64,000 nucleotides of DNA from an uncultured Bacteroidota bacterium (GTDB lineage Bacteria; Bacteroidota; Bacteroidia; Chitinophagales; Chitinophagaceae). The notes under the pieces are model-generated. The model saw nothing but the letters and a program-made list of their open reading frames with translations. It ran no database searches and was not told the DNA's origin. The translations under genes were made by a program, and so were the position numbers. The stretch covers positions 62,001 to 126,000 of the forward strand of contig CAIJXT010000031.1 in assembly GCA_903824665.1 (NCBI GenBank), written 5' to 3'. Positions 1 through 64,000 of the stretch are shown here, piece by piece. Within the stretch, counting starts at the first letter, position 1, and each line of letters starts with the position of its first letter.

Positions 1-95
1 GTAATAATTGTGTAACTGAGCCGCCCTTGGTGGCTGTTACCTTTGTTTACGATTAGTTCAATAACGAACTTGTCAACAATTTAAATTACATTTTT

Positions 96-407
96 ATGAG
101 TACAACAAAATATGTTCTCGTTACGGCCCTGGGTGTAGCCGCCGTGTTATTGCTTACCTCTGATAAAGCTAATCAAATGAGGCAGGATCTGGAAGAGACC
201 GCCAGGAAAAATGCTAAAAAACTGAAAAACAAATTAGGCAAGGTCAACAATCGAACATCAGATACCATTGCAGATCTGAAACACCTGCTCAGCAACGAAA
301 TTGAAGGTCTGAGTGATGATGCCCGTTCCCGAATAGAGAATATTCTGGAAGGTACTGCCGCAAGCGCTTCCAAAATCAAAAGGAATCTAAAAGATCAACT
401 TTCGTAA
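96..407 (+). CDS. YtxH-like small membrane-anchored protein
   Basis: This 103-residue protein starts with a short hydrophobic segment (about residues 5-21, VLVTALGVAAVLLLTS), which is followed directly by a long, highly charged helical region rich in Lys, Glu, Asn and Ala. That layout, one N-terminal membrane helix and an amphipathic coiled tail, is typical of the YtxH/general-stress family often found in Bacteroidota. No catalytic motif is visible, and the molecular function of such proteins is not established. The gene stands alone, with a repeat-rich gene-free region downstream. The ATG at 96 directly precedes the hydrophobic segment, so the start is reasonable. The family call is by overall architecture only. 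Confidence 0.7.
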   Translation: MSTTKYVLVTALGVAAVLLLTSDKANQMRQDLEETARKNAKKLKNKLGKVNNRTSDTIADLKHLLSNEIEGLSDDARSRIENILEGTAASASKIKRNLKDQLS

Positions 408-553
408 ACTACCACATTGATAAAAAAACTTCACCATAGCTGGTGCTGTTTTTCCGCCATTTCCGCCGTTGTTGGTGTTCTTCACCGACAACGCTCGAGC
501 AGGACAGTTGATACCCTCCCTCGTTTGGTCTTGGTTTCCCACTGCGTCACCGC

Positions 554-578
554 GGCTGGCAATCCCTGATTGCCAGCC
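554..578. other. Perfect 11-bp stem hairpin
   Basis: GGCTGGCAATC (554-564) and GATTGCCAGCC (568-578) are perfect reverse complements separated by three bases. A short AT-rich stretch follows, but not a true T-run, so it could be a weak terminator for the YtxH-like gene (about 150 bp upstream) or another structured element. The stem is seen directly; the role is unknown. Confidence 0.6.
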
Positions 579-660
579 AATTTATATCCCAAAAAGCGAG
601 TAGCGCAATCGTATATCAAAATCAGACACCATCCTTGCACAAAGTTCAAATAAGCCGCAT

Positions 661-757
661 TTTTGGCGCGGTTTTTGTGGCATATGTTACATAGCCACTG
701 GCATCAAATATCTGCTTTTTCACCATGGCAGCAACTGCGCAAAAAGTGCGCAAAAAT
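661..757 (+). repeat. Dispersed intergenic module, copy 1 (plus orientation)
   Basis: The module has a left block containing GGTTTTTGTGGCAT (670-683), 40 unconserved bases, then CATGGCAGCAA (724-734), then two TGCGCA palindromes starting at 736 and 747 and followed by A-runs. The same blocks at the same spacing occur on the minus strand at 37121-37025. In the left block, 661-683 differs from its counterpart by one base in 23. The 40-base middle is conserved in length but hardly in sequence. Confidence 0.75.
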
Positions 758-1153
758 AAAAATCTATAATGCTGATAATCAGCCATTTGCAGTTTTTCAT
801 TTTTTTGCTGAGCAAGTGCGCAATTTTGTTTTTGAAGCATTTTTAGGGATACTTCCCTGCCTGGCATTTACCAGCTGGCACAAAATTTCTGACACTGTTT
901 TATTGGCAGAATAACTACTATCAGGATTTTTGTTACAGCCATCGGCGAAAAAGCAACTGTCCCGCCGGCACCGGGCAAAAAGCCAAAAACAGGATTATCA
1001 GAAAAAAAGTGCAATCGGTTTTGCAATGCATAGTGGGCAAAAGTGCGCAATTTTTGCGCAAAAATAGATGCTGTCAATATTTACAAATAGCTGCAAATCA
1101 TTGAGTTAAATGATTTACGTGCATACCCAAAAAATTATTGCGCACAGTGCGCA
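736..1153. repeat. TGCGCA palindrome array 1
   Basis: TGCGCA occurs at 736, 747, 817, 1044, 1055, 1139 and 1148, seven times in about 420 bp, where roughly one per 4 kb is expected by chance. Two pairs (736/747 and 1044/1055) are spaced exactly 11 bp, about one helical turn, with A/T-only or nearly A/T-only bases between and after. Most copies are preceded by A(G/C)TGCGCA, often within AGCAAGTGCGCAA. This could be a protein-binding array, a structured RNA or a non-autonomous repeat; nothing in the sequence decides which. Confidence 0.75.
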
Positions 1154-1326
1154 ATTTTACGTGCAGCAGGTGCTGGCACTTTGCCACCCCACCCTATACC
1201 GCCACCTTAGGCCGGCTGACGATAGTCATAATATAGGTATCCTTTGCACAGTAGTTTTGCCGCCGCAATACAGCACCGGTCACTGTGGTGTGCCCCACGC
1301 CGGATAATCAATCAAAACAAACATTC

Positions 1327-2703
1327 ATGCAAACAATCATCGAACCATTTCGCATCAAGTCGGTAGAACCAATTTATTTCAACACCAGAGAGCAGCGCGA
1401 AGACATTCTGAAAAAAGCATTTTACAATCCCTTTCTCATTAAATCTACCGATGTACTCATAGACCTGCTTACAGACAGTGGCACCAGTGCCATGAGCAGC
1501 CAGCAGTGGGCGGGCATTATGCAGGGCGACGAGTCCTACGCCGGTAGCCCCAGCTTCTTTCGTTTCGAGCATGTAGTGCAGCAAATAACGGGTATGCCGC
1601 TCGTGATACCCACTCACCAGGGCCGGGCCGCCGAAAAGATACTGTTCAGCATCATAGGTGGCAAAGGCAAGTTCATCGTCAGCAACACCCTCTTCGACAC
1701 CACACGGGCAAACATCGAATATTCGGGTGCCGTGGGTGTGGATCTGCTCTGCGCAGAGGGCAAACTTCCCTCCGTGCCCGCTCCGTTCAAAGGCAATATG
1801 GACACAGTAGCGCTCGAGCGTTTTATAGCAGACAAAGGTGCTGCCAATATACCACTGGTGATCATTACCGTCACCAACAACTCTGGTGGCGGGCAGCCGG
1901 TAAGCATGCAAAACGTAAGGGAGGTGAAAAGGATTTGTGCCGCTCACAATATCCCATTATTCATAGATGCCTGCCGTTTTGCCGAGAATGCATGGTTCAT
2001 TAAAATACGGGAAGAAGGCTACGCTACAAAGACCGTGGAAGAGATAGCCCGCGAACTGTTCTCCTATGCCGACGGCTGCACCATGAGCGCCAAGAAAGAC
2101 GCATTTGCCAATATTGGTGGCTTTCTGGCCATGCACAATGCCGACCTTGCTTTGCAATGCCGCAACCTGCTGGTGATCACAGAGGGCTTCCCTACTTATG
2201 GCGGGCTGGCCGGCCGTGATCTGGAGGCAATAGCAATCGGCCTTATGGAAGTGATGGACGAGCATTACCTGCAGTACCGCATACGCAGTATAGAATACCT
2301 GACCAACAAGCTGATTGCTGCAGGCGTACCGGTCATGCTGCCTGCTGGCGGCCATGCAGTATATATAGACTCAAAAGCATTTCTGTCACACATACCCGTA
2401 CACCAGTATCCCGGACAGGCATTGGTGAGCGCACTATATGTAACGGGTGGCATCAGGAGTGTAGAGATCGGCTCGCTGATGTTTGGCAAGTACGATGACA
2501 ATGGGGCATTGATCCCAGCCCAGATGGAACTGGTGCGGCTGGCCATACCACGCCGGGTGTACACCCAAAGCCACATAGACTATGTTGCCGAAGTGATCAT
2601 AGAAGTATACAACAACCGCCTGAAGATAAGCGGGCTGAAGATAACTGAAGAAGCTGCAATGCTCCGGCACTTCACCGCAAAACTGGCGCCTGTGACAGAA
2701 TAG
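1327..2703 (+). CDS. tnaA: Tryptophanase (tryptophan indole-lyase)
   Basis: This is a PLP-dependent beta-eliminating lyase that splits L-tryptophan into indole, pyruvate and ammonia in the cytoplasm. At 458 residues it is close to the E. coli length. It shows the family N-terminus (IEPFRIKSVEPI), the segment THQGRAAEKIL, and the PLP-lysine region CTMSAKKDAFANIGG. The start ATG at 1327 is chosen because family homology begins there; an upstream in-frame start at 1285 would add only unrelated residues. Tyrosine phenol-lyase is a close relative and cannot be excluded by eye. The gene follows the TGCGCA repeat region and lies 91 bp upstream of queD. No upstream tnaC-type leader or downstream tnaB permease is visible, so its regulation differs from the enterobacterial operon. 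Confidence 0.92.
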   Translation: MQTIIEPFRIKSVEPIYFNTREQREDILKKAFYNPFLIKSTDVLIDLLTDSGTSAMSSQQWAGIMQGDESYAGSPSFFRFEHVVQQITGMPLVIPTHQGRAAEKILFSIIGGKGKFIVSNTLFDTTRANIEYSGAVGVDLLCAEGKLPSVPAPFKGNMDTVALERFIADKGAANIPLVIITVTNNSGGGQPVSMQNVREVKRICAAHNIPLFIDACRFAENAWFIKIREEGYATKTVEEIARELFSYADGCTMSAKKDAFANIGGFLAMHNADLALQCRNLLVITEGFPTYGGLAGRDLEAIAIGLMEVMDEHYLQYRIRSIEYLTNKLIAAGVPVMLPAGGHAVYIDSKAFLSHIPVHQYPGQALVSALYVTGGIRSVEIGSLMFGKYDDNGALIPAQMELVRLAIPRRVYTQSHIDYVAEVIIEVYNNRLKISGLKITEEAAMLRHFTAKLAPVTE

Positions 2704-2794
2704 TCACCGAAACCTGAGTACTGGCTGGCGCACAGGCTATAGTGCAGGTGCGGCAGCCACCCGTACATTATCGAGTACTACAAAACCAACCAAG

Positions 2795-3151
2795 ATGTTA
2801 CTTTTCAGAACGTTCACCTTCGATGCCGCACACTACCTGCCCAATGTACCCGAAAACCACAAGTGCCGCCAGATGCATGGTCACACCTACATCATGACCA
2901 TATATTTAGAGGGCACGCCAGATGCGCACTATGGCTGGGTACTCGACTTTGCCGAACTGAAAGCCACCGTAGGTGCGGTGGTCGACCTGGTAGATCATAA
3001 AATGCTGAACAACATACCCGGCCTGCAAAACCCCACCTGCGAGCTGCTCGCTGTGTGGCTGTGGAACAACATAAAACCCGGACTACCCGGCCTGCGCCGC
3101 ATACACCTCAATGAGACGCCAACATCGGGCGTAATCTATGAAGGAGATTAG
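2795..3151 (+). CDS. queD: 6-carboxy-5,6,7,8-tetrahydropterin synthase QueD (PTPS family)
   Basis: QueD converts 7,8-dihydroneopterin triphosphate to 6-carboxytetrahydropterin, the second step from GTP to queuosine and other 7-deazaguanines. In this 118-residue protein the zinc ligands are visible as FDAAHYL and the HGH of MHGHTY. The catalytic cysteine lies in CRQMHGH, the Asp-His pair in VDHKMLN, and the conserved PT.E segment in NPTCELLAVW. The Cys-x3-His-Gly-His arrangement fits QueD rather than a eukaryotic-type pyruvoyl-tetrahydropterin synthase, though this is a family-level judgement. QueC, QueE and QueF are not in the window. The gene ends 9 bp from the stop of a convergent gene. Confidence 0.88.
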   Translation: MLLFRTFTFDAAHYLPNVPENHKCRQMHGHTYIMTIYLEGTPDAHYGWVLDFAELKATVGAVVDLVDHKMLNNIPGLQNPTCELLAVWLWNNIKPGLPGLRRIHLNETPTSGVIYEGD

Positions 3152-3160
3152 CTTGACAAA

Positions 3161-5467
3161 CTAACCTTCGCTGAAGATATCGTCCATATCCAAACGGAAG
3201 GTGCGTATCCGCGCAGGATCGGCATAGCAAAACCGGAACACAAATATGGGCTCTTCAGCCATAAGGTGCACCACAGACGCAAACTCATCATACAGCACCT
3301 CAAACTGGGCGCGTATTGCAGGCGGCATAGTATGGCCCATATTATTGCGTATGAGCGCAAAATGATGAACAGGCGCATAATAGGGCTGCACAGCCAGACC
3401 CGATTTGGTAGCCGCCAGCCACACACGCTCCATGGCCCTGCCGGCACTCAGCGAATACCTGGCACTCAATGCCGGCACTGTAAGGATGCCAATGCCCGAT
3501 GCAGTTGCAACCCCGTCGTTCGACATTTTTTCGATCGCTTTGCCTGCATTCCATTCGCTCAGCAGCCTGGCCGCGCGGGGGTCCTTCATCAGCTGCAGGC
3601 CGGTTATGTCCTTCAGGCTCAGGTCTATCGTGCGCATGTCTATTCCGTCACGTGTCTGCTCGGCACTTTCGGTAGTCCAGCGCAGCTCTGTCTCGAAGAA
3701 CTCTTTGTGACCCTGCTCTATAAATATCCGCAGCTTCTCAGCCTTGCTGATGATTGCCGCCAGTCTACTTATCTGCTCCCGGTCTGTAATCATCCGGAAA
3801 CTGATACGATCTTCGGGAGATATTGTAGCATTAAGCGCTGCTACTATTGTGGTCGGTATTACCTGCTTGTTGCCTGGGTTGCGGTTAGTGCATCTGGTCT
3901 CCAGATATTGCACCAGTTCATCGTGGGCATCCTCATCTGCAATACCGAAACTGATCACTGCAGCCAGCTCATCGCCTGCATCACCTACATCGGGTAGGTA
4001 ATCGAAAGTGCAGCTTAGCCCCATTTGTGCGGCACGCAGAGAGAGATTCTCCATAGCTGCACCCAGCGACAAATAGGCACTGATGTCGTGTACCTTGCTT
4101 GTAGTACCAGACCGTACCTTGCAATGAAACAAAAACAGTCTGCCCTGATCATAAAGCCATTTCCAGGGCTGATTGTTTCCGGTAGATGGTGCAAGGCTTG
4201 CCGCAGCCACCAGTATTCGGGCTATGCTACTGTCCATAGCCTCCAGAGGTGGCAACTTTACAGGTACCTTTGCAGCGTATGCCTGCATACGCTGCAGTGT
4301 AAGTGGTTCAGAAATCTCAGTTGGTGTTTCAGCCTGTTGGTCATCCACCGGGTCTGCAATCAACTCATCGAGGTCTATAAAATACCTTCCTGAAACATGA
4401 AGCTGATTGAGTAGTATTCGCCGGCATACATCAGCGGTAATGCCTCCACCCATCACCACCGCGCTGGCCAGTTGTGGCCAACCCGATATGGTCTGCCCCA
4501 CTTCTATACTAGATGCCTTGAGCCGTGCCGACATAGTATCGATACCAACAATGGGCAGAATGAAAGGCAGTTTTTCTTCATTGGTCTTCAGGTGTTTCGC
4601 TTTAGAGAGATCCAGATGTTTCACTTTTCCGTGCAGTATCGGATATTCGGGATCCAGGTCATAGCGCTCTATATCTATTGTAGCTCTGTCGCTGGCTTCC
4701 ATTATTACAGGTATACCATGGCGCCGTGCTGCAATTCTACAGTTGATTTTGATATCTACGCTGTCACATTCATCAATGAGTACATCCAGTTTGCCGTTTT
4801 CGAGCAGAAACTGTTCCATGTTATCATCAGTGATGCCCTCATGAAAACAGGTTACCTTCAAATAGGGGTCGATCTCAGCAATTTCTCTTGCTACCATTAC
4901 GGTCTTTTTCAGACCCATATTATGGATACCACTTCTCAGCCGGTTGAGGTTGGTAATCTCCAGCTCGTCAAAGTCGGCTATACGCAGTTCACCAAAGGTG
5001 CGCTCTATAGCCATAGTCAGCGACACAGACTGCCCAACCGAGAGCCCTATGACACCTACCTTGCGGGTACTGAGCAACTCCTGTTCTATATCGGTGATCT
5101 TGTACTTGTTACGGTTGGTGCGCAGCATTACAAATTCGTTTTCTGACAGTATGTGCACCAGTTTGTTGCTCCAGGGATAGTATACCCAGGTGCCATATTC
5201 AAATTCAGGCATCCCTGAAAGGTGTTTGGTAACCTCTTCCTCAAGCATCTGGTTTGTAAATACCTGAGCAGGATTTGATGTTTTCACCAGTTCCTTCAGC
5301 TGGCTGCGCAGTGTATCAAACACCCTAACGCCCGGAGTACTTAAAATACGGTTTATAGCATCACAATCCTCGGTATACAGCAAATCAAGAAACACTGGAG
5401 TATAAGTATCCATCAGTGCACTTGTTTTAATTACTCCATCTGCCAATAGTTGTTCTGTTGTTGCCAT
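3161..5467 (-). CDS. E1-like (ThiF/MoeB) and nitroreductase fusion, Rv1355c family
   Basis: This 768-residue protein has three parts. Residues 1-130 form an N-terminal extension. About 135-375 is a ThiF/MoeB/E1-like Rossmann domain, with GLSVGQS (141-147) in place of the usual GxGxxG and the signature DFDELEITNLNRLR (165-178). From about 413 to the end is a nitroreductase-like flavin domain with APSTGNNQPW (426-435). I see no CxxC zinc pairs of classical MoeB/ThiF in the E1 part. The arrangement matches the family named after mycobacterial Rv1355c, whose reaction is not established. E1-like domains adenylate carboxyl termini and nitroreductase-fold enzymes oxidise or reduce with FMN, so a coupled adenylation-redox reaction is possible but inferred. 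No YcaO or precursor peptide lies nearby. It is monocistronic and convergent with queD. Confidence 0.82.
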   Translation of the reverse strand: MATTEQLLADGVIKTSALMDTYTPVFLDLLYTEDCDAINRILSTPGVRVFDTLRSQLKELVKTSNPAQVFTNQMLEEEVTKHLSGMPEFEYGTWVYYPWSNKLVHILSENEFVMLRTNRNKYKITDIEQELLSTRKVGVIGLSVGQSVSLTMAIERTFGELRIADFDELEITNLNRLRSGIHNMGLKKTVMVAREIAEIDPYLKVTCFHEGITDDNMEQFLLENGKLDVLIDECDSVDIKINCRIAARRHGIPVIMEASDRATIDIERYDLDPEYPILHGKVKHLDLSKAKHLKTNEEKLPFILPIVGIDTMSARLKASSIEVGQTISGWPQLASAVVMGGGITADVCRRILLNQLHVSGRYFIDLDELIADPVDDQQAETPTEISEPLTLQRMQAYAAKVPVKLPPLEAMDSSIARILVAAASLAPSTGNNQPWKWLYDQGRLFLFHCKVRSGTTSKVHDISAYLSLGAAMENLSLRAAQMGLSCTFDYLPDVGDAGDELAAVISFGIADEDAHDELVQYLETRCTNRNPGNKQVIPTTIVAALNATISPEDRISFRMITDREQISRLAAIISKAEKLRIFIEQGHKEFFETELRWTTESAEQTRDGIDMRTIDLSLKDITGLQLMKDPRAARLLSEWNAGKAIEKMSNDGVATASGIGILTVPALSARYSLSAGRAMERVWLAATKSGLAVQPYYAPVHHFALIRNNMGHTMPPAIRAQFEVLYDEFASVVHLMAEEPIFVFRFCYADPARIRTFRLDMDDIFSEG

Positions 5468-5946
5468 ATACCGTTAGTGTTTTAGTTCTATGATGCCGCG
5501 TTGTGTGGTTATTCCTGCATCTCGTGCCATGAAACCACCAGCAGGCAAGAATGATATTTATTTGCCGAACCGAATTTATCATATGCACCAGCGGATGACA
5601 ACGCGATGACCGACCATCAGCCGTTTGAAAAAGAGACTGAAACTGAAAGGCCAAAATTATTCGCTGCAACGATTAGTAAATATGACCAATATCATAAAGA
5701 AGACTAATTTTTACCAAGTGCTTATTAGCAACTATATACGGCATAGCATAGGCACACTTTGGGTTTGGTAAAAAACAACAATGGACCGGTTCAGGCGAAC
5801 CTGCTAGCATTTTTGATAAAGAATGGCCACAACAAACATCTGATATTTTAAATGTTTTAGTTTATTTTTGATTCATGAACATTACGGCTTAATTGCACGT
5901 AACAAAGCTCAAAAAAATATTTAATCGAACATAAAACTAATCAAGC
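5468..5946. other. Intergenic region between divergent genes
   Basis: This 479-bp gap separates the Rv1355c-family gene and the divergent SRPBCC gene. On the plus strand a TATTTTTG at 5863-5870 fits the Bacteroidota -7 motif TAnnTTTG, but no TTG lies at the usual distance upstream. Otherwise I see no gene or repeat. Confidence 0.5.
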
Positions 5947-6477
5947 ATGAGTATTGTAGTTATTGTCCTGATCGTATTACTTATTATTATTGCAGCTATT
6001 CTGGTGATCGCTGCGCTGAACAGAAAAGATTACAACATTGAATGTCAAATAATTATCAATTCAAATAGCCAACGTGTTTTTGATTATATCAGACACCTTA
6101 AGAACCAGGACAATTTCAATAAATGGGTTATGGCTGATCCTGAAATGAAAAGAACTTATTCAGGCAATGATGGCACTGTTGGCTTCATTTATGGTTGGAA
6201 CAGTGCTAAACAATCTGGCGAAGGTGAGCAGGAAATAAAAAAAATCGCCCCCGGAAAGAGCATCGAAACAGAGATCAGATTTGTAAGGCCATTCCCTAGT
6301 GTTGCAAAGGCTGTAATGATGACAGAAACACTACCTGAAAACCAAACAAAAGTAAGCTGGACCAATGCCAGCTATGTAAAATATCCAATGAACATTTTAC
6401 TACCGATGATTAAGAAAATGCTCGCCAAAGATATGGATACCAGCCTTGGGCACCTTAAGCAAATTCTGGAAAAATAG
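5947..6477 (+). CDS. Membrane-anchored SRPBCC (START-like) protein
   Basis: This 176-residue protein has a strongly hydrophobic N-terminal helix (about residues 2-24, rich in Ile, Val and Leu), followed by a polyketide-cyclase/START-like domain. The pattern IECQIIINSNSQRVFDYI starts the domain, and a C-terminal amphipathic helix ends at the terminus. Such domains bind hydrophobic ligands in a deep pocket; neither ligand nor reaction can be read from the sequence. The helix suggests attachment to the inner membrane with the domain on one face. The gene stands alone, 119 bp before the MutS-like gene on the same strand. Confidence 0.75.
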   Translation: MSIVVIVLIVLLIIIAAILVIAALNRKDYNIECQIIINSNSQRVFDYIRHLKNQDNFNKWVMADPEMKRTYSGNDGTVGFIYGWNSAKQSGEGEQEIKKIAPGKSIETEIRFVRPFPSVAKAVMMTETLPENQTKVSWTNASYVKYPMNILLPMIKKMLAKDMDTSLGHLKQILEK

Positions 6478-6596
6478 ACTTCCTAAGGAAGGATGCCTCG
6501 CAAGACTCAATGCCGCACTTCCACAGCCCTTAAGTATTATTTGTATGTAAAGGCATAAAGGCCCGGATTGGTTTAACTTCGCAGCTTTTCGCCACC

Positions 6597-8381
6597 ATGA
6601 CATCGCCCAAACAATATTACGACGAGCAAAAGACGCACTATAGTTTACTACTTACTGCAGCTATTAAAGATTACAACCGCATTGCAAACCTGCGCCTTTG
6701 GGTAGGCATAAGTGCAATCGCCGCAGGGATCTGGGCCATTCGGGAAATGGCGTCGTGGCAATGGTGGCTAACTGCAGCGCTTGTTGCAACTTTTCTGTAC
6801 CTGGTGCGCATCCATACTGCTCTTTCTGAAAAAAGACTGATCCTTGAACTACACATAAAGATCATTGATGATGAGATAAACTCACTAGCAGGAAACAACA
6901 GTGCGTTTGCCGATGGGGGCAAATATGCAGACGCAAAACACCCCTACTCTTTCGATCTTGACATTTTCGGCAAAGCGTCTGTATTTCAGTCGCTGTGTCG
7001 TACAGTATCAGCTGGTGGCGCTTATTTGCTGGCTAATCGCCTTTCGCTACTAACGCTAGAAAAAGAGACAATTATTGCCCGTCAGGCAATTGTTAGCGAG
7101 CTAAGCCGCAATCCCGACCTGCTGCAGCAATTCAGGGTTGCAGGTTGCGCCGCAACAGAGGGGCCTGATGACCAGACCAAGCTCAAAACATGGCTGCTGG
7201 AACCCGAAATGTTTCTAAACAACCTCGTAGTAAGCGTATCTGCTATCCTGATGCCTGCTTTGTCGGTTGTGTTTATTTGCTGGTCATTCTATACCCGATC
7301 ATTATTCCCGGGATTGACAATCGTGTTTATCACCAATTGGATATTGTTGCTCCTATTCAAAAAGAAGATCAAGCTGGCAGCAATGCAATTGGGAAAATCA
7401 GCCAAGCTGATCGCTAAGTTTGAAAACCTGATGCAACAAGTAGCCGTAGCCGAATTTGAAAAAGACTGGCTGAAGACAACAGGAAATCATGCTGCCAAAT
7501 CGGTGGGGAATATCACCAGACTGAAGAAAATCATCAAACTGTTTGAGAGCAGAGAAAACAATATGACAGGGCCACTGATGAACGGACTTTTTCTTTTCGA
7601 CTTCTACTGCCTTTTGCAATTAGAACAGTGGAGATCCAAACACAAACAATTATTGCTGACCACTATCGAAAATATGGTCGAATTGGATGTCTATGTAAGT
7701 TGTGCCGTGTACGCTTTTAATCACCCTGAAAATGTGTATCCAGCCATATCAAATGGCTCTGAGATCAGCGCGAAAGACCTGAAACACCCACTTCTAGACC
7801 CCGCAACAGCCATCGGCAACGATGTGAGCCTGGGATGTAAGGAACAGTTTTATTTGCTTACCGGGGCCAATATGACCGGTAAGAGTACTTTTATCCGCAC
7901 CATCGGGGTGAGTAATGTCCTTACCAATCTGGGGCTGCCATTGCCAGCCGCCTCAGTCTCGATGCCAATAATGGATCTGTACACATCTATGCGCATCACG
8001 GACTCTGTACAGGACGATATCTCCTACTTCAGAGCAGAACTAAATCGCATCAGAGCCATGATGGACTTTGTGAGTAAGAACCAACACGTCTGTCTTGTGC
8101 TGCTTGATGAACCGCTGCGGGGTACAAACTCAACCGACAAACAACAGGGCACAAGAGCCATTATTGAGACATTGCTATCGTACAATGCAGCAGGTATTGT
8201 TGCCACACACGATACCGGCCTGTGCGATATGGAGTCGGGTCATACAGGCAAGATCAGCAATTACTACTTTGAGAGCAGTGTTTCAGTGAACGGGCTGATT
8301 TTTGATTTCAAACTGAGGCAAGGTGGCTCCACATCCAACAATGCCACTATACTAATGCGGCAAATGGGCATCATAAAATAG
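6597..8381 (+). CDS. MutS-like ATPase with predicted membrane segments
   Basis: The C-terminal third of this 594-residue protein is a MutS-type ATPase: Walker A TGANMTGKST (about residues 422-431), the following helix typical of MutS domain V, Walker B LVLLDEP (about 500-506), then NSTDKQQGTRA and the ATHDTGL segment. The mismatch-binding N-terminal domain of true MutS and the Smr nuclease of MutS2 are both absent. Instead there are hydrophobic stretches near the N-terminus (two, around residues 24-62) and in the middle (two, around 205-245), as in the membrane MutS-like proteins that recur in Bacteroidota. A role in mismatch repair is therefore doubtful despite the usual database name. The ATPase site looks intact. 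Start ATG at 6597; function unknown. Confidence 0.82.
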   Translation: MTSPKQYYDEQKTHYSLLLTAAIKDYNRIANLRLWVGISAIAAGIWAIREMASWQWWLTAALVATFLYLVRIHTALSEKRLILELHIKIIDDEINSLAGNNSAFADGGKYADAKHPYSFDLDIFGKASVFQSLCRTVSAGGAYLLANRLSLLTLEKETIIARQAIVSELSRNPDLLQQFRVAGCAATEGPDDQTKLKTWLLEPEMFLNNLVVSVSAILMPALSVVFICWSFYTRSLFPGLTIVFITNWILLLLFKKKIKLAAMQLGKSAKLIAKFENLMQQVAVAEFEKDWLKTTGNHAAKSVGNITRLKKIIKLFESRENNMTGPLMNGLFLFDFYCLLQLEQWRSKHKQLLLTTIENMVELDVYVSCAVYAFNHPENVYPAISNGSEISAKDLKHPLLDPATAIGNDVSLGCKEQFYLLTGANMTGKSTFIRTIGVSNVLTNLGLPLPAASVSMPIMDLYTSMRITDSVQDDISYFRAELNRIRAMMDFVSKNQHVCLVLLDEPLRGTNSTDKQQGTRAIIETLLSYNAAGIVATHDTGLCDMESGHTGKISNYYFESSVSVNGLIFDFKLRQGGSTSNNATILMRQMGIIK

Positions 8382-8721
8382 TGGGTCGTTTGGCCGATCC
8401 CCTTGGCTTGTACCGTATCCATTAAGAAAGGGAGACATGCAATAGATGGCGTGAAAATACAGATATTGTATCGCTAAAATATTTGGCCTGATACGTTCAA
8501 GTGGTATTGCATGATTGGTGTACAAAGAGTAATATTGTCCCATAGCATCCAATCCCTATTGCTCTGCCATTGTATTGATAAATATTCACTGTGCTCTATT
8601 TGTCAGGACAGGCCTTTACCGGGTACTATAGAAAAATAAATGTGGAACAGTTGCCCGCTGTTTTTTCATCAAAATAATTCAAAACAATACAAAAATTATT
8701 CATCTTTAAAATAAACAAAGA
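8382..8721. other. Intergenic region with a possible structured element
   Basis: This 340-bp gap contains nested inverted repeats at 8436-8513 (listed separately) and a weak hairpin AACAG/CTGTT followed by T-residues near 8646-8666 that might terminate the MutS-like transcript. No gene and no clear promoter were recognised. Confidence 0.5.
8436..8513. other. Nested inverted repeats, possible structured RNA
   Basis: CATGCAATA (8436-8444) and TATTGCATG (8505-8513) are perfect 9-bp complements enclosing TGAA/TTCA (8452-8455 and 8496-8499) and GTATC/GATAC (about 8468-8472 and 8490-8494). Together they could fold into one long imperfect stem of about 78 nt. The inverted repeats are observed; RNA function is conjecture. 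Confidence 0.4.
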
Positions 8722-10062
8722 ATGAAAACAAAACAACTACTTGCTTTGTCCCTGCTGGCAGCGTCTGCACAGGCCTTCGGCCAATCTGATGCGGAAGCGA
8801 ACCAATACGTCACAAAAGCGAACCTGCCCACTGTGTTCAACCGCACGTTCAGGTCTGTTATCAACGGTTCAAAAGATCTGTCGTCTGTTGGTGACTATCT
8901 GGGTGTGAACATTACCAATCCAAGTGCAACGGTGAATGTATTCAAAGAACTGGCAAATAAGAATGATAACATATGGGGTTTTATGTCCTGCAACTTTAGC
9001 GGAGGAATCACTGATAATGTTGTTGGCGTTTTCACAAATGACAAGTTCAACACCGGGTTTTCAGGCAAAGTGAATTTTTCTGTTATCGTTGGCAAGGTTC
9101 CTGGTTTTCGTCCTGCCCTATGGTATACCGAAGAATACAAGTCTGAACTGGACACCAAACGCGCAGATGTCAATAACTATTTTGATGGTCTAAAAGCCGG
9201 CTATAACGATGACATCGCTCGTTTTCAGCAATTGAATTCTATGTCTGAACGGTCGGCAAACGACATGATAGAAATTAAAGAACTGCGGAGAAAACTGCAG
9301 CGTTCGGCTGCTGATGCAGATAAAATGGTAGAAACAATGAGGGCCGACTCATTGCGCAAGATCGAGACAGAAGCTAAGTACAGTTCGGTACGTGTATCGT
9401 GGTTTGACTTCTATGTATCTGCCAATCAGCAGCGCAATTACCTGTTTGACAACACAAAAACAGTGTCGGATATGCTGCAAAAGAATGATTTCACTGCAAA
9501 AAAATTGGGTATCAGTTTCAATTACTATTTCGAATCTGATTTTTGGTTGTCTACAAAACACAGATGGCTGCCGCTGCTCAATGGCATGCTGAAGCTCGAC
9601 TATGAACTGGGTTATGGCAACAACATCAGCGACCTTACAGGTACTGAAACCAGCAGAACCAATAGTTATGACTCTGTGAACAGCAAGATTGTACAAACAA
9701 CTAAGGTTAACGCCTATAATAAGTCGGAATATGCAGAAACATACTTTCATTTTTTCAGGGTGCAACTATACCAGAAACTGACAAAGGACAAGTCTATAGC
9801 ACTGCATCCATACTATGAAATCAAGTACACTTTTGCCGACTTCAAAGATGTATTTAATACAACAGGAGAGGTACGCAACGCAGGTGTTGGATTTATCATA
9901 ACCATGAAAAACAAAGAAGATAAACCATCCAAAATATCTATAGAACCTTACCTGACATTCCGCGACCTGATGGACAACCAAAAAGCCGGAAACTCATGGA
10001 GCCAACGCAACGAAATTGGTATAAGAACAGGTATACCATTGCAGCATATTTTTCAAAAGTAA
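8722..10062 (+). CDS. Exported protein with coiled coil, probable outer-membrane protein
   Basis: A clear Sec signal peptide (MKTKQLLALSLLAASAQAFGQ, cleaved near residue 19) begins this 446-residue protein. Residues about 160-220 are charged and heptad-like (MIEIKELRRKLQRSAADADKM in part), suggesting a coiled coil. The second half alternates polar and aromatic residues with short turns (YFHFFRVQLYQKL, EIGIRTGIPLQHIFQK), as in outer-membrane beta strands. I do not recognise a family. A strong terminator follows directly, and the gap upstream is 340 bp, so it is probably transcribed alone. Confidence 0.7.
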   Translation: MKTKQLLALSLLAASAQAFGQSDAEANQYVTKANLPTVFNRTFRSVINGSKDLSSVGDYLGVNITNPSATVNVFKELANKNDNIWGFMSCNFSGGITDNVVGVFTNDKFNTGFSGKVNFSVIVGKVPGFRPALWYTEEYKSELDTKRADVNNYFDGLKAGYNDDIARFQQLNSMSERSANDMIEIKELRRKLQRSAADADKMVETMRADSLRKIETEAKYSSVRVSWFDFYVSANQQRNYLFDNTKTVSDMLQKNDFTAKKLGISFNYYFESDFWLSTKHRWLPLLNGMLKLDYELGYGNNISDLTGTETSRTNSYDSVNSKIVQTTKVNAYNKSEYAETYFHFFRVQLYQKLTKDKSIALHPYYEIKYTFADFKDVFNTTGEVRNAGVGFIITMKNKEDKPSKISIEPYLTFRDLMDNQKAGNSWSQRNEIGIRTGIPLQHIFQK

Positions 10063-10090
10063 GCACTTTTACCGCAAATAATATTAATGA

Positions 10091-10128
10091 CAAAAGTCCA
10101 GGGAAGCTTAACTTTTCCTGGACTTTTG
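10091..10128 (+). terminator. Rho-independent terminator, possibly bidirectional
   Basis: CAAAAGTCCAGG (10091-10102) pairs with CCTGGACTTTTG (10117-10128), with extra A-T pairs toward the loop. A-rich and T-rich flanks make it a possible terminator for both directions. It lies 29 bp after the preceding stop. The opposite gene ends at 10384. Confidence 0.8.
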
Positions 10129-10383
10129 TAGTCTTAGCAGCATTAATTTAACCCAAATCAATTTTCAGCTCCAGAACTTCTTCGGTATTTTTTCTGCACC
10201 TATCCTGTGTGCCTAAACCAATAACATGCTGCTTGCTCAACGGAGACCGAGAAAACAATGATCGATAAAAAGTAGAAAACCAAATTTTAGACAAATCTAT
10301 CCAGACAATGTAAGCAATTAATTCGTCCTGGTAACATATGACCAACTTGGGCATCATAGATAACAAAAAGTCCCCTTCGCAAC

Positions 10384-12066
10384 TTATTTGTACATAAGCG
10401 ATAGTTTTTCCATGATATCACGTGCAGATAGCGCAAAACCGATGCCTTCCACTCCCCTGCCCATAACCTTGAAGGAAACAATGCCGCTCACAATTCCTTT
10501 CTCGTTGACCAAAGGTCCACCACCATTTGCTGTATTCAGGCTGGCGTCAGTCTGCAGCATGGTCATCCCCTCATACTTGCGTACACCGGAAATAATACCA
10601 CGCGTGAGCCGAACCGTACGATCGCTACTATGTGTAACGCCGGCCGCCCAAACATCAACTCCAATTTCAGGGTCGCTTTCGTCGCTTAGCAATGCCGGAG
10701 TTAACCCGTTTTTTTGCACTTTTAGGAGCGCCATATCACATACGGGATTTTTCCTCACCACCTCAGCAACAGATGTGCTGCTGTCGGCGAAAACAATTTC
10801 AACTTTCTCCTTTCCTGCAATGTAATGGTAGTTAGTGACGATGTATCCGTCTTCAGAAACAACAGTTCCCGACCCCAGTTTGTCGCCAACCTTAACAGCA
10901 ACACAATACTTGCTGAAATCTTCTTTTCTAGTTGAAACATTTTGAGGTCTTGTCAATTCCAAAACTGTTTCCTTAACCTGATCGTTTGTAATCTTCAGCA
11001 TGTTCTGTGACGTTAGTTGGCGCCTCAAACTCATTATGGAGAAATCCATATTATCTTTCAATGCTCTAAACAGCGCATTGGTCAGGTCAGCTTCGTCTGG
11101 ATTGTATGCCAGCGTTACCAGATCCGATTTTTCAACTGTGCGTATCGTCTTTTTCTTCTCCTTGTAATAATCCAATACATCCCAATCAATAACCAGTTCT
11201 ACAGAGAAGAGGTGATTCGGCATTACTTTTTCAAGATTGCCTGAATATTTAGCGGTATTCAGATAGGGACTCTCCACCTCGTGAAAAGTGATCTTTTTGA
11301 TAGTAGCATCGAGGTACAGGCAGTTATTAATGTTAGGAAAAACACTATTGGTAGTGTCAATAAATTTCATCTTCTTCAAAGTATAGTTGAGTGTACCTGT
11401 AAAAGTGGTGTTTTCTATCTTCAGATGATCTTTAGTATACGATCTTGAGCTGGTCGATCTTCCGTTACCAGATTTATAGTATTTGCCGAGGTTTTTATAG
11501 TTTACAAATCGCATATCAGATGATGGCACATCCAGCTTTGTATTGTTCACCAACATGTACTTTTCGGTATTGTTTCTTGTATCATATGGTTTTAGAGCCG
11601 GGATTACCGGATCCCGCTCGTACAAATGTGTTTTGGCATGTTTCAGGTCAGTAAGCAACAACCCAAACAAAAAGAATCCGGGGATAATCGCAAGGTCATT
11701 GCCAAGTGATACTGTGCCATCTCTTTGAATGTTTCGTGATATGACCATTGTAGGAACAACGAATGCAAGTGCATCAATGGCCGCAAGTGCCACTGTAGGT
11801 GCAAATTTTTTAAGTGTTACGCAATAGCTTCTCGATTTATAACCTTCCTTCTCTGCGGTAAAAGTATTATAGACCCTGTATTTATTCAGTTTCACCCTTG
11901 CATGACCCACTCCGATCGAGTCACCCTCGAATTTGATGGTAGCTCCTGGGGTGGCACTACTGACGTTAACCCGCTGGTGGCTTGGCGAAAACATAACCGC
12001 GCAACCTGAAAAACAGAACATGGCACAAAGCGCAATTGAGCCATTAATAAAATTCCTGACATTCAT
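10384..12066 (-). CDS. HtrA-like lipoprotein with substituted catalytic serine
   Basis: This 560-residue paralogue of the next gene has a lipoprotein signal with lipobox Phe-Ser-Gly-Cys near residue 22, then a PEGA-like segment (TPGATIKFEGDSIG), hydrophobic stretches around 90-130, a middle region, and a C-terminal trypsin-like domain (about 375-555) of the DegP/HtrA S1C type. The His (VTNYHYIAG) and Asp (CDMALLKV) of the triad are present. The serine position reads Ala-Asn-Gly-Gly-Gly-Pro where active members have GNSGG. The codon is GGT at 10522-10524, one base from the AGT serine codon. Unless the read is wrong, the protein is a pseudo-protease, perhaps a regulator or chaperone. It lies 30 bp after its active-looking paralogue on the same strand, so co-transcription is likely. 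Confidence 0.82.
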   Translation of the reverse strand: MNVRNFINGSIALCAMFCFSGCAVMFSPSHQRVNVSSATPGATIKFEGDSIGVGHARVKLNKYRVYNTFTAEKEGYKSRSYCVTLKKFAPTVALAAIDALAFVVPTMVISRNIQRDGTVSLGNDLAIIPGFFLFGLLLTDLKHAKTHLYERDPVIPALKPYDTRNNTEKYMLVNNTKLDVPSSDMRFVNYKNLGKYYKSGNGRSTSSRSYTKDHLKIENTTFTGTLNYTLKKMKFIDTTNSVFPNINNCLYLDATIKKITFHEVESPYLNTAKYSGNLEKVMPNHLFSVELVIDWDVLDYYKEKKKTIRTVEKSDLVTLAYNPDEADLTNALFRALKDNMDFSIMSLRRQLTSQNMLKITNDQVKETVLELTRPQNVSTRKEDFSKYCVAVKVGDKLGSGTVVSEDGYIVTNYHYIAGKEKVEIVFADSSTSVAEVVRKNPVCDMALLKVQKNGLTPALLSDESDPEIGVDVWAAGVTHSSDRTVRLTRGIISGVRKYEGMTMLQTDASLNTANGGGPLVNEKGIVSGIVSFKVMGRGVEGIGFALSARDIMEKLSLMYK

Positions 12067-12096
12067 AATAAATTGAATTTTGGGTTATTGGTGCAA

Positions 12097-13731
12097 CTAT
12101 TTGTATTGAATATTCAGATTCTTCAGAACATCGTGCGACTTGATTGCAAAACCAACACCTTCTGTTCCGAAACCGATCATTTTTGAAGAAACTATACCCA
12201 TCACTTCTCCTTTGCGATTAATAAGCGCTCCACCGCTGTTGCCCGGGCTCACTTTTACATCTGTCTGAATATAGGTGAGGTCGTTTGCTTTGCGGACTCC
12301 GGATATAATTCCCTTCGATATACTTTGCCCCAACTCTATGTTATTGGGTGTTCCCATAGCCCACGCATCGATACCTATTTCAGGCTCGGAAATTTCCGAA
12401 AGCGGCAAACCAACAATACCCGTATGGACCACCTGCAGTAAAGCGAGATCAGCACCGGTATTAACTTTTACAATATTTGCAGTAGCTTTTGTGCCATCAT
12501 TAAAAATTACCTCAGGTTGCTTTTCTCCAGCCACAACGTGGTAATTGGTGATCAAATATCCATCTGCAGAAATCAAAACACCACTACCATGTCCTTCGGC
12601 AGTTTTTATCGTTACGGCCGATTTCAGAATTTCATTCAGTCTCACAGATTCCCCGGGAGCAACCGGGCGATCTATCACAATTTTCTGGCTTGTGTCTGCT
12701 GTCTTCCCCTTAAGCGTTAAAATTCCCTTACTCGCTAACTCTTTACGAAAATCTGCCATATCGGTGAAAAAATTCTGTGCAATACACTTTTTGATAGGGG
12801 TGCTGTAGCCATACACATCGTCTTTTTGTTTTATGTCACTTGCGGTTGCGTTATTCCCGAAACGAACCATAAATAAGTCAGATGTTCTGGTAGATGTAGT
12901 AGTGTAAACTGGCTGCTTGTAATAGTCAAGTACCTTCCATTCAATCTCCATTTCAACACTTACCAGTTCGTTTGGCGAAATCGCAGACTGACTCATCCGC
13001 TGTTTTCTAACCAGCCTGTTGATAGTTACCTTCTTGATTGTCGCATCAATGTAAAGTGAGTTATTGGCATCAGTGAAAATTGCTTTGGACGTGTCAATAA
13101 ACCCTACATCCTGGAGCGAACTGTTCAGTTCGTCAGTGAAAATAGTATTAGAGATATCAATTCCTGCTTTGCCGATTTTCTTTGATTCCTTCTCAACAAA
13201 TGCCCTATCACCGGAGTATTTTTCATAACGGGAAACCCTGCTGAATTTTCTCAGACGTACGTCTTTTGCGTCGATATTGAAAGCGGTCTGATGCACGAGT
13301 ACGTATTTTTCATCTGCCTGCCTTGGAGAAAAGGCTTTCAGTGCGGGTATCGTATTGTGTTTATCAAACCGATGTATTTTGGGTGAAGACAAATCTTCCA
13401 GCAAAATGAATGGTGCCAGAATAAAAGACATCAAATCAATAGCACCAAAAATTGCGGTGACACCAATTTTATGTTTTACATCAAATCCATAACTCCCTGA
13501 TATAAAACCCTTCTTCTCGACCTCAACAGCCTGAAAAACGTAGTTTTTTCTCATTTTTTGTTTTGCGGTTCCGGTCCCAATAGAATCGTCTGCATACCGA
13601 ATGGTTGCACCGGGCGTAACAGTTGTAAAACGTACTTTCTGATTCTTAGGTGTGAATATTGTAGCACAACTACTCAAAGACAACACAAAAACTACAAGGA
13701 ATACTTGGGTAAAAACAGTGGTATACTTCAT
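12097..13731 (-). CDS. HtrA-like serine protease lipoprotein
   Basis: This 544-residue lipoprotein (lipobox Leu-Ser-Ser-Cys near residue 22, CATIFTP following) has the same layout as the downstream gene: a PEGA-like TPGATIRYADDSIG segment, a central region, and a C-terminal S1C trypsin-like domain. The triad is complete, with His in ITNYHVVAG, Asp in GADLALLQV and Ser in SPGNSGGALIN. No PDZ domain follows, so it is not a complete DegP. It is expected to act in the periplasm, attached to the membrane, in envelope protein quality control or cleavage. The substrate is unknown. It is the first gene of the two-gene unit with the serine-less paralogue. Confidence 0.85.
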   Translation of the reverse strand: MKYTTVFTQVFLVVFVLSLSSCATIFTPKNQKVRFTTVTPGATIRYADDSIGTGTAKQKMRKNYVFQAVEVEKKGFISGSYGFDVKHKIGVTAIFGAIDLMSFILAPFILLEDLSSPKIHRFDKHNTIPALKAFSPRQADEKYVLVHQTAFNIDAKDVRLRKFSRVSRYEKYSGDRAFVEKESKKIGKAGIDISNTIFTDELNSSLQDVGFIDTSKAIFTDANNSLYIDATIKKVTINRLVRKQRMSQSAISPNELVSVEMEIEWKVLDYYKQPVYTTTSTRTSDLFMVRFGNNATASDIKQKDDVYGYSTPIKKCIAQNFFTDMADFRKELASKGILTLKGKTADTSQKIVIDRPVAPGESVRLNEILKSAVTIKTAEGHGSGVLISADGYLITNYHVVAGEKQPEVIFNDGTKATANIVKVNTGADLALLQVVHTGIVGLPLSEISEPEIGIDAWAMGTPNNIELGQSISKGIISGVRKANDLTYIQTDVKVSPGNSGGALINRKGEVMGIVSSKMIGFGTEGVGFAIKSHDVLKNLNIQYK

Positions 13732-14045
13732 AAATATTTAGAACTTTTCGGAATAAATATAGGCAACGATAAGTAGTATTTCAAATGCATAAAACAATAT
13801 TCTTGAAAAGATTACCAAACAACATATTTCGGGTGCGACGATGAGATGGAAGCGCGGGATTTTGATTGTTAATCCCTGGAACATTTGGACAGGCAAACGT
13901 GCAAAATGCAGCAAATCACGAATTTGAGCAAATAATTCCGGTGTAGGTTCGTAAAATACAAATGGCAGCAATCAGTGTCTGATCCATGATACAATTCCGA
14001 ACATTTTTTTTACATTGCAATACAAACCCAATCAAGCAAACCGCT

Positions 14046-14624
14046 ATGCAGCAAACTTACTTCCGGCAATTGTTCGATAAAATAAATTTCCAGGACCAAC
14101 CGTTTATTGCTGGAGAATACGAAGAATGCACATTCACAAATTGCGACTTTTCTGCTGTTGACCTGTCAGATTGCATTTTCGTTTCCTGCAGGTTTTCAGA
14201 CACCAATCTAAGCATGGTGAAACTAACCAAAACAGTGTTCAGAGACATTACATTTTCCGGGTGCAAAATGCTAGGGATGCACTTTGAAAACTGCAGCGAA
14301 TTTGGTCTTTCATTTAGCTTTACAGACTGCTCGCTAAATCACTCATCTTTTTACAGGATGAAAATAAGGAGAACAGCCTTCAAAAATGTTATGTTGCGTG
14401 ATGTAGACTTTACCCAATGTGACCTAGCCGAATCTGTATTGGATACATGCGATCTAGCAGGAGCGACTTTCGACGGTACCAATCTGGAAAAAGCAGTTCT
14501 CACAACAGCCTACCATTATTCGATAGACCCGGAATCAAACAAAATCAAGAAAGCCAAATTCGCACTTTCCGGTATTCCCGGTCTGCTGCACAGATACAAC
14601 ATTGAGGTAGATACAACATTGTAA
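14046..14624 (+). CDS. Pentapeptide-repeat protein
   Basis: This 192-residue cytoplasmic protein is built of pentapeptide repeats with central Phe/Leu, such as CTFTNCDFSAVDLSDCIF, then DVDFTQCDLAESVLDTCDL. Repeats fold into a right-handed quadrilateral beta helix. The length, and a short non-repeat interruption followed by a second repeat run, resemble the Qnr/McbG group that mimics DNA and protects gyrase, but only comparison could support that. The start at 14046 is preferred over an in-frame ATG 60 bp upstream, which adds residues without repeat character. The gene is flanked by oppositely transcribed envelope genes. Confidence 0.85.
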   Translation: MQQTYFRQLFDKINFQDQPFIAGEYEECTFTNCDFSAVDLSDCIFVSCRFSDTNLSMVKLTKTVFRDITFSGCKMLGMHFENCSEFGLSFSFTDCSLNHSSFYRMKIRRTAFKNVMLRDVDFTQCDLAESVLDTCDLAGATFDGTNLEKAVLTTAYHYSIDPESNKIKKAKFALSGIPGLLHRYNIEVDTTL

Positions 14625-14650
14625 AAAAGGTAAAGTAGTGTTGGACTGAA

Positions 14651-17194
14651 CTACCATTCACTTTCCGTTGGATTATTTCGCGTAACGGTTACCCCTCTCA
14701 TATTGAGCCCAAGACGAATTCCGGAGTTACGACCCATATTGCTATCCCAGGATTGAACAAAATCAACACGTAGTATCCGCACCAGCTTCCAGCCAATGTT
14801 GTCTATACCTACAAAAGCCTCGGTGTAGAAATTTGTATTGCTTGCATAAAACACATTACCACCAGAAAGCAGATAGAATCGTGCCTGCCTCAGCAACGGT
14901 ATCTTGTTGCTCAGCAAACCATTGAGGTGATATTCTACATGCCCTTCACCATACAGCGGTACTTTGTTGCTGAATGCATAGTAAGGGGCAAACTGAAAGC
15001 TATGCAAGTAAGGGGCCGCATACCCGAGACCTCTCATCCCGTTCAAGTGCATAAGGTCTGGCAGAGACACATAATTAGTATTCAGAAAGCCGCCAGCCAT
15101 GATATTGTATTTCAGGCTTCCCAAAAGCTTCATACTGAATTCATCGCTCACCGAAAACTTCCATTTGTCGAAGTCTGTGCGGCTATCCAGTATGCCAGGG
15201 ATGCCTTTCTGGTAGCTGAGTGTAAACCGCGGCCAGGAACTGCTGTTGGCTACTTTGTAATCGGGGTATTGAGTATATGTAAACCCTGGCTTGTAAGAGA
15301 CCGAACCATAAACCAATGCAGCATTATGCTGCTCCCACGCGGTAGCAACAGTAAGTAAATGCGGCGGAGTATTATCAGTAAACTCACTTTTATCTCCTTT
15401 AACAACACTATAGTCTGTCACATTCTGCAAAGGCAATCGCTGCTGCCATGAAGCCCTGACAAGCCAGGTGAGCCCATTGCCATAATTACGGCGAACAAAG
15501 GCTGTACCCTCCCACCTTTCGTAAATTTTCAAATCATTTATTCTGGCAAACAAGCTACGATAGGTATTAAAAATAGGAACCACAGGATTTTCAGGGTTGT
15601 ATTGAAAAACATATTTTCCTCCCTCAATTCCGCCCATCCAGGATCGGTTGAGCCACTCCTTATTGCGAACAAAATAATACAAGCGGCCCATTCCATTAAA
15701 ATGCGTGTTACTAAAACCGTAGCGTGCAACTGCATCAGCAATCAGTAATTTACCGGTATCAATCGTATGCCGCCAATTTATGTGTGGCGCAAAATTGAAT
15801 CCCTCAGTAATGTTATAGTTGACCATATTGTCGGTACCCAAACCCAATAAAACAGAATTGAAACCGTATGAGTTTTTATATTCTTTACTATTGTATACTG
15901 TTTCAGTAAGCAATAAAGACATCGGTTTGAACTTATTTTGTTTCCTGCGTACCGAGTCCTTGTATGCCGGGCTATTGATCACCGTATTGATACTGTCCTT
16001 CACCACAAAATCACGTTCTTCATCTTTTTCAAGCGGTACCGGTCTGCTTTCGAAATGGGTTGAATCCTTTTTGTTGGCTGTTTTGTCGTATTGGCTTACC
16101 ACTTTGCCGGCAAAAAGGGAATCAGCGATAGGCTCATTCATTTTCTGGTTGTTGTACACCGCAACGCCAGACGCAGTCACGTCGAAAGCAAGAAACTTAA
16201 TGGTAAAATACAATACCTGACTTTTGATCACCCATTTGTCTTTGTCCAATGGCAGGAAAACCTGATTCACTTTTAAAGTGTCTACCATATCCATACCTGA
16301 TTTCTTGGCAAGAGTCATATCCAGACTATGAATTGCCCATTCATCATCAACTATGTAAATAGTACCGTTAAAGCAGGGTTCAAAAGACCGTTTTTGCGAA
16401 ACCTGTATTTTGTTAATGGTGTGCCCGTTTTCTACAAATGTGCCAATCATCCTGTATTTGTAGTAGTTCAATGCATTGTCGCTGATTGGTGATATGTAGC
16501 CACGGGAGGTACGCCCAAAAATATTCACATTATTCTCGTAAAAAACGATCACCGATGGAAACTGCGAAAACCCAAGGCCACTCCTGTTTCCGCTTTCCCG
16601 CACTGAGTGTATCACAGTCTTTTCCTTGTCACCCTCGGCATAGTAGTCAGCCTCTTCTTCTGTCAGGTACAATACTCCTTTACCTGCACTGTCAAGACCG
16701 AGGTCTGCGGATTTGATCTGCTGGCCCATGAATTTTTCGGGCAACTGCCGTGAGCGCATCACCCCTTTGAAATAAATAGACGTCTGAAATGACTTTACCT
16801 GATCCAGATGAAACTTCCTTCGTTTGATCGCATTGCGAATAACAGCATAAGCCGGATCTTCAGCCGAGGCATTGATCACAACTTCCTTCATTTCAAGTGT
16901 CTCAGATTTCAAGACAAAATCGTGCGCTACTATCTCATTACCGGAAACAGAAATATTGAAAGTGGTAGCTTTGTACCCTATATACTGGCACACTACTTTG
17001 TGTAACCCGGGTGCTATTGTGAGCTCGAAATCACCATTACCGTTTGCATTAACACCCGTAGTGGTTCCCTCCAGATAAATTGTAGCATAGGGAAGCCTTT
17101 CGCCTTTCTGGTCGGTAACTTTTCCTTTTATGATCCCGGCAAAAACTTGCTGTAAGACAAATAACAATATGGCTGTGCAGTAGATTTTCTTCAT
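14651..17194 (-). CDS. DUF5686 outer-membrane protein with carboxypeptidase-regulatory-like domain
   Basis: From the preferred ATG at 17194 the protein has 847 residues: a signal peptide (MKKIYCTAILLFVLQQVFAG), then a CarboxypepD_reg-like beta-sandwich (GKVTDQKGERLPYATIYLEG onward, about residues 22-105), then a long DUF5686 region. Its C-terminal half has many aromatic beta strands, and the end (SGIRLGLNMRGVTVTRNNPTESEW) follows barrel-like strands. This is the TonB-receptor-like N-terminal domain without a plug or TonB box, common in Bacteroidota; the transported or bound ligand is unknown. An upstream start at 17311 would place 39 charged residues before the signal peptide and is unlikely. 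It may be co-transcribed with the kinase upstream. Confidence 0.85.
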   Translation of the reverse strand: MKKIYCTAILLFVLQQVFAGIIKGKVTDQKGERLPYATIYLEGTTTGVNANGNGDFELTIAPGLHKVVCQYIGYKATTFNISVSGNEIVAHDFVLKSETLEMKEVVINASAEDPAYAVIRNAIKRRKFHLDQVKSFQTSIYFKGVMRSRQLPEKFMGQQIKSADLGLDSAGKGVLYLTEEEADYYAEGDKEKTVIHSVRESGNRSGLGFSQFPSVIVFYENNVNIFGRTSRGYISPISDNALNYYKYRMIGTFVENGHTINKIQVSQKRSFEPCFNGTIYIVDDEWAIHSLDMTLAKKSGMDMVDTLKVNQVFLPLDKDKWVIKSQVLYFTIKFLAFDVTASGVAVYNNQKMNEPIADSLFAGKVVSQYDKTANKKDSTHFESRPVPLEKDEERDFVVKDSINTVINSPAYKDSVRRKQNKFKPMSLLLTETVYNSKEYKNSYGFNSVLLGLGTDNMVNYNITEGFNFAPHINWRHTIDTGKLLIADAVARYGFSNTHFNGMGRLYYFVRNKEWLNRSWMGGIEGGKYVFQYNPENPVVPIFNTYRSLFARINDLKIYERWEGTAFVRRNYGNGLTWLVRASWQQRLPLQNVTDYSVVKGDKSEFTDNTPPHLLTVATAWEQHNAALVYGSVSYKPGFTYTQYPDYKVANSSSWPRFTLSYQKGIPGILDSRTDFDKWKFSVSDEFSMKLLGSLKYNIMAGGFLNTNYVSLPDLMHLNGMRGLGYAAPYLHSFQFAPYYAFSNKVPLYGEGHVEYHLNGLLSNKIPLLRQARFYLLSGGNVFYASNTNFYTEAFVGIDNIGWKLVRILRVDFVQSWDSNMGRNSGIRLGLNMRGVTVTRNNPTESEW

Positions 17195-17273
17195 GCATGA
17201 GTGGGCTTTGACCTGCGCCTGTATTGGTATATATCGCAATGGTTGTTGAAATGTTACACGCCGTCTGAAACTT

Positions 17274-17981
17274 TTATTTCCCACGGCTGAACAGCCCATG
17301 TATCTGCGCATCGATCCTACGCACTACGTCGGCAAAATCTTCGTCTTTTTCAGCAAAATTGCAGTTATCAACGTCTATCACCAGCAATGGACCATCCTTA
17401 TATCCATCTATCCACTTGTTGTAAAAACCATTCAGTCGTTTCAGATAGTCGAGCCTGATATTCTCTTCATATTCTCTGCCTCTGTTCTGTATCTGGTCAA
17501 CAAGCGTAGGAATTGATGCCTTCAGGTATATGAGCAGATCAGGTGGCTTGATCAGGGTTTTCAGATTCTGGAAAAAGGACGTATAGTTTTCGTAGTCACG
17601 CTTGGTCATGAGCCCCATATCAAAAAGATTGGGCGCAAAAATGTATGCGTCCTCATAAATTGTACGGTCCTGAATCACAGTTGCCTTACCGTTGTGTATT
17701 TCTATAAGATGCTTGATACGATTGTTGAGAAAGTATATCTGCAAATTGAAAGACCAACGATGCATGTCTTCGTAAAAGTCGACCAGATAAGGATTGTGGT
17801 CAACGTCTTCAAAATGAGCCTGCCATTTGTAGTGCTTTGCCAGCTTCGTTGTGAGCGTGGTTTTGCCGGAGCCGATGTTGCCGGCCACGGCAATGTGCTT
17901 GGTCTCTGTTTTTGAAGGCATATTAAAATGTTCTGTTGGCGAATATACGTTAAGGTTAGGGAAATTGCCAGTATTACTCAT
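17274..17981 (-). CDS. Deoxynucleoside kinase
   Basis: It phosphorylates deoxynucleosides for nucleotide salvage in the cytoplasm. Motifs of the dNK/dCK-dGK family are present: P-loop GNIGSGKTTL, the substrate-binding DRTIYEDAYIF, and an arginine-rich lid QNRGREYEENIRLDYLKRL. Length from the first ATG is 235 residues; an alternative ATG at 17921 would give 215, closer to typical bacterial members and starting just before the P-loop strand, so the true start is uncertain. The specific nucleoside cannot be told from the sequence. It lies 79 bp upstream of the DUF5686 gene on the same strand. Confidence 0.88.
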   Translation of the reverse strand: MSNTGNFPNLNVYSPTEHFNMPSKTETKHIAVAGNIGSGKTTLTTKLAKHYKWQAHFEDVDHNPYLVDFYEDMHRWSFNLQIYFLNNRIKHLIEIHNGKATVIQDRTIYEDAYIFAPNLFDMGLMTKRDYENYTSFFQNLKTLIKPPDLLIYLKASIPTLVDQIQNRGREYEENIRLDYLKRLNGFYNKWIDGYKDGPLLVIDVDNCNFAEKDEDFADVVRRIDAQIHGLFSRGK

Positions 17982-18067
17982 GAGTAAAATCTGAAATTTC
18001 CTTGTGCATTACAACGACTGTTGTTGCTCAATGAAATATTGAGATGATCCTGACTTCAAACCCTGGG

Positions 18068-19039
18068 CTACCTCGGTTTGTTCACCCATTGCAGCATATA
18101 GTGTGGATCTAACTGATAGTAGGCATACTTACTCTTGTATTCGATCACTCCATCATTCACCCAATAAATAGAGGGTACAGATGGTCCCGCCATTTGTGCG
18201 AAATCGTCGGTATGTGGATAAAGCAGTAATGGTACATTTTCGGCATGGGTTTCATCAAAAAATGCCTTTTTATGGTCAGGAGACCCATCCAAAACCATAT
18301 AAACCGGCAGTTCAGGGTGCTTGCGATGGATAATCTGAAGCAGGTAGGCTGCCTTTTTGCAGTGTGGACAGGTTAAGCTCATGAAAGCAATAATATGTTT
18401 GCCTTTTCTTAGGTCTATAGTTGGTGCTGGTTGATACTTGTATAGCGGATTGAGGTCTATGACCTGCTCATATTTTTCGGGTTTTGTACCAGTAGTTATG
18501 CCATTCAGTACAAAGGGCATTGAAAATGCTATCAGGCAAAAACCCATCACAGCATACTCCTGGTATTTGTATGGCTTTATCGGATACACGTACATAAGCA
18601 CCACCGTAGTGACGATCATCGCCAGGTTTTTCCAGATTGCCTGTAACGGGGTCATGGCCAGTTTATCTCCAAAACAGCCGCAGTTGCCACTGTTGCCCTG
18701 CTTCAGGATAACCAACAACAGGTAGACAATAAAAACAATCAAAGTTGCTATTACTGCTTTGTAAGTAAACTTCTTCAGGTATACATGTCCCAGCAAAAAC
18801 AGCCCAAGCATCAATTCAAAACCAATCATTACCCGTGCAATGATCCCAGCAACTATTACACTGTTGATCCCCAGGTCCAGAAAAGTCCATTGAAAATTAT
18901 CGAACGCGTTATCGCTGTATATTTTGCTGTAAGCCGAAAAGAAGAATGTACCTGACAATGCCAGCAATAAAATTGCCCCGATAATTCGTCCGGCATAAAA
19001 TAGGCCTGTCTTTTTTCCGGATTGAGCAACTGTGTCCAT
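18068..19039 (-). CDS. MauE/DoxX-type membrane protein with thioredoxin-like domain (BT_3928 family)
   Basis: The 323-residue protein has at least four membrane helices in the first half, including LFYAGRIIGAILLLALSGTF and the segment carrying GNSGNCGCFG, the MauE signature. A thioredoxin-like domain follows with the redox pair in LTCPHCKKAAYLL (Cys-Pro-His-Cys). MauE-type proteins work with thiol-disulfide relay in envelope protein folding; this fusion carries both parts. The Cys-Gly-Cys pair probably passes electrons or disulfides across the membrane to the CPHC site. Substrates are not evident, but the envelope proteins nearby, which carry paired cysteines, are natural candidates (inference). 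Transcribed alone on the minus strand. Confidence 0.85.
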   Translation of the reverse strand: MDTVAQSGKKTGLFYAGRIIGAILLLALSGTFFFSAYSKIYSDNAFDNFQWTFLDLGINSVIVAGIIARVMIGFELMLGLFLLGHVYLKKFTYKAVIATLIVFIVYLLLVILKQGNSGNCGCFGDKLAMTPLQAIWKNLAMIVTTVVLMYVYPIKPYKYQEYAVMGFCLIAFSMPFVLNGITTGTKPEKYEQVIDLNPLYKYQPAPTIDLRKGKHIIAFMSLTCPHCKKAAYLLQIIHRKHPELPVYMVLDGSPDHKKAFFDETHAENVPLLLYPHTDDFAQMAGPSVPSIYWVNDGVIEYKSKYAYYQLDPHYMLQWVNKPR

Positions 19040-19133
19040 ACTTCAATGCAAAATTGAGCAGGCAATACTATGCTTTTAATTGCAAATAATACTACAAAAT
19101 TACTGTTGAAATGCTATGCCACATTCAGGCATT

Positions 19134-22115
19134 TTAGCGGCGGGTTATGACGAGCTTTTGATGGGTGTGACTATCGCCTGAACTGAGGTGCAAGAAATAC
19201 ATGCCCGGCTGCAACTCATCAATGTCAATGGTTTCGGGTTGGGCATCATTCAGTGTAAGTGACCTGTTTAAGACAATCCTGCCCGATACATCTATTACAG
19301 ATAAAGTGACATTGCTGTGACCTTTCCATTGCAGGTGCACGAAAACATTAGAAGGATTAGGGAAAATAAGCGCACCACTTCCCTCAGCTGTAACAATATC
19401 AGTACCCGTATACACGTACGGATAGATTGTCAGCAGCCCCGTGTGCCTTTTAAAGGTAACATCAACAGCTGATACATTCGTGGGCGATAGCGTGATCATC
19501 GCAGCGGGGGTTGTGTAAAAGTCATACTCTTCCGGATAAACTACGTAGCTTCCGAAAGGCAAGGCACCAAAAGAGTAACCACCGCCCGCATTAGTATAAG
19601 TATGACTGAGCACCCTTCCAGTAATCGCATCCCGAAGTAGTACCAACATACCTGATGCTGGCACGTCGCCAGTTACTCCCGAACCTGAATAGATGTATCC
19701 ATTAATATATCCAGGTCCGGAAGGCACTGTACCATATATCATTTCTATGTCCAGCAGGTCTGCATTGCCTGAGTGGTTTACTGTAGTAGCATTAACCCAG
19801 TTGGCTGTTGTTCCACCATATGTAGTAACAAAACTGTTGTTACCGGGAGTACTGCTTAAGTGTTTAGCCTTTACAAAATAACTACCAGATGGCTTGGCAT
19901 CGAACTGATAATAAGGCACCGAACCATCCAGGCAAGTTGACGTTGAGTCAATTGCAATCAAAGAACTGTCGGCAGGGTTGTATTGAATCAGCCAGACCTC
20001 GACATCCTTAAGCGTAGGTGTAAACGCACTGAAAGTGATATGCCCAAAGATCCGGTCGCCATTCACAGTTACGGCTGCAGTATTGGAACACCCGGCGCCG
20101 TCTGTACCTGTTACAGTGTAGCTCGTAGTAGACGTAGGGATCGTAGTCGCAACCGGACACATACCACAGGACAAACCGGCTATTGGACTCCAAACATATG
20201 TTGCCGCACCGGCGGCGGAAATTGTATAGGAACCTCCGCAGGGATCAGCGATAGCTGTGACCGTAACAACAGGCTGAGGGTTTACACCAATCACGATAAT
20301 TGAATAACACATTCCCAATGTGTAGGTAATAGTAGTTGTACCTGCCGTCATGCCACTAACAACACCAGTGGTACTGCCAATTGTTGCCACAACAGCTACG
20401 GATGGGTCACTACTCCCCCAGGTGCCGCCTGTTGTAACATTTGTAAGCGTAATCGCGTCGCCTACACAAACATTGCCCGGACCAACAATTGGTGCCGGAG
20501 AGGGATTAATGGTAACTGCCTGCGTTGCATAACAGCTGCCAATCATATAAGTAATAGTGGTAGTGCCATCATTCACACCGTAAACAATACCGGTCGATGA
20601 ACCAATTGTCGCCACCGACGGTGCACCAGCGCTCCAAATACCACCGGAAACAGCATTTGTAAATGGAACAGAAAAACCCTCACATATAAGCGAAGCCCCA
20701 ACAATAGTTGAAGGTGAAATATTGACCGTAACCGTCATTGAAGCAGATGCTGGTCCGCACATTCCGCCTACAGTATAGATCACCGATGCCACTCCCGGGG
20801 CCAAACCGGAAACGATTCCTGATGCGGTGCCAACTGAGGCGATTGAAACCGGCACCACCGACCAGGTGCCACCGGCTACCGTGCTGATCAATGTAGTAGT
20901 TGCACCCTGACAAATCACATCGGTACCAGATAAAGTACCAGCAGAGGTTGGCGGATTGACTGTCACGACCACAGAACTAACGCACATTGGTGCCGTAAGA
21001 TAGCTCACTATAGATGTTCCCGCCGCAATGCCAGAAACAACTGTTGATGAACTTACACCTGCAGTCAGCGTCGCTACTGCCAAATTACTACTTACCCAGG
21101 TTCCTCCCGGGGTAGCATTGCCCAAAGTAGTAATAGTGCCTATACATGTTGTCGGAGACCCCACTATGGCTCCCGGCATGGCATGGACTGTAACAACAGC
21201 AGTGCGAAAGCAGCCAGATGTACTTAGCGTATAACTAATGTTACCGGTACCCGCGGCCATCCCGGTTACAACACCTGTTACCGGGTGCACTGACGTAGCA
21301 GGACCGGATGCACTCCACGCCCCGGCGGCAGGACCGGAAGAAAGTGTGGTAAACAAACCCGAACATACATTGAGGTTTCCGGTGATTGGTGAAGGGATCG
21401 GATTGACGGTTATGGTTTTCACGACCTGACAACCGCTGGCCAATCGGTAACTAATCTGCGTAGTACCCGATGCCAAACCAGTAACAATGCCAGTACTACC
21501 CACTGTTGCTACAACGGCATTGCTGGTACTCCATGTACCACTGGGTGTAATGTCAGCCAAGGTAATATTACTATTTACACATACAGTTGATGGGCCTGTT
21601 ATTGCCGCAGGTGATGCATTAATGGTGATTGTAACAAATGTGGCACAGCCAGTAAGGGGCGCAAAATAATGAATACTGGTAATACCAGCGGCAAGTCCGG
21701 AAACTACACCCGATGAGGACCCAACAGCAGCTACCGGAACATCTCCGCTAGACCAGGTACCACCGGTTGGCGATGATGAGAGCGCCACAGACCCACCAAC
21801 ACAAATAACAAAAGTACTAGCTGTTATAGGCACAGGAAGCGGATTGACAGATACCACTATGGTATGAACGACTGGAAATGATTCGTAGGTAATAACAGTT
21901 GTACCCATTGCTATCCCTGTCACCACACCCGAGCTTCCTACAACCGCCACAGATAGATTAGAACTGGACCAGGTACCACCGACCGGTGTAGTGCATGCCA
22001 ACGCCGTTGTTGAACCTTCACATACAGTTGGCACACCCGTAATCTGGCCGGCAACATTTATATATGAACCAAACAAAACAAACAACAAAAGGCACAAATA
22101 TCTCATTAGCAACAC
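19134..22115 (-). CDS. T9SS-secreted protein with eight Big2-like repeats
   Basis: After a signal peptide, this 993-residue protein carries eight Ig-like Big2 repeats of about 72-78 residues. Each has an early Cys (VCEG, VCVN, ICQG and similar), a GGTWSS core and a TxISY or related strand, often with a second Cys near its end, suggesting disulfide-bonded extracellular domains. Then comes a PKD-like domain with several Cys (GLSCGMCP), two carboxypeptidase-regulatory-like modules (GHITFSAFTPTLKDVEVWLI and GYINGYIYSG onward), and a T9SS type A sorting domain (IFPNPSNVFVHLQWKGHS to the KLVITRR end). It should be secreted across the outer membrane and attached to the cell surface or released. It resembles the 3250-residue protein near the window end in repeat type. 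Role: probably adhesion or surface structure (inferred). Confidence 0.88.
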   Translation of the reverse strand: MLLMRYLCLLLFVLFGSYINVAGQITGVPTVCEGSTTALACTTPVGGTWSSSNLSVAVVGSSGVVTGIAMGTTVITYESFPVVHTIVVSVNPLPVPITASTFVICVGGSVALSSSPTGGTWSSGDVPVAAVGSSSGVVSGLAAGITSIHYFAPLTGCATFVTITINASPAAITGPSTVCVNSNITLADITPSGTWSTSNAVVATVGSTGIVTGLASGTTQISYRLASGCQVVKTITVNPIPSPITGNLNVCSGLFTTLSSGPAAGAWSASGPATSVHPVTGVVTGMAAGTGNISYTLSTSGCFRTAVVTVHAMPGAIVGSPTTCIGTITTLGNATPGGTWVSSNLAVATLTAGVSSSTVVSGIAAGTSIVSYLTAPMCVSSVVVTVNPPTSAGTLSGTDVICQGATTTLISTVAGGTWSVVPVSIASVGTASGIVSGLAPGVASVIYTVGGMCGPASASMTVTVNISPSTIVGASLICEGFSVPFTNAVSGGIWSAGAPSVATIGSSTGIVYGVNDGTTTITYMIGSCYATQAVTINPSPAPIVGPGNVCVGDAITLTNVTTGGTWGSSDPSVAVVATIGSTTGVVSGMTAGTTTITYTLGMCYSIIVIGVNPQPVVTVTAIADPCGGSYTISAAGAATYVWSPIAGLSCGMCPVATTIPTSTTSYTVTGTDGAGCSNTAAVTVNGDRIFGHITFSAFTPTLKDVEVWLIQYNPADSSLIAIDSTSTCLDGSVPYYQFDAKPSGSYFVKAKHLSSTPGNNSFVTTYGGTTANWVNATTVNHSGNADLLDIEMIYGTVPSGPGYINGYIYSGSGVTGDVPASGMLVLLRDAITGRVLSHTYTNAGGGYSFGALPFGSYVVYPEEYDFYTTPAAMITLSPTNVSAVDVTFKRHTGLLTIYPYVYTGTDIVTAEGSGALIFPNPSNVFVHLQWKGHSNVTLSVIDVSGRIVLNRSLTLNDAQPETIDIDELQPGMYFLHLSSGDSHTHQKLVITRR

Positions 22116-22133
22116 TGTTTTTGGCTAACATTA

Positions 22134-22141
22134 CAAAACTA
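22134..22141 (-). promoter_or_regulatory. Candidate -7 element (TAGTTTTG)
   Basis: The minus-strand TAGTTTTG fits the Bacteroidota -7 motif TAnnTTTG and lies about 20 bp before the start of the Big2-repeat gene. A TTG lies 27 bases upstream, farther than the usual 17-23, so the -33 part is doubtful. Confidence 0.4.
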
Positions 22142-22331
22142 TGTATTTTAAACCATTAGCCTTACATACAAGGCGTAATATTTCCGAAAGTTGTTAGGAA
22201 AACGTCCAAATCCACCTGATTAGTGCATTCATTACTTAATATCAGGTGGTGCAGCAGACAATCGTGCTTAATATCAAGGTCCCCAACTGTTTCTTACTTA
22301 CTTTTGCTTTAATTCTAATCAAATACAAGCT

Positions 22332-22982
22332 GTGACGGAAAAAAAAGCACCAATGGAAATAAAATCGGCCACTTATGTGATAAGTAGTCCGAAAGTGGAG
22401 AATTGCCCTAAACCTGATATTCCCGAATATGCGTTTATCGGACGGTCCAATGTTGGCAAATCGTCACTTATCAACATGCTAACCGGGCAAAGTAAACTGG
22501 CCAAGACATCAAATACACCAGGAAAAACACAACTGATCAATCACTTTCTGATCAATAAGTCTTTTTATATTGTTGACCTTCCCGGTTACGGATTTGCTAA
22601 GGTGTCTCAGTCAACGCGTACGACCTGGGAGAAGATGATAGCCGGCTATCTAAAAGAAAGAACTAATCTGGTCACAGTTTTTGTACTCATCGACAGCAGA
22701 CACGAACCACAGCAAATTGACATTGAATTTCTGCGGAAACTTGGCGAATGGGGTGTGCCATTTAATGTAATATTCACCAAGGCTGATAAGAGCACCCAAA
22801 GAATAGCTGCGAGAAACGCACGCCTTTTTATCGAAGCCATGAAGCTCGAATGGGAGTTTATTCCACGTAGTTTTATCACTAGTGCGGTCAAGTTTCTGGG
22901 CCGGAGAGATATACTTGGGTATATCGAAGAATTGAACTTGGACTACAATAACGCCAAGGCAGCAGAAGCCACTGCAGAATAA
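22332..22982 (+). CDS. engB: Ribosome-biogenesis GTPase EngB (YihA/YsxC)
   Basis: EngB is a small TRAFAC-class GTPase needed for 50S subunit maturation. At 216 residues the motifs are all present: G1 GRSNVGKSS, G2 around TPGKTQLIN, G3 DLPGYGFAKV, G4 TKADK, and a C-terminal end matching the family. The first start is GTG at 22332; an ATG at 22353 (MEIKSATYVI) would drop seven residues and is the likelier functional start because homologues begin there. A TActTTTG at 22299-22306 could be its -7 promoter. It stands alone. Confidence 0.93.
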   Translation: MTEKKAPMEIKSATYVISSPKVENCPKPDIPEYAFIGRSNVGKSSLINMLTGQSKLAKTSNTPGKTQLINHFLINKSFYIVDLPGYGFAKVSQSTRTTWEKMIAGYLKERTNLVTVFVLIDSRHEPQQIDIEFLRKLGEWGVPFNVIFTKADKSTQRIAARNARLFIEAMKLEWEFIPRSFITSAVKFLGRRDILGYIEELNLDYNNAKAAEATAE

Positions 22983-23020
22983 CACCAATATTGCTGTTAA
23001 TCAAACCTTTACGCTCAATT

Positions 23021-23046
23021 AAAAATGTGCGCGCATCGGCATTTTT
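23021..23046 (+). terminator. Possible terminator after engB
   Basis: AAAAATG (23021-23027) pairs with CATTTTT (23040-23046) around a GC-rich loop containing a GCGCGC core, 39 bp beyond the engB stop. The stem is A-T rich and the T-run short, so this is tentative. Confidence 0.35.
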
Positions 23047-23127
23047 GGTCGTTATTTCGCCTTTTTACTCCATTAACTTATTCATGGTTAGCAGGATGTT
23101 AAACCAGCAATAATAACAACCTTTTAA

Positions 23128-23161
23128 ATTTGTATTATTTTATTGAAAATCTATTATGTTT
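23128..23161 (+). promoter_or_regulatory. Bacteroidota-type promoter (TTTG and TATGTTTG)
   Basis: TTTG at 23128-23131 and TATGTTTG at 23154-23161 are separated by 22 bases, inside the 17-23 spacing described for Flavobacterium promoters. The predicted transcript would begin about 25 bp before the ATG at 23190. This is the best-formed two-part promoter I found here. Confidence 0.6.
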
Positions 23162-23189
23162 GTGCTCCCTCACATAACACACTTATTCT

Positions 23190-23426
23190 ATGATACGGAA
23201 AGAATATCAGGTTCAAGCGACGAATCAATCTGCTACTGACAATGCCACCTACGACAGTACTATAAAGGATGAAATACTGAAAATTATGGATACGGCATTC
23301 CTGAATGGAGCATTGGTAGAGCTTAAGGTACTGGAAGGTGTGGATCTAATAAATGGTGGTAAACGATTCAGCAAGATAAGAATGGACATTGTTTCCAACA
23401 CCGATTTTGACAAGTACGAATTTTAG
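23190..23426 (+). CDS. Small hypothetical protein
   Basis: This 78-residue protein has no signal peptide or membrane helix. The first 20 residues are Asn/Thr/Ser/Ala-rich and probably disordered; the rest (KDEILKIMDTAFLNGALVEL to NTDFDKYEF) looks like one small mixed alpha/beta domain. I do not recognise a family. The preceding good two-part promoter and the use of most of the space to the neighbouring FeoA gene support that it is real. It converges with feoA, with 5 bp between the stops. Confidence 0.65.
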   Translation: MIRKEYQVQATNQSATDNATYDSTIKDEILKIMDTAFLNGALVELKVLEGVDLINGGKRFSKIRMDIVSNTDFDKYEF

Positions 23427-23431
23427 GTATT

Positions 23432-23677
23432 TCAGTTACAGGTAACCCAGATTTTATCGGCCTCAGTTTTGCGTATGCTCAAGTAATAGCCTGCTATGTT
23501 TATTGCTAACGGATCTCCCATCGGGGCAACCATTTCCAACCATACCGGCTCTCCTGGCACGCAGCCCATTTCCATGAGCGTCAACTGAAAATCGCTTTCG
23601 TCATGGCTTTTTATCACTGCTCTGGTACCAGCGGGCAATTCTGACAACCGTATTACCTGATCTTTCTTCACGTCCAT
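23432..23677 (-). CDS. FeoA-family SH3-like protein (standalone)
   Basis: From the ATG at 23677 the protein has 81 residues and a single FeoA domain: LSELPAGTRAVIKSH, LTLMEMGCVPGEPVWLE and a closing strand IWVTCN. FeoA assists the ferrous iron transporter FeoB, and related domains sit in metal-dependent regulators. FeoB is not in the window, so the iron role is by family only. A TTG nine bases upstream is in frame, but it lies inside a -7 promoter motif (23684-23691), so the ATG at 23677 is the start. Confidence 0.85.
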   Translation of the reverse strand: MDVKKDQVIRLSELPAGTRAVIKSHDESDFQLTLMEMGCVPGEPVWLEMVAPMGDPLAINIAGYYLSIRKTEADKIWVTCN

Positions 23678-23683
23678 CTGTGA

Positions 23684-23691
23684 CAAAGGTA
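23684..23691 (-). promoter_or_regulatory. Candidate -7 element for feoA (TACCTTTG)
   Basis: The minus-strand TACCTTTG fits TAnnTTTG and ends 7 bp before the feoA ATG. The transcript would have almost no leader, and an upstream TTG start is ruled out because it overlaps this element. No -33 TTG is found at the usual distance. Confidence 0.45.
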
Positions 23692-23881
23692 CGCTGTTCT
23701 AAACTGAGAAACTGCTGTTTAGCTATCAATTCCTACTAATAAATCCAAGAACAACACTTCAAACATCATTGACATATTCTATCGATTGGTTTTAGTATTT
23801 ATTTATCATTCCACCTTGTAAGCCCCCCACCTTGTTTCAGGGTATTATACTAAATTACAGCGCCACTGTTATGGCTATATC

Positions 23882-25570
23882 ATGAGTGTTACCGATTGGA
23901 TGGTCTTATTGCTCACACTGTCTGCAATGATAGGCTATGGCATGTATAAAGGTAGAGGTCAGGATGGTGCCCATTCGTATCTTCTGGCTAACCGGCAGAT
24001 GCCATGGTATGTAGTGTTATTGGGTGTGATGGCCACACAAGCCAGTGCAATTACATTCCTCTCCGCTCCGGGGCTGGCTTTTTCAGACGGTATGCGGTTC
24101 GTACAGAATTATTTTGGGTTACCACTGGCGATGGTGGTCATTTGCATCACTTTTATTCCGGTGTTCAGCAGGTTGAAAGTTTTTACCGCCTACGAATTCC
24201 TCGAAAAACGATTCGATAAGCGAACGAGATTGTTTACGGCGTTTCTATTTCTGGTATCGCGAGGGTTATCAACCGGCATAAGCATATATGCTCCTGCTAT
24301 CATACTGTCATCAATGCTTGGTTGGAACATATACATCACCAATATAATAATGGGTGGCTTGCTGATGGTATATACATGGTCAGGTGGTGCGAAGGCTGTA
24401 GCACACACTCAGAAATTACAATTTCTGGTTATCCTTGCAGCAATGGGGTATGCCGGTTTTCTTGTTGTGCACAAACTACCACAAGATGTGGGTATAAAAG
24501 AAGCTATATACCTTGCCGACATGAGCGGAAAAATGAATGTGATAACCACGAAATTCGACTGGCATGATAAATACAATATCTGGAGTGGTGTTATCGGCGG
24601 TTTCTTTCTTTCACTTTCGTATTTCGGTACAGATCATAGTCAGGTGGGCCGTTATATTACCGCGAAAGACACAAAGCAGAGCAGAACAGGATTGTTGTTG
24701 AATGGAATCGTCAAAGTACCAATGCAATTCCTTATTCTACTTGTTGGTGTACTGGTTTTTGTTTTTTACAGTTTTCAGCCAGCACCACTGTATTTTAACA
24801 CTACTGCCTATAAAACTTATATTGCCCGGGAACCAGAAAAGGCAACTTCCGAAATTGACCGATATAAATCAATGCACGACAAGTACAGGAATCTGGCCAC
24901 TGAAATTGCTCATTTGCGCCAGCAAAACGGAAGTACGAAATCAGGCAGAACAATTGAAGAGTTCAAAACAACACAAATCCAAATTCAGTCACTTCGTGAC
25001 AGCATCGCCCGCTACATTTCAATTCAAGGATACAGTCCCGACAAAAACGACACCAACTACGTTTTTTTGTATTTTATAAAAAACTCTTTGCCCGTGGGTA
25101 TTGTTGGGCTTCTGTTCGCTGTTATTATTCTCGCGTCTTGGGGCTCAATTTCAGCTGCTCTTAATGCTTTGGCAGCATCGTCGCTTATGGATATTCATCT
25201 GCGTAATGGCGCCATAAGCAGTGAGCGTGAACTCCGATTAGGCAGACTGCACACATTGGGATGGGGTGTCTTTTGCGTATGCATAGCGATGTTTGCGGCA
25301 AAAATGGGCTCACTGATCGAGGCTGTGAATATTCTGGGGTCATTGTTTTATGGCACTATTCTTGGCATATTTCTGGTAGCTTTTTATATGAAGCCCGTGA
25401 CTGGTAAAACGGTATTTACCGCTGCTGTGGTAACAGAAATTGCGGTTATCGGCATATACGTCTCAGGAATAGTTTCTTTTTTGTGGCTGAATGTAATTGG
25501 TGCTTTACTCATGATGGTGATATGCTTTCTGGTGCACATCAGGGCATACCTGAGTCCCGGGAATCAGTAA
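23882..25570 (+). CDS. Sodium:solute symporter (SSS family)
   Basis: This 562-residue polytopic membrane protein has about 13 hydrophobic helices, typical of the sodium-coupled SSS/SGLT family. Family features include the early GMYKGRGQDGAHSYLLANR segment with its following helix (MPWYVVLLGVMATQASAITFL), and the GYFGTDHSQ-like SYFGTDHSQVGRYI motif. It uses the sodium gradient to import a small solute such as a sugar, vitamin or organic acid; which cannot be told. A polar insert of about 70 residues (residues about 305-375), with charged, possibly coiled-coil character, interrupts the helices. It is convergent with the GH125 mannosidase. Confidence 0.88.
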   Translation: MSVTDWMVLLLTLSAMIGYGMYKGRGQDGAHSYLLANRQMPWYVVLLGVMATQASAITFLSAPGLAFSDGMRFVQNYFGLPLAMVVICITFIPVFSRLKVFTAYEFLEKRFDKRTRLFTAFLFLVSRGLSTGISIYAPAIILSSMLGWNIYITNIIMGGLLMVYTWSGGAKAVAHTQKLQFLVILAAMGYAGFLVVHKLPQDVGIKEAIYLADMSGKMNVITTKFDWHDKYNIWSGVIGGFFLSLSYFGTDHSQVGRYITAKDTKQSRTGLLLNGIVKVPMQFLILLVGVLVFVFYSFQPAPLYFNTTAYKTYIAREPEKATSEIDRYKSMHDKYRNLATEIAHLRQQNGSTKSGRTIEEFKTTQIQIQSLRDSIARYISIQGYSPDKNDTNYVFLYFIKNSLPVGIVGLLFAVIILASWGSISAALNALAASSLMDIHLRNGAISSERELRLGRLHTLGWGVFCVCIAMFAAKMGSLIEAVNILGSLFYGTILGIFLVAFYMKPVTGKTVFTAAVVTEIAVIGIYVSGIVSFLWLNVIGALLMMVICFLVHIRAYLSPGNQ

Positions 25571-25611
25571 CGAGAACCAAAGCCATTTAACACCTTTTGA
25601 CAGTCTGATGC

Positions 25612-27030
25612 TCAGGCATCGAGCAGTTTAGGATTTTCCCTGTACACTTTCCAAATAAACTCACCAAAAAGTGTATTTGCCCATGCAAACCAGGCACGGG
25701 TAAATTGTTTAGGATCATCTTTATGAAAAGACTCATGCATGAAACCGGTTCCGGCATGGCTTGACTGCAGAGTAGCTATACATCTGGACTGCTCGTTTTT
25801 ATCTGTGCTGGTAAGTCCACGCATGATAATACTCAGCGGCCATATTTGATTCATCCCAACATGGGGTCCACCTATACCCTCTCCTGCTTTGCCAGCAAAG
25901 AAAAATGGATTCTCATCAGACAACACATATTTTCTGGTCTGTTGATATACTTTGTCTTGCATCATTGATGGCACCAGATAGCCAAGCGACAACAGAGAGG
26001 GTATATTTGCATCATCCATAAGATTAGCACTGCCAAATCCGTTTATCTCGTAGGCATATATTTCCCCATACAATCTCGATTTTGTCTTTGCCTCAGTTAA
26101 CAGTGCTTTGTTGATGTCTGTGACAAGTCCGTTCAATATACTATATCCTTTTTTATGTCCAGTTTTTGTCATCAACTCGTCGAGTTGGTGAAGGCTCTCC
26201 AAAGCAAAAAAGTTGGAGGGAATCAGATATGGATAAACGGTTGCGTCATCGCTTGGTCTGAACATAGAACAAATCAAACCATTCGGTTTTACCGGGTAGC
26301 CAAACCCACCGAGCGGCACACTATCTGTGGCAAATTCTGTTCGACGCATAAAGCTATATGGACCTTTCCCTTCGAAACGCTGCTGTTCTTTAAAAGTTTT
26401 AAGCACAAGGGCCATCGCTTCTGCCCATTGGCTGTCAAACGGTGTTTTGTCTCCGGTTTGTTTCCAGTAACCATAAGCCAATCTAATAGGATAGCAAAGG
26501 CTGTCTATTTCCCACTTACGCTCATGTATGCCCGGCTGCATTTGGGTATTGTCGCTCTTCCACTCACTTACTTTCGAAGTATTTTTATAGAATGCATTCG
26601 CATAAGGATCTTTCAAAATACATTTTGTCTGCCGGTTGATCACGCCTGCAATGAGCAGTTTCAATTGGACATCTTCTGCACAAAGCGGAAGATACGGCCA
26701 TACCTGCGCCGACGAATCACGGAGCCACATTGCATCAATGTCGCCTGTAATAACATAGGTATCTGGCTTGCCATTGATCATGCTAAAGTCTACTGTAGTA
26801 TCCAGCGTATTGGGAAAACAATTCTCAAACATCCATGCCAGTTCTTTATTGCCAATTGAGTTCTTCACTTCAGCTATCACCTTTTCCACTGCCTTGCTGC
26901 TGAATTTTCGCTTTGATACCGGTACACGTACTATGGGAAAACTGCTGGTGCTAAAAGCAGCTGCATAGCCTGAAAGCAGGATTGCCGACCCGGCCATCGT
27001 AGATTGCTGAATAAAACGACGTCTGTTCAT
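25612..27030 (-). CDS. Glycoside hydrolase family 125, probable exo-alpha-1,6-mannosidase
   Basis: GH125 enzymes remove terminal alpha-1,6-mannose from the non-reducing end. The 472-residue protein, from ATG at 27030, opens with a twin-arginine-like signal (MNRRRFIQQSTMAGSAILLSGYAAA), so it may be exported folded by the Tat pathway. The catalytic domain shows DIDAMWLRDSSAQVWPY, the family's acidic segment, and TRAWFAWANTLFGEF near the end. An in-frame start 45 bp upstream would bury the Arg-Arg motif behind a hydrophobic run and is disfavoured. The convergent symporter might import a released sugar, but nothing links them firmly. Confidence 0.88.
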   Translation of the reverse strand: MNRRRFIQQSTMAGSAILLSGYAAAFSTSSFPIVRVPVSKRKFSSKAVEKVIAEVKNSIGNKELAWMFENCFPNTLDTTVDFSMINGKPDTYVITGDIDAMWLRDSSAQVWPYLPLCAEDVQLKLLIAGVINRQTKCILKDPYANAFYKNTSKVSEWKSDNTQMQPGIHERKWEIDSLCYPIRLAYGYWKQTGDKTPFDSQWAEAMALVLKTFKEQQRFEGKGPYSFMRRTEFATDSVPLGGFGYPVKPNGLICSMFRPSDDATVYPYLIPSNFFALESLHQLDELMTKTGHKKGYSILNGLVTDINKALLTEAKTKSRLYGEIYAYEINGFGSANLMDDANIPSLLSLGYLVPSMMQDKVYQQTRKYVLSDENPFFFAGKAGEGIGGPHVGMNQIWPLSIIMRGLTSTDKNEQSRCIATLQSSHAGTGFMHESFHKDDPKQFTRAWFAWANTLFGEFIWKVYRENPKLLDA

Positions 27031-27198
27031 ATTATGCCAAGGTAGGAAAAGAATGCAATTAGGAGAAAAACACAACGAAAATAACCATGTCAGTTTTTAG
27101 CTGTACTAATATAGATTCGAGGGAGCGGGTACCATCCCAATTACGGCATCAATATATATTGGCAATTTTCCGTACTTTTATTTCACAATCATTTATTC

Positions 27199-29577
27199 AT
27201 GAAGTTCTATACAATATTGACTACCCTATTCTTCTTTTGCGGATTTCTAAATGCACAAACAACTGAAAAACACTCCCGCGCAAGAATAAGTTTAGATCAG
27301 TTACACGATATCGACGGCCTGTCTAAACTGGGGCTGGCAGTCGACCATGGCCAACACAAGGTGAATACATTCTTTATATCAGACTTTTCGTTGTCAGAGT
27401 TGTTGCAGGCAAGGAATGCTGGTTACAAAGTTGATATTCTGATTGATGATGTCAGCAGGCATTACCGTGAGCAGAATAGCAAAAAAGCGGAGAAAACTAC
27501 TGCTGTTTCATGCAACAACAGTCCGGCAATAACAGTGCCTTCCCATTTTCATTTGGGTACATATGCTGGTTTTTTCACCTACACAGAAATGTTGACCATA
27601 CTCGACTCGATGCGCCTGTTGTATCCTACACTTATCAGCGCCAAACAACCAGTGGGTACCTTCCTGACCACGGAAGGCAGACCTATTTACTGGGTGCGTA
27701 TTTCAGACAATCCGGATGTAGACCAGCCATTGAAGCCACAAATGCTAACGACATCTGTACACCATGCGCGCGAACCAGGCAGCCTATCATCCAACATCTT
27801 CTATCTATGGTATTTGCTTGAAAACTATACGACCGATCCGCACATCAAGGAAATAATAGACAACACAGAGCTATATTTTATACCAGTTGTCAACCCTGAT
27901 GGCTATCTGCGAAATATAAGTACCGACCCAGCCGGAGGCGGTCTGTGGCGAAAAAACATGCGCGATAACATGGACGGCACTTTCGGTGTTGACCTCAACA
28001 GAAACTATGGTCACACATGGGGGCACGACGATATCGGGTCAAGCCCGGTTACTTCCTCACAAACCTACCGTGGAACCGCAGCCTTTTCAGAACCTGAGAC
28101 TCAGGCGATGAAATGGTTTGCAGAAAACCACAACTTCAAACTAAATGTAAACTACCACACTTACAACAACGCCCTGATTTACCCGTGGGGGCACATTGCT
28201 TCATTTCTAACCGATGACTCGGCGACTTTTGCATCGTACGGCAGCTTCCTTACAGAGCACAATCATTACCGCTACGGCACCTGCGATCAAACTTTGAGCT
28301 ATGTTTCAAATGGCGGATCGGACGATTGGATGTATGGTGAAACCACTACAAAGAACAAGGTATTTGCATTTACGCCGGAGGTTGGCGCAGACGAATACGG
28401 GTTTTATGGCCCGGCAGCGAATATTATCCCTGATTGTAAGGCAAATCTGCTGATGAATGTAAACACAGCATCTTTGTTGCTACCGTACGCTGATGTTACC
28501 GGCACAGACGATAAAATTCTTGTACAGCCATCTGGATTCCTACATTATGACATCAAACGCCTTGGCATACCGGATGGCGCAACATATTCTGTTCAGATTA
28601 TTGCTCTTGACAGCTGGCTGACGGTACCAGCAACCCCTAAAACGTATACAGGACTCACATTGTTGCAACAGGTGTCCGACTCGTTCAGCTATTCGCTATC
28701 TGCTGCCACACCAAACGGCCAGCAAATTAGCTATCTACTTAAGACCAATAACGGATTGTATGATACGTATGACACTGTTCGTTTTTTCTATGGCAAGAAG
28801 CATAACATTACAATTCCATCCACATCATCGCTCGGTTCGTGGGCAAATTCCGGATGGAATATTTGTACTTCCAGCTACTTTTCCGCGCCGTCTTCGCTAA
28901 AGAGCAGCACCACCTGCGGCAACTATGGCGATGATGAAACGGCAACAATAACACTGAACACACCACTTGATCTGACTTTCTCCACCGAGGCATGGATGCG
29001 CTTCTACGGACGTTGGGGGATAGAATCGAAGTATGACTATGTCGCAATATCAGCCTCGGTTGACGGTACAGGAACATGGCAAACACTCTGTGGCAACTAC
29101 ACAAAACCCGGAACTACCTACCAACTCTATAACGAACCAATATACGATGCACAACAGCCTTTCTGGGTTAAAGAGCACATTAATCTAAACGACTATCTGG
29201 GCAAAAAAATCAAGATCCGCTTTGAGTTGGTGAGCGATGGTGCAAGTAATTATGAAGGTTTTCATATAGATGACGTAGAAGTTCGTTCGGTTCAGGATAC
29301 AACAACTGCCGTGAGCAACCTTTCTACTGCACCAAGTGTGCTCACCTACCCCAATCCTGCACAGAACACTATCCAGATTGCACTCGCAGGCATGTCATTC
29401 ACCGGAAACATTTCGGTCAATGTTTATGACCAAATGGGGCGAAAAATACTACGTTTCACTATGGACAAACCAACTGTGACGCTGAACACACAGGACTTGC
29501 CAACTGGAATCTATTACCTAAAAGCAACCGGCGATAATATTTCCCTACCCGTTCACAAAATCACGATCTGTAGGTAG
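27199..29577 (+). CDS. M14 zinc carboxypeptidase with T9SS sorting domain
   Basis: This 792-residue secreted peptidase has a signal peptide (residues 1-20, to LNAQTTEKH), a pre-region, then the M14 domain. Zinc ligands are visible as HHAREP (His and Glu) and NYHTYNN (third His), with GVDLNRNYGHTWG between and the catalytic Glu in TPEVGADEYG. A beta-rich domain follows (with WANSGWNICTSSYFSAPSSL), then a T9SS type A sorting domain (VLTYPNPAQNTIQIALAG to VHKITICR). It removes C-terminal residues from peptides outside the cell. It sits 56 bp before the NAD(P)HX repair gene on the same strand; they may share a transcript but their functions are unrelated. Confidence 0.9.
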   Translation: MKFYTILTTLFFFCGFLNAQTTEKHSRARISLDQLHDIDGLSKLGLAVDHGQHKVNTFFISDFSLSELLQARNAGYKVDILIDDVSRHYREQNSKKAEKTTAVSCNNSPAITVPSHFHLGTYAGFFTYTEMLTILDSMRLLYPTLISAKQPVGTFLTTEGRPIYWVRISDNPDVDQPLKPQMLTTSVHHAREPGSLSSNIFYLWYLLENYTTDPHIKEIIDNTELYFIPVVNPDGYLRNISTDPAGGGLWRKNMRDNMDGTFGVDLNRNYGHTWGHDDIGSSPVTSSQTYRGTAAFSEPETQAMKWFAENHNFKLNVNYHTYNNALIYPWGHIASFLTDDSATFASYGSFLTEHNHYRYGTCDQTLSYVSNGGSDDWMYGETTTKNKVFAFTPEVGADEYGFYGPAANIIPDCKANLLMNVNTASLLLPYADVTGTDDKILVQPSGFLHYDIKRLGIPDGATYSVQIIALDSWLTVPATPKTYTGLTLLQQVSDSFSYSLSAATPNGQQISYLLKTNNGLYDTYDTVRFFYGKKHNITIPSTSSLGSWANSGWNICTSSYFSAPSSLKSSTTCGNYGDDETATITLNTPLDLTFSTEAWMRFYGRWGIESKYDYVAISASVDGTGTWQTLCGNYTKPGTTYQLYNEPIYDAQQPFWVKEHINLNDYLGKKIKIRFELVSDGASNYEGFHIDDVEVRSVQDTTTAVSNLSTAPSVLTYPNPAQNTIQIALAGMSFTGNISVNVYDQMGRKILRFTMDKPTVTLNTQDLPTGIYYLKATGDNISLPVHKITICR

Positions 29578-29633
29578 CAGTTTGTAACAAACCGCCGTTG
29601 TGCAAAAACCACAGGTAGAATAGAAACAACGTC

Positions 29634-31169
29634 ATGAAAATACTATCCGCCGCACAGATAAGAGCCTGCGATTCCTACACAATCCGGGCCGCAGGCATGG
29701 GTTCCATAGAATTGATGGAACGTGCTGCTGGAAAATGTGCAAACTGGATCAGGGAAAACCTGCCAGCAGATAGTCTTTTTGTAATACTTTGCGGACCAGG
29801 CAATAATGGCGGTGACGGGCTTGCCCTTGCAAGAATACTGCACCAACGTGGGTACGGTGTAAAGGCTTTTCTGCTGAAAATTACCGAGAGCAGATCGCAG
29901 GACTGCGAAACTAATCTGCAACGATTGTTGCTAATTGACCCATCGCTTGCTGAATTTGTTGCGCCAGAAACCTTCATCACCGATATTCCGCCACAAATTG
30001 TCATAATTGACGCGATATTGGGTACCGGATTGAACAGACCTGTAACCGGGTGGGTAGAGGCGTTCATCAGGAATGTAAACAAACTACCGAATCGCAAGAT
30101 TGCAATTGACATACCCAGCGGAATGTCGGCTGATGCACTTCCCGGTGAAAAAGACACTGTATTCAGAGCAGGTGACACGCTAAGCTTTCAGTTCTATAAA
30201 CGGAGCTTTCTACATCAGGAAAGTGGTCAGTGTGCAGGAGCGATCCATGTACTCGATATTGGCCTGCATCAGGGATTTATCAGGGAAGCAACCACACAAT
30301 ATTCAACGACACAACACGCAGATGCAACATCATTGTACCGCCCCCGGGATCCTTTTGCGCATAAGGGCAACTGTGGCCGCGTGTTTATAGCGGGCGGTCA
30401 ATATGGCAAAATTGGCGCTGTCACGCTTGCTTCCCGTGCAGCACTGCATGCCGGAGCCGGGTTGGTAACTTCGTTGCTGCCAGAATGCGGCTACACTATA
30501 TTTCAAATTGCTATACCAGAAGCGATGTGCACAACAAGTGGTCAGCATCATATTGAAAACATCAGCGGATGGGAGCTTGCAGATGCAATAGCTGTAGGAC
30601 CCGGACTTGGTACCGAACCTATTACTGGTGCTGCCTTAACAGCCTTTCTCGAACAGTGCAAAAAGCCTGTCGTGCTAGATGCCGATGCGCTCAATATCAT
30701 TTCGGCACACCCCGAACTACTGAATCTTGTACCAAAAGATTCTGTACTGACCCCTCACCCCAAGGAATTCGCCAGACTATTTGGTACAAACACCAACTCA
30801 ATGGTACAGGCTGACAGTGCAAGAATACAGGCCATGCGATATAATATCAACATTGTACTGAAAGGCAGGCATACTGTAGTGATCAATCCAGATGGTGAAT
30901 GCAGGTACAATATGTCGGGTAATGCGGGTATGGCTACCGGAGGATCGGGCGACGTACTAACCGGCATCATTACCGGACTTATGGCGCAGGGATACCCACC
31001 CTACGAAGCAGCAGTTCTCGCGGTATACCTGCATGGGTTGGCGGGAGATTTCGCTGCAGCCGATCTTTCTCAGGAGTCAATGATCGCCGGTGATATTATT
31101 AGCTACCTGGGTAAAGCATACCTGAGTTTAAAAAACAGCAGCAACACAACTTCCGATAAAGGGAATTAA
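29634..31169 (+). CDS. nnr: Bifunctional NAD(P)HX epimerase and ADP-dependent NAD(P)HX dehydratase
   Basis: This cytoplasmic repair enzyme restores NADH and NADPH from their hydrated forms. Residues about 1-210 form the YjeF_N epimerase domain (PGNNGGDGLALARIL), which interconverts R and S hydrates. Residues about 240-500 form the ADP-dependent dehydratase of the ribokinase-like fold, with GLGTEPITG and the signature MATGGSGDVLTGIITGLMAQG. The 511-residue length is usual for bacterial fusions. The start ATG at 29634 matches the family N-terminus (MKILSAAQIRACD). Confidence 0.93.
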   Translation: MKILSAAQIRACDSYTIRAAGMGSIELMERAAGKCANWIRENLPADSLFVILCGPGNNGGDGLALARILHQRGYGVKAFLLKITESRSQDCETNLQRLLLIDPSLAEFVAPETFITDIPPQIVIIDAILGTGLNRPVTGWVEAFIRNVNKLPNRKIAIDIPSGMSADALPGEKDTVFRAGDTLSFQFYKRSFLHQESGQCAGAIHVLDIGLHQGFIREATTQYSTTQHADATSLYRPRDPFAHKGNCGRVFIAGGQYGKIGAVTLASRAALHAGAGLVTSLLPECGYTIFQIAIPEAMCTTSGQHHIENISGWELADAIAVGPGLGTEPITGAALTAFLEQCKKPVVLDADALNIISAHPELLNLVPKDSVLTPHPKEFARLFGTNTNSMVQADSARIQAMRYNINIVLKGRHTVVINPDGECRYNMSGNAGMATGGSGDVLTGIITGLMAQGYPPYEAAVLAVYLHGLAGDFAAADLSQESMIAGDIISYLGKAYLSLKNSSNTTSDKGN

Positions 31170-31200
31170 GTGTTGACAATCAATTGAATATACCGGATGA

Positions 31201-31686
31201 TCATTTTCCTATCTCCAGCAATTTTTCCATAACGGTAAATGTTGCAGGACAGACGGTAGTGTTTTTCAGTGTTAGCTGTACACGTTTCAATAGCACATCT
31301 TCATCGGTATAAGGGTACCTACGGCAATCGCTGGGGCGATCTTCGTAAATATTACATGTGTTATCCGTCGCAAGAAATGGACATGGTGTTTCTCTGGTCA
31401 CATAATCACCTTCTGAGTCTAACTTCAAGTAACGACTTACCAAATCACCTTCCTTAATATTGAGCGACTTTGCGATACGTCTGATATCCGGTTGCTTAAA
31501 TCGGGGTGAATGATTTTTGCAACATCTTGCACAATCGAGGCAATCTATTTTGCTGAAAGCCTCTTCATGCAAATCGGGCAACGCACGCAGCATTTTATTT
31601 CTGTTGCCTTTCTCCAACAGACGCTTGTACGCTTTCTGATGTTCTTTGGCGAGCAATTCCCAATTTTCCGGTATCATTATATGCAA
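31201..31686 (-). CDS. YkgJ-type cysteine-cluster protein
   Basis: This 161-residue protein has the YkgJ/UPF0153 pattern: an N-terminal CLDCARCCKNH cluster, then PCPFLATDNTCNIYEDRP and SDCRRYPY. The conserved cysteines probably bind zinc or an iron-sulfur cluster; the reaction is unknown. No signal peptide is present, so it is cytoplasmic. It is convergent with the NAD(P)HX repair gene. The start at 31686 or the next ATG at 31677 is equally possible. Confidence 0.85.
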   Translation of the reverse strand: MHIMIPENWELLAKEHQKAYKRLLEKGNRNKMLRALPDLHEEAFSKIDCLDCARCCKNHSPRFKQPDIRRIAKSLNIKEGDLVSRYLKLDSEGDYVTRETPCPFLATDNTCNIYEDRPSDCRRYPYTDEDVLLKRVQLTLKNTTVCPATFTVMEKLLEIGK

Positions 31687-31743
31687 TTTATGCCGCCTGA
31701 AAAGGTGTAAGTGGCGGATGGAGCGAAAAGCATGGAATTGAAA

Positions 31744-32832
31744 CTAATAGTAGTCAATATCACGCTCAGCAATTCGTATCGGCTCGCCATCTTCCCAAAC
31801 GGTCTTTTTCGACCAGTTGCCATCCATATCGTAGACATATTTGTAAGTACTTTTTACACCATATGCACCCTGGGAAAAATAAAGCAACTCTTCGGTCTCA
31901 TTGCCAAACTCGTCATATTTGTACTGAGCGGTAATTTTGTCGTGAATCGTACCATCCGGATTGTACCCAATGTCTGACAAGTGATTGCCATACTTATCGA
32001 GCTTGCCCTGATAGATCATTCTTCCCTTGTCATTATATTGTTTTAACTCTATCACATTACCTTCGGCATCGTAGTCGGTAAGTATTTTGGAATACACTTC
32101 TACGCCATCAACCAGATATTCCCGTTCTTCAACAGGTAAGCCCATGGCGTTGTAGAGATAAGTATGCCTGATTGAGAAACTGCCATTCCCTTTAAATTCA
32201 AGCGCTTCGATTCGATTACCGGCATCGTCGTATGTAAATAGCTTCTTAAGTTTCAGTGTACCATCAGGATTCAACTCATTCTCCATTGTGCACTTCGACT
32301 GGTCGTTGTACTTGAACATGTGGCGTGTAAGCAACTTTGACCTATAAAAGTCATTTGTCTCCAGCAGATTGCCTGAATTGTCGTATTCTGAAATGTATTC
32401 CCACTCCTGGTATCCGTTGCCCTTGTATATCTGCCAATAAACACGGTTACCCATTTTGTCTACAAAATGCACCGAAGAGTCCTGTAGCTTACCGTAAGTG
32501 TCGTAACTGCAGCTGCTGATCAGATTATGCTGGTTGTCGTACTTGTAAATGATCTTTGCCGACCTGTAAGGGAGCTGGATACCACCAACAGTGTTACCCC
32601 CGATACTGGATGTACTTTCCAGCAGGTATCCATCATAGTTGTACTTCTTTATGGAGGTGTGCACCAGACTACCCTTGAGTACAGTACCCTGAATGCCAGC
32701 AACAGCTTTAAAACCACGGGTGGTTATCGACTTCACCTTACCTTTCAGCCCTTCCGACTTAAGGTCGTTCTTCTGACCATACGAACCAAACGCAAGACTA
32801 ATCAGTAAAAAAGTAGCTGCAATTATTCTCAT
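31744..32832 (-). CDS. Exported protein with YD/RHS-like repeats
   Basis: From the ATG at 32832 the protein has 362 residues, beginning with a signal peptide (MRIIAATFLLISLAFGSYGQ). The body is a series of short repeats such as YDNQHNLISSCSYDTYGKLQ, YDDAGNRIEAL, YDAEGNVIELKQYNDKGRM and YDEFGNETEELLYFSQG, which match the YD/RHS motif. RHS repeats wrap into shells around toxins in large Rhs proteins, but at this size, with no toxin C-terminus and no secretion partner, this is probably a small envelope protein. Earlier in-frame starts add no signal-like residues. Confidence 0.78.
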   Translation of the reverse strand: MRIIAATFLLISLAFGSYGQKNDLKSEGLKGKVKSITTRGFKAVAGIQGTVLKGSLVHTSIKKYNYDGYLLESTSSIGGNTVGGIQLPYRSAKIIYKYDNQHNLISSCSYDTYGKLQDSSVHFVDKMGNRVYWQIYKGNGYQEWEYISEYDNSGNLLETNDFYRSKLLTRHMFKYNDQSKCTMENELNPDGTLKLKKLFTYDDAGNRIEALEFKGNGSFSIRHTYLYNAMGLPVEEREYLVDGVEVYSKILTDYDAEGNVIELKQYNDKGRMIYQGKLDKYGNHLSDIGYNPDGTIHDKITAQYKYDEFGNETEELLYFSQGAYGVKSTYKYVYDMDGNWSKKTVWEDGEPIRIAERDIDYY

Positions 32833-32969
32833 GAACCTATTAAATATATAAACATTACAAAACTCCTCACATAACCATCCCTGCCAATACACGGTTTTGA
32901 ACTGCGCAAATTACATGAAAGTTATCTTTTTGTTGACATTATTTTATCTCGCAAGCATATTTAACACAA

Positions 32970-33953
32970 TTATATCACTCCCCGTATCACTATAAGCGAT
33001 AAAGTGCCTATGATTATCCAAAGCAATACACCCTGCAGAATGGGCTTGAAACCTACCTGTTGAATGGTCTTAACAGACAATCCGGCACCGATCAGAAACA
33101 AAGTAATCACCAGCCCTTTGCGGCCGGCAGCATATAGATACTGAAACAATGTCTGCTCTCCCCAAACCGGATAGTTGAGCTGTGGTACATACTGCGGCAG
33201 GTAGGTAGAAACAACAATAGCCACAATAAACCAGAATATGAAATAGGGCAACTTGACCTTGCCGGTTGATTTACGGAAGTAGGCAGTGCCCAGTGCAATT
33301 GGTATTATCCACAAGGCCCGCTCCAGCTTAATAGTTGTTGCAATGCCCAGCGCCTGATTATCGGGGGTGTAGTTGGTGGCTGCACCCACCACCGAACTCG
33401 TATCGTGTATTGCGATAGCACACCACGTACCAAACTGCTCGGGAGTAAGCCCAAGGTAATGACCGATGGGTGGAAATATAAGCAGTGCAACTGAATTGAG
33501 TATAAATACAGTGCCCAATGAAACACTCATCTGGCTGTCGTTTGCCTTAATGATGGGTGCAATAGCAGCAATGGCACTTCCACCACAGATAGCGGTACCA
33601 TTGGATATAAGGAGTGACGTATTATCGTCAATTTTCAACTTTTTGCCTATCAGGTACCCGGCGACGAGTGTGATTGCAATTGTGGCAACTGTAAACAGGA
33701 ATCCTTCTTTACCGGCCTTCATGGCGTGCTCGAGATTCATACCGAAACCAAGACACACTATAGACACCTGAAGCAGCATTGTAGTAGCTTTTTTATTGTG
33801 CTGTAAGAAAGGATGCCCGATTGCCAGTGCAATAAAAATACCCGTTAACAATGCCGCCCAAGGTGGTAGATTAAATACGATGACGGACAGAAAACACAAA
33901 ATAAACACAACCTGCTTGGCTGTATTGGGCAAGTTTAGTAATGTTGCCTTCAT
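32970..33953 (-). CDS. YeiH-family (UPF0324) putative sulfate exporter
   Basis: This polytopic membrane protein of 327 residues from ATG at 33953 has about ten hydrophobic helices. YeiH/UPF0324 features include GIFIALAIGHPF, the segment NGTAICGGSAIAAIAPII, and IHDTSSVVGAATNY. Family members are annotated as putative sulfate exporters, with thin experimental support. A longer start at 34031 would overlap the divergent neighbour by 22 bp, so the ATG at 33953 is favoured. Confidence 0.85.
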   Translation of the reverse strand: MKATLLNLPNTAKQVVFILCFLSVIVFNLPPWAALLTGIFIALAIGHPFLQHNKKATTMLLQVSIVCLGFGMNLEHAMKAGKEGFLFTVATIAITLVAGYLIGKKLKIDDNTSLLISNGTAICGGSAIAAIAPIIKANDSQMSVSLGTVFILNSVALLIFPPIGHYLGLTPEQFGTWCAIAIHDTSSVVGAATNYTPDNQALGIATTIKLERALWIIPIALGTAYFRKSTGKVKLPYFIFWFIVAIVVSTYLPQYVPQLNYPVWGEQTLFQYLYAAGRKGLVITLFLIGAGLSVKTIQQVGFKPILQGVLLWIIIGTLSLIVIRGVI

Positions 33954-34009
33954 TAAAGATGATTGTTTGGTAGCCCCCAAGAAGATACCGGACGCCAAAG
34001 ATAGCAGAT

Positions 34010-34516
34010 ATGAACAGTAATTTTTTACCATCCGTCAATTTGTCTGAAATATCTGTCGCTTATCATTCAGGAAACGATGAAGCTCTGTATGATTTGCTGG
34101 TTCAACCGCTGCACGAAGAGCTGTACAAAAGACAAAATTTCAACTTTATTGATGAGCTTTCGTGGTGCCAGCAGCTGATGCTTTCTTTTGACTACCTGAG
34201 TATGCAAGCCGGACAGGGCGGGTTTATTCAGTTCATTCATAATGGGTATGTAGGACTGCTGCCAACCATGGTGGAGCAGCTCTATAAACTGGGTGCGGCT
34301 GAAATGGCATTGGTACTGGATGACGCACTGAAAGTATATGTACTGAATCGTGATCTGATAGAAAAAGCTGAATCTGTGGAAGCGTTTGCAAGACTCTATG
34401 ACGAACTGAAGGAATTTGAAGGGATAGACGACCGGTACACCAACCTGTGCAAACCAACTGTAAAACAACTGCTCAACTACGCGTACGCTCACCTAGATGA
34501 GTTTGTAACTACCTGA
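34010..34516 (+). CDS. DMP19-like protein (DUF4375)
   Basis: This 168-residue soluble protein has the DMP19/DUF4375 pattern GGFIQFIHNGYVGLLPTMVEQLYKLGA with flanking helices. DMP19 of Neisseria is a DNA-mimic that blocks the binding of a repressor, but for this member no such role can be read from the sequence. No signal peptide or membrane segment is present. Its start (ATG at 34010) lies divergent from YeiH. Confidence 0.72.
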   Translation: MNSNFLPSVNLSEISVAYHSGNDEALYDLLVQPLHEELYKRQNFNFIDELSWCQQLMLSFDYLSMQAGQGGFIQFIHNGYVGLLPTMVEQLYKLGAAEMALVLDDALKVYVLNRDLIEKAESVEAFARLYDELKEFEGIDDRYTNLCKPTVKQLLNYAYAHLDEFVTT

Positions 34517-34579
34517 CTTTTAATACAATAACCTACATTATCTATTTTATCGCAATACTACGTAAAACACTCACTACAT

Positions 34580-35035
34580 TTGTCTCAACTGATCATATAT
34601 ACCGATGGTGCCGCACGGGGTAATCCGGGAAACGGAGGCTACGGCGCGGTACTGCAATGGGGAACCACCCATAAAGAAATCTCGGGCGGGTACCGGCATA
34701 CCACCAACAACCGGATGGAACTAATGGCCGTGATAAAGGCGCTGCAGATGCTGACCCGCGAAAACCTGGACATCACTATTTATACTGACTCAGCCTACAT
34801 TGTCAACTCAGTGGAGAAGAAATGGGTGTTTGGCTGGGTAAAAAAGGGGTTTGCAGGCAAAAAGAATGCAGACCTATGGATGCTCTTTCTGAAAGAATTC
34901 AAAAAACACCGGATTAAATTTGTGTGGGTGAAAGGCCACGCAAGCAACCGATGGAATAACCGCTGCGACGAACTGGCTACAGCCGCTGCTGACGGCGGTA
35001 ACCTGGCCGAAGATACGGGATACACCGCTGAATAA
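34580..35035 (+). CDS. rnhA: Ribonuclease HI
   Basis: It cleaves the RNA strand of RNA-DNA hybrids. The four catalytic carboxylates are clear: Asp in YTDGAARGNPG, Glu in NRMELMAV, Asp in TDSAYIV and Asp in RCDELATAA. The size is 151 residues, close to the E. coli enzyme, with no N-terminal hybrid-binding domain. The only plausible start is TTG at 34580, since the next in-frame ATG lies past the first catalytic Asp. That TTG overlaps TACATTTG (34575-34582), a match to the -7 motif; if that were the active promoter the start codon would not be transcribed, so another promoter probably serves it. Confidence 0.92.
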   Translation: MSQLIIYTDGAARGNPGNGGYGAVLQWGTTHKEISGGYRHTTNNRMELMAVIKALQMLTRENLDITIYTDSAYIVNSVEKKWVFGWVKKGFAGKKNADLWMLFLKEFKKHRIKFVWVKGHASNRWNNRCDELATAAADGGNLAEDTGYTAE

Positions 35036-35066
35036 CACAAGCCTTACACTGGTAAACACACCAGTA

Positions 35067-36353
35067 CTACTTCTGAGGCTCTGGCGCGGGAGGTGCCGGG
35101 GTCTCTGGTGTAGGTGCCGGACTTGGCTCTGGTGCAGGGGCAGGTGCAGGCTCAGGCGAAGGTGCAGGAGCTGGCGCAGGCTCCGGTGCAGGTGCTGGTA
35201 CCGGCTCTGGCGTAGGTGCTGGAACTGGTGCGGGCTCCGGTGCAGGAGCAGGTACCGGCTCTGGCGTAGGCGCCGGAACTGGTGCAGGCTCTGGTGATGG
35301 CGCAGGTACCGGCTCAGGCGAAGGAGCTGGTGCAGGAGCCGGGTCCGGAGTTGGCGCAGGGTCCGGAGATGGTGGAACCGGCGCGGGATCTGGTGCAGGT
35401 GCCTTATCGCCGGGCTCGTCTTTAATAACTGGCGGAGCAGGTGGCGGTGGTGGCGCTGTCTCCTCACCGGGATCGTTGGGGTAAATAGGCTTGATAGCGA
35501 GCGGCACAATATTCTTTGGTGGTTTCACAAACAGCGGATTGCGTTTGGTGACCGGGAAAGCAATACCACCACTAAAAATGATCTGTGTTGTTGTGAGCTT
35601 TTGAGTAGCTGTACCATTATATACGCCAACATCAGAATAGGACATATATCCATACTTGTATGCTGCCTCTACAAACACATACCGCAACAGTGTGAGCCTA
35701 ACGGCACCTTCGACACCCATATTCCAGCCGGCAAGCTGAAAGGAAGGATACTCTGCTACTTTGCCCTTGATACTGTTGTACACATGTGGCATCAGCGCAC
35801 CACCACCTGCTTTGGCGAGGGCATCAAGCCGTATATTGTTGCTGGCTAACTTAAACAACTGAAAACGCTTTACCACATTCACGGACAGCACATTGGCACC
35901 ATCCAGATTATAGAAATAGCCGTTGGCAGCAGAAAAAGCAAACGAACTATCGATGGGCGAATTGTCCATGGTTCCTTTGAGGCGCACGTTCTGCCCGTCG
36001 GTAACATGGTATTTCAGCGGGTCGTAGGCGAGCTCTATGGCCCATGTCTGGTAGTAGTCGAAAAAGTACCCAATGCGTATACTATTGCTAAAGCCTGATT
36101 TGGAGGTTACCTTGTCATCAGCAGCCACATTGGCAAGTGTATAATTGCTGATATTGCCGGGCGTACCCTGAACGATATTGATAGTAGAAGCCTTGTGGGT
36201 GGGAGTACCCGAACCAACCCCTATATAAATAGATCCACGCTTATCTTCGTCGTACAATGACACCTGCGCTAAGACCGGATTGCTGTACATACCCGCAACG
36301 ACCATGGTAGCTGCAAGAAACAATACATTATTTAATTTATAGCCGGTAGACAT
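35067..36353 (-). CDS. Outer-membrane beta-barrel protein with long Pro-Ala-Glu tail
   Basis: The protein has 428 residues. It starts with a signal peptide (to VLAQVSLYDEDKRG) and continues with about 260 residues of alternating strands typical of a small outer-membrane barrel (GSIYIGVGSGTPTHKA, then SIRIGYFFDYYQTWAIELAY, later RYVFVEAAYKYGYMSYSDV). The last 130 residues are almost entirely Pro, Ala, Glu, Val, Ser, Thr and Asp in a PEPxPAP pattern, including two near-perfect copies of EPAPVPAPTPEPVPAPAP. No OmpA peptidoglycan-binding domain follows. Such tails span the periplasm in TonB-like proteins. The tail could reach the cell wall or, if outside, be a glycosylated stalk; topology is not certain. 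A -7 promoter motif and the TGCGCA array lie upstream. Confidence 0.82.
   Translation of the reverse strand: MSTGYKLNNVLFLAATMVVAGMYSNPVLAQVSLYDEDKRGSIYIGVGSGTPTHKASTINIVQGTPGNISNYTLANVAADDKVTSKSGFSNSIRIGYFFDYYQTWAIELAYDPLKYHVTDGQNVRLKGTMDNSPIDSSFAFSAANGYFYNLDGANVLSVNVVKRFQLFKLASNNIRLDALAKAGGGALMPHVYNSIKGKVAEYPSFQLAGWNMGVEGAVRLTLLRYVFVEAAYKYGYMSYSDVGVYNGTATQKLTTTQIIFSGGIAFPVTKRNPLFVKPPKNIVPLAIKPIYPNDPGEETAPPPPPAPPVIKDEPGDKAPAPDPAPVPPSPDPAPTPDPAPAPAPSPEPVPAPSPEPAPVPAPTPEPVPAPAPEPAPVPAPTPEPVPAPAPEPAPAPAPSPEPAPAPAPEPSPAPTPETPAPPAPEPQK
35070..35475 (-). repeat. Proline-rich coding repeat
   Basis: About 400 bp encode the Pro-Ala-Glu tail as imperfect tandem units built on a six- to eight-residue PEPxPAP theme; the clearest longer unit is 18 residues, twice in a row. 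The units vary at synonymous sites. Length variation by slippage would change tail length in frame. Confidence 0.8.
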
Positions 36354-36370
36354 AATTTGTAGATTATCGA

Positions 36371-36378
36371 CAAAAGTA
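36371..36378 (-). promoter_or_regulatory. Candidate -7 element (TACTTTTG) for the barrel gene
   Basis: The minus-strand TACTTTTG fits TAnnTTTG and lies 18 bp before the barrel-protein ATG. No TTG falls at the usual -33 spacing; the nearest is 30 bases upstream. The TGCGCA array begins about 250 bp farther upstream, so it is too far to be a simple operator for this promoter. Confidence 0.45.
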
Positions 36379-36625
36379 GCAATAAATTTATCTTTTAGAA
36401 AGATTAGCCAAGGCTAAAAATTCAATTTCACAGATTGGTAACCACCACCGCTGGTTATGGGACGGTTTTGCACCAGCCTACTCTGCCCTGAATGCCCACT
36501 GATACAGAGATGGCCCAACATCAATCGGCAAACTTTTGCCGCCTGCCTTTTTGGCTGCCGAAGGAGCCAATGCAGTTCCGCATGGGCCCAGGCAGAAAGT
36601 AACGCCAGCGTGGAAATGATGGTTT

Positions 36626-37046
36626 TGCGCACTTTGGTGCATAATTTTTGAAAATGAGCAATTTCGACATTATCATTTGAAATTCAACTGGTTATAGTAT
36701 TTTATATTTTCTATTTTTGCGCACTTTTTGCGCACTTGCTTCCCATGACTCTATTGCCTGTGTACTGCCGAAGGGCCTCCGTGATGTTGCATCTGGGTAA
36801 TGAAAAATCAATTATCGCGCAATCTGTGAAAGTAGCACTGCATTTTCCGGTTATGTCCGGCTTCTTACTTTTTCTCATGCCTGTTGCCGGAAAATTTTAC
36901 AGGATGCTCTATGCCCAAGCTCGCAAATTTTGTTTTTTGCGCACTTTTGTGTGCAAATTCCGGTTGTGTACAAAACAATACTAAGCAATTGGTATTCATC
37001 ACTTTACACCACACACAATCTTACATTTTTGCGCAAAAATTGCGCA
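36626..37046. repeat. TGCGCA palindrome array 2
   Basis: TGCGCA occurs at 36626, 36718, 36729, 36938, 37030 and 37041. The pairs 36718/36729 and 37030/37041 are spaced exactly 11 bp, as in array 1. On the minus strand each pair follows AGCAAG, preceded by CATGGC or CATGGGA, so the unit reads toward the barrel gene just as array 1 reads toward tnaA. A related TGTGCA at 36950 is a degenerate copy. Confidence 0.75.
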
Positions 37047-37121
37047 CTTGCTGCCATGAAAAATAATTGCTATGTCTAAAATTGTAGCATGCAAATAGAT
37101 GCCACAAAAACCGAGCCAAAA
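37025..37121 (-). repeat. Dispersed intergenic module, copy 2 (minus orientation)
   Basis: Read on the minus strand from 37121: a block with GGTTTTTGTGGCAT (ending at 37099), 40 bases, CATGGCAGCAA (from 37058), then two TGCGCA sites. The order and spacing match module copy 1 at 661-757; both inter-block gaps are 40 bases. The left blocks share 22 of 23 bases. Confidence 0.75.
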
Positions 37122-37372
37122 AAGACTGCTTCAATAAAGCACTGTGACGTCTGGAGGATTGTGCTACGCAAAGGAGACAATTGCGTTGGACTGGTAGAGT
37201 TATTGCCTTCAAGCCGCGATATTGCCACGCTGCGCGGCTACTGCACATAGCCCTGGGCGCAACTCGCAACGACACTCATTTTTTTGTTTTATGTGTTGCT
37301 GTTGGGGAGTTTGAAGCTTCGACGGGATGTACAGCCAGCGGACCAAGCGTTGCCTGGTCCGGATGGCATGAA

Positions 37373-38104
37373 CTAAAATTGCTTTTTTGTTATGCGACTC
37401 ATTACTGTTTCTTTATCTATTTTTTTGGTACAGAAAAACCAATCGTGACATGTAATGTTCTCATCCTGCGATTCCATGCGTTCTTTGGCAATGCCACAAG
37501 AACCGGCGGTGGGTATTATTACATCGTCGCCAGGCCTCCAATCGGCAGGGGTAGCCACGCTGAATGCGTCGGCGGTTTGCAATGCGAGCACTACGCGGTA
37601 CAGCTCGTCGAAATTCCGGCCTAAACTCAATGGGTAATAAATAATGGTGCGTATAATGCCCTGCGGATCTATGACAAATACCGCCCTTACTGCCTTGGTG
37701 CTGCTTTCGCCCGGCATCATCATGCCATATTTTGTTGCAATTTCCATTGTGATGTCTTCAATCAAGGGAAAGTTGACTTCGATGTTTTTCATGCCTTTGT
37801 ATTCAATTTTCTCTTTTATGGTTCTGAGCCAGGCAATATGGCTATACAGACCATCGACAGACAAGCCAACAAGTTTGGTATTGGCATTGTTGAACTGAGC
37901 TTCCATTGCAGCAAACGTCATGAACTCGGAAGTGCATACCGGAGTGAAATCGGCAGGGTGACTGAAAAGGATAACCCAACTACCGGAATAGTCGCCAGGG
38001 AAATTGATATCACCCTGAGTGGTAACAGCTTTGAATACGGGTGCTTTGTCGCCGATTCTGGGCATGGCATAAACTGTCTGATTTTGAATGATTTGATTTT
38101 CCAT
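37373..38104 (-). CDS. Peroxiredoxin (Prx6-like, with C-terminal cysteine pair)
   Basis: This thiol peroxidase of 243 residues has the peroxidatic Cys in HPADFTPVCTSEF and the conserved Arg/Trp residues of the AhpC/TSA fold. The C-terminal part contains SCGIAKERM and CHDWFFCTKK, the two-cysteine arrangement seen in archaeal-type Prx6 proteins, where a C-terminal Cys resolves the oxidised peroxidatic one. It reduces hydrogen peroxide and organic peroxides in the cytoplasm. No AhpF reductase is nearby, so thioredoxin is the likely electron donor. Two inverted repeats precede the start, at the position of a regulated promoter. Confidence 0.9.
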   Translation of the reverse strand: MENQIIQNQTVYAMPRIGDKAPVFKAVTTQGDINFPGDYSGSWVILFSHPADFTPVCTSEFMTFAAMEAQFNNANTKLVGLSVDGLYSHIAWLRTIKEKIEYKGMKNIEVNFPLIEDITMEIATKYGMMMPGESSTKAVRAVFVIDPQGIIRTIIYYPLSLGRNFDELYRVVLALQTADAFSVATPADWRPGDDVIIPTAGSCGIAKERMESQDENITCHDWFFCTKKIDKETVMSRITKKQF

Positions 38105-38125
38105 AGTTGATTTATTTAGTCAAAG

Positions 38126-38169
38126 CAAATGTATCGGTAGTTTGGCTACCGACAGGTAACAAATGTTAC
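38126..38169 (-). promoter_or_regulatory. Peroxiredoxin promoter region with two inverted repeats
   Basis: The minus-strand TACATTTG (38126-38133) fits the -7 motif. Just upstream are CGGTAG/CTACCG (38135-38140 and 38146-38151, five-base loop) and GTAAC/GTTAC (38156-38160 and 38165-38169, four-base spacer). Both sit where a repressor or activator could control the promoter. They do not match the OxyR or PerR consensus I know. A TTTG lies 26 bases upstream, longer than usual. Confidence 0.45.
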
Positions 38170-38314
38170 TGAGCGATAAAACAACTGGTTTGTGGCGAGG
38201 TGGCATACCGACACACCAGAGGTAAAAAGCATTTAGATTGTGCGGATTAGGAAAACCCAGTTTGTGGCCGGGACCGTTAAGAAAGCCCTAACAGCCCAAA
38301 CCGGATTTGTTTGT

Positions 38315-38322
38315 TATTTTTG
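38315..38322 (+). promoter_or_regulatory. Candidate -7 element for lptB (TATTTTTG)
   Basis: TATTTTTG fits TAnnTTTG and would start transcription about 12 bp before the TTG at 38341. It overlaps the alternative upstream start at 38311, which argues that the later TTG is the true start. No -33 TTG at normal spacing. Confidence 0.45.
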
Positions 38323-38340
38323 CACAAAAGCTGGTATCAT

Positions 38341-39096
38341 TTGAGAATTCACACGCAAGGGCTTGTAAAGCAATACGGTAAACGCACGGTAGTAAATAAT
38401 GTGTCGTTTGAGGTGAGCCAGGGCGAAATAGTAGGGCTGCTGGGGCCTAATGGTGCCGGTAAGACGACATCGTTTTATATGGTGGTGGGACTGGTTAAAC
38501 CAGATGACGGCCATGTGTATCTGGACGGGGAAGACATCACCAAGCTACCCATGTACAAGCGGGCGCAGATGGGTATAGGCTACCTGCCTCAGGAGGCGTC
38601 TATTTTCCGTAAGCTGTCGGTAGAGGACAATATAGCGGCAGTGCTGGAAATGACCAAGCTGTCGCGCGCGGAGCAGAAGCTGAAGCTGGAGTCGCTACTG
38701 GATGAGTTCAGACTGCAGCATGTGCGCAAAAGTAATGGTGATGTACTGAGCGGTGGTGAGCGGCGGCGCACAGAAATAGCCCGGGCACTGGCGGTGAACC
38801 CTAAATTCATACTGCTGGACGAACCGTTTGCGGGTATAGACCCGATAGCGGTAGAGGATATACAGAGTATTGTGGCCACGCTGAAATTCAAGAATATAGG
38901 CATACTTATAACGGATCATAATGTGCAGGAGACCCTCTCTATAACCGACAGAGCCTATCTACTGTTTGAGGGCAGGATACTAAAAGCCGGTACGGCAGAA
39001 GACCTGGCGGAGGATGAACAGGTAAGAAAAGTGTATCTTGGTCAGAATTTCGAATTGAAAAGGAAGGACTTCACGAGGCCAGCACCAACAAAGTAG
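38341..39096 (+). CDS. lptB: LPS export ABC transporter ATP-binding protein LptB
   Basis: LptB powers extraction of lipopolysaccharide from the inner membrane with LptF and LptG. The 251-residue protein has Walker [10 protein letters not shown], the signature [16 protein letters not shown], Walker [13 protein letters not shown] and the switch His in ITDHN, plus [19 protein letters not shown], which is characteristic of LptB. The start is TTG at 38341, where family homology begins ([14 protein letters not shown]); no in-frame ATG is available. LptF/G/A/C genes are not in the window. A GH3-family gene follows 66 bp downstream. Confidence 0.92.
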
Positions 39097-39162
39097 CATA
39101 CAAACACAAGACAAACAGCAAAAAAGCATTATCCCCCTAGGGCGGGGGAATAGTAAACGAAT

Positions 39163-40692
39163 ATGGGTATAATTATCAGTCCGGCTTTCAGGGGGTTTAT
39201 TAAGTTGCGCCAAAGTGCAATTGATAATTTCATGCACAACCCTATTGATACCCAACAGCAGGTATTCAATCATCTGGTTGGGTCGGCACAGTTTACAGAA
39301 TACGGAAAAAAATACCGGTTTGAGGATATAGACAGTATATCGGAGTTTCAGAAGAAAGTACCGATCAACGACTATGACACACTGAAGCCTTATATACAAC
39401 GGATACTGGAAGGCACACAGAATGTGCTGTGGCCGTCGCCGATAACGTGGTTTGCGAAATCGAGCGGAACAACGAGTGACAAAAGCAAATTTATACCGGT
39501 AAGCAAGGAGTCGCTGGACGATACTCACTTCAGGGGCGGGCGCGATGTGCTGGCACTGTATCTGCGGCAGAATCCGGCATCGAACCTGACAGACGGCAAA
39601 TGCCTGATATTGGGTGGTAGCCACCAGATAAACCAGCTGAATGCTGCATCGTTTTTTGGAGATCTGTCGGCAGTGATGCTGCAGAATATGCCTTTTGCGG
39701 GACAACTCTTTCAGCTGCCTGAACTCTCGATAGCGTTGATGGCCGAATGGGAGGAGAAGATAGAGCGTATGGCGCACAGCACCATAAAGGAGAATGTGAC
39801 CTATATAGCAGGGGTACCGACCTGGACGATAGTGCTGATAAAGCGGATATTTGAAATAACAGGTGCCAATAATCTGCTGGATATATGGCCCAATCTGGAA
39901 TTGTATATACACGGCGGTGTGAACTTTACACCTTATCGCAGGCAGTTTGAGCAGTTTATACCGTCGCCAAAGATGTACTACAGGGAAACCTATAATGCAT
40001 CGGAGGGATTTTTTGCGGCGCAGGACAGGGAAGATGAAGAAGGCATGCTGCTGTTTCTGAACCATGGTATTTTCTACGAGTTTATGCCATTGGATGAATA
40101 TGGCAAGGAAAACCCTATAACGCTGACACTGAAGGAAGTGGAACTGTACACGAACTATGCTATAGTAATCAGCACCAACGGCGGACTGTGGCGGTATGTG
40201 GTGGGTGATACAGTTCAGTTTACATCGCTCACGCCCTTCCGGATCAAGGTTACGGGCAGGCTAAAACACTTTATTAACGCGTTTGGCGAGGAGCTAATTG
40301 TAGATAATGCCGACAATGCCATTGCTATCACCTGTGCGGAGACCGGCGCGATTGTGGCCGACTACTCTGCAGCACCGGTTTACATGACCGGGCAGGACAA
40401 TGGCGCGCATGAATGGGTAATAGAATTTGACTATCTGCCTGTACCGCTCGAAACATTCACAACACTGCTGGACAAGTCGCTGCAAGCGATCAACTCGGAC
40501 TACGAGGCTAAACGCCATAAAGATATAGCGCTGCGCATGCCGATAGTGCATCGCATGCCCAAGGACGGATTTAAACGGTGGCTGAAAGACAAAGGCAAGC
40601 TGGGCGGGCAGCACAAAGTACCCAGGCTGAACAATGAACGCAAGTATATAGAAGAGATGCTGGCCTACGTGTATCCGCAGGGCAATGGATAG
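39163..40692 (+). CDS. GH3-family acyl-adenylate-forming protein
   Basis: This 509-residue protein belongs to the GH3 branch of the adenylate-forming superfamily. The ATP-binding loop is SSGTTSDKSKFIPVS, and the later segments YNASEGFFAAQ and YVVGDTVQFT match GH3 motifs. In plants GH3 enzymes conjugate amino acids to auxin or jasmonate; bacterial homologues are widespread in Bacteroidota with unknown acid substrates. It follows lptB closely and may be co-transcribed, but a link to lipopolysaccharide is only positional. Confidence 0.85.
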   Translation: MGIIISPAFRGFIKLRQSAIDNFMHNPIDTQQQVFNHLVGSAQFTEYGKKYRFEDIDSISEFQKKVPINDYDTLKPYIQRILEGTQNVLWPSPITWFAKSSGTTSDKSKFIPVSKESLDDTHFRGGRDVLALYLRQNPASNLTDGKCLILGGSHQINQLNAASFFGDLSAVMLQNMPFAGQLFQLPELSIALMAEWEEKIERMAHSTIKENVTYIAGVPTWTIVLIKRIFEITGANNLLDIWPNLELYIHGGVNFTPYRRQFEQFIPSPKMYYRETYNASEGFFAAQDREDEEGMLLFLNHGIFYEFMPLDEYGKENPITLTLKEVELYTNYAIVISTNGGLWRYVVGDTVQFTSLTPFRIKVTGRLKHFINAFGEELIVDNADNAIAITCAETGAIVADYSAAPVYMTGQDNGAHEWVIEFDYLPVPLETFTTLLDKSLQAINSDYEAKRHKDIALRMPIVHRMPKDGFKRWLKDKGKLGGQHKVPRLNNERKYIEEMLAYVYPQGNG

Positions 40693-40793
40693 ACCGGCGA
40701 AACATGCGTCGAAACCATTGAAAGCTCTTCTTTTTCTACAACTCACCTTTGGCAAATTGTTTTTCCCCGATTGATCAATTCATTTAACTACTC

Positions 40794-41885
40794 ATGAATA
40801 ACGTTTATATCTACCAGCAACTATCTGATTTCACCAATGCGGTTTTCAGTAAAATGGGCTGCAGCGATGATGCGGCCACACTTGCTACAAAAGTACTGCT
40901 GTCTGCCGACCTGAGAGGCATAGACAGCCATGGTGTGGCACGGCTGGCTGGCTATGTGAGGCTATGGCAGGCAGGGCGCATCAACACCAACCCGAATATA
41001 CGCATAGTGCATGAAAGCCCGTCGACAGCGGTGGTGGATGGCGATGCCGGGCTGGGGCTGGTGGTGGCACCATACGCCATGGAAGTAGCGATAAGGAAGG
41101 CACAGACAGCAGGCACAGGATGGGTAGCGGTACGCAACAGCAACCACTTCGGGATAGCAGGGTACCACGCCATGATGGCGCTGGCACATGATATGACGGG
41201 GATAGCGATGACCAATGCGAGTGCACTGGTGGCACCAACCTTCTCGATAGAACGGATGCTGGGTACAAACCCAATAGCAGTAGCCATACCAGCTGGCAAG
41301 CAGCCACCTTTTGTAGCAGACTTTGCGACTACGACGGCGGCAAATGGCAAACTGGAAATACTGCAACGAAAAAATGAGGCAACACCCGTGGGCTGGGTGC
41401 AGGACAAAGCCGGGAACCCATCGACCGACGCCAACGAGCTGAAAAAGCAGGGTGCATTGCTGCCGCTGGGCAGCGACCGCGAGCATGGCAGCCACAAAGG
41501 ATATGCGCTGGGCAGCATAGTAGACATCTTCTCGGCAGTGCTGAGCGGTGCCAGCTACGGGCCGTGGGCACCACCCTTCCCGGCCTATGTGCCTATGCCC
41601 GAAAATATGCCCGGCCAGGGGCTTGGGCACTTCTTTGGTGCGATGCGCACAGATGCATTCAGATCGACCGAAGAATTCAAGGAACATATGGATAACTGGA
41701 TAGGCCGATTCAGAAATGCTACACCTGCACCGGGACATGAAAAAGTGCTGATACCCGGCGACCCCGAGCGCGAAATGGAAGCACAAAGAAGCAAAGAAGG
41801 CATACCAATAGTGCAAAGCGTGGTGGACGATCTGAAAAGCGTAGCAGAGGGAATGGGTATAGAATTTGATGCGTATCTTGCCTGA
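40794..41885 (+). CDS. Ldh-family (malate/L-sulfolactate type) oxidoreductase
   Basis: This 363-residue NAD(P)-dependent 2-hydroxyacid dehydrogenase is of the unusual Ldh/Mdh (YlbC/ComC) fold, distinct from classical lactate dehydrogenase. Family segments are GIDSHGVARLAGYVRLW, VVDGDAGLGLVVAPYAM, the catalytic-His segment RNSNHFGIAGYHAMMA, and GTNPIAVAIPAG. The substrate could be malate, lactate, sulfolactate or ureidoglycolate; sequence alone does not decide. It is 11 bp from the next gene on the same strand. Confidence 0.88.
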   Translation: MNNVYIYQQLSDFTNAVFSKMGCSDDAATLATKVLLSADLRGIDSHGVARLAGYVRLWQAGRINTNPNIRIVHESPSTAVVDGDAGLGLVVAPYAMEVAIRKAQTAGTGWVAVRNSNHFGIAGYHAMMALAHDMTGIAMTNASALVAPTFSIERMLGTNPIAVAIPAGKQPPFVADFATTTAANGKLEILQRKNEATPVGWVQDKAGNPSTDANELKKQGALLPLGSDREHGSHKGYALGSIVDIFSAVLSGASYGPWAPPFPAYVPMPENMPGQGLGHFFGAMRTDAFRSTEEFKEHMDNWIGRFRNATPAPGHEKVLIPGDPEREMEAQRSKEGIPIVQSVVDDLKSVAEGMGIEFDAYLA

Positions 41886-41896
41886 AAATAGACGTA

Positions 41897-43630
41897 ATGA
41901 AATTACCGGTTTTGGTGGCGATGATGATCTTACCCTTGCTGTCGGCAGGACAGGGAACAGATAAGCAGCCCTACCCTACTGACTACTTCCGTAACCCACT
42001 GGATATACCAATACTACTAGCCGGGAATTTTGGTGAATGCCGTCCGGGGCATTTTCACAGCGGGCTGGATATAAAGACACAGGGCAAGGAAAACCTGCCT
42101 GTGCATGCAGCAGCAGGTGGTTACATATCGCGTATCAAAACCGACAAAGGTGGTTTCGGGCATGCAATCTATATCACCCACCCCAATGGATATACAACAC
42201 TTTATGCCCATCTGAATGACTATGCTCCCTTGCTGCAAAAACACCTGCGGAAAGTGCAATACGAAAGAAAACGCTGGGACCTGGACCTGAGTTTCACTGC
42301 GGATCAGTTTCCGGTGCGTAAAGGACAGCAAATAGCGTGGTCGGGGAATACGGGCTCGTCGTCGGCTCCACACCTGCACTTTGAGATACGGGATAGTAAA
42401 ACTGAGCACCCGCTGAACCCGCAACTTTTTGGCCTGCAGGTAACAGACAATATGCCCCCTGTGGCAACAGAAGTAGTGTTCTATACCGGCAACATATATG
42501 AGCGAAATCTGGTGAGCTACACCCTGGGAAAGAAAGGTAATCTTTACAAGGCGGTAAAACCCGGCCGTACGGGCTACTCTATCACCGGCGACACAATAGA
42601 AGTACCCGAAGGCCTAGCGGGAATAGGCATCATCGCTGACGACTATATGAACGGCAGTGATAACACCATAACATTCTACACAGCCGAACTACTAATAGAC
42701 GACAGTCTGCAAACGACAGTGACCCTGAACGACATAGGCTACGACATATCGCGGTACATACATGCCTACACCGACTATTATGCACGACAGGTATACAAAA
42801 AGTGGATTCAATGCCTTTTTAAATTGCCGGGTAATAAGTTGCATTCTATCTTCACGACGCTGAATGAACAAAACGGACGTGTGGCCTTTGGTGAAGGACA
42901 AGTGCGGAAAGTGGTGGTAGTGCTAACCGATAATAGCGGCAACAAAAGTGAAATCAGGTTTTACGCAAGAGCGAAAGCAACAGACAGAAGTAGTCCACCA
43001 CAGGAGAACTGTGTGCCTTATACAGCCGGCAAGGCAAACGAATATAATGACCCCAATATCAAATTTGCGCTGGATGAACGTCAACTGTACGACGACATCT
43101 GTTTCAGTATCGCTGCAACTCCGGGTGGTGGCGGTGCGATTTCGGAACGTTTTCGCCTGCACTACCCTTTCATACCGCTGCATCACTATTTTGATCTGCA
43201 GGTAAAACCCAACAAAACGATACCTATAGATATGCGCAGCAAGGTGGTGCTGATGTATACTGATGGTAAGGACGAAGACGGCAGGGCTGCTGCTCCTGTA
43301 GACCAAGGCTGGTATAAGGCGTCGGTGCGCAACTTCGGTACGTACTGGCTGGCGATAGATACCGTGGCGCCCGTAATACACGCCATGCACAAGAGTGGTG
43401 CCAACCTGGCAAAAGCAAAGCAGATAGCACTAACAGCTAAAGACGAAACTACATCAGTAAGCACCTATACCGGAACAATAGATGGCAAGTGGGTATGCTT
43501 TGAGCAGCATGGCAGCAGCTACTTTTATGAGTTTGACGAGCACTGTACAAAGGGCAAGCACGAACTGGTATTTAAAGCAGCAGACGAGAACGGAAATGAA
43601 GTGGTACACAAATCCACATTCACGAGATAA
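41897..43630 (+). CDS. M23 peptidase (LytM domain) with large C-terminal region
   Basis: After a signal peptide (MKLPVLVAMMILPLLSAGQ), this 577-residue protein has an M23/LytM zinc endopeptidase domain in about residues 35-180. Zinc ligands are visible in HFHSGLDIKT (H-x3-D) and in HLHFEIRDS. M23 enzymes cut peptidoglycan cross-bridges. The remaining 390 residues are beta-rich and end in repeated Ig-like strands; their role is not recognised. It probably acts in the periplasm on cell wall. The overlap-close spacing (11 bp) to the Ldh gene suggests one transcript without functional sense. Confidence 0.88.
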   Translation: MKLPVLVAMMILPLLSAGQGTDKQPYPTDYFRNPLDIPILLAGNFGECRPGHFHSGLDIKTQGKENLPVHAAAGGYISRIKTDKGGFGHAIYITHPNGYTTLYAHLNDYAPLLQKHLRKVQYERKRWDLDLSFTADQFPVRKGQQIAWSGNTGSSSAPHLHFEIRDSKTEHPLNPQLFGLQVTDNMPPVATEVVFYTGNIYERNLVSYTLGKKGNLYKAVKPGRTGYSITGDTIEVPEGLAGIGIIADDYMNGSDNTITFYTAELLIDDSLQTTVTLNDIGYDISRYIHAYTDYYARQVYKKWIQCLFKLPGNKLHSIFTTLNEQNGRVAFGEGQVRKVVVVLTDNSGNKSEIRFYARAKATDRSSPPQENCVPYTAGKANEYNDPNIKFALDERQLYDDICFSIAATPGGGGAISERFRLHYPFIPLHHYFDLQVKPNKTIPIDMRSKVVLMYTDGKDEDGRAAAPVDQGWYKASVRNFGTYWLAIDTVAPVIHAMHKSGANLAKAKQIALTAKDETTSVSTYTGTIDGKWVCFEQHGSSYFYEFDEHCTKGKHELVFKAADENGNEVVHKSTFTR

Positions 43631-43711
43631 GAACACAGCAATAGCATACAACCTATACCTACATCAGAATGGGTAAAGTCGCTTAGGTAAAAAGATATTG
43701 GGGGGAGGGCA

Positions 43712-43963
43712 TTAAAAAAGTTTGCAAGTCTCAACAACTTTGATGTTGTTGTCGACATGCTCGAAAGATTCTTCTTTGCACTTTGATTCTGCGCCTTTTT
43801 TGTTGTCTGTAATGTCGTACTCATTAATGGCACTATCTGGCAAGCCGGGAGCGCCGCTGTACTTAATAACGCACTGGCAGGTATACTTCTTCACACAGGA
43901 ACTCATGGCCAGTATTCCGGCTACAGCAACAAACAACAATAAAGCGGAACCACGAAATTTCAT
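43712..43963 (-). CDS. Small lipoprotein
   Basis: From ATG at 43963 the protein has 83 residues. The signal peptide (MKFRGSALLLFVAVAGILAMSSC) ends in the lipobox Met-Ser-Ser-Cys. The mature part has five further cysteines, two in TCQC near the lipid anchor, and a Asp/Glu/Lys-rich remainder. Short cysteine-containing lipoproteins like this are common in Bacteroidota with no known function. A longer start at 44053 would hide the signal peptide. Confidence 0.72.
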   Translation of the reverse strand: MKFRGSALLLFVAVAGILAMSSCVKKYTCQCVIKYSGAPGLPDSAINEYDITDNKKGAESKCKEESFEHVDNNIKVVETCKLF

Positions 43964-44069
43964 GCAGGTTTTCTTATTTAGGGTTGAAGTTAACAAGCAC
44001 AAGTTACAATTCAAAATTTTCGCGTGTTTATCCTGTGTATAAACAACAAACATAAGATACTTAGTTGTG

Positions 44070-46016
44070 TTACATACCCAGGTGGCGGTAGTTTTTGAGC
44101 AGTAGGGCTACGTCAGTGCCCGGGGTGTATTTCTGAGCGTATACCAGATTTGCGTTTGACCGCACCTCTTCGGCAGGCTCGTATCCGGGCAAAACATTGT
44201 AAGGAGCCATGATACCCTTGCGGATTTTGGGAAGTGAGCCAGCAGCATCTGCAGTTGCATAGCCTACCCAAGTGAGGCGGCCGAACAGCACGCTGAAACA
44301 CCGTGAAAAGAAAACACCGGGTTTCCTAACTAACAAACATAAGACGGGGAACAATAAAAGAAAAATGAGCGACGCCGCAATATCGACCATTCGCTTGTTT
44401 CGCACCTGAGCAAAATCAGAGAGGTTGTAGCGTTTATCTATAGTGTAGAGATCGCCGGATGTAGCGGATGAGTTGCTGCCTACAAAACTCTGACCGCCCG
44501 GCAAGTGAATCTTATACTCATAATCGGCGCCGCACAACTGCATCTGTCTGAATACATCTGAGTAAGTGAGCCCATTGATACAAAAGATCACCTCATTAAC
44601 ACTGGTCACATACAACAGTTGTTTCATCTCGTCTATTGTTGCCAGTGCGCCTTCTTTGGGCTTGCCGGGGCTTATTCTGCCGGAAAGTTCGGGTGCGTAA
44701 TTGACCTGTCGTAAAACGTCGGCGGTTTGCCGGTAGGCGGTTTCATCGGCGACAATAACGGCTTTGCGTGGCAGCGTATCATATGGTATGTAACGAAGAA
44801 TACCCATACGGTACAACAGCTCGTGCAGACCCAAAAGGATAACGGTACCCGCAAAACCGGTAAATATGATAATGGCCCTTGAATAGCGAAACTCAGGTGG
44901 GAGCAGACCATAGTAGGCAAGAATAACAATGGTGCCGAACATCATACCCCGTGTAACCTTGAGTGCACGATAGGGCTGATCGTAAGCACCATTGAAATAG
45001 AGTGACAACAGCCAAAGTGCTATGTATGCAGGAAAGGTAGCATAGACCACCGATGCCTGGATGGGTAGAATATTTTTCACTTCATTGACCCAGAATTCTT
45101 TGATGCCCCATAATGTGGTTAACAGAATTAATGCATCGAACAATGGCATATGCAGGATTTTCAGGCCGCGTTTGAGTGTACCGAGTATGGCCCTGAGCAC
45201 AATACCAGCATTGATGAAGAGAATAAACAAACCCGCCTGCTGTTTTGAATAATGCTTCTTAACGAATGTAACGAGTGCCTCATTGAAAATGCGCACATAG
45301 GACAATGTCATTTTCCTCGTGCTTTCGCCTTTGTAATGAATAAGGTCAACTTCGGGGTAATAGATATTGGCGTAGCCCGCTTTTTGTATGCGGTAGGAAA
45401 GATCAACATCCTCGCAATACATGAAGTAATCTTCGTCAAACGGACCTCCCGCCTCAGCCATAGCTTTGCTGCGCACGAGCATGCAGCAGCCAGAGAGTAC
45501 ATCAACCTCAGCAGTCTCGTGCTCGCCAACATGAACGGCATAGTATTTATTGATGTAAGCGGACTTGCTGAATAGCTTATTGATACCCGTGGTCTTGAAA
45601 ATTGCAACCGAAAGTGAGGGGAAAGATTTTTTGGAATCGGGTGCAAACTGACCCTTACCATCAATGAGGCGCGGACCTACAGCCCCGGCTTTGGGGTGGG
45701 TGTCCATGTAACTGAGCATACAGGGTAAAAAATCTTCGGGCATTACTGTATCCGGATTGAGAAACAGGATGTACTCGCCTGTTGCAATAGCCACGGCCTG
45801 ATTATTGGCTTTTGAAAACCCTTTGTTGTCTTTGTTCTCGATAAGTACTGCCTGTGGAAACCGCTCACGAACCATGGCACAACTTCCATCCGATGAATTA
45901 TTGTCTACAACTATGACTTCTGCATTGATACCTGCCACCGAACGCATAACAGAATGCAGACATACCTCAAGGAAGTACTTTACATTATAGTTAACAATAA
46001 TTACAGATAATTTCAT
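44070..46016 (-). CDS. Family-2 glycosyltransferase fused to a membrane and sugar-transferase-like region
   Basis: The 648-residue protein begins with a GT-A domain (MKLSVIIVNYNVKYFLEVCL, VVDNNSSDGS, NKGFSKANNQAV, LFLNPDT, then GGPFDEDYFMYCEDVDLSYR), typical of family-2 rhamnosyl- or galactosyltransferases that build surface polysaccharides. It continues into four or so membrane helices (around residues 260-400), a Rossmann-like soluble part of about residues 410-530, and a C-terminal segment with a hydrophobic helix and PLR/WcaJ-like remnants (NKRMVDIAASLIFLLLFPVL). The last part resembles polyprenyl-phosphate sugar-1-phosphate transferases, but the catalytic core seems incomplete. It probably acts at the inner membrane in polysaccharide assembly. 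The fusion is well supported by continuous coding. Confidence 0.8.
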   Translation of the reverse strand: MKLSVIIVNYNVKYFLEVCLHSVMRSVAGINAEVIVVDNNSSDGSCAMVRERFPQAVLIENKDNKGFSKANNQAVAIATGEYILFLNPDTVMPEDFLPCMLSYMDTHPKAGAVGPRLIDGKGQFAPDSKKSFPSLSVAIFKTTGINKLFSKSAYINKYYAVHVGEHETAEVDVLSGCCMLVRSKAMAEAGGPFDEDYFMYCEDVDLSYRIQKAGYANIYYPEVDLIHYKGESTRKMTLSYVRIFNEALVTFVKKHYSKQQAGLFILFINAGIVLRAILGTLKRGLKILHMPLFDALILLTTLWGIKEFWVNEVKNILPIQASVVYATFPAYIALWLLSLYFNGAYDQPYRALKVTRGMMFGTIVILAYYGLLPPEFRYSRAIIIFTGFAGTVILLGLHELLYRMGILRYIPYDTLPRKAVIVADETAYRQTADVLRQVNYAPELSGRISPGKPKEGALATIDEMKQLLYVTSVNEVIFCINGLTYSDVFRQMQLCGADYEYKIHLPGGQSFVGSNSSATSGDLYTIDKRYNLSDFAQVRNKRMVDIAASLIFLLLFPVLCLLVRKPGVFFSRCFSVLFGRLTWVGYATADAAGSLPKIRKGIMAPYNVLPGYEPAEEVRSNANLVYAQKYTPGTDVALLLKNYRHLGM

Positions 46017-46390
46017 AAAAACAGAGAATACCAGACCAGCTGTTGAACGGGAAATTAATCCCGGTCAGTGAACAACAGCAATTTTCGCGCCACATTCAAT
46101 TATGCTGCAAATAACGAAAATCCCGTCAATAGATTGCACACTACCATCGAAATAATGCGGATGTAACTAAACGGACAACGATACGCAGGTAGACCACTGA
46201 TGCTTCCGGCTACGGGGTGGCTGTACCAGTCACTGACAGCTAAGCCAAATTTCAACCCGCACATACGGTGTACTACTCTGGCAAGCGACAACATAGATAC
46301 GCAATCAATAATATATACATCGAAAAATACTACTTTTGTGTAATTGTAGAAGCATCGCTACCTTTCTATTTTTACACCAACATCAAACGT
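46017..46390. other. Intergenic region with hairpin
   Basis: This 374-bp gap separates the divergent glycosyltransferase and regulator genes. The visible structure is the nested hairpin at 46039-46079. No promoter of clear form and no gene was recognised. Confidence 0.5.
46039..46079. other. Nested inverted repeat
   Basis: GCTGTTG (46039-46045) pairs with CAACAGC (46073-46079); inside, CGGGA (46048-46052) pairs with TCCCG (46059-46063). It would give a two-part stem-loop in the leader region of the glycosyltransferase gene. Function unknown. Confidence 0.5.
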
Positions 46391-47032
46391 ATGAGCATTA
46401 CAAGGGTTGTGGTTATTGAGGATCAGTTGCAAACGCGCCAGATGTTGTCCATACTAATAAATGGAAATGATGGGTTTGAGTGTGTCGCGGCATTTGAAAA
46501 TGCTGAAGATGCGATCGCGAGTATTCCTACATTGGATGTAGATGTGGCACTGATGGACATTCACCTGCCGGGTGGGATGTCGGGCATCGGGTGTGTGAGC
46601 ACATTGAAGTCTCTTTGCCCAACAATAGAGTTCATAATGTGTACCTCTCTCGAGGATACGGACAATATATTCAAAGCGTTACAGGCTGGCGCCTCGGGGT
46701 ATATTACCAAGTCTACCCCACCGACCAGAATACTGGAAGCAATAACTGACGCAAAAAATGGCGGATCGCCGATGAGTAGTCAGATTGCCAGAAAGGTAGT
46801 AGGGCATTTTCATGAGGCAGAAGCAAAAAAGAAGAATACCGAGCTGGAAAAGTTATCGGCAAGGGAACAGGAAATTCTGAATTTTCTTTCGAAAGGTTAC
46901 CGGTATAAAGAGATAGCCGGCATGCTGTTTGTAAGCATAGAGACTGTGCGAAAGCACATTCATAATATATATGAGAAATTGCAGGTAAACTCGCGTACAG
47001 ACGCACTTAATAAAGTGTATGCTGTGAAATAG
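46391..47032 (+). CDS. NarL/FixJ-family response regulator
   Basis: This two-component regulator of 213 residues, from ATG at 46391, has a receiver domain with acidic pair in VVIEDQ, the phosphorylation Asp in LMDIHLPGG, the Thr/Ser in CTSLED and the Lys in YITKS. A LuxR-type helix-turn-helix follows (LSAREQEILNFLSKGYRYKEIA and TVRKHIHNIYEKLQVNSRTDA). All phosphoacceptor residues are intact. No histidine kinase is in the window, so it is an orphan here. A longer upstream start at 46268 is unlikely. It may act on a separate locus. Confidence 0.92.
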   Translation: MSITRVVVIEDQLQTRQMLSILINGNDGFECVAAFENAEDAIASIPTLDVDVALMDIHLPGGMSGIGCVSTLKSLCPTIEFIMCTSLEDTDNIFKALQAGASGYITKSTPPTRILEAITDAKNGGSPMSSQIARKVVGHFHEAEAKKKNTELEKLSAREQEILNFLSKGYRYKEIAGMLFVSIETVRKHIHNIYEKLQVNSRTDALNKVYAVK

Positions 47033-47076
47033 TGTAAGAAAAACGCTTTTATCGGCGAAATGTGTGTTGTTTTAAT

Positions 47077-47109
47077 AAAAAGGCTCTGGCTTTCGTGCCG
47101 GGGCTTTTT
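47077..47109 (+). terminator. Terminator after the response regulator
   Basis: An A-run and GGCTCTGGC (47077-47090) pair with GCCGGGGCTTTTT (47097-47109) around TTTCGT, with one bulge and two G-T pairs, and end in T-residues. It can terminate the regulator transcript and, from the other direction, serve the convergent chaperone gene. Confidence 0.65.
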
Positions 47110-47164
47110 GCTTTTTATGGTATGAGCACACAAACCTTGCAGTTGCAAATATATGTATGGCGAA

Positions 47165-48568
47165 TTAAGGTTTTGCTGCCTCGACCACCCAATCTTTCAT
47201 GCCATCACAAATCCGGAATTCGGGAGTGATCCAAAGATAGAAAGTAGGCACCTTTGTGGTCACCCAGTTTACCATCTTCAGTTGCTTTTTTTGTGCCAGC
47301 GCTACTTCCTGAATCTTGCCGTAGTCTTCCTTTAGATTTGCTTTGTGGGGAGTGGTGCGTTCTCTCAGGTATACAATCCTGCAAGATTTCTCACGTTGTT
47401 CATTAACAAAAATATGCGGTGCAGAGAAACCACCTTGCTTCATAGTGTCGAGCAACAAAACCATTACCGGGTCGAGCTTGGTCATATCCAGATCTGTACT
47501 TCCGGTAGAGGGATCGGCGATCATGCCACCTGTACGTTTGGCACCCTCGTCGGTAGAGAATTTACCAACCGCCTCAGGAAATGCCATTTTGCCTGATATG
47601 AGCAAGTTGCGAACACTATCGAGTTTGGCGGTAGCAATATTGAAGTCTGCAGTTGTAACAGTAGGCTTAATGAGTATGTGCCGGATATCGGCCTCATCGC
47701 CACGGCGGCTGATCATCTGGATAATATGATAACCGAACTTTGTTTTGACAATAGGTGATATTTCACCGTTCTGTAACTTGAAGGTAGCGGTGACAAACTC
47801 CTGTACCCATGGGCCAGTGCGGGTAACTCCGTCGTAACGCCCACCATTGTCGCGGCTACCGGGATCTTCGCTATAGAAACCAGCCAATGCCTCGAAACTA
47901 CGCTCGCCAGCAATGATCTGTTTACGAAGGTCTTCTATCTTGGTATGGGCATAATCGTCCATCTCTTTGCTGACGGGTGGATCTATCACAATTTGCCCAA
48001 CCTCAACGGTAGCAGGAAAAAACGGTAAGCTATCAACAGGTATCTTTTTGTAAAAAGCCTCAATCTCAGCAGGTGTAATCTTGACATTCTCCAGTACCTG
48101 GTTGGCTACTTTCTCGGCTACCATTTGGTCCTTAATCACATCGCGGTATTCTTCCTTGAGCTGGTATATTGTTTTGCCGGAAACCTGCTCCAGTTTCTCT
48201 TTAGATCCATAAAGCTGCACAAAATACCGGAGCCTGTTATCGAGCTGACCTTCAACGTCTTCTTCGCTTACATTAACGCTATCACGATCAGCCTGCTCCA
48301 TCTGCATTTTCTGCTGAATCATGCTTTGCAAAGCAAAACAGCGGTAGGTGGTTTCGTCAAAATCGGGGTCCTGCTGGCGTGCCTGGGCAATCTGCATCTC
48401 GAGCTCTGATTGCAGGATGATGCGATTACGGCCTACTATGGCAATAATCTTATCGGCACTTTTGCCAACGAAATCCTGACTTTGCTGCGCCAGGAGCGGT
48501 GTATTGGCTGCAAAAATCAAAACCAGCAAAAATGTCATCTGCGATACTACGAAACGCCAACTACCCAT
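47165..48568 (-). CDS. SurA-like periplasmic peptidylprolyl isomerase
   Basis: This periplasmic chaperone assists outer-membrane protein folding. From ATG at 48568 it has a signal peptide (MGSWRFVVSQMTFLLVLIFAANTPLLAQ), an N-terminal SurA-type chaperone region, and two parvulin (PpiC) domains, seen as VEVGQIVIDPP...PGSRDNGGRYDG, TKFGYHIIQM, and then RHILIKP...GMIADP. The second domain lacks some parvulin residues, as is common. ATGs at 48580 and 48616 are alternatives with extra residues ahead of the signal. It leads a minus-strand run with unrelated envelope genes. Confidence 0.88.
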   Translation of the reverse strand: MGSWRFVVSQMTFLLVLIFAANTPLLAQQSQDFVGKSADKIIAIVGRNRIILQSELEMQIAQARQQDPDFDETTYRCFALQSMIQQKMQMEQADRDSVNVSEEDVEGQLDNRLRYFVQLYGSKEKLEQVSGKTIYQLKEEYRDVIKDQMVAEKVANQVLENVKITPAEIEAFYKKIPVDSLPFFPATVEVGQIVIDPPVSKEMDDYAHTKIEDLRKQIIAGERSFEALAGFYSEDPGSRDNGGRYDGVTRTGPWVQEFVTATFKLQNGEISPIVKTKFGYHIIQMISRRGDEADIRHILIKPTVTTADFNIATAKLDSVRNLLISGKMAFPEAVGKFSTDEGAKRTGGMIADPSTGSTDLDMTKLDPVMVLLLDTMKQGGFSAPHIFVNEQREKSCRIVYLRERTTPHKANLKEDYGKIQEVALAQKKQLKMVNWVTTKVPTFYLWITPEFRICDGMKDWVVEAAKP

Positions 48569-48716
48569 AATAGAACTCATGTATTGGAAAATATTAAACA
48601 GGCTGCATTGTTGCAATAGCTACACAACAACCTGCCTAACCGACAAATTTAGCTTTTTTGTTTCCCATACACGAATGCAGGGTGTATTTTAACTTTTATA
48701 TAGTTTTTGGGGCTGA

Positions 48717-49085
48717 CTACCATTTCTTGAAAATGACATAGACCGCCAGCACAATAAGACCAAAACCCACGAGATGGTTCCACTCCAGTTTTTGCCGGAA
48801 GACTACTGTTGAGAATACCATAAAAACCACCAGTGTTATAGCCTCCTGCAAGGTCTTGAGCTCTACAAGACTAAACGGACCACCATTCTCTTTGAATCCG
48901 ATACGATTAGCAGGAACCTGAAACACATACTCGAAAAAAGCCATACCCCAGCTAAGGAGTATGACTGTAATGAGGCCCGGATTCTTTAACCATTCTATGT
49001 CTTTGAACTTGAGGTGGCCGTACCATGCAAAGGTCATGAAGACATTAGAAACGATAAGTAATACAATGGTAGTAATGGCTTTCAT
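48717..49085 (-). CDS. DUF486 (DMT superfamily) membrane protein
   Basis: This 122-residue protein has four hydrophobic helices of the small drug/metabolite-transporter type: TTIVLLIVSNVFMTFAWYGH, GLITVILLSWGMAFFEYVFQVP, AITLVVFMVFSTVVF and HLVGFGLIVLAVYVIF. The QVPANRIG motif after helix 2 is characteristic of DUF486. Function unknown. Confidence 0.88.
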   Translation of the reverse strand: MKAITTIVLLIVSNVFMTFAWYGHLKFKDIEWLKNPGLITVILLSWGMAFFEYVFQVPANRIGFKENGGPFSLVELKTLQEAITLVVFMVFSTVVFRQKLEWNHLVGFGLIVLAVYVIFKKW

Positions 49086-49114
49086 GATGCAGGCGTCAGG
49101 GCGCTTTTGTTTTG

Positions 49115-50137
49115 TCAGAACTTATACCCTACCCCAAAAGTAAACACCTGCTTGAGCTGCACCCAACCCAGACCTGCGCCCGGCTCGTTCTTGGGCTGCT
49201 CTACCCCATTCTCGTCGATAAAGGTCTTACTGAAGGGCATGTTGTTGTCGTACATGAGGGTGGCGCCTACAGTGAGGTTGAAATGTTTCGATATTTTCCA
49301 GGCGAAGAGATTGTCGAACAGCACATTAATGTTGCCGGGATTGTCTTTCTTGATCACTACGCCGGTACTGTCTTTGGTATCTTTTGCCAGATAGTTGGCA
49401 TAGAGGTCGAGGCGGGTTTTAAAGACCATGTTTTTATTGATGTTGAACACATAGCGGCCGGAGAAATAGGCACCCATCTGAAATACTGATGTTTTGCCGT
49501 AAGGCACACCGAATGCACCTTCGGGAGAACGAAGTGTATAATAATCGTCGACAAGAATGCTACGGGCAGCTATGGGCGACAGGAAGAAGGTGATGTCGCT
49601 ACCCTTGCGATACTCTAACCCGATGGCAGTGGTAAAAAATGCCGGTGAGAAAAAATTGGAAGTTGGTACACTGTCCCAGTTGGGCAGGGAATAATCGTAA
49701 CCCTTGGTGAACTGCGACTTGAAGTTGAACAAACCTGTAAAGTAGAAATTGTGTGCGGTATCTATCAGCTTGCCGTACTTGGATGTGAAGTCGATACGAT
49801 CGTCGGTTTTGCGGGGCACGAAACCAGATGAGTAGTTGTAGGTGAGACCATAGGTCATATCGAGCGCGTTGCTCCAGATATCGCGGTGATTGAGCCGATC
49901 GAGGCGACCGCTAAAAATACCATTGATGAGCAACGAACCAAGCTCACCACCAGCAGCCCAGTTGTGGAGAAAGCCGCCATTGGTGCCTATACTCAGCACG
50001 CCGCTGTGGGTCCATGCTACGGTGTCGAGATTGGTGGTTTCCAGTTGTTTTTTTACTTCATCAACTTTGGTAACCTGTGCTTGTGCGGTAAGGCCTGCTG
50101 CCATGGTCAGTGCGACCGAAAATAACAGTTTTTTCAT
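49115..50137 (-). CDS. DUF3078 outer-membrane protein
   Basis: From ATG at 50137 the protein has 340 residues: a signal peptide (MKKLLFSVALTMAAGLTAQAQ), then the DUF3078 pattern. It starts with TTNLDTVAWTHSGVLSIGTNGGFLHNWAAGGE, rich in aromatic turns, followed by strands with SGFVPRKTDDRIDFTSKYGK and an end QLKQVFTFGVGYKF in which the terminal Phe is typical of outer-membrane barrels. Role unknown; many Bacteroidota carry several copies. Confidence 0.88.
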   Translation of the reverse strand: MKKLLFSVALTMAAGLTAQAQVTKVDEVKKQLETTNLDTVAWTHSGVLSIGTNGGFLHNWAAGGELGSLLINGIFSGRLDRLNHRDIWSNALDMTYGLTYNYSSGFVPRKTDDRIDFTSKYGKLIDTAHNFYFTGLFNFKSQFTKGYDYSLPNWDSVPTSNFFSPAFFTTAIGLEYRKGSDITFFLSPIAARSILVDDYYTLRSPEGAFGVPYGKTSVFQMGAYFSGRYVFNINKNMVFKTRLDLYANYLAKDTKDSTGVVIKKDNPGNINVLFDNLFAWKISKHFNLTVGATLMYDNNMPFSKTFIDENGVEQPKNEPGAGLGWVQLKQVFTFGVGYKF

Positions 50138-50184
50138 TTGTTTGTGTATGTGTGTTTCCAATTAAAAATTTTCGAGGGGTAAAA

Positions 50185-51258
50185 TTACCTTGGCTTGTAC
50201 TTGGCCTTGGCGAGCAATACAGATGCTTCTGTGTTTTCGGATAGCAGCTGTGACAAGGTGATGGCGGGATTCTGTGCCATGTAGGCGGCTATCATCTTGT
50301 AACCCAGCCATGTGCCAATATTGCCGGGAGTCTGCTTTTGAGGACTGCTCACCGGCTCTAGTCCGCGGGCGAATGGCCCATCGGTAACATAGGGCATTAC
50401 GGCAGTTGCCTCTTTGTTGTAGAGCAGCTGATTCTGAATAAAGAAATTGTAGATCAGTGCTTCGTTGGCATTGCACCAGAGTACTTGTGACTCCCGGAAA
50501 CCGAACAGCACGGAGTCTGGCATGGTGGGCAAAATCTGATGCAGGAAATATTGTTCTTTGCCTTTGTCGAGCATAAGCTCTATGAGTGTTTTTTCCTGCG
50601 GCTTCCAGGGATGGTAGCCACGGTATAACGCAGCAAAAACAGATACCGGCAGGTATGCCTCGCGGGTATGGGTAAGCATGTAGTCGTGAATACCTACTGC
50701 CATGTAATGTGGAAACTGATCGCCAAGGAACATATCGAGCGCAACACACATGGTATTACTGTCGAGCGGGAATGCAGGCCACTTGCTAAGGCCGAGATTG
50801 AGGTAAATAACACGGGGAACAGGATGGTGGGGGAAATAGTGCCGAAGCAGCTTGAACGCTTCGGTGAGTTGTTTGTCCTGCTCGCGGGTATCGGGATAAT
50901 GCTTGTTGATAGTGTCCTGGAGCTCCTTGAAATCTTTGAACGTCAGGAAAGGTTTAAGCCCCTCGCGAACACCTGCTGTGGTGTCGGCATAGTTGCCATA
51001 TATATTATAGGCCATGAGGGTATCGAGGAAGTAATCGAGGAAGTCGGGGTACTGTGTTTTGAGCGTTGTAAGGCCCTGCTGCATATTGCTGGTATCGATG
51101 CCAAAAAGGTCCTGATCGAAGCGATGGGTAGTGAGGGAAAGCTTGATACCGCTGGTGTCCGGAACACTATTGCCACCACCTCCACAACCATAAAGTGCAA
51201 AAACCAGCACCGAAAATACTGCAACAACACTACTTCTGATACGACTGCTATTGCTCAT
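50185..51258 (-). CDS. gldB: GldB-type gliding lipoprotein
   Basis: GldB is a lipoprotein required for gliding and T9SS-associated motility in Flavobacterium; its exact role is not known. Here 357 residues from ATG at 51258 begin with a lipoprotein signal (VVAVFSVLVFALYGC). The family pattern follows: HRFDQDLFGIDTS, LKTQYPDFLDYFLDTLM, YIFGNYADTT-like YGNYADTTAGV, then the long helical region with MFLGDQFPHYMAVGIHDYML. No other gld/spr genes are in the window, but three T9SS substrates are. The organism may glide, or GldB may support secretion alone. Confidence 0.85.
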   Translation of the reverse strand: MSNSSRIRSSVVAVFSVLVFALYGCGGGGNSVPDTSGIKLSLTTHRFDQDLFGIDTSNMQQGLTTLKTQYPDFLDYFLDTLMAYNIYGNYADTTAGVREGLKPFLTFKDFKELQDTINKHYPDTREQDKQLTEAFKLLRHYFPHHPVPRVIYLNLGLSKWPAFPLDSNTMCVALDMFLGDQFPHYMAVGIHDYMLTHTREAYLPVSVFAALYRGYHPWKPQEKTLIELMLDKGKEQYFLHQILPTMPDSVLFGFRESQVLWCNANEALIYNFFIQNQLLYNKEATAVMPYVTDGPFARGLEPVSSPQKQTPGNIGTWLGYKMIAAYMAQNPAITLSQLLSENTEASVLLAKAKYKPR

Positions 51259-51432
51259 GTTTTTGGGAAATTGGGTGCAAAAGTAAGAAAATATGGGATG
51301 GGAAGAACCGTAGACGGCGGTGAATATACTATTAGGGTACAATTGTGCCTTTTGCCAGGGTAAAACAGCACGTTTAGAAAACTATTTCAATATTATAAAA
51401 GAATGTTTATATATTGCAAAAAAGCAGCTAAA

Positions 51433-51897
51433 ATGAGATTCTTTCAACTGTTAATTGTATTCCTATCCATGATAGGAACAAGCTATGCGCAAGCACCACA
51501 AGGCATACCCTACCAAGCAGTAGCGCGCAACAGCAGTGGCAATATTCTTGCCAACCAAAACATCAGGGTGCGCTTCACGATAAGGGATAGTGTGGCAACA
51601 GGAGTGATAAAATATCAGGAGACGTTTACACCAACTACGAACTCGCTGGGGCTGTTTAATGTAAATGTGGGAATGGGCACAGTATTGTCCGGCACATTCA
51701 GCGGTATCAACTGGGGTGTGAATGCCAAGTACATGCAGGTGGAGATGGACCCCGCAGGTGGTACTGCGTATGTGGATATGGGGACGACTCAAATGATGAG
51801 TGTGCCGTATGCGTTGCATGCAGGGAGTGCAGGCAGTGTTGGCTCTGGAAGCGGTAGTAATAGCAACACACTGATATATACATCAGATGGATTCTAA
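51433..51897 (+). CDS. Exported 'SVPYALHA' domain protein, short form
   Basis: From ATG at 51433 the protein has 154 residues: a signal peptide (MRFFQLLIVFLSMIGTSYAQ) and a 110-residue domain (51499-51828) ending in MMSVPYALHAGS, widespread at the N-terminus of exported Bacteroidota proteins with C-terminal lectin-like or fibre-like domains. Here only a Gly/Ser linker and LIYTSDGF remain before the stop. The domain is 101 of 110 residues identical with that of the gene at 52815. It is the first of five same-strand genes separated by 9-32 bp. It may be complete or a shortened copy of the longer gene. Confidence 0.75.
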   Translation: MRFFQLLIVFLSMIGTSYAQAPQGIPYQAVARNSSGNILANQNIRVRFTIRDSVATGVIKYQETFTPTTNSLGLFNVNVGMGTVLSGTFSGINWGVNAKYMQVEMDPAGGTAYVDMGTTQMMSVPYALHAGSAGSVGSGSGSNSNTLIYTSDGF

Positions 51898-51920
51898 TTT
51901 ATACGCTAAAAACAAGAAAA

Positions 51921-52406
51921 ATGAAAAAATACCTACTTCTAGTTATTGTGTGTTTTCCATATTTTTCCGCCGGCCAAGGAAATCTTCAATTCAATCAGGT
52001 TTTAGACTTTACAAATGGCACAAATTATACAGTACCTGCTGGCAAAACATTTAAAGTAGAGTCGGTTAACAGGTCTCAAACAACGCATATTGAAGGAGTC
52101 TTTGTTGCCTGTGATTTTAATCCAAGCTACTACGGAGACTCATCTGCGGAATTTTGTTACTGTAGGTATGCTATTTCAAACACAATTTGTATTGGCATCT
52201 TTTGTTTCGGTTCTGAAAATTTCCATTCAGGCGTTTTTGTTCGTTGTGGCGACCCATACCACCTATGCTCACCAACAAATTCTAAGTCAGCCGCACCGTT
52301 TCCAACAATCCAATTGCCTATTTGGCTTAAATCTGGTCAACAAATAACGATTGCAACAGGGGTTGGAGTACAAATCTCAGGTATAGAATTCAATATTGCA
52401 CCCTAA
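51921..52406 (+). CDS. Small exported protein, paralogue of next gene
   Basis: This 161-residue secreted protein has a signal peptide (MKKYLLLVIVCFPYFSAGQ), then a beta-rich domain with PAGKTFKVESV and a C-terminal FPTIQLPIWLKSG...IEFNIAP. It has several Cys in the middle. The same PAGKTxKxES, FP..LP and EFNI(A/T)P signatures occur in the next gene, so the two are paralogues. No known family. It is part of the five-gene unit. Confidence 0.72.
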   Translation: MKKYLLLVIVCFPYFSAGQGNLQFNQVLDFTNGTNYTVPAGKTFKVESVNRSQTTHIEGVFVACDFNPSYYGDSSAEFCYCRYAISNTICIGIFCFGSENFHSGVFVRCGDPYHLCSPTNSKSAAPFPTIQLPIWLKSGQQITIATGVGVQISGIEFNIAP

Positions 52407-52416
52407 AATTAAAATC

Positions 52417-52782
52417 ATGAGACCTTTTAAGTTAATATCCATGGGACTAATATTTTTATTGTTCTCCCACTCAACCATGGCACAAAGCAATTTGGTGTTT
52501 AATTCTGTAAAGTTTATCACACTAACCTGTGTGTCTAACGGATGTAGTTTAGATACAACCATTGTCATTCCGGCAGGTAAAACATGGAAAATAGAAAGTG
52601 CGGCAGGCGAAGGTGGAAAACTTAAACTAAACGGAATGATCATTCATTACAGCAGTTCCGGTCCGTATCATTTTCCAATATGGCTGCCAGAAGGTATATA
52701 TCAATTCCGAGCTGAATCGAATTCATCTTTCGATATACCGAAGCTCTCTTTCTCGCTTCTAGAATTCAATATTACACCATAG
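52417..52782 (+). CDS. Small exported protein, paralogue of previous gene
   Basis: From ATG at 52417 (MRPFKLISMGLIFLLFSHSTMAQ signal peptide) the protein has 121 residues. It shows IPAGKTWKIESAAGEGG, FPIWLPEG and a C-terminus EFNITP in common with the preceding gene but lacks its Cys-rich middle. The first in-frame ATG at 52396 would overlap the previous gene and adds only seven residues. Function unknown. The 10-bp gap to the preceding gene suggests co-expression. Confidence 0.7.
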   Translation: MRPFKLISMGLIFLLFSHSTMAQSNLVFNSVKFITLTCVSNGCSLDTTIVIPAGKTWKIESAAGEGGKLKLNGMIIHYSSSGPYHFPIWLPEGIYQFRAESNSSFDIPKLSFSLLEFNITP

Positions 52783-52814
52783 TGGATCAAACATTCTAAG
52801 TAAATCAAAATTCT

Positions 52815-53840
52815 ATGAAGAACTTACTTATTCTATATATTTTGCTTACTGTCCCATTTGAGGGGCATGCAGAATTGCCTCAAGGAATCCCATACCAGGC
52901 AATTGCCCGCAACAGCAGCGGCAACATACTCGTGAACCAGAACATTAGGGTGCGATTCACGGTAAGGGATAGCGTGGCGACAGGTACTATAAAGTATCAG
53001 GAAACATTTAACCCAACCACCAACACACTGGGATTATTTAATGTAAATGTGGGAATGGGTACCGTAGTATCTGGCACTTTCACTGGCATAAACTGGGGAA
53101 TTAATGCCAAATATATGCAGGTAGAGATGGACCCGGCGGGTGGCACGGCATATGTGGATATGGGTACGACGCAGATGATGAGTGTACCGTATGCGCTGCA
53201 TGCGGGGAGTACCGCCGGAGGTACGTTGCCAACTGCGGCGAGCGCCGGAGATATACTGTATTACAATGGCGAATCTTGGCAAAAACTTCAGGCAGGGTCT
53301 GATGGCGAAATTTTGACGATCCAGAATGGAATACCTAAATGGTTAAACAACGCCGCATTTTTAACTGTCGGTGTAAATTATCAAGGTGGCAAAGTCGCGT
53401 ACCTTCTACAGCCAACCGATACTGGCTACGACCCATTGGTTCCGCACGGATTAATCGCAGCAACTTCAGATATGGTTGGAAATTACCAGTGGGGATGTGG
53501 TGGAATATTAGGTACAACCTCTCCTGACCTAGGCGAAGGCTTAAATAACTCTATTGAAATTGCAGCTGGAACATGCGGTGTTTTGTCCGGGGCAAAGGTA
53601 TGCCTCGATGCGGTGATAGGTGGATATAGCGATTGGTTCTTGCCAAGTACTGTGGAAATCAATAAGCTGTATTCAAATAGGAATGCAATCGGTGGATTTG
53701 AAAATGAATGGTATTGGACTTCAACTGAATATCTACTTACTCCAAGTCAAAGTTACTCACAGCACTTTGGCCCACTAGGCACTTTGACTGTTGCTCCTAG
53801 AACGTTCACATACAAAGTACGCCCAATTAGAAAGTTTTAA
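52815..53840 (+). CDS. Exported 'SVPYALHA' domain protein with DUF1566 domain
   Basis: This 341-residue protein has a short signal peptide, the same 110-residue N-terminal domain as the first gene of the unit, a linker, then a C-terminal DUF1566 (Lcl) domain. Its markers are GVNYQGGKVAYLL, WFLPSTVEINKLYSN, YWTSTEY and KVRPIRKF. DUF1566 adopts a C-type lectin-like fold, often seen in binding proteins. It is likely surface-exposed; the ligand is unknown. It lies 9 bp before the giant gene. Confidence 0.82.
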   Translation: MKNLLILYILLTVPFEGHAELPQGIPYQAIARNSSGNILVNQNIRVRFTVRDSVATGTIKYQETFNPTTNTLGLFNVNVGMGTVVSGTFTGINWGINAKYMQVEMDPAGGTAYVDMGTTQMMSVPYALHAGSTAGGTLPTAASAGDILYYNGESWQKLQAGSDGEILTIQNGIPKWLNNAAFLTVGVNYQGGKVAYLLQPTDTGYDPLVPHGLIAATSDMVGNYQWGCGGILGTTSPDLGEGLNNSIEIAAGTCGVLSGAKVCLDAVIGGYSDWFLPSTVEINKLYSNRNAIGGFENEWYWTSTEYLLTPSQSYSQHFGPLGTLTVAPRTFTYKVRPIRKF

Positions 53841-53849
53841 ATTATATTT

Positions 53850-56800
53850 ATGAGAATATCATTATTCAGCTGGTTGTTTATTGTTATAGTATCAACTTCG
53901 ACATTTGCACAATCCCTAGAACCCTCTGTTATTGGTACGCTTGGTGGGCATAGTGCACCTGGTGGCGGGCCACAGCTCAGCTACAACATGGGCGAGACCT
54001 TTGTGGCTACACTTACGGGAGGCAGTAGTATGCTGACGCAGGGATTTGAGCAACCTATTGAAGTTGTATCGCCGATAGAGGGCACTATGGAGCTGTGTGC
54101 CGGAGCAACAACGACACTCACTAATACTACCCCAGGCGGGATGTGGAGCAGTGATAATTTGGCAGTGGCGGATGTGGAGTCTTCGTCAGGTTTGGTAAGT
54201 GGATTTGGGGCAGGTACAGCCACGATTTCATATACAGTAGATGGCGTTAGTGCAACTGCCGTAGTAACATTAAATACTTTGCCGGATGCAGGCACGATTA
54301 CCGGAACATTGACGGTGTGTCAAGGAGCCACAACAACATTATCCAGCACGGTAGGTGGTGGAAGTTGGAGCAGCGAATATGAATTTCTCGCGACAATAGA
54401 TGCAATGGGTATCGTTACTGCGTCCTCACCAGGAGCAGTGACTATTTCTTATGCTGTGTCCAATGAATGTGGAACTGCATTTGCAGGTGCAACAATTACG
54501 ATAGACCCGCTACCAGACCCTGGCTATCTATATGGCAGCACTTCAGTTTGCCTTTCCGGTACTGCGGAGACCAACATGTACATAATCCCCGATGCCGGTG
54601 GCGTATGGTCCTCATCGGCCCCAGATATAGCAGAGATAGACGAAACAGGCTTTGTAACGGGACATGTAGCAGGAACAACAGTGATCTCGTACGGTGTAAC
54701 TAACGATTGTGGCACTTCATATGCAACTTTGGCATTTTCGGTAGATACCTTCAGGATAATGCCGCCAGTTACCGGAACGTTTTCGGTTTGTGTAGGTGCC
54801 ACTACAAATTTATACAATGAAGTTAATGGCGGCATTTGGTCGTCGAACAATACTGCAATTGCTACAATCAACAGTACGGGATCTTTACATGGTGTTTCCA
54901 ACGGTACGGCAATTATCACTTACAGGAAAGAAAATGCATGTGGTGCCGTTTACAGTATTGCCGTTATTGCAGTCCACCCATATGTAAGCCCTGTAGCGGG
55001 TTTAGCAGCTGCGGTATGTACCGGACAAAATATCCTATTTACGAATGCAGTGAGCGACGGCACATGGTTGTCTTCAAACAATGCTGTTGCATCAATTAAT
55101 TCTGACGGCATGGTTACAGGGCTCTCGGCAGGTACAGCAGAAATAAGCTACCTATATGCCGGTACGTGCGGAACCGCCACCGCCAGCAAAGTAGTGACGG
55201 TAAATACGAGCTCAGAAATCACTCCAGGTAGTATGCCAGTAGTGGTATCGGGAGACACAACTGCGTCATTTATATACAGCGCTCCTGTCGGACTCAATTA
55301 TTCACTTTCGTGGAATGCAGTAGCGCAATCGAAGGGCTTTGTGGGAACGCCATATAGCATCACTACGGTGGCTGGGAATGGGGGGTATTTGGGTGATGGT
55401 GGGCCAGCGACGATGGCTAGCTTAAAATCTCCAATGGGCGTAGCTATCGATGCATCGGGAGCTACCTATATTGCGGATGCAGGCAATCTTGTGGTTCGGA
55501 AAGTTAGTTCCGGAGGGATAATCAGCACATACGCTGGTAATAAATCACTTGGAATAAGTTCTGGAAATGGACCAAATGGTGATGGGGGCCCTGCAACTGC
55601 AGCTCGAATATATCCCAGGAGTGTTGTTACGGACATCGCAGGCAATCTTTTCATTGCGGATGGTGGCTGCAACAGAATTAGAAAAGTGAACACCTCAGGT
55701 CTTATCACTACAATAGCCGGCGGTGGTACGTCAGGATTGGGTGATGGAGGAATGGCAACAGCAGCTTCCTTTAATACAGTGATCGATTTGGCAATAGACG
55801 GAACCGGCAACTTATATGTAGCCGATTATAATGGAAACAGGATAAGAAAAATAAACACTTCTGGATTTATATCCACTATTGCAGGAGACGGCATGAGTGG
55901 AAATTCCGGCGATGGCGGACCAGCAACACTTGCTAAACTTAGTGGAGTTAAAGCTGTCACAATTGATGCGTCTGGAAACTTGTACATTTTGGCAGATAGC
56001 AAAATCCGTAGAGTAAACACAGCAGGAATTATTACCACAATAGCCGGGGGTGGCGGGGGTGGCGTAACTATTGAATACGGAAGCGGTATTCCTGCTACCA
56101 ATGCGGCACTAGTAAGCCCTGAACGAATAACAACAGATGGCTATGGAAACCTTTATATTTCAGAGCACTCCAGAATACTTAAAGTAAATCCGTCTGGAAT
56201 AATTACTCGAGTTGCCGGTACGAGTTGGGGAGGCGGTGGCTACTCTGTTGATGGATTGCCAGCAACTGCAACTACCATTTACAACCCGATGGGTATGACT
56301 ATAACATCATCTGGTGACTTATATTTTGCCGAAAAGGAGAATAGACTTGTACGAAAGATTAGCGCATCTGGTATTATTAGTACTATAGCAGGCAATCGTG
56401 GACCTCATGGAAACGGCGGACCAGCCACGGCAAGTGTTTTGAATGAGCCAAGAGGAATAACACTTACCCATACAGGCGACATCCTTTTTACAGAACGCTT
56501 TAGCAACGTCGTCAGAAAGGTTAATTCTTCGGGTACAATTTCCACAATCGCAGGAAATGGAACGTACGGCTATTCAGGCGATGGAGGACCTGCTTCCGCT
56601 GCTTCGTTTACATTGCCATCTGCAGTTACAGAAGATATACATGGTAATGTATTTGTTTTGGATATTGGTCGTGTCAGGAAAATAACTCCCAACGGATTGA
56701 TTTCTACTTTTGCAGTAGTTAGTGGAGCTTCAGACTATATGACAGCCGACAAACACGGCAATCTATTTGTTTCTGACTGGCCAGCGTATGTTTACAAAAT

Positions 56801-59800
56801 TGATCCTGTTGGAAATGTTTCGGTATATGCGGGCGGAGGGCCAACAGATAGCTTGAGCGATGGTAGCCCTGCTACCGGGATTGGATTGTTCTATCCAACG
56901 GGACTAGCCACGGACTCGCAGGACAACCTGTATGTCGCAGACGGGATTCATAGCCGAATAAGAAAAATAGATACAAATGGTATTATTACCACCTTTGCCG
57001 GAAACGGAACCTACTCAAGTGATGGTGATGGTGGACCAGCTACCAACGCTGGAATTATGTTCCCAAGAGGGATAGAATTCGACCCATCGGGAAATCTAAT
57101 TGTACTTGAACAAAACTATCAGAAAATTCGAAAGATAAGTCCCGATGGCTTGATTAGTACTATTGCAAGTAATATCGATGCACATGACCTAGCAATAGGC
57201 CATGGTGGATCAATTTTTGTTACAACAAATCAGTTTGTGAGGAAACTAAACAACATTTACATCCTCCCTTCAGATTCCATCTCAACCTTTGTACCTGCTG
57301 CAGTTCCGCCTGGTATTTATCATGGAGAAATTGCCGTTGTAAATGGTACCTGCAGTACTACTTACCCTGTGAGCGTTACGATTCTGGGTAAAATTTCCGG
57401 ACCTTCCATCGTTTGCATGGGGAGTAATGCCATTTACACTCATTCTACGGGTGGAGGCTCGTGGAGCAGCAGAAATACAAGTGTTGCCACAATTGGCAGC
57501 TCAGGCTATCTATCTGGGATAACTTCAGGCACATCGATCATCACTTACGCAGTAGAAGTAAATGGAGCAACACGTTTTGTTGAAAAGGTCATTACTGTAA
57601 ACGGTATGCCTTCTGTTACGTTAGGAAGCTCACCTGTTGTCACTATTGGCAGTACAATAGCTCCACTCAGTTACACTGATGCAACCAACAGTCCTAAGTA
57701 TTCCATAGCGTGGAATCAAGCTTCACAGATTGCAGGCTTCGAAAACACTTTTGGTTCAGTAAGTAACGTAGCCGGTAATGGTTTATCAGGTTATAGCGGC
57801 GATGGTGGCCCAGCAATTGAAGCAAAACTGAACAATCCATCTGGCGTAGCAATTGATGATGCAGGAAACTTATATATTGCTGACCGAAACAACTATGTTG
57901 TCAGGAAAATGTCTTCCAATGGCAATATAATCACAATAGCAGGTATTGGAACATATGGCTATACCGGCGATGGGAATGCAGCAACAGCTGCAGCGCTTTC
58001 AATCGTCACGGGCATCGCTCTTGGTACAGATGGCTCTATCTATATTGCTGATCAAGGCAATAATGTGATTCGCAAAGTAAACTCCGCAGGGACAATAAAT
58101 ACTGTTGCCGGAAACGGAAGTTACGAAAACTCCGGAGATGGGACAGCAGCTACTTCAGCAGGACTAATGAGTCCCGCTGCCGTCGCCGTAGACAATTACG
58201 ACAACGTATATGTTGTTACTGCCAGTGAAACATCTTTCGTTCGTAAAATAACACCGGACGGAATCATAAGCACAATTGCTGGCAATGGGATAGCCGGCTA
58301 CAGCGGTGATGGAGGGCCTGCTACAGATGCATCATTTAATGGCATTATGGGTATTGCTACGGATGACGGCGGAAATATATTCCTGGCAGATAACGGAAAT
58401 AATGTTGTTCGAAAAATAGATACATCAGGCTTCATTACTACAGTTGCAGGAAGTTCCAGCCCTATTTATTACACTGATGGAGGTCCTGCAACAGAAAGCT
58501 GGTTGGGGAGTCCCTTAGGATTGGCGGCAAAGAACGGCAGCATATACATTGGAGAAACTGGAGGATCTGTAAGAAAAGTATCGCCGGCAGGTATAATCAA
58601 TACGATTGCAACTGGCGGTTCGTGGACTAACGGATTGGCGGCAGCAAGTAATGGTGAAGTGTATTTCGCGGAACTCTACGGCAATGTTGTTCGTAAAGTT
58701 GGAACATCAATAATTCTTCCACCGTCACCCGTATCAATTCAGGTGCCGCCTACTGCTGTTATTGGCAATTACGCCGGCTCGTTTACTGTACACAACGGAC
58801 CATGCTTAACATCATACAATTTTAATCTAAGGGTAATTGATACAATTTCCGGAGTTCAGGAAATATGTGCAACTTCATCGTCAACTTTTTCTCACACTCA
58901 TTTGGGAGGAACATGGTTAAGTAGTAACCCAGCCATTGCGAGCGTAGGATCAAGCTCTGGATTAGTTACCGGATTGGCAGCGGGCGCTGCAACAATATCC
59001 TACATTTTTGATGGAGTAGCGGCAACAAAAGATGTAACAATAAATCCCCTACCTTATCCGGGTCACATTTCGTCTGAAGGTGAAGTTTGTATAGGTTCCT
59101 CTGTTACTATCACCAGCACCACCCCTGATGGTGTTTGGACTAGCGAAAACGAAGAAATCGCGTCGATCGATTACTATGGCCTGATAACTGGACATTCACC
59201 GGGAACAGTCGTGATAAGTTACCATGTTTCAAACGGTTGTGGCGACTCTATTGCAAATGTTACGGTTACCGTCAACCCTATTCCCTTTATTGATTCTATT
59301 GCAGGAGACCGCAACATTTGCCCGGGCAGCAACACGACTCTATCGGTTGACTACACCGGAGGCATTTGGAGTACAGAAAACGAAGAAATTGCATCAGTGA
59401 CCATTAGCGGAATAGTTACAGGTCATTCAGCTGGTACAACCACAATTTCGTATTATTTTGCGAACAGTTGCGGTAGCGCAGAATCATCGACAATAGTCAC
59501 TGTAAACCAACTGCCCTATACAGACTCTATCACCGGCCCAACAACAGTTAACACATCATCGACGATTACGCTCACCAACTCATCACCATCCGGCACATGG
59601 TCATCATCTGACACATCAATTGCAACAGTCGGCAGTACAGGTATTGTTACGGGCATTGCAGCTGGAACAACGACAATATCGTACACTGTGACGAATAGCT
59701 GTGGCATTGCGAGTGCTACTAAAGTGGTAACAGTTAATGAGGCGCTCACAACACCTATAGCGGGTACGCTAACTGTATGCACAGGGGCAACTACGGCACT

Positions 59801-62800
59801 GACCAATGCTACCCCGGGCGGGGTGTGGAGTAGTAGTGCTCCTCTTACAGCAACAGTAAACCCTACGACAGGATTGGTAGGTGGTGTGGCAGCAGGAACG
59901 GCTACGATAAGTTATAGTCTGAGTGGTGGTGTAATGAGCGCTGTAGTGACTGTAAACCCGGCACCGAATGCGGGAGGCATAAGTGGTGCAAATGTGGTTT
60001 GTGCGGGTGCAGGAATTACACTCACGAGTAACGGCAACATCGGAGGATCATGGAGCAGTACCAACACTACAGCAGCGACAGTGTCGGCAAGTGGTGCAGT
60101 GTCGGGCTTAGCTGCGGGGGTTACAACAATCTCTTACACGGTGAACAATAGTTGCGGCACAGCCAGTGCTCTAAGAACGGTGACGGTAAACCCGCAACCT
60201 GTGGCCGGTACAATAAGTGGTACGGATATGATCTGCGCAGGAAATGGGACAACGCTAACGAGCAATGGTACTGCCGGCGGTGTGTGGACAAGCAGCAATA
60301 CTTTGGTAGCTACTGTGTCGGCAAGTGGTGTGGCCAGTGGCATAACAGGAGGCATAACAGGGATTTCATACACTGTAACGAATACCTGCGGATCGGCATC
60401 GGCGGGTAGGACAATCACCATCAATCCGCTGGCTAATGCAGGTACAATAACGGGTACTGCAACGGTATGCCCGGGCGCTGTAACTACACTATCAACTGAC
60501 GGCGACGGAGGCGGAACATGGGTGAGTGCTAATACTGCTTTTGCTACTGTGTCGGCAACGGGGATAGTTACTGGTATGGCTGCAGGGAGTGTGCGTATAT
60601 CGTATACGGTAACCAATGGCTGCGGTACGAACTTATCGGCCATAATTGTAACAGTGACACCACTCGCTAACCCTGGCACTCTGTCGGGGACAATGACCGT
60701 TTGTGCCGGTGCGAATACCACCCTGGCAGCCAATGGCACCGGCGGCGGTGTGTGGAGTAGTACAAACATTGCTTCAGCGACTGTTAACGCCGTAAACGGT
60801 GTAGTAACCGGCATCAACAACGGCAACACAACAATATCCTATACGGTAACAAATGGCTGTGGCAGTGTGGCTGCCACGGCAATTGTAACCGTATCACCAC
60901 TACCGGGAGACCCTGGCACGATAACCGGTGCATCATCCATTTGTGAAGGAAACAATATAACACTCTCTACGACGGGGAGCGGTGGTGTGTGGTCGTCGAC
61001 GAATACTGCCCGTGCCACGGTGAGCAGTGGTGGTGTAGTAACTGGAATTGCCTCAGGAACACTTGCGATACTATACACTGTCAGTAATAGTTGCGGATCA
61101 TTGTCTGCGACACATCAGCTGACGGTGAATGCCAGTCCGGCACCTATATCGGGGTTGTTGGTTGTTTGTCCGGGCGCACTAACTACGCTTACCACCAGCC
61201 CTGCGGGCGGCACTTGGAGCAGCCCCCACCCTACCGTAAATGTTAACGCAACAAACGGCAAAGTGACGGGGTTAACCACCGGAACTGCGCAGGTGCAGTA
61301 TTTGTTGTCTACCGGCTGCAGCACCAATACCACTGTGACTGTGATACCGCCACCGGGAAGTATTGGCGGCACATTAACTGTGTGTCCGCAAGCATCAGTG
61401 ACACTGACAAATGGCACTGCAGGTGGTACATGGTCTACGCTAAACACGGACAAGGCCACAATTGATGCAACGACCGGCGTGGCAACTGGTGTGAACCCAG
61501 GTGTAGCAATGATCACGTATACCACATTGCCGGGATGTAATGCCACTGCAGCACTGACTGTCAACAATGCACCACAGGCTATTACCGGAAGGCTGGCTAT
61601 GTGCCCGGGCAGCAGTAGCGATCTGAACTCGACAACAAGTGGCGGAATATGGAGCAGCGGTAATACAGCTATCGCTACTGTTAATGCTGTAACGGGAATT
61701 GTAAGAAGTGTAGCTGGCGTTGGGACCGCAGGTATAACTTATACAGTACCGGGATTGTGTCCGCGTACGGCGATTGTGACGGTGGCCATACCGAGTGGCA
61801 ACTTAGGTACACCGACAATATGTAGGAGTCAACCGGTATCGATAGCGATACTGAGTAATCCCACACCCGGTGGCACGTGGAGCAGCAGCAATGAACTGGT
61901 ACTGAAGATAAGCCCTGACTCGGCTCTGGTGAAAGGCATAAATACTGGTACAGCAATTGTAACCTATAGCCTGGGAGATGGCTGTGAGAGCACAACACTG
62001 GTAACAGTGACACCTTCTGTAAACGTGATCAGTGGAGCAAGCGCCATATGCCCCGGCACCAGCACGCTACTCGTGAATAGTACAACAGGCGGCACATGGA
62101 GCAGTAGTAATAATGCAACAGCATCGTTTGGTACCGGCGGCAATGTAACAGGTGTAAGTGCAGGCATAGCTACGATAACCTATATGGTAAACCCGGGTTG
62201 CTACAGTACAAGGGCAATTACTGTTTATGGGTCTATTGCACCAATTGCCGGACCTACTGTGTTTTGTGCGGGATCTGTGGCAACATTAACAAGCGGCCCT
62301 GCAGGCGGCACATGGAGCAGCAGTAACACAACAACGGCATCTGTGACCAGCACTACCGGCATAGTAACATCTAAGGCCGCGGGTACATCGACTATAACTT
62401 ATAAGCTTGGATCATCAGGTTGTCTGGTCACTAAAGTGATCACAGTTAACGCTACGTTGCCTGCAATAACCGGCACACTGAACGTTTGTCCGGGTTTCAC
62501 AACCGACCTTGATAATAGTGCGGGAGCAGGAACATGGAGCAGCAGTAACACCGCAAGGGCAACAGTGGATGTAACTACCGGTGTGGTAACAGGCATCAGC
62601 GGAGGAACGAGTGTCATCACCTACTTCACCACAGCGTCGTGCTACAAAACCACGATACAAAGCGTGAATGCAGCGACTACAGCAATAACCGGGGCAGATA
62701 CAATATGCGCTGAAAGCGCGAAGCAACAAACGTGTACACCAGCAGGTGGGCTATGGGTAAGCAGTAATACCAGTGTGGCTACCGTAAGTGCTACAGGAAA

Positions 62801-63602
62801 TGTTACCGGACTGGTTAGCGGCACGAGTTTGATATCGTACACACTATCAACCGGCTGCAGGTCTGTACGGCAGATTACGGTCAACGCGCTGCCTGCACCA
62901 ATAACCGGAACGCTGAATGTGTGTACCCAAAAAACAACGAGCCTGAATGGTACACCAGCTGGCGGAATGTGGACGAGCACAAACGTGGTTAAAGCAAGTG
63001 TAGACGCTGGCAGCGGTGTCGTAACCGGCTTATCTACCGGCTCAACAATTATCAGCTACACATTCCCCACCGGCTGTAGCAGAAAAGCGACAGTAAACGT
63101 ATACCAATCGCCGGGGGCTATCACAGGATCCTCAACCATAACTCCGGGAGTATCAACTGTTCTCACCTGCACACCTACAATGGGCGTATGGACGAGCGCA
63201 TCACCATCGGTAGCATCAATAATTGCAGCATCGGGTAATGTTACCGGGATCAATGCCGGTGTAGCTACTATTACCTACCAGGTGAGCAATGGCTGCCGGT
63301 CGATGTTTGATATCAATGTTGTAGCAGCGAGACCAGATAACACAATAGCTGAGGAAGGCGACAGACAAATGTCCATTGACATCTTCCCTAACCCAACACA
63401 GGGGACAATTACCATTGACGCAACAATTGAGGGAACATTTGCCGTGTACACAATAGATGGCAAAGAGGTGCTGAAGGTGGTAATCGAAGATAAATCGACG
63501 AACCTGCAACTACCGCAGCACCTTGCCGCAGGCGTATATATGTGTCGGTTTGCAGGCAATAATGGATATACCAAAACTGTAAGACTGGTATACCAACCAT
63601 AA
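53850..63602 (+). CDS. Giant T9SS-secreted Big2/NHL repeat protein
   Basis: At 3250 residues this is the largest gene here. Layout: signal peptide (1-20); an N-terminal SYNMGETFVATL...LTQGFEQP segment seen in other T9SS proteins; five Big2-like Ig repeats (about 70-450); an NHL propeller block (about 500-1115) with GDGGPAT repeats; one Big2 repeat; a second NHL block (about 1303-1614); twenty Big2 repeats (about 1666-3160); and a T9SS type A sorting domain (IDIFPNPTQGTITIDATIEG to VRLVYQP). Most repeats carry two Cys at fixed places, so the filament may be disulfide-stabilised. The long array suggests a stalk with two propellers as binding heads, exported by T9SS. It ends the five-gene unit and is followed by a strong terminator. 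Function in adhesion or surface structure is inferred. Confidence 0.9.
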   Translation: MRISLFSWLFIVIVSTSTFAQSLEPSVIGTLGGHSAPGGGPQLSYNMGETFVATLTGGSSMLTQGFEQPIEVVSPIEGTMELCAGATTTLTNTTPGGMWSSDNLAVADVESSSGLVSGFGAGTATISYTVDGVSATAVVTLNTLPDAGTITGTLTVCQGATTTLSSTVGGGSWSSEYEFLATIDAMGIVTASSPGAVTISYAVSNECGTAFAGATITIDPLPDPGYLYGSTSVCLSGTAETNMYIIPDAGGVWSSSAPDIAEIDETGFVTGHVAGTTVISYGVTNDCGTSYATLAFSVDTFRIMPPVTGTFSVCVGATTNLYNEVNGGIWSSNNTAIATINSTGSLHGVSNGTAIITYRKENACGAVYSIAVIAVHPYVSPVAGLAAAVCTGQNILFTNAVSDGTWLSSNNAVASINSDGMVTGLSAGTAEISYLYAGTCGTATASKVVTVNTSSEITPGSMPVVVSGDTTASFIYSAPVGLNYSLSWNAVAQSKGFVGTPYSITTVAGNGGYLGDGGPATMASLKSPMGVAIDASGATYIADAGNLVVRKVSSGGIISTYAGNKSLGISSGNGPNGDGGPATAARIYPRSVVTDIAGNLFIADGGCNRIRKVNTSGLITTIAGGGTSGLGDGGMATAASFNTVIDLAIDGTGNLYVADYNGNRIRKINTSGFISTIAGDGMSGNSGDGGPATLAKLSGVKAVTIDASGNLYILADSKIRRVNTAGIITTIAGGGGGGVTIEYGSGIPATNAALVSPERITTDGYGNLYISEHSRILKVNPSGIITRVAGTSWGGGGYSVDGLPATATTIYNPMGMTITSSGDLYFAEKENRLVRKISASGIISTIAGNRGPHGNGGPATASVLNEPRGITLTHTGDILFTERFSNVVRKVNSSGTISTIAGNGTYGYSGDGGPASAASFTLPSAVTEDIHGNVFVLDIGRVRKITPNGLISTFAVVSGASDYMTADKHGNLFVSDWPAYVYKIDPVGNVSVYAGGGPTDSLSDGSPATGIGLFYPTGLATDSQDNLYVADGIHSRIRKIDTNGIITTFAGNGTYSSDGDGGPATNAGIMFPRGIEFDPSGNLIVLEQNYQKIRKISPDGLISTIASNIDAHDLAIGHGGSIFVTTNQFVRKLNNIYILPSDSISTFVPAAVPPGIYHGEIAVVNGTCSTTYPVSVTILGKISGPSIVCMGSNAIYTHSTGGGSWSSRNTSVATIGSSGYLSGITSGTSIITYAVEVNGATRFVEKVITVNGMPSVTLGSSPVVTIGSTIAPLSYTDATNSPKYSIAWNQASQIAGFENTFGSVSNVAGNGLSGYSGDGGPAIEAKLNNPSGVAIDDAGNLYIADRNNYVVRKMSSNGNIITIAGIGTYGYTGDGNAATAAALSIVTGIALGTDGSIYIADQGNNVIRKVNSAGTINTVAGNGSYENSGDGTAATSAGLMSPAAVAVDNYDNVYVVTASETSFVRKITPDGIISTIAGNGIAGYSGDGGPATDASFNGIMGIATDDGGNIFLADNGNNVVRKIDTSGFITTVAGSSSPIYYTDGGPATESWLGSPLGLAAKNGSIYIGETGGSVRKVSPAGIINTIATGGSWTNGLAAASNGEVYFAELYGNVVRKVGTSIILPPSPVSIQVPPTAVIGNYAGSFTVHNGPCLTSYNFNLRVIDTISGVQEICATSSSTFSHTHLGGTWLSSNPAIASVGSSSGLVTGLAAGAATISYIFDGVAATKDVTINPLPYPGHISSEGEVCIGSSVTITSTTPDGVWTSENEEIASIDYYGLITGHSPGTVVISYHVSNGCGDSIANVTVTVNPIPFIDSIAGDRNICPGSNTTLSVDYTGGIWSTENEEIASVTISGIVTGHSAGTTTISYYFANSCGSAESSTIVTVNQLPYTDSITGPTTVNTSSTITLTNSSPSGTWSSSDTSIATVGSTGIVTGIAAGTTTISYTVTNSCGIASATKVVTVNEALTTPIAGTLTVCTGATTALTNATPGGVWSSSAPLTATVNPTTGLVGGVAAGTATISYSLSGGVMSAVVTVNPAPNAGGISGANVVCAGAGITLTSNGNIGGSWSSTNTTAATVSASGAVSGLAAGVTTISYTVNNSCGTASALRTVTVNPQPVAGTISGTDMICAGNGTTLTSNGTAGGVWTSSNTLVATVSASGVASGITGGITGISYTVTNTCGSASAGRTITINPLANAGTITGTATVCPGAVTTLSTDGDGGGTWVSANTAFATVSATGIVTGMAAGSVRISYTVTNGCGTNLSAIIVTVTPLANPGTLSGTMTVCAGANTTLAANGTGGGVWSSTNIASATVNAVNGVVTGINNGNTTISYTVTNGCGSVAATAIVTVSPLPGDPGTITGASSICEGNNITLSTTGSGGVWSSTNTARATVSSGGVVTGIASGTLAILYTVSNSCGSLSATHQLTVNASPAPISGLLVVCPGALTTLTTSPAGGTWSSPHPTVNVNATNGKVTGLTTGTAQVQYLLSTGCSTNTTVTVIPPPGSIGGTLTVCPQASVTLTNGTAGGTWSTLNTDKATIDATTGVATGVNPGVAMITYTTLPGCNATAALTVNNAPQAITGRLAMCPGSSSDLNSTTSGGIWSSGNTAIATVNAVTGIVRSVAGVGTAGITYTVPGLCPRTAIVTVAIPSGNLGTPTICRSQPVSIAILSNPTPGGTWSSSNELVLKISPDSALVKGINTGTAIVTYSLGDGCESTTLVTVTPSVNVISGASAICPGTSTLLVNSTTGGTWSSSNNATASFGTGGNVTGVSAGIATITYMVNPGCYSTRAITVYGSIAPIAGPTVFCAGSVATLTSGPAGGTWSSSNTTTASVTSTTGIVTSKAAGTSTITYKLGSSGCLVTKVITVNATLPAITGTLNVCPGFTTDLDNSAGAGTWSSSNTARATVDVTTGVVTGISGGTSVITYFTTASCYKTTIQSVNAATTAITGADTICAESAKQQTCTPAGGLWVSSNTSVATVSATGNVTGLVSGTSLISYTLSTGCRSVRQITVNALPAPITGTLNVCTQKTTSLNGTPAGGMWTSTNVVKASVDAGSGVVTGLSTGSTIISYTFPTGCSRKATVNVYQSPGAITGSSTITPGVSTVLTCTPTMGVWTSASPSVASIIAASGNVTGINAGVATITYQVSNGCRSMFDINVVAARPDNTIAEEGDRQMSIDIFPNPTQGTITIDATIEGTFAVYTIDGKEVLKVVIEDKSTNLQLPQHLAAGVYMCRFAGNNGYTKTVRLVYQP
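55350..57200 (+). repeat. NHL-repeat block 1 (coding)
   Basis: About ten NHL units of roughly 50-60 residues with GDGGPAT, GVAIDASG-type and RKVNSSG/ISTIAG motifs. They should form one or more beta-propellers. The block is visibly more A/T-rich than the Big2 array after 59.7 kb. Confidence 0.75.
57755..58690 (+). repeat. NHL-repeat block 2 (coding)
   Basis: About six further NHL units with the same GYSGDGGPA and VVRKM/VVRKI signatures, enough for about one propeller. A single Big2 repeat separates it from block 1. Confidence 0.75.
58845..63330 (+). repeat. Array of twenty Big2-like repeats (coding)
   Basis: Twenty repeats of about 72-78 residues, each with an early Cys (VC.G), a G.WSS.N core, a V(T/S)G.(A/S).G turn, an ISY strand and usually a late Cys. 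They diverge in DNA, so there is no homogenised tandem repeat. Confidence 0.85.
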
Positions 63603-63622
63603 CAAAACAGAAACCGTATAAG

Positions 63623-63664
63623 ACCGCATCCGGGTTGAAAAACAGCCATGATGCGGTTTTTTTT
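63623..63664 (+). terminator. Strong terminator after the giant gene
   Basis: ACCGCATC (63623-63630) pairs with GATGCGGT (63650-63657) across a 19-base loop and is followed by a run of T. It closes the five-gene unit and separates it from the next gene. Confidence 0.75.
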
Positions 63665-63872
63665 GCGCAACCGGAATAGCAACTCTGAATTGCAATATTC
63701 CAGATTACCACATCTGTCAGTGTCTACCCTGAATGCTGAAAGCACACTGAAACAACAACTTATTTATACAAACAAATCATCCTTTCACAAACTCAAAACC
63801 ACCTTTCACAAACTAGGATGTGTTATAGAATGGCGTACGGAATAATATTGCTATCAATAAAATCGAAGCAAT

Positions 63873-64000
63873 ATGAAACTTATGAAATCGATGTGCCTAC
63901 TGTTGGTAGCACTTTCAGGAAACAAACTATACGCACAGGGTATAGCAATCAATAATGATGGTTCGCCAGCACACTCTTCAGCGATGCTGGATGTACAGTC
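63873..64000 (+). CDS. Exported fibre-like protein, N-terminal part (runs off window)
   Basis: The ATG at 63873 begins MKLMKSMCLLLVALSGNKL then YAQGIAINNDGSPAHSSAMLDVQS, and continues past the end. The signal peptide and the INNDGSPAHSSAMLDV segment are typical of Bacteroidota surface proteins whose C-terminal parts resemble tail fibres or intramolecular chaperone (S74) domains. The terminator before it means a separate transcript, but it sits with the surface-protein group. The rest of the gene is unseen. Confidence 0.75.
   Translation, partial: MKLMKSMCLLLVALSGNKLYAQGIAINNDGSPAHSSAMLDVQ

Follow-up and report, generated by a model that had tools for sequence, protein, structure and literature searches.

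The window, a stretch of 64,000 nucleotides from an uncultured bacterium assigned by contig matches to the genus Flavipsychrobacter, contains four modules built from the hexamer TGCGCA, arranged in two blocks. TGCGCA was found at positions 736, 747, 817, 1044, 1055, 1139 and 1148 in the first block and at 36626, 36718, 36729, 36938, 37030 and 37041 in the second, in full agreement with the coordinates of the original prediction, and the 11 bp spacing that it gave for four pairs of these was true of all four. The first block holds module 1 (724–827) and module 2 (1032–1157) on the plus strand, while module 3 (36621–36746) and module 4 (36933–37058) form the second block on the minus strand. The blocks had been described as two inverted copies of one module; the opposite strands were confirmed, but each block consists of two modules and not one. 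Module 1 belongs to a short class, with its left TGCGCA-N5-TGCGCA pair at 736–752 (offsets 0 and 11) and its last TGCGCA at 817–822 (offset 81). A site resembling that of IHF at 777–789, which agrees with the IHF consensus at eight of nine positions, overlaps the palindrome CTGATAATCAG at 772–782, and a left block, box A (GGCGCGGTTTTTGTGGC), precedes the module at 665–681. The other three modules are of a long class. Module 2 has its left pair at 1044–1060, an IHF-like site at 1096–1108 (8/9 positions) and a right-hand TGCGCA-N3-TGCGCA at 1139–1153, giving right boxes at offsets 95 and 104. In module 3 the pair is at 36718–36734, the last TGCGCA at 36626–36631 and the IHF-like site at 36670–36682 (7/9 positions); in module 4 they are at 37030–37046, 36938–36943 and 36982–36994 (8/9 positions), with a further box A at 37101–37117 on the minus strand. 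All four IHF-like sites were placed by eye. The single word TGCGCA is in mild excess across the window, with 35 occurrences compared to a shuffled mean of 24.3 (sd 5.0), a count reached by 5 of 100 shuffles.

The two blocks are members of a large repeat family, because the genome from which the window is taken (G000; 4.73 Mb, 99.4% complete) contains TGCGCA-N5-TGCGCA at 117 sites compared to 0 for the reversed control pattern, and because a BLAST search of this genome with positions 661–1160 gave 60 places. The suggestion of a dispersed element was therefore borne out, with more than 100 copies genome-wide that lie mostly outside genes. The pair takes the form TGCGCAAAAANTGCGCA on one strand at 112 of the 117 sites (55 forward, 57 reverse). 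Reading 111 of the sites in context, with site C30:201624, the sole mixed pair, taken as plus since its strand was not clear by the rule used, revealed a third exact TGCGCA in 107, at offset 80–82 (31 modules) or 102–105 (76 modules) from the first base of the pair. This third box had played no part in selecting the sites. The modules thus have repeated boxes in helical register, at offsets 0, 11 and then 80–82 or 102–105, in the manner of a cosB-type site. Three of the remaining four modules fit neither size class and one has TGAGCA as its last box. Between the short and the long class the length changes by about 22 bp and the position of the centre by 11. An extra right-hand box 9–10 bp ahead of the last is present in 29 modules (10/31 short, 19/76 long). 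When eight periods were tried on 162 offsets of the downstream boxes, the best was 10.5 bp with a vector length of 0.71, the neighbouring periods of 10 and 11 giving 0.69 and 0.67.

The consensus of the module centre is TTGATAATCAANNNNTTA. The IHF consensus from E. coli is WATCAANNNNTTR, and at the expected offset 91.6% of the 107 modules agree with it at seven or more of the nine positions. Elsewhere in the modules the share is 4.9% (maximum 17.8%), and in 200 shuffles of the interiors it is 5.3% (maximum 15.9%). For eight or more positions the values are 70.1% against 0.7% and 0.6%, and at all nine 26.2% against 0.2% and 0.1%. At the level of the consensus, a putative IHF site is therefore placed between the boxes, as in a cosB-type site. 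Outside the boxes and the centre the interior of the long class is variable, with 0.1–0.7 bits at most positions; the short class is less diverged than the long, as measured on 17 short sequences. The conserved left and right blocks separated by a 40-base gap that the original prediction described are real. The right block comprises CATGGCAGCAA and the TGCGCA pair itself, and the left block is the box A present in 21 of 111 modules, in 20 of them 70–71 bp before the pair.

The modules are often closely grouped, 49 of the 111 forming 25 neighbour pairs that are 179–335 bp apart, of which the window holds two. The orientation is the same in 24 of the 25 pairs, and the 25th includes the site of ambiguous strand. 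The Bacteroidetes-type promoter word TAnnTTTG occurs within 1 of 111 modules in the forward direction and 26 of 111 in reverse. Several other strings were observed close to modules. TTTC[GA]GGA lies within 160 bp upstream of 13 of the 111, and TGTAAACCTATTTCGGGACGAGGCA-like strings precede several (loci L001, L007, L008, L022 and L045). By eye, a second repeat with a hairpin like GTGTGGCACACTTCCAAAGTGTGCCACAC adjoins several modules, with hairpins of this type at C1:73.6 kb, C15:270.8 kb, C19:172.2–172.4 kb and C30:201.6–201.9 kb of the same genome (L001, L118, L122, L136).

TGCGCA pairs are able to fold as hairpins, and the modules could in principle act as a structured RNA or a transcription terminator; a small RNA had also been suggested. 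RNAalifold was applied to 72 long and 32 short aligned modules. The one structure obtained was the left-pair hairpin, whose lack of variation follows from its use in selecting the sites, and no compensatory pairs were found in either set. The right-hand hairpin is followed by ATTT in only 8 of 111 modules and no Rfam match was obtained in the window. The lack of covariation and of an Rfam match led to the rejection of this explanation, which is very improbable, and because covariation is absent the constraint on the module is one on DNA and not on RNA. Nor are the boxes accounted for by a coding constraint, as the 22 bp difference between the classes is not a multiple of three and as a gene in a relative (L207) has its stop codon inside the left pair. 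Palindromic ends around a spacer and more than 100 mostly intergenic copies would also be consistent with a REPIN-like repeat moved by a RAYT transposase. The REPs are GTAG-tagged hairpins, whereas the module ends are TGCGCA boxes, and a search for PF01797 that was positive in 5 of 14 control genomes gave no match in this 99.4% complete genome, which contradicts a REPIN/RAYT system and makes it hardly credible. Integron attC sites were also considered and were dropped by eye.

The placement of the modules relative to genes was examined for 92 of the 111, omitting those within an open reading frame or near an edge; the neighbours are crude open reading frame calls and not annotation. The right-hand gene is on the strand of the module in 65 of 92 cases (p 9e-5), with a median of 234 bp to its start, while for the left-hand gene the figure is 52 of 92 (p 0.25). 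The flanking genes are convergent in 18 and divergent in 31 of the 92, and in 9 both neighbours are opposed to the module. The orientation toward the downstream gene is a tilt and not a rule. This tilt would fit better with a transcriptional role, and it is mainly because of it that a regulatory role is kept as a possibility. NtrC-type activators bind dyads of about 17 bp, and the TGCGCA pair might be a 17 bp dyad operator which, together with the IHF site, controls the downstream gene through the TerS-like protein described below or another regulator. Beyond the tilt, a module alike in place and orientation before one gene, ychF, in several genomes is consistent with such operators. Against them are the modules between convergent genes and those opposing both neighbours, flanking genes that appear unrelated by eye at 35 module loci, and modules at the 3′ ends of the TerS-like genes. 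Only 2 sigma-54-type promoter words were counted in the stretches downstream of 111 modules (mean 0.1 and maximum 2 in shuffles), and a sigma-54 enhancer is not supported as a general rule. Taken together, an operator function seems unlikely. Of the regulator-binding array that the original prediction considered, the geometry of a protein-DNA complex stood, with its 11 bp pair, IHF-like centre and phased third box; a role in transcription is favoured by the co-directional right-hand genes but opposed by the convergent sites and by the 3′-end modules of all 11 close paralogs of the TerS-like gene.

The distribution of the module among relatives was determined using a profile, R1, which was built solely from G000 with 72 of its 76 long modules, excluding three at offset 105 and one near-duplicate. 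Eight of the 11 modules at paralogs are in the training set, as are the three long modules of the window, so that their R1 matches arise by construction. Of the 35 genomes available for the genus, G000 included, 29 have modules at E ≤0.01, which extends the family beyond the 117 pair sites of its own genome. At least 10 modules were counted in 13 genomes (at least 100 in G000), 2–9 in 10 and one in 6, some of these last being near the threshold of R1. No R1 module match was found in 6 of the 35, and G153, G167, G168, G172 and G179 possess TerS-like genes and gave no R1 module match. The same anatomy is seen in four relatives (G154, G157, G163, G169), in which 16 distinct modules were read from loci that have both the pair and the centre, with frames counted from an extra upstream box removed. 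Their centre starts at offset 35–36 or 45–47 and their last box lies at 81–82 (4 modules), 90–92 (3 modules, all from G157) or 102–105 (9 modules), which corresponds to steps of about 11 bp. At L243 and L244 the last box is absent at the offsets 81–82, 90–92 and 102–105. In G097 (L068–L086, L272) the left pair is often widened to three or more TGCGCA-like boxes in steps of about 11 bp, and at several of its loci a TTGATAATCAAT-type palindrome lies ahead of the TGCGCA array.

In a sample of 147 genomes of the family, 145 of them from outside the genus, strong R1 matches were confined to the genus. Isolated matches in 23 of the 145 (best 1.7e-5, others 8e-4 to 1e-2) exceed the approximately 1.5 predicted by the nominal E-values, which are rough, and the plain TGCGCA pair occurs 0–3 times per genome outside the genus. 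The gene ychF was picked for its upstream module in G000, and 3 of 30 genomes, G000 included, have a module there with a similar position and an identical orientation, not counting weaker matches (E 0.004–0.03) near the gene elsewhere. Module positions can thus be common to genomes but mostly are not. Directly ahead of ychF in many genomes of the genus (L314–L343) is TTACCTTTGCGCAAATTTTCAAA, which resembles a Bacteroidetes promoter and has a TGCGCA outside any module.

Viral contigs in IMG/VR were searched for the module. A degenerate pair pattern gave at least 120 stretches, and most of the 80 that were profiled among the matches listed cover the left pair only. Of the two longest matches, L371 lacks a right box; in L363 a TGCGC follows at offset 104 as a third box, with no recognisable centre, and is probably a chance match given 80 loci. 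With a stricter pattern 11 contigs were obtained, each of which was profiled and matches over the left pair only, and another pattern gave none. Among the viral contigs examined, none was seen to carry a complete module.

One module inside an open reading frame led to a repeated gene, of which G000 has 11 copies at 87–100% identity to the query as well as more distant ones. The link to this terminase-like gene lies outside the window and was hence invisible to the original prediction. Direct reading located the pair and a right box at the 3′ end of all 11 close paralogs, and R1 matched the same 3′ ends on the strand of the gene in 11 of 11, 8 of which are in its training set. A weak R1 match lies directly after the gene in two of three divergent copies (E 7.7e-5 and 0.0039). 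The similarity among the 11 copies stops shortly past the module. Relatives of the gene were found in 34 of the 35 genomes of the genus, G000 included, with some species-specific expansions. A GTDB genome scan gave 33 TerS-like loci in records titled Flavipsychrobacter, Chitinophagaceae, Bacteroidetes or Bacteroidia, none of which is in the training set, and 20 of them, from nine assemblies, have an R1 match on the gene strand 76–367 nt past the matched domain. These 20 are all the gene-strand matches at E ≤0.05, and the association of gene and module therefore extends from G000 to nine other assemblies. In the other 13 loci no gene-strand match was found, two of these ending within 10 nt of the domain. 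At four loci of G171 (L301, L303, L304, L305) module-like matches are on the opposite strand, 460–900 nt downstream or, once, upstream, and in an additional test, on 20 loci, none of the five TerS-like paralogs of G158 had an R1 match.

The 11 paralogs are under strong purifying selection. Over the first 180 codons their 55 pairs have a median dN of 0.010, a dS of 0.38 and a dN/dS of 0.022, indicating that the copies are old and that the protein has been kept nearly unchanged over this region. For paralogs in G157 and G158 the dN/dS is 0.081 and 0.053 respectively (10 pairs each). In two of the 11 (L140 and L141) the matched stretch is interrupted by stop codons, all of which lie beyond codon 180. 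Upstream of TerS-like genes lie repeats of two kinds, one in tandem (about 130 bp) and one dispersed (about 260 bp), at L162:4500–4830 and L159:3600–4290; they are a further repeat family of this genome.

The protein matches Pfam Terminase_5 with 25.3 bits (cut-off 20.3) and PHROG 4151 with an E-value of 1.5e-16. The paralog of a congener matches PHROG 7344, annotated as terminase small subunit, over residues 3–138, and an annotated TerS of a Porphyromonas phage over residues 4–144 (E 4e-7), the gene for which is followed by those for the large terminase, adaptor and portal. These matches identify the family as a homolog of the small terminase. The G000 protein itself gave only E 0.2 with an annotated phage TerS, and its best phage match was an unannotated gut phage (7e-8). 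Its AlphaFold model is too weak to be relied on, with a mean pLDDT of 62.6 and a best fold match at E 2.4. The phage collection was searched with the protein sequence, and no confirmed relative was obtained when the TerS-like query was compared with the viral contig set. The best PADLOC match, mad1 (E 0.00046 and 0.0017), covers about 25 residues of helix-turn-helix and was not taken as evidence.

A single large-terminase place was found in G000, at C15:234155–235684, where the product is 46% identical to the TerL of the Porphyromonas phage (E 1.9e-115). Directly before it is another member of PHROG 4151, and after it are connector- and portal-like frames, the latter cut by the end of the stretch. 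Since the gene before TerL belongs to the same PHROG family, the solo genes are paralogs, with an added tail, of a TerS standing beside its TerL. None of the 11 module-bearing copies is near this one TerL; its neighbour is a different paralog, which has no R1 match at its own end. A module at C15:239255 is about 3 kb from the TerS-TerL genes, a distance that is unremarkable given 117 modules in 4.7 Mb. The region C15:230.6–236.2 kb (L308:18639–19994, L309:789–4202) was observed to contain a short phage-type head cluster of TerS, TerL, connector, portal-like and unknown phage family genes beside ordinary chromosomal genes, which could be a prophage remnant or a gene-transfer-type cluster.

The dispersal of 11 gene copies at different places, with similarity ending shortly past the module, would also be expected of a selfish element in which the TerS-like gene and its module (about 1.1 kb) form the full unit and the solo modules are non-autonomous offspring. 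The expansions in other species, and the presence of the ychF module in some genomes and its absence in others, point the same way. By eye, however, the conserved unit contains no transposase and its left end has no inverted repeat of the module; a target duplication could not be defined and no empty site could be aligned. The low dN/dS at a dS of 0.38 argues for old and maintained copies, although selection in cis would give the same result. Such an element is a tentative possibility that is compatible with the terminase-type reading favoured below, and it might be moved, again tentatively, by some recombinase or by packaging combined with recombination.

On balance, the modules are probably cosB/pac-like recognition sites of the TerS-like helix-turn-helix protein, bent by IHF or HU and dispersed on the chromosome. 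In each, a left pair of TGCGCA boxes, spaced by one helical turn, and one or two right-hand boxes would enclose a central IHF/HU-type bend site; the bend would fold the module and let a TerS-like oligomer grip both groups of boxes at once. This protein would be supplied by the multicopy gene that has the same module at its own 3′ end, much as the P22 pac lies inside the TerS gene, and the copies without a gene would be scattered sites, mostly intergenic. Binding by the TerS-like protein and bending by IHF/HU are proposed because the module shares its kinds of parts, in mirrored arrangement, and its type of neighbouring gene with cosB and pac. The candidate roles of the resulting complex are chromosome organisation or gene control, the packaging of chromosomal DNA by a resident or visiting TerL, and the spread of the unit itself. 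More doubtful is a stronger form of this proposal, in which 11 near-identical orphan TerS-like proteins assemble at over 100 sites of the cosB type, where they would either form a chromatin-like complex of bent and wrapped DNA or direct chromosomal DNA into particles of a phage or gene-transfer kind by means of the TerL of the same genome. One model of TerS binding has the DNA wrapped like a nucleosome around outward-facing helix-turn-helix domains (PMC9611059). In this form the gene would contain its own packaging signal, and both could be spread jointly by a helper particle. If the proposal is correct, a phage-type packaging-start site and its protein would be a standing part of a bacterial chromosome at more than 100 places, and the packaging machinery of phages would have a new path into chromosome biology or gene transfer. 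The more than 100 natural variants in two spacing classes would also make the poorly understood recognition of DNA by TerS accessible to testing.

No description of modules of this type, or of orphan TerS genes in dispersed copies, was found in the open-licence literature searched, and so far as these searches go the module family is undescribed; its parts resemble known things, while the combination does not. Satellites of the PICI/SaPI type carry small terminases and are similar in having a TerS apart from a full phage, but no island was recognised by eye around five gene copies inspected. REPIN/RAYT systems have many, mostly intergenic copies and a cognate protein family; the modules are likewise numerous, mostly between genes and associated with a protein family, but no RAYT was found in this genome and the linked gene is multicopy and TerS-like. 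The RIB elements of E. coli are dispersed IHF-binding repeats, and in RIB/BIME the IHF site is flanked by REP units. The module is also a dispersed repeat with an IHF-like site, but it lacks REP, its flanks are TGCGCA boxes and it is linked to a TerS-like gene. The layout also resembles that of lambda cosB, which comprises 120 bp containing three TerS sites, R3, R2 and R1, with the IHF site I1 between R3 and R2, where a bend is proposed to join R3 and R2 for a TerS dimer (PMC4669245). The module has a similar length of about 120 bp, repeated boxes, an IHF-type site between the groups and a TerS-type gene alongside. Several differences separate it from cosB: its boxes are palindromic TGCGCA hexamers, arranged as a left pair and one or two right-hand copies in a mirror of the lambda order, and it is present in more than 100 chromosomal copies without a known cosN, recognition by TerS being putative here. 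In P22 the recognition site, pac, is located within the TerS gene (PMC9611059), and the module similarly lies within or at the end of a TerS-type gene. The P22 pac is a 22-bp sequence, whereas the module extends over approximately 90–110 bp and is present in free copies as well.
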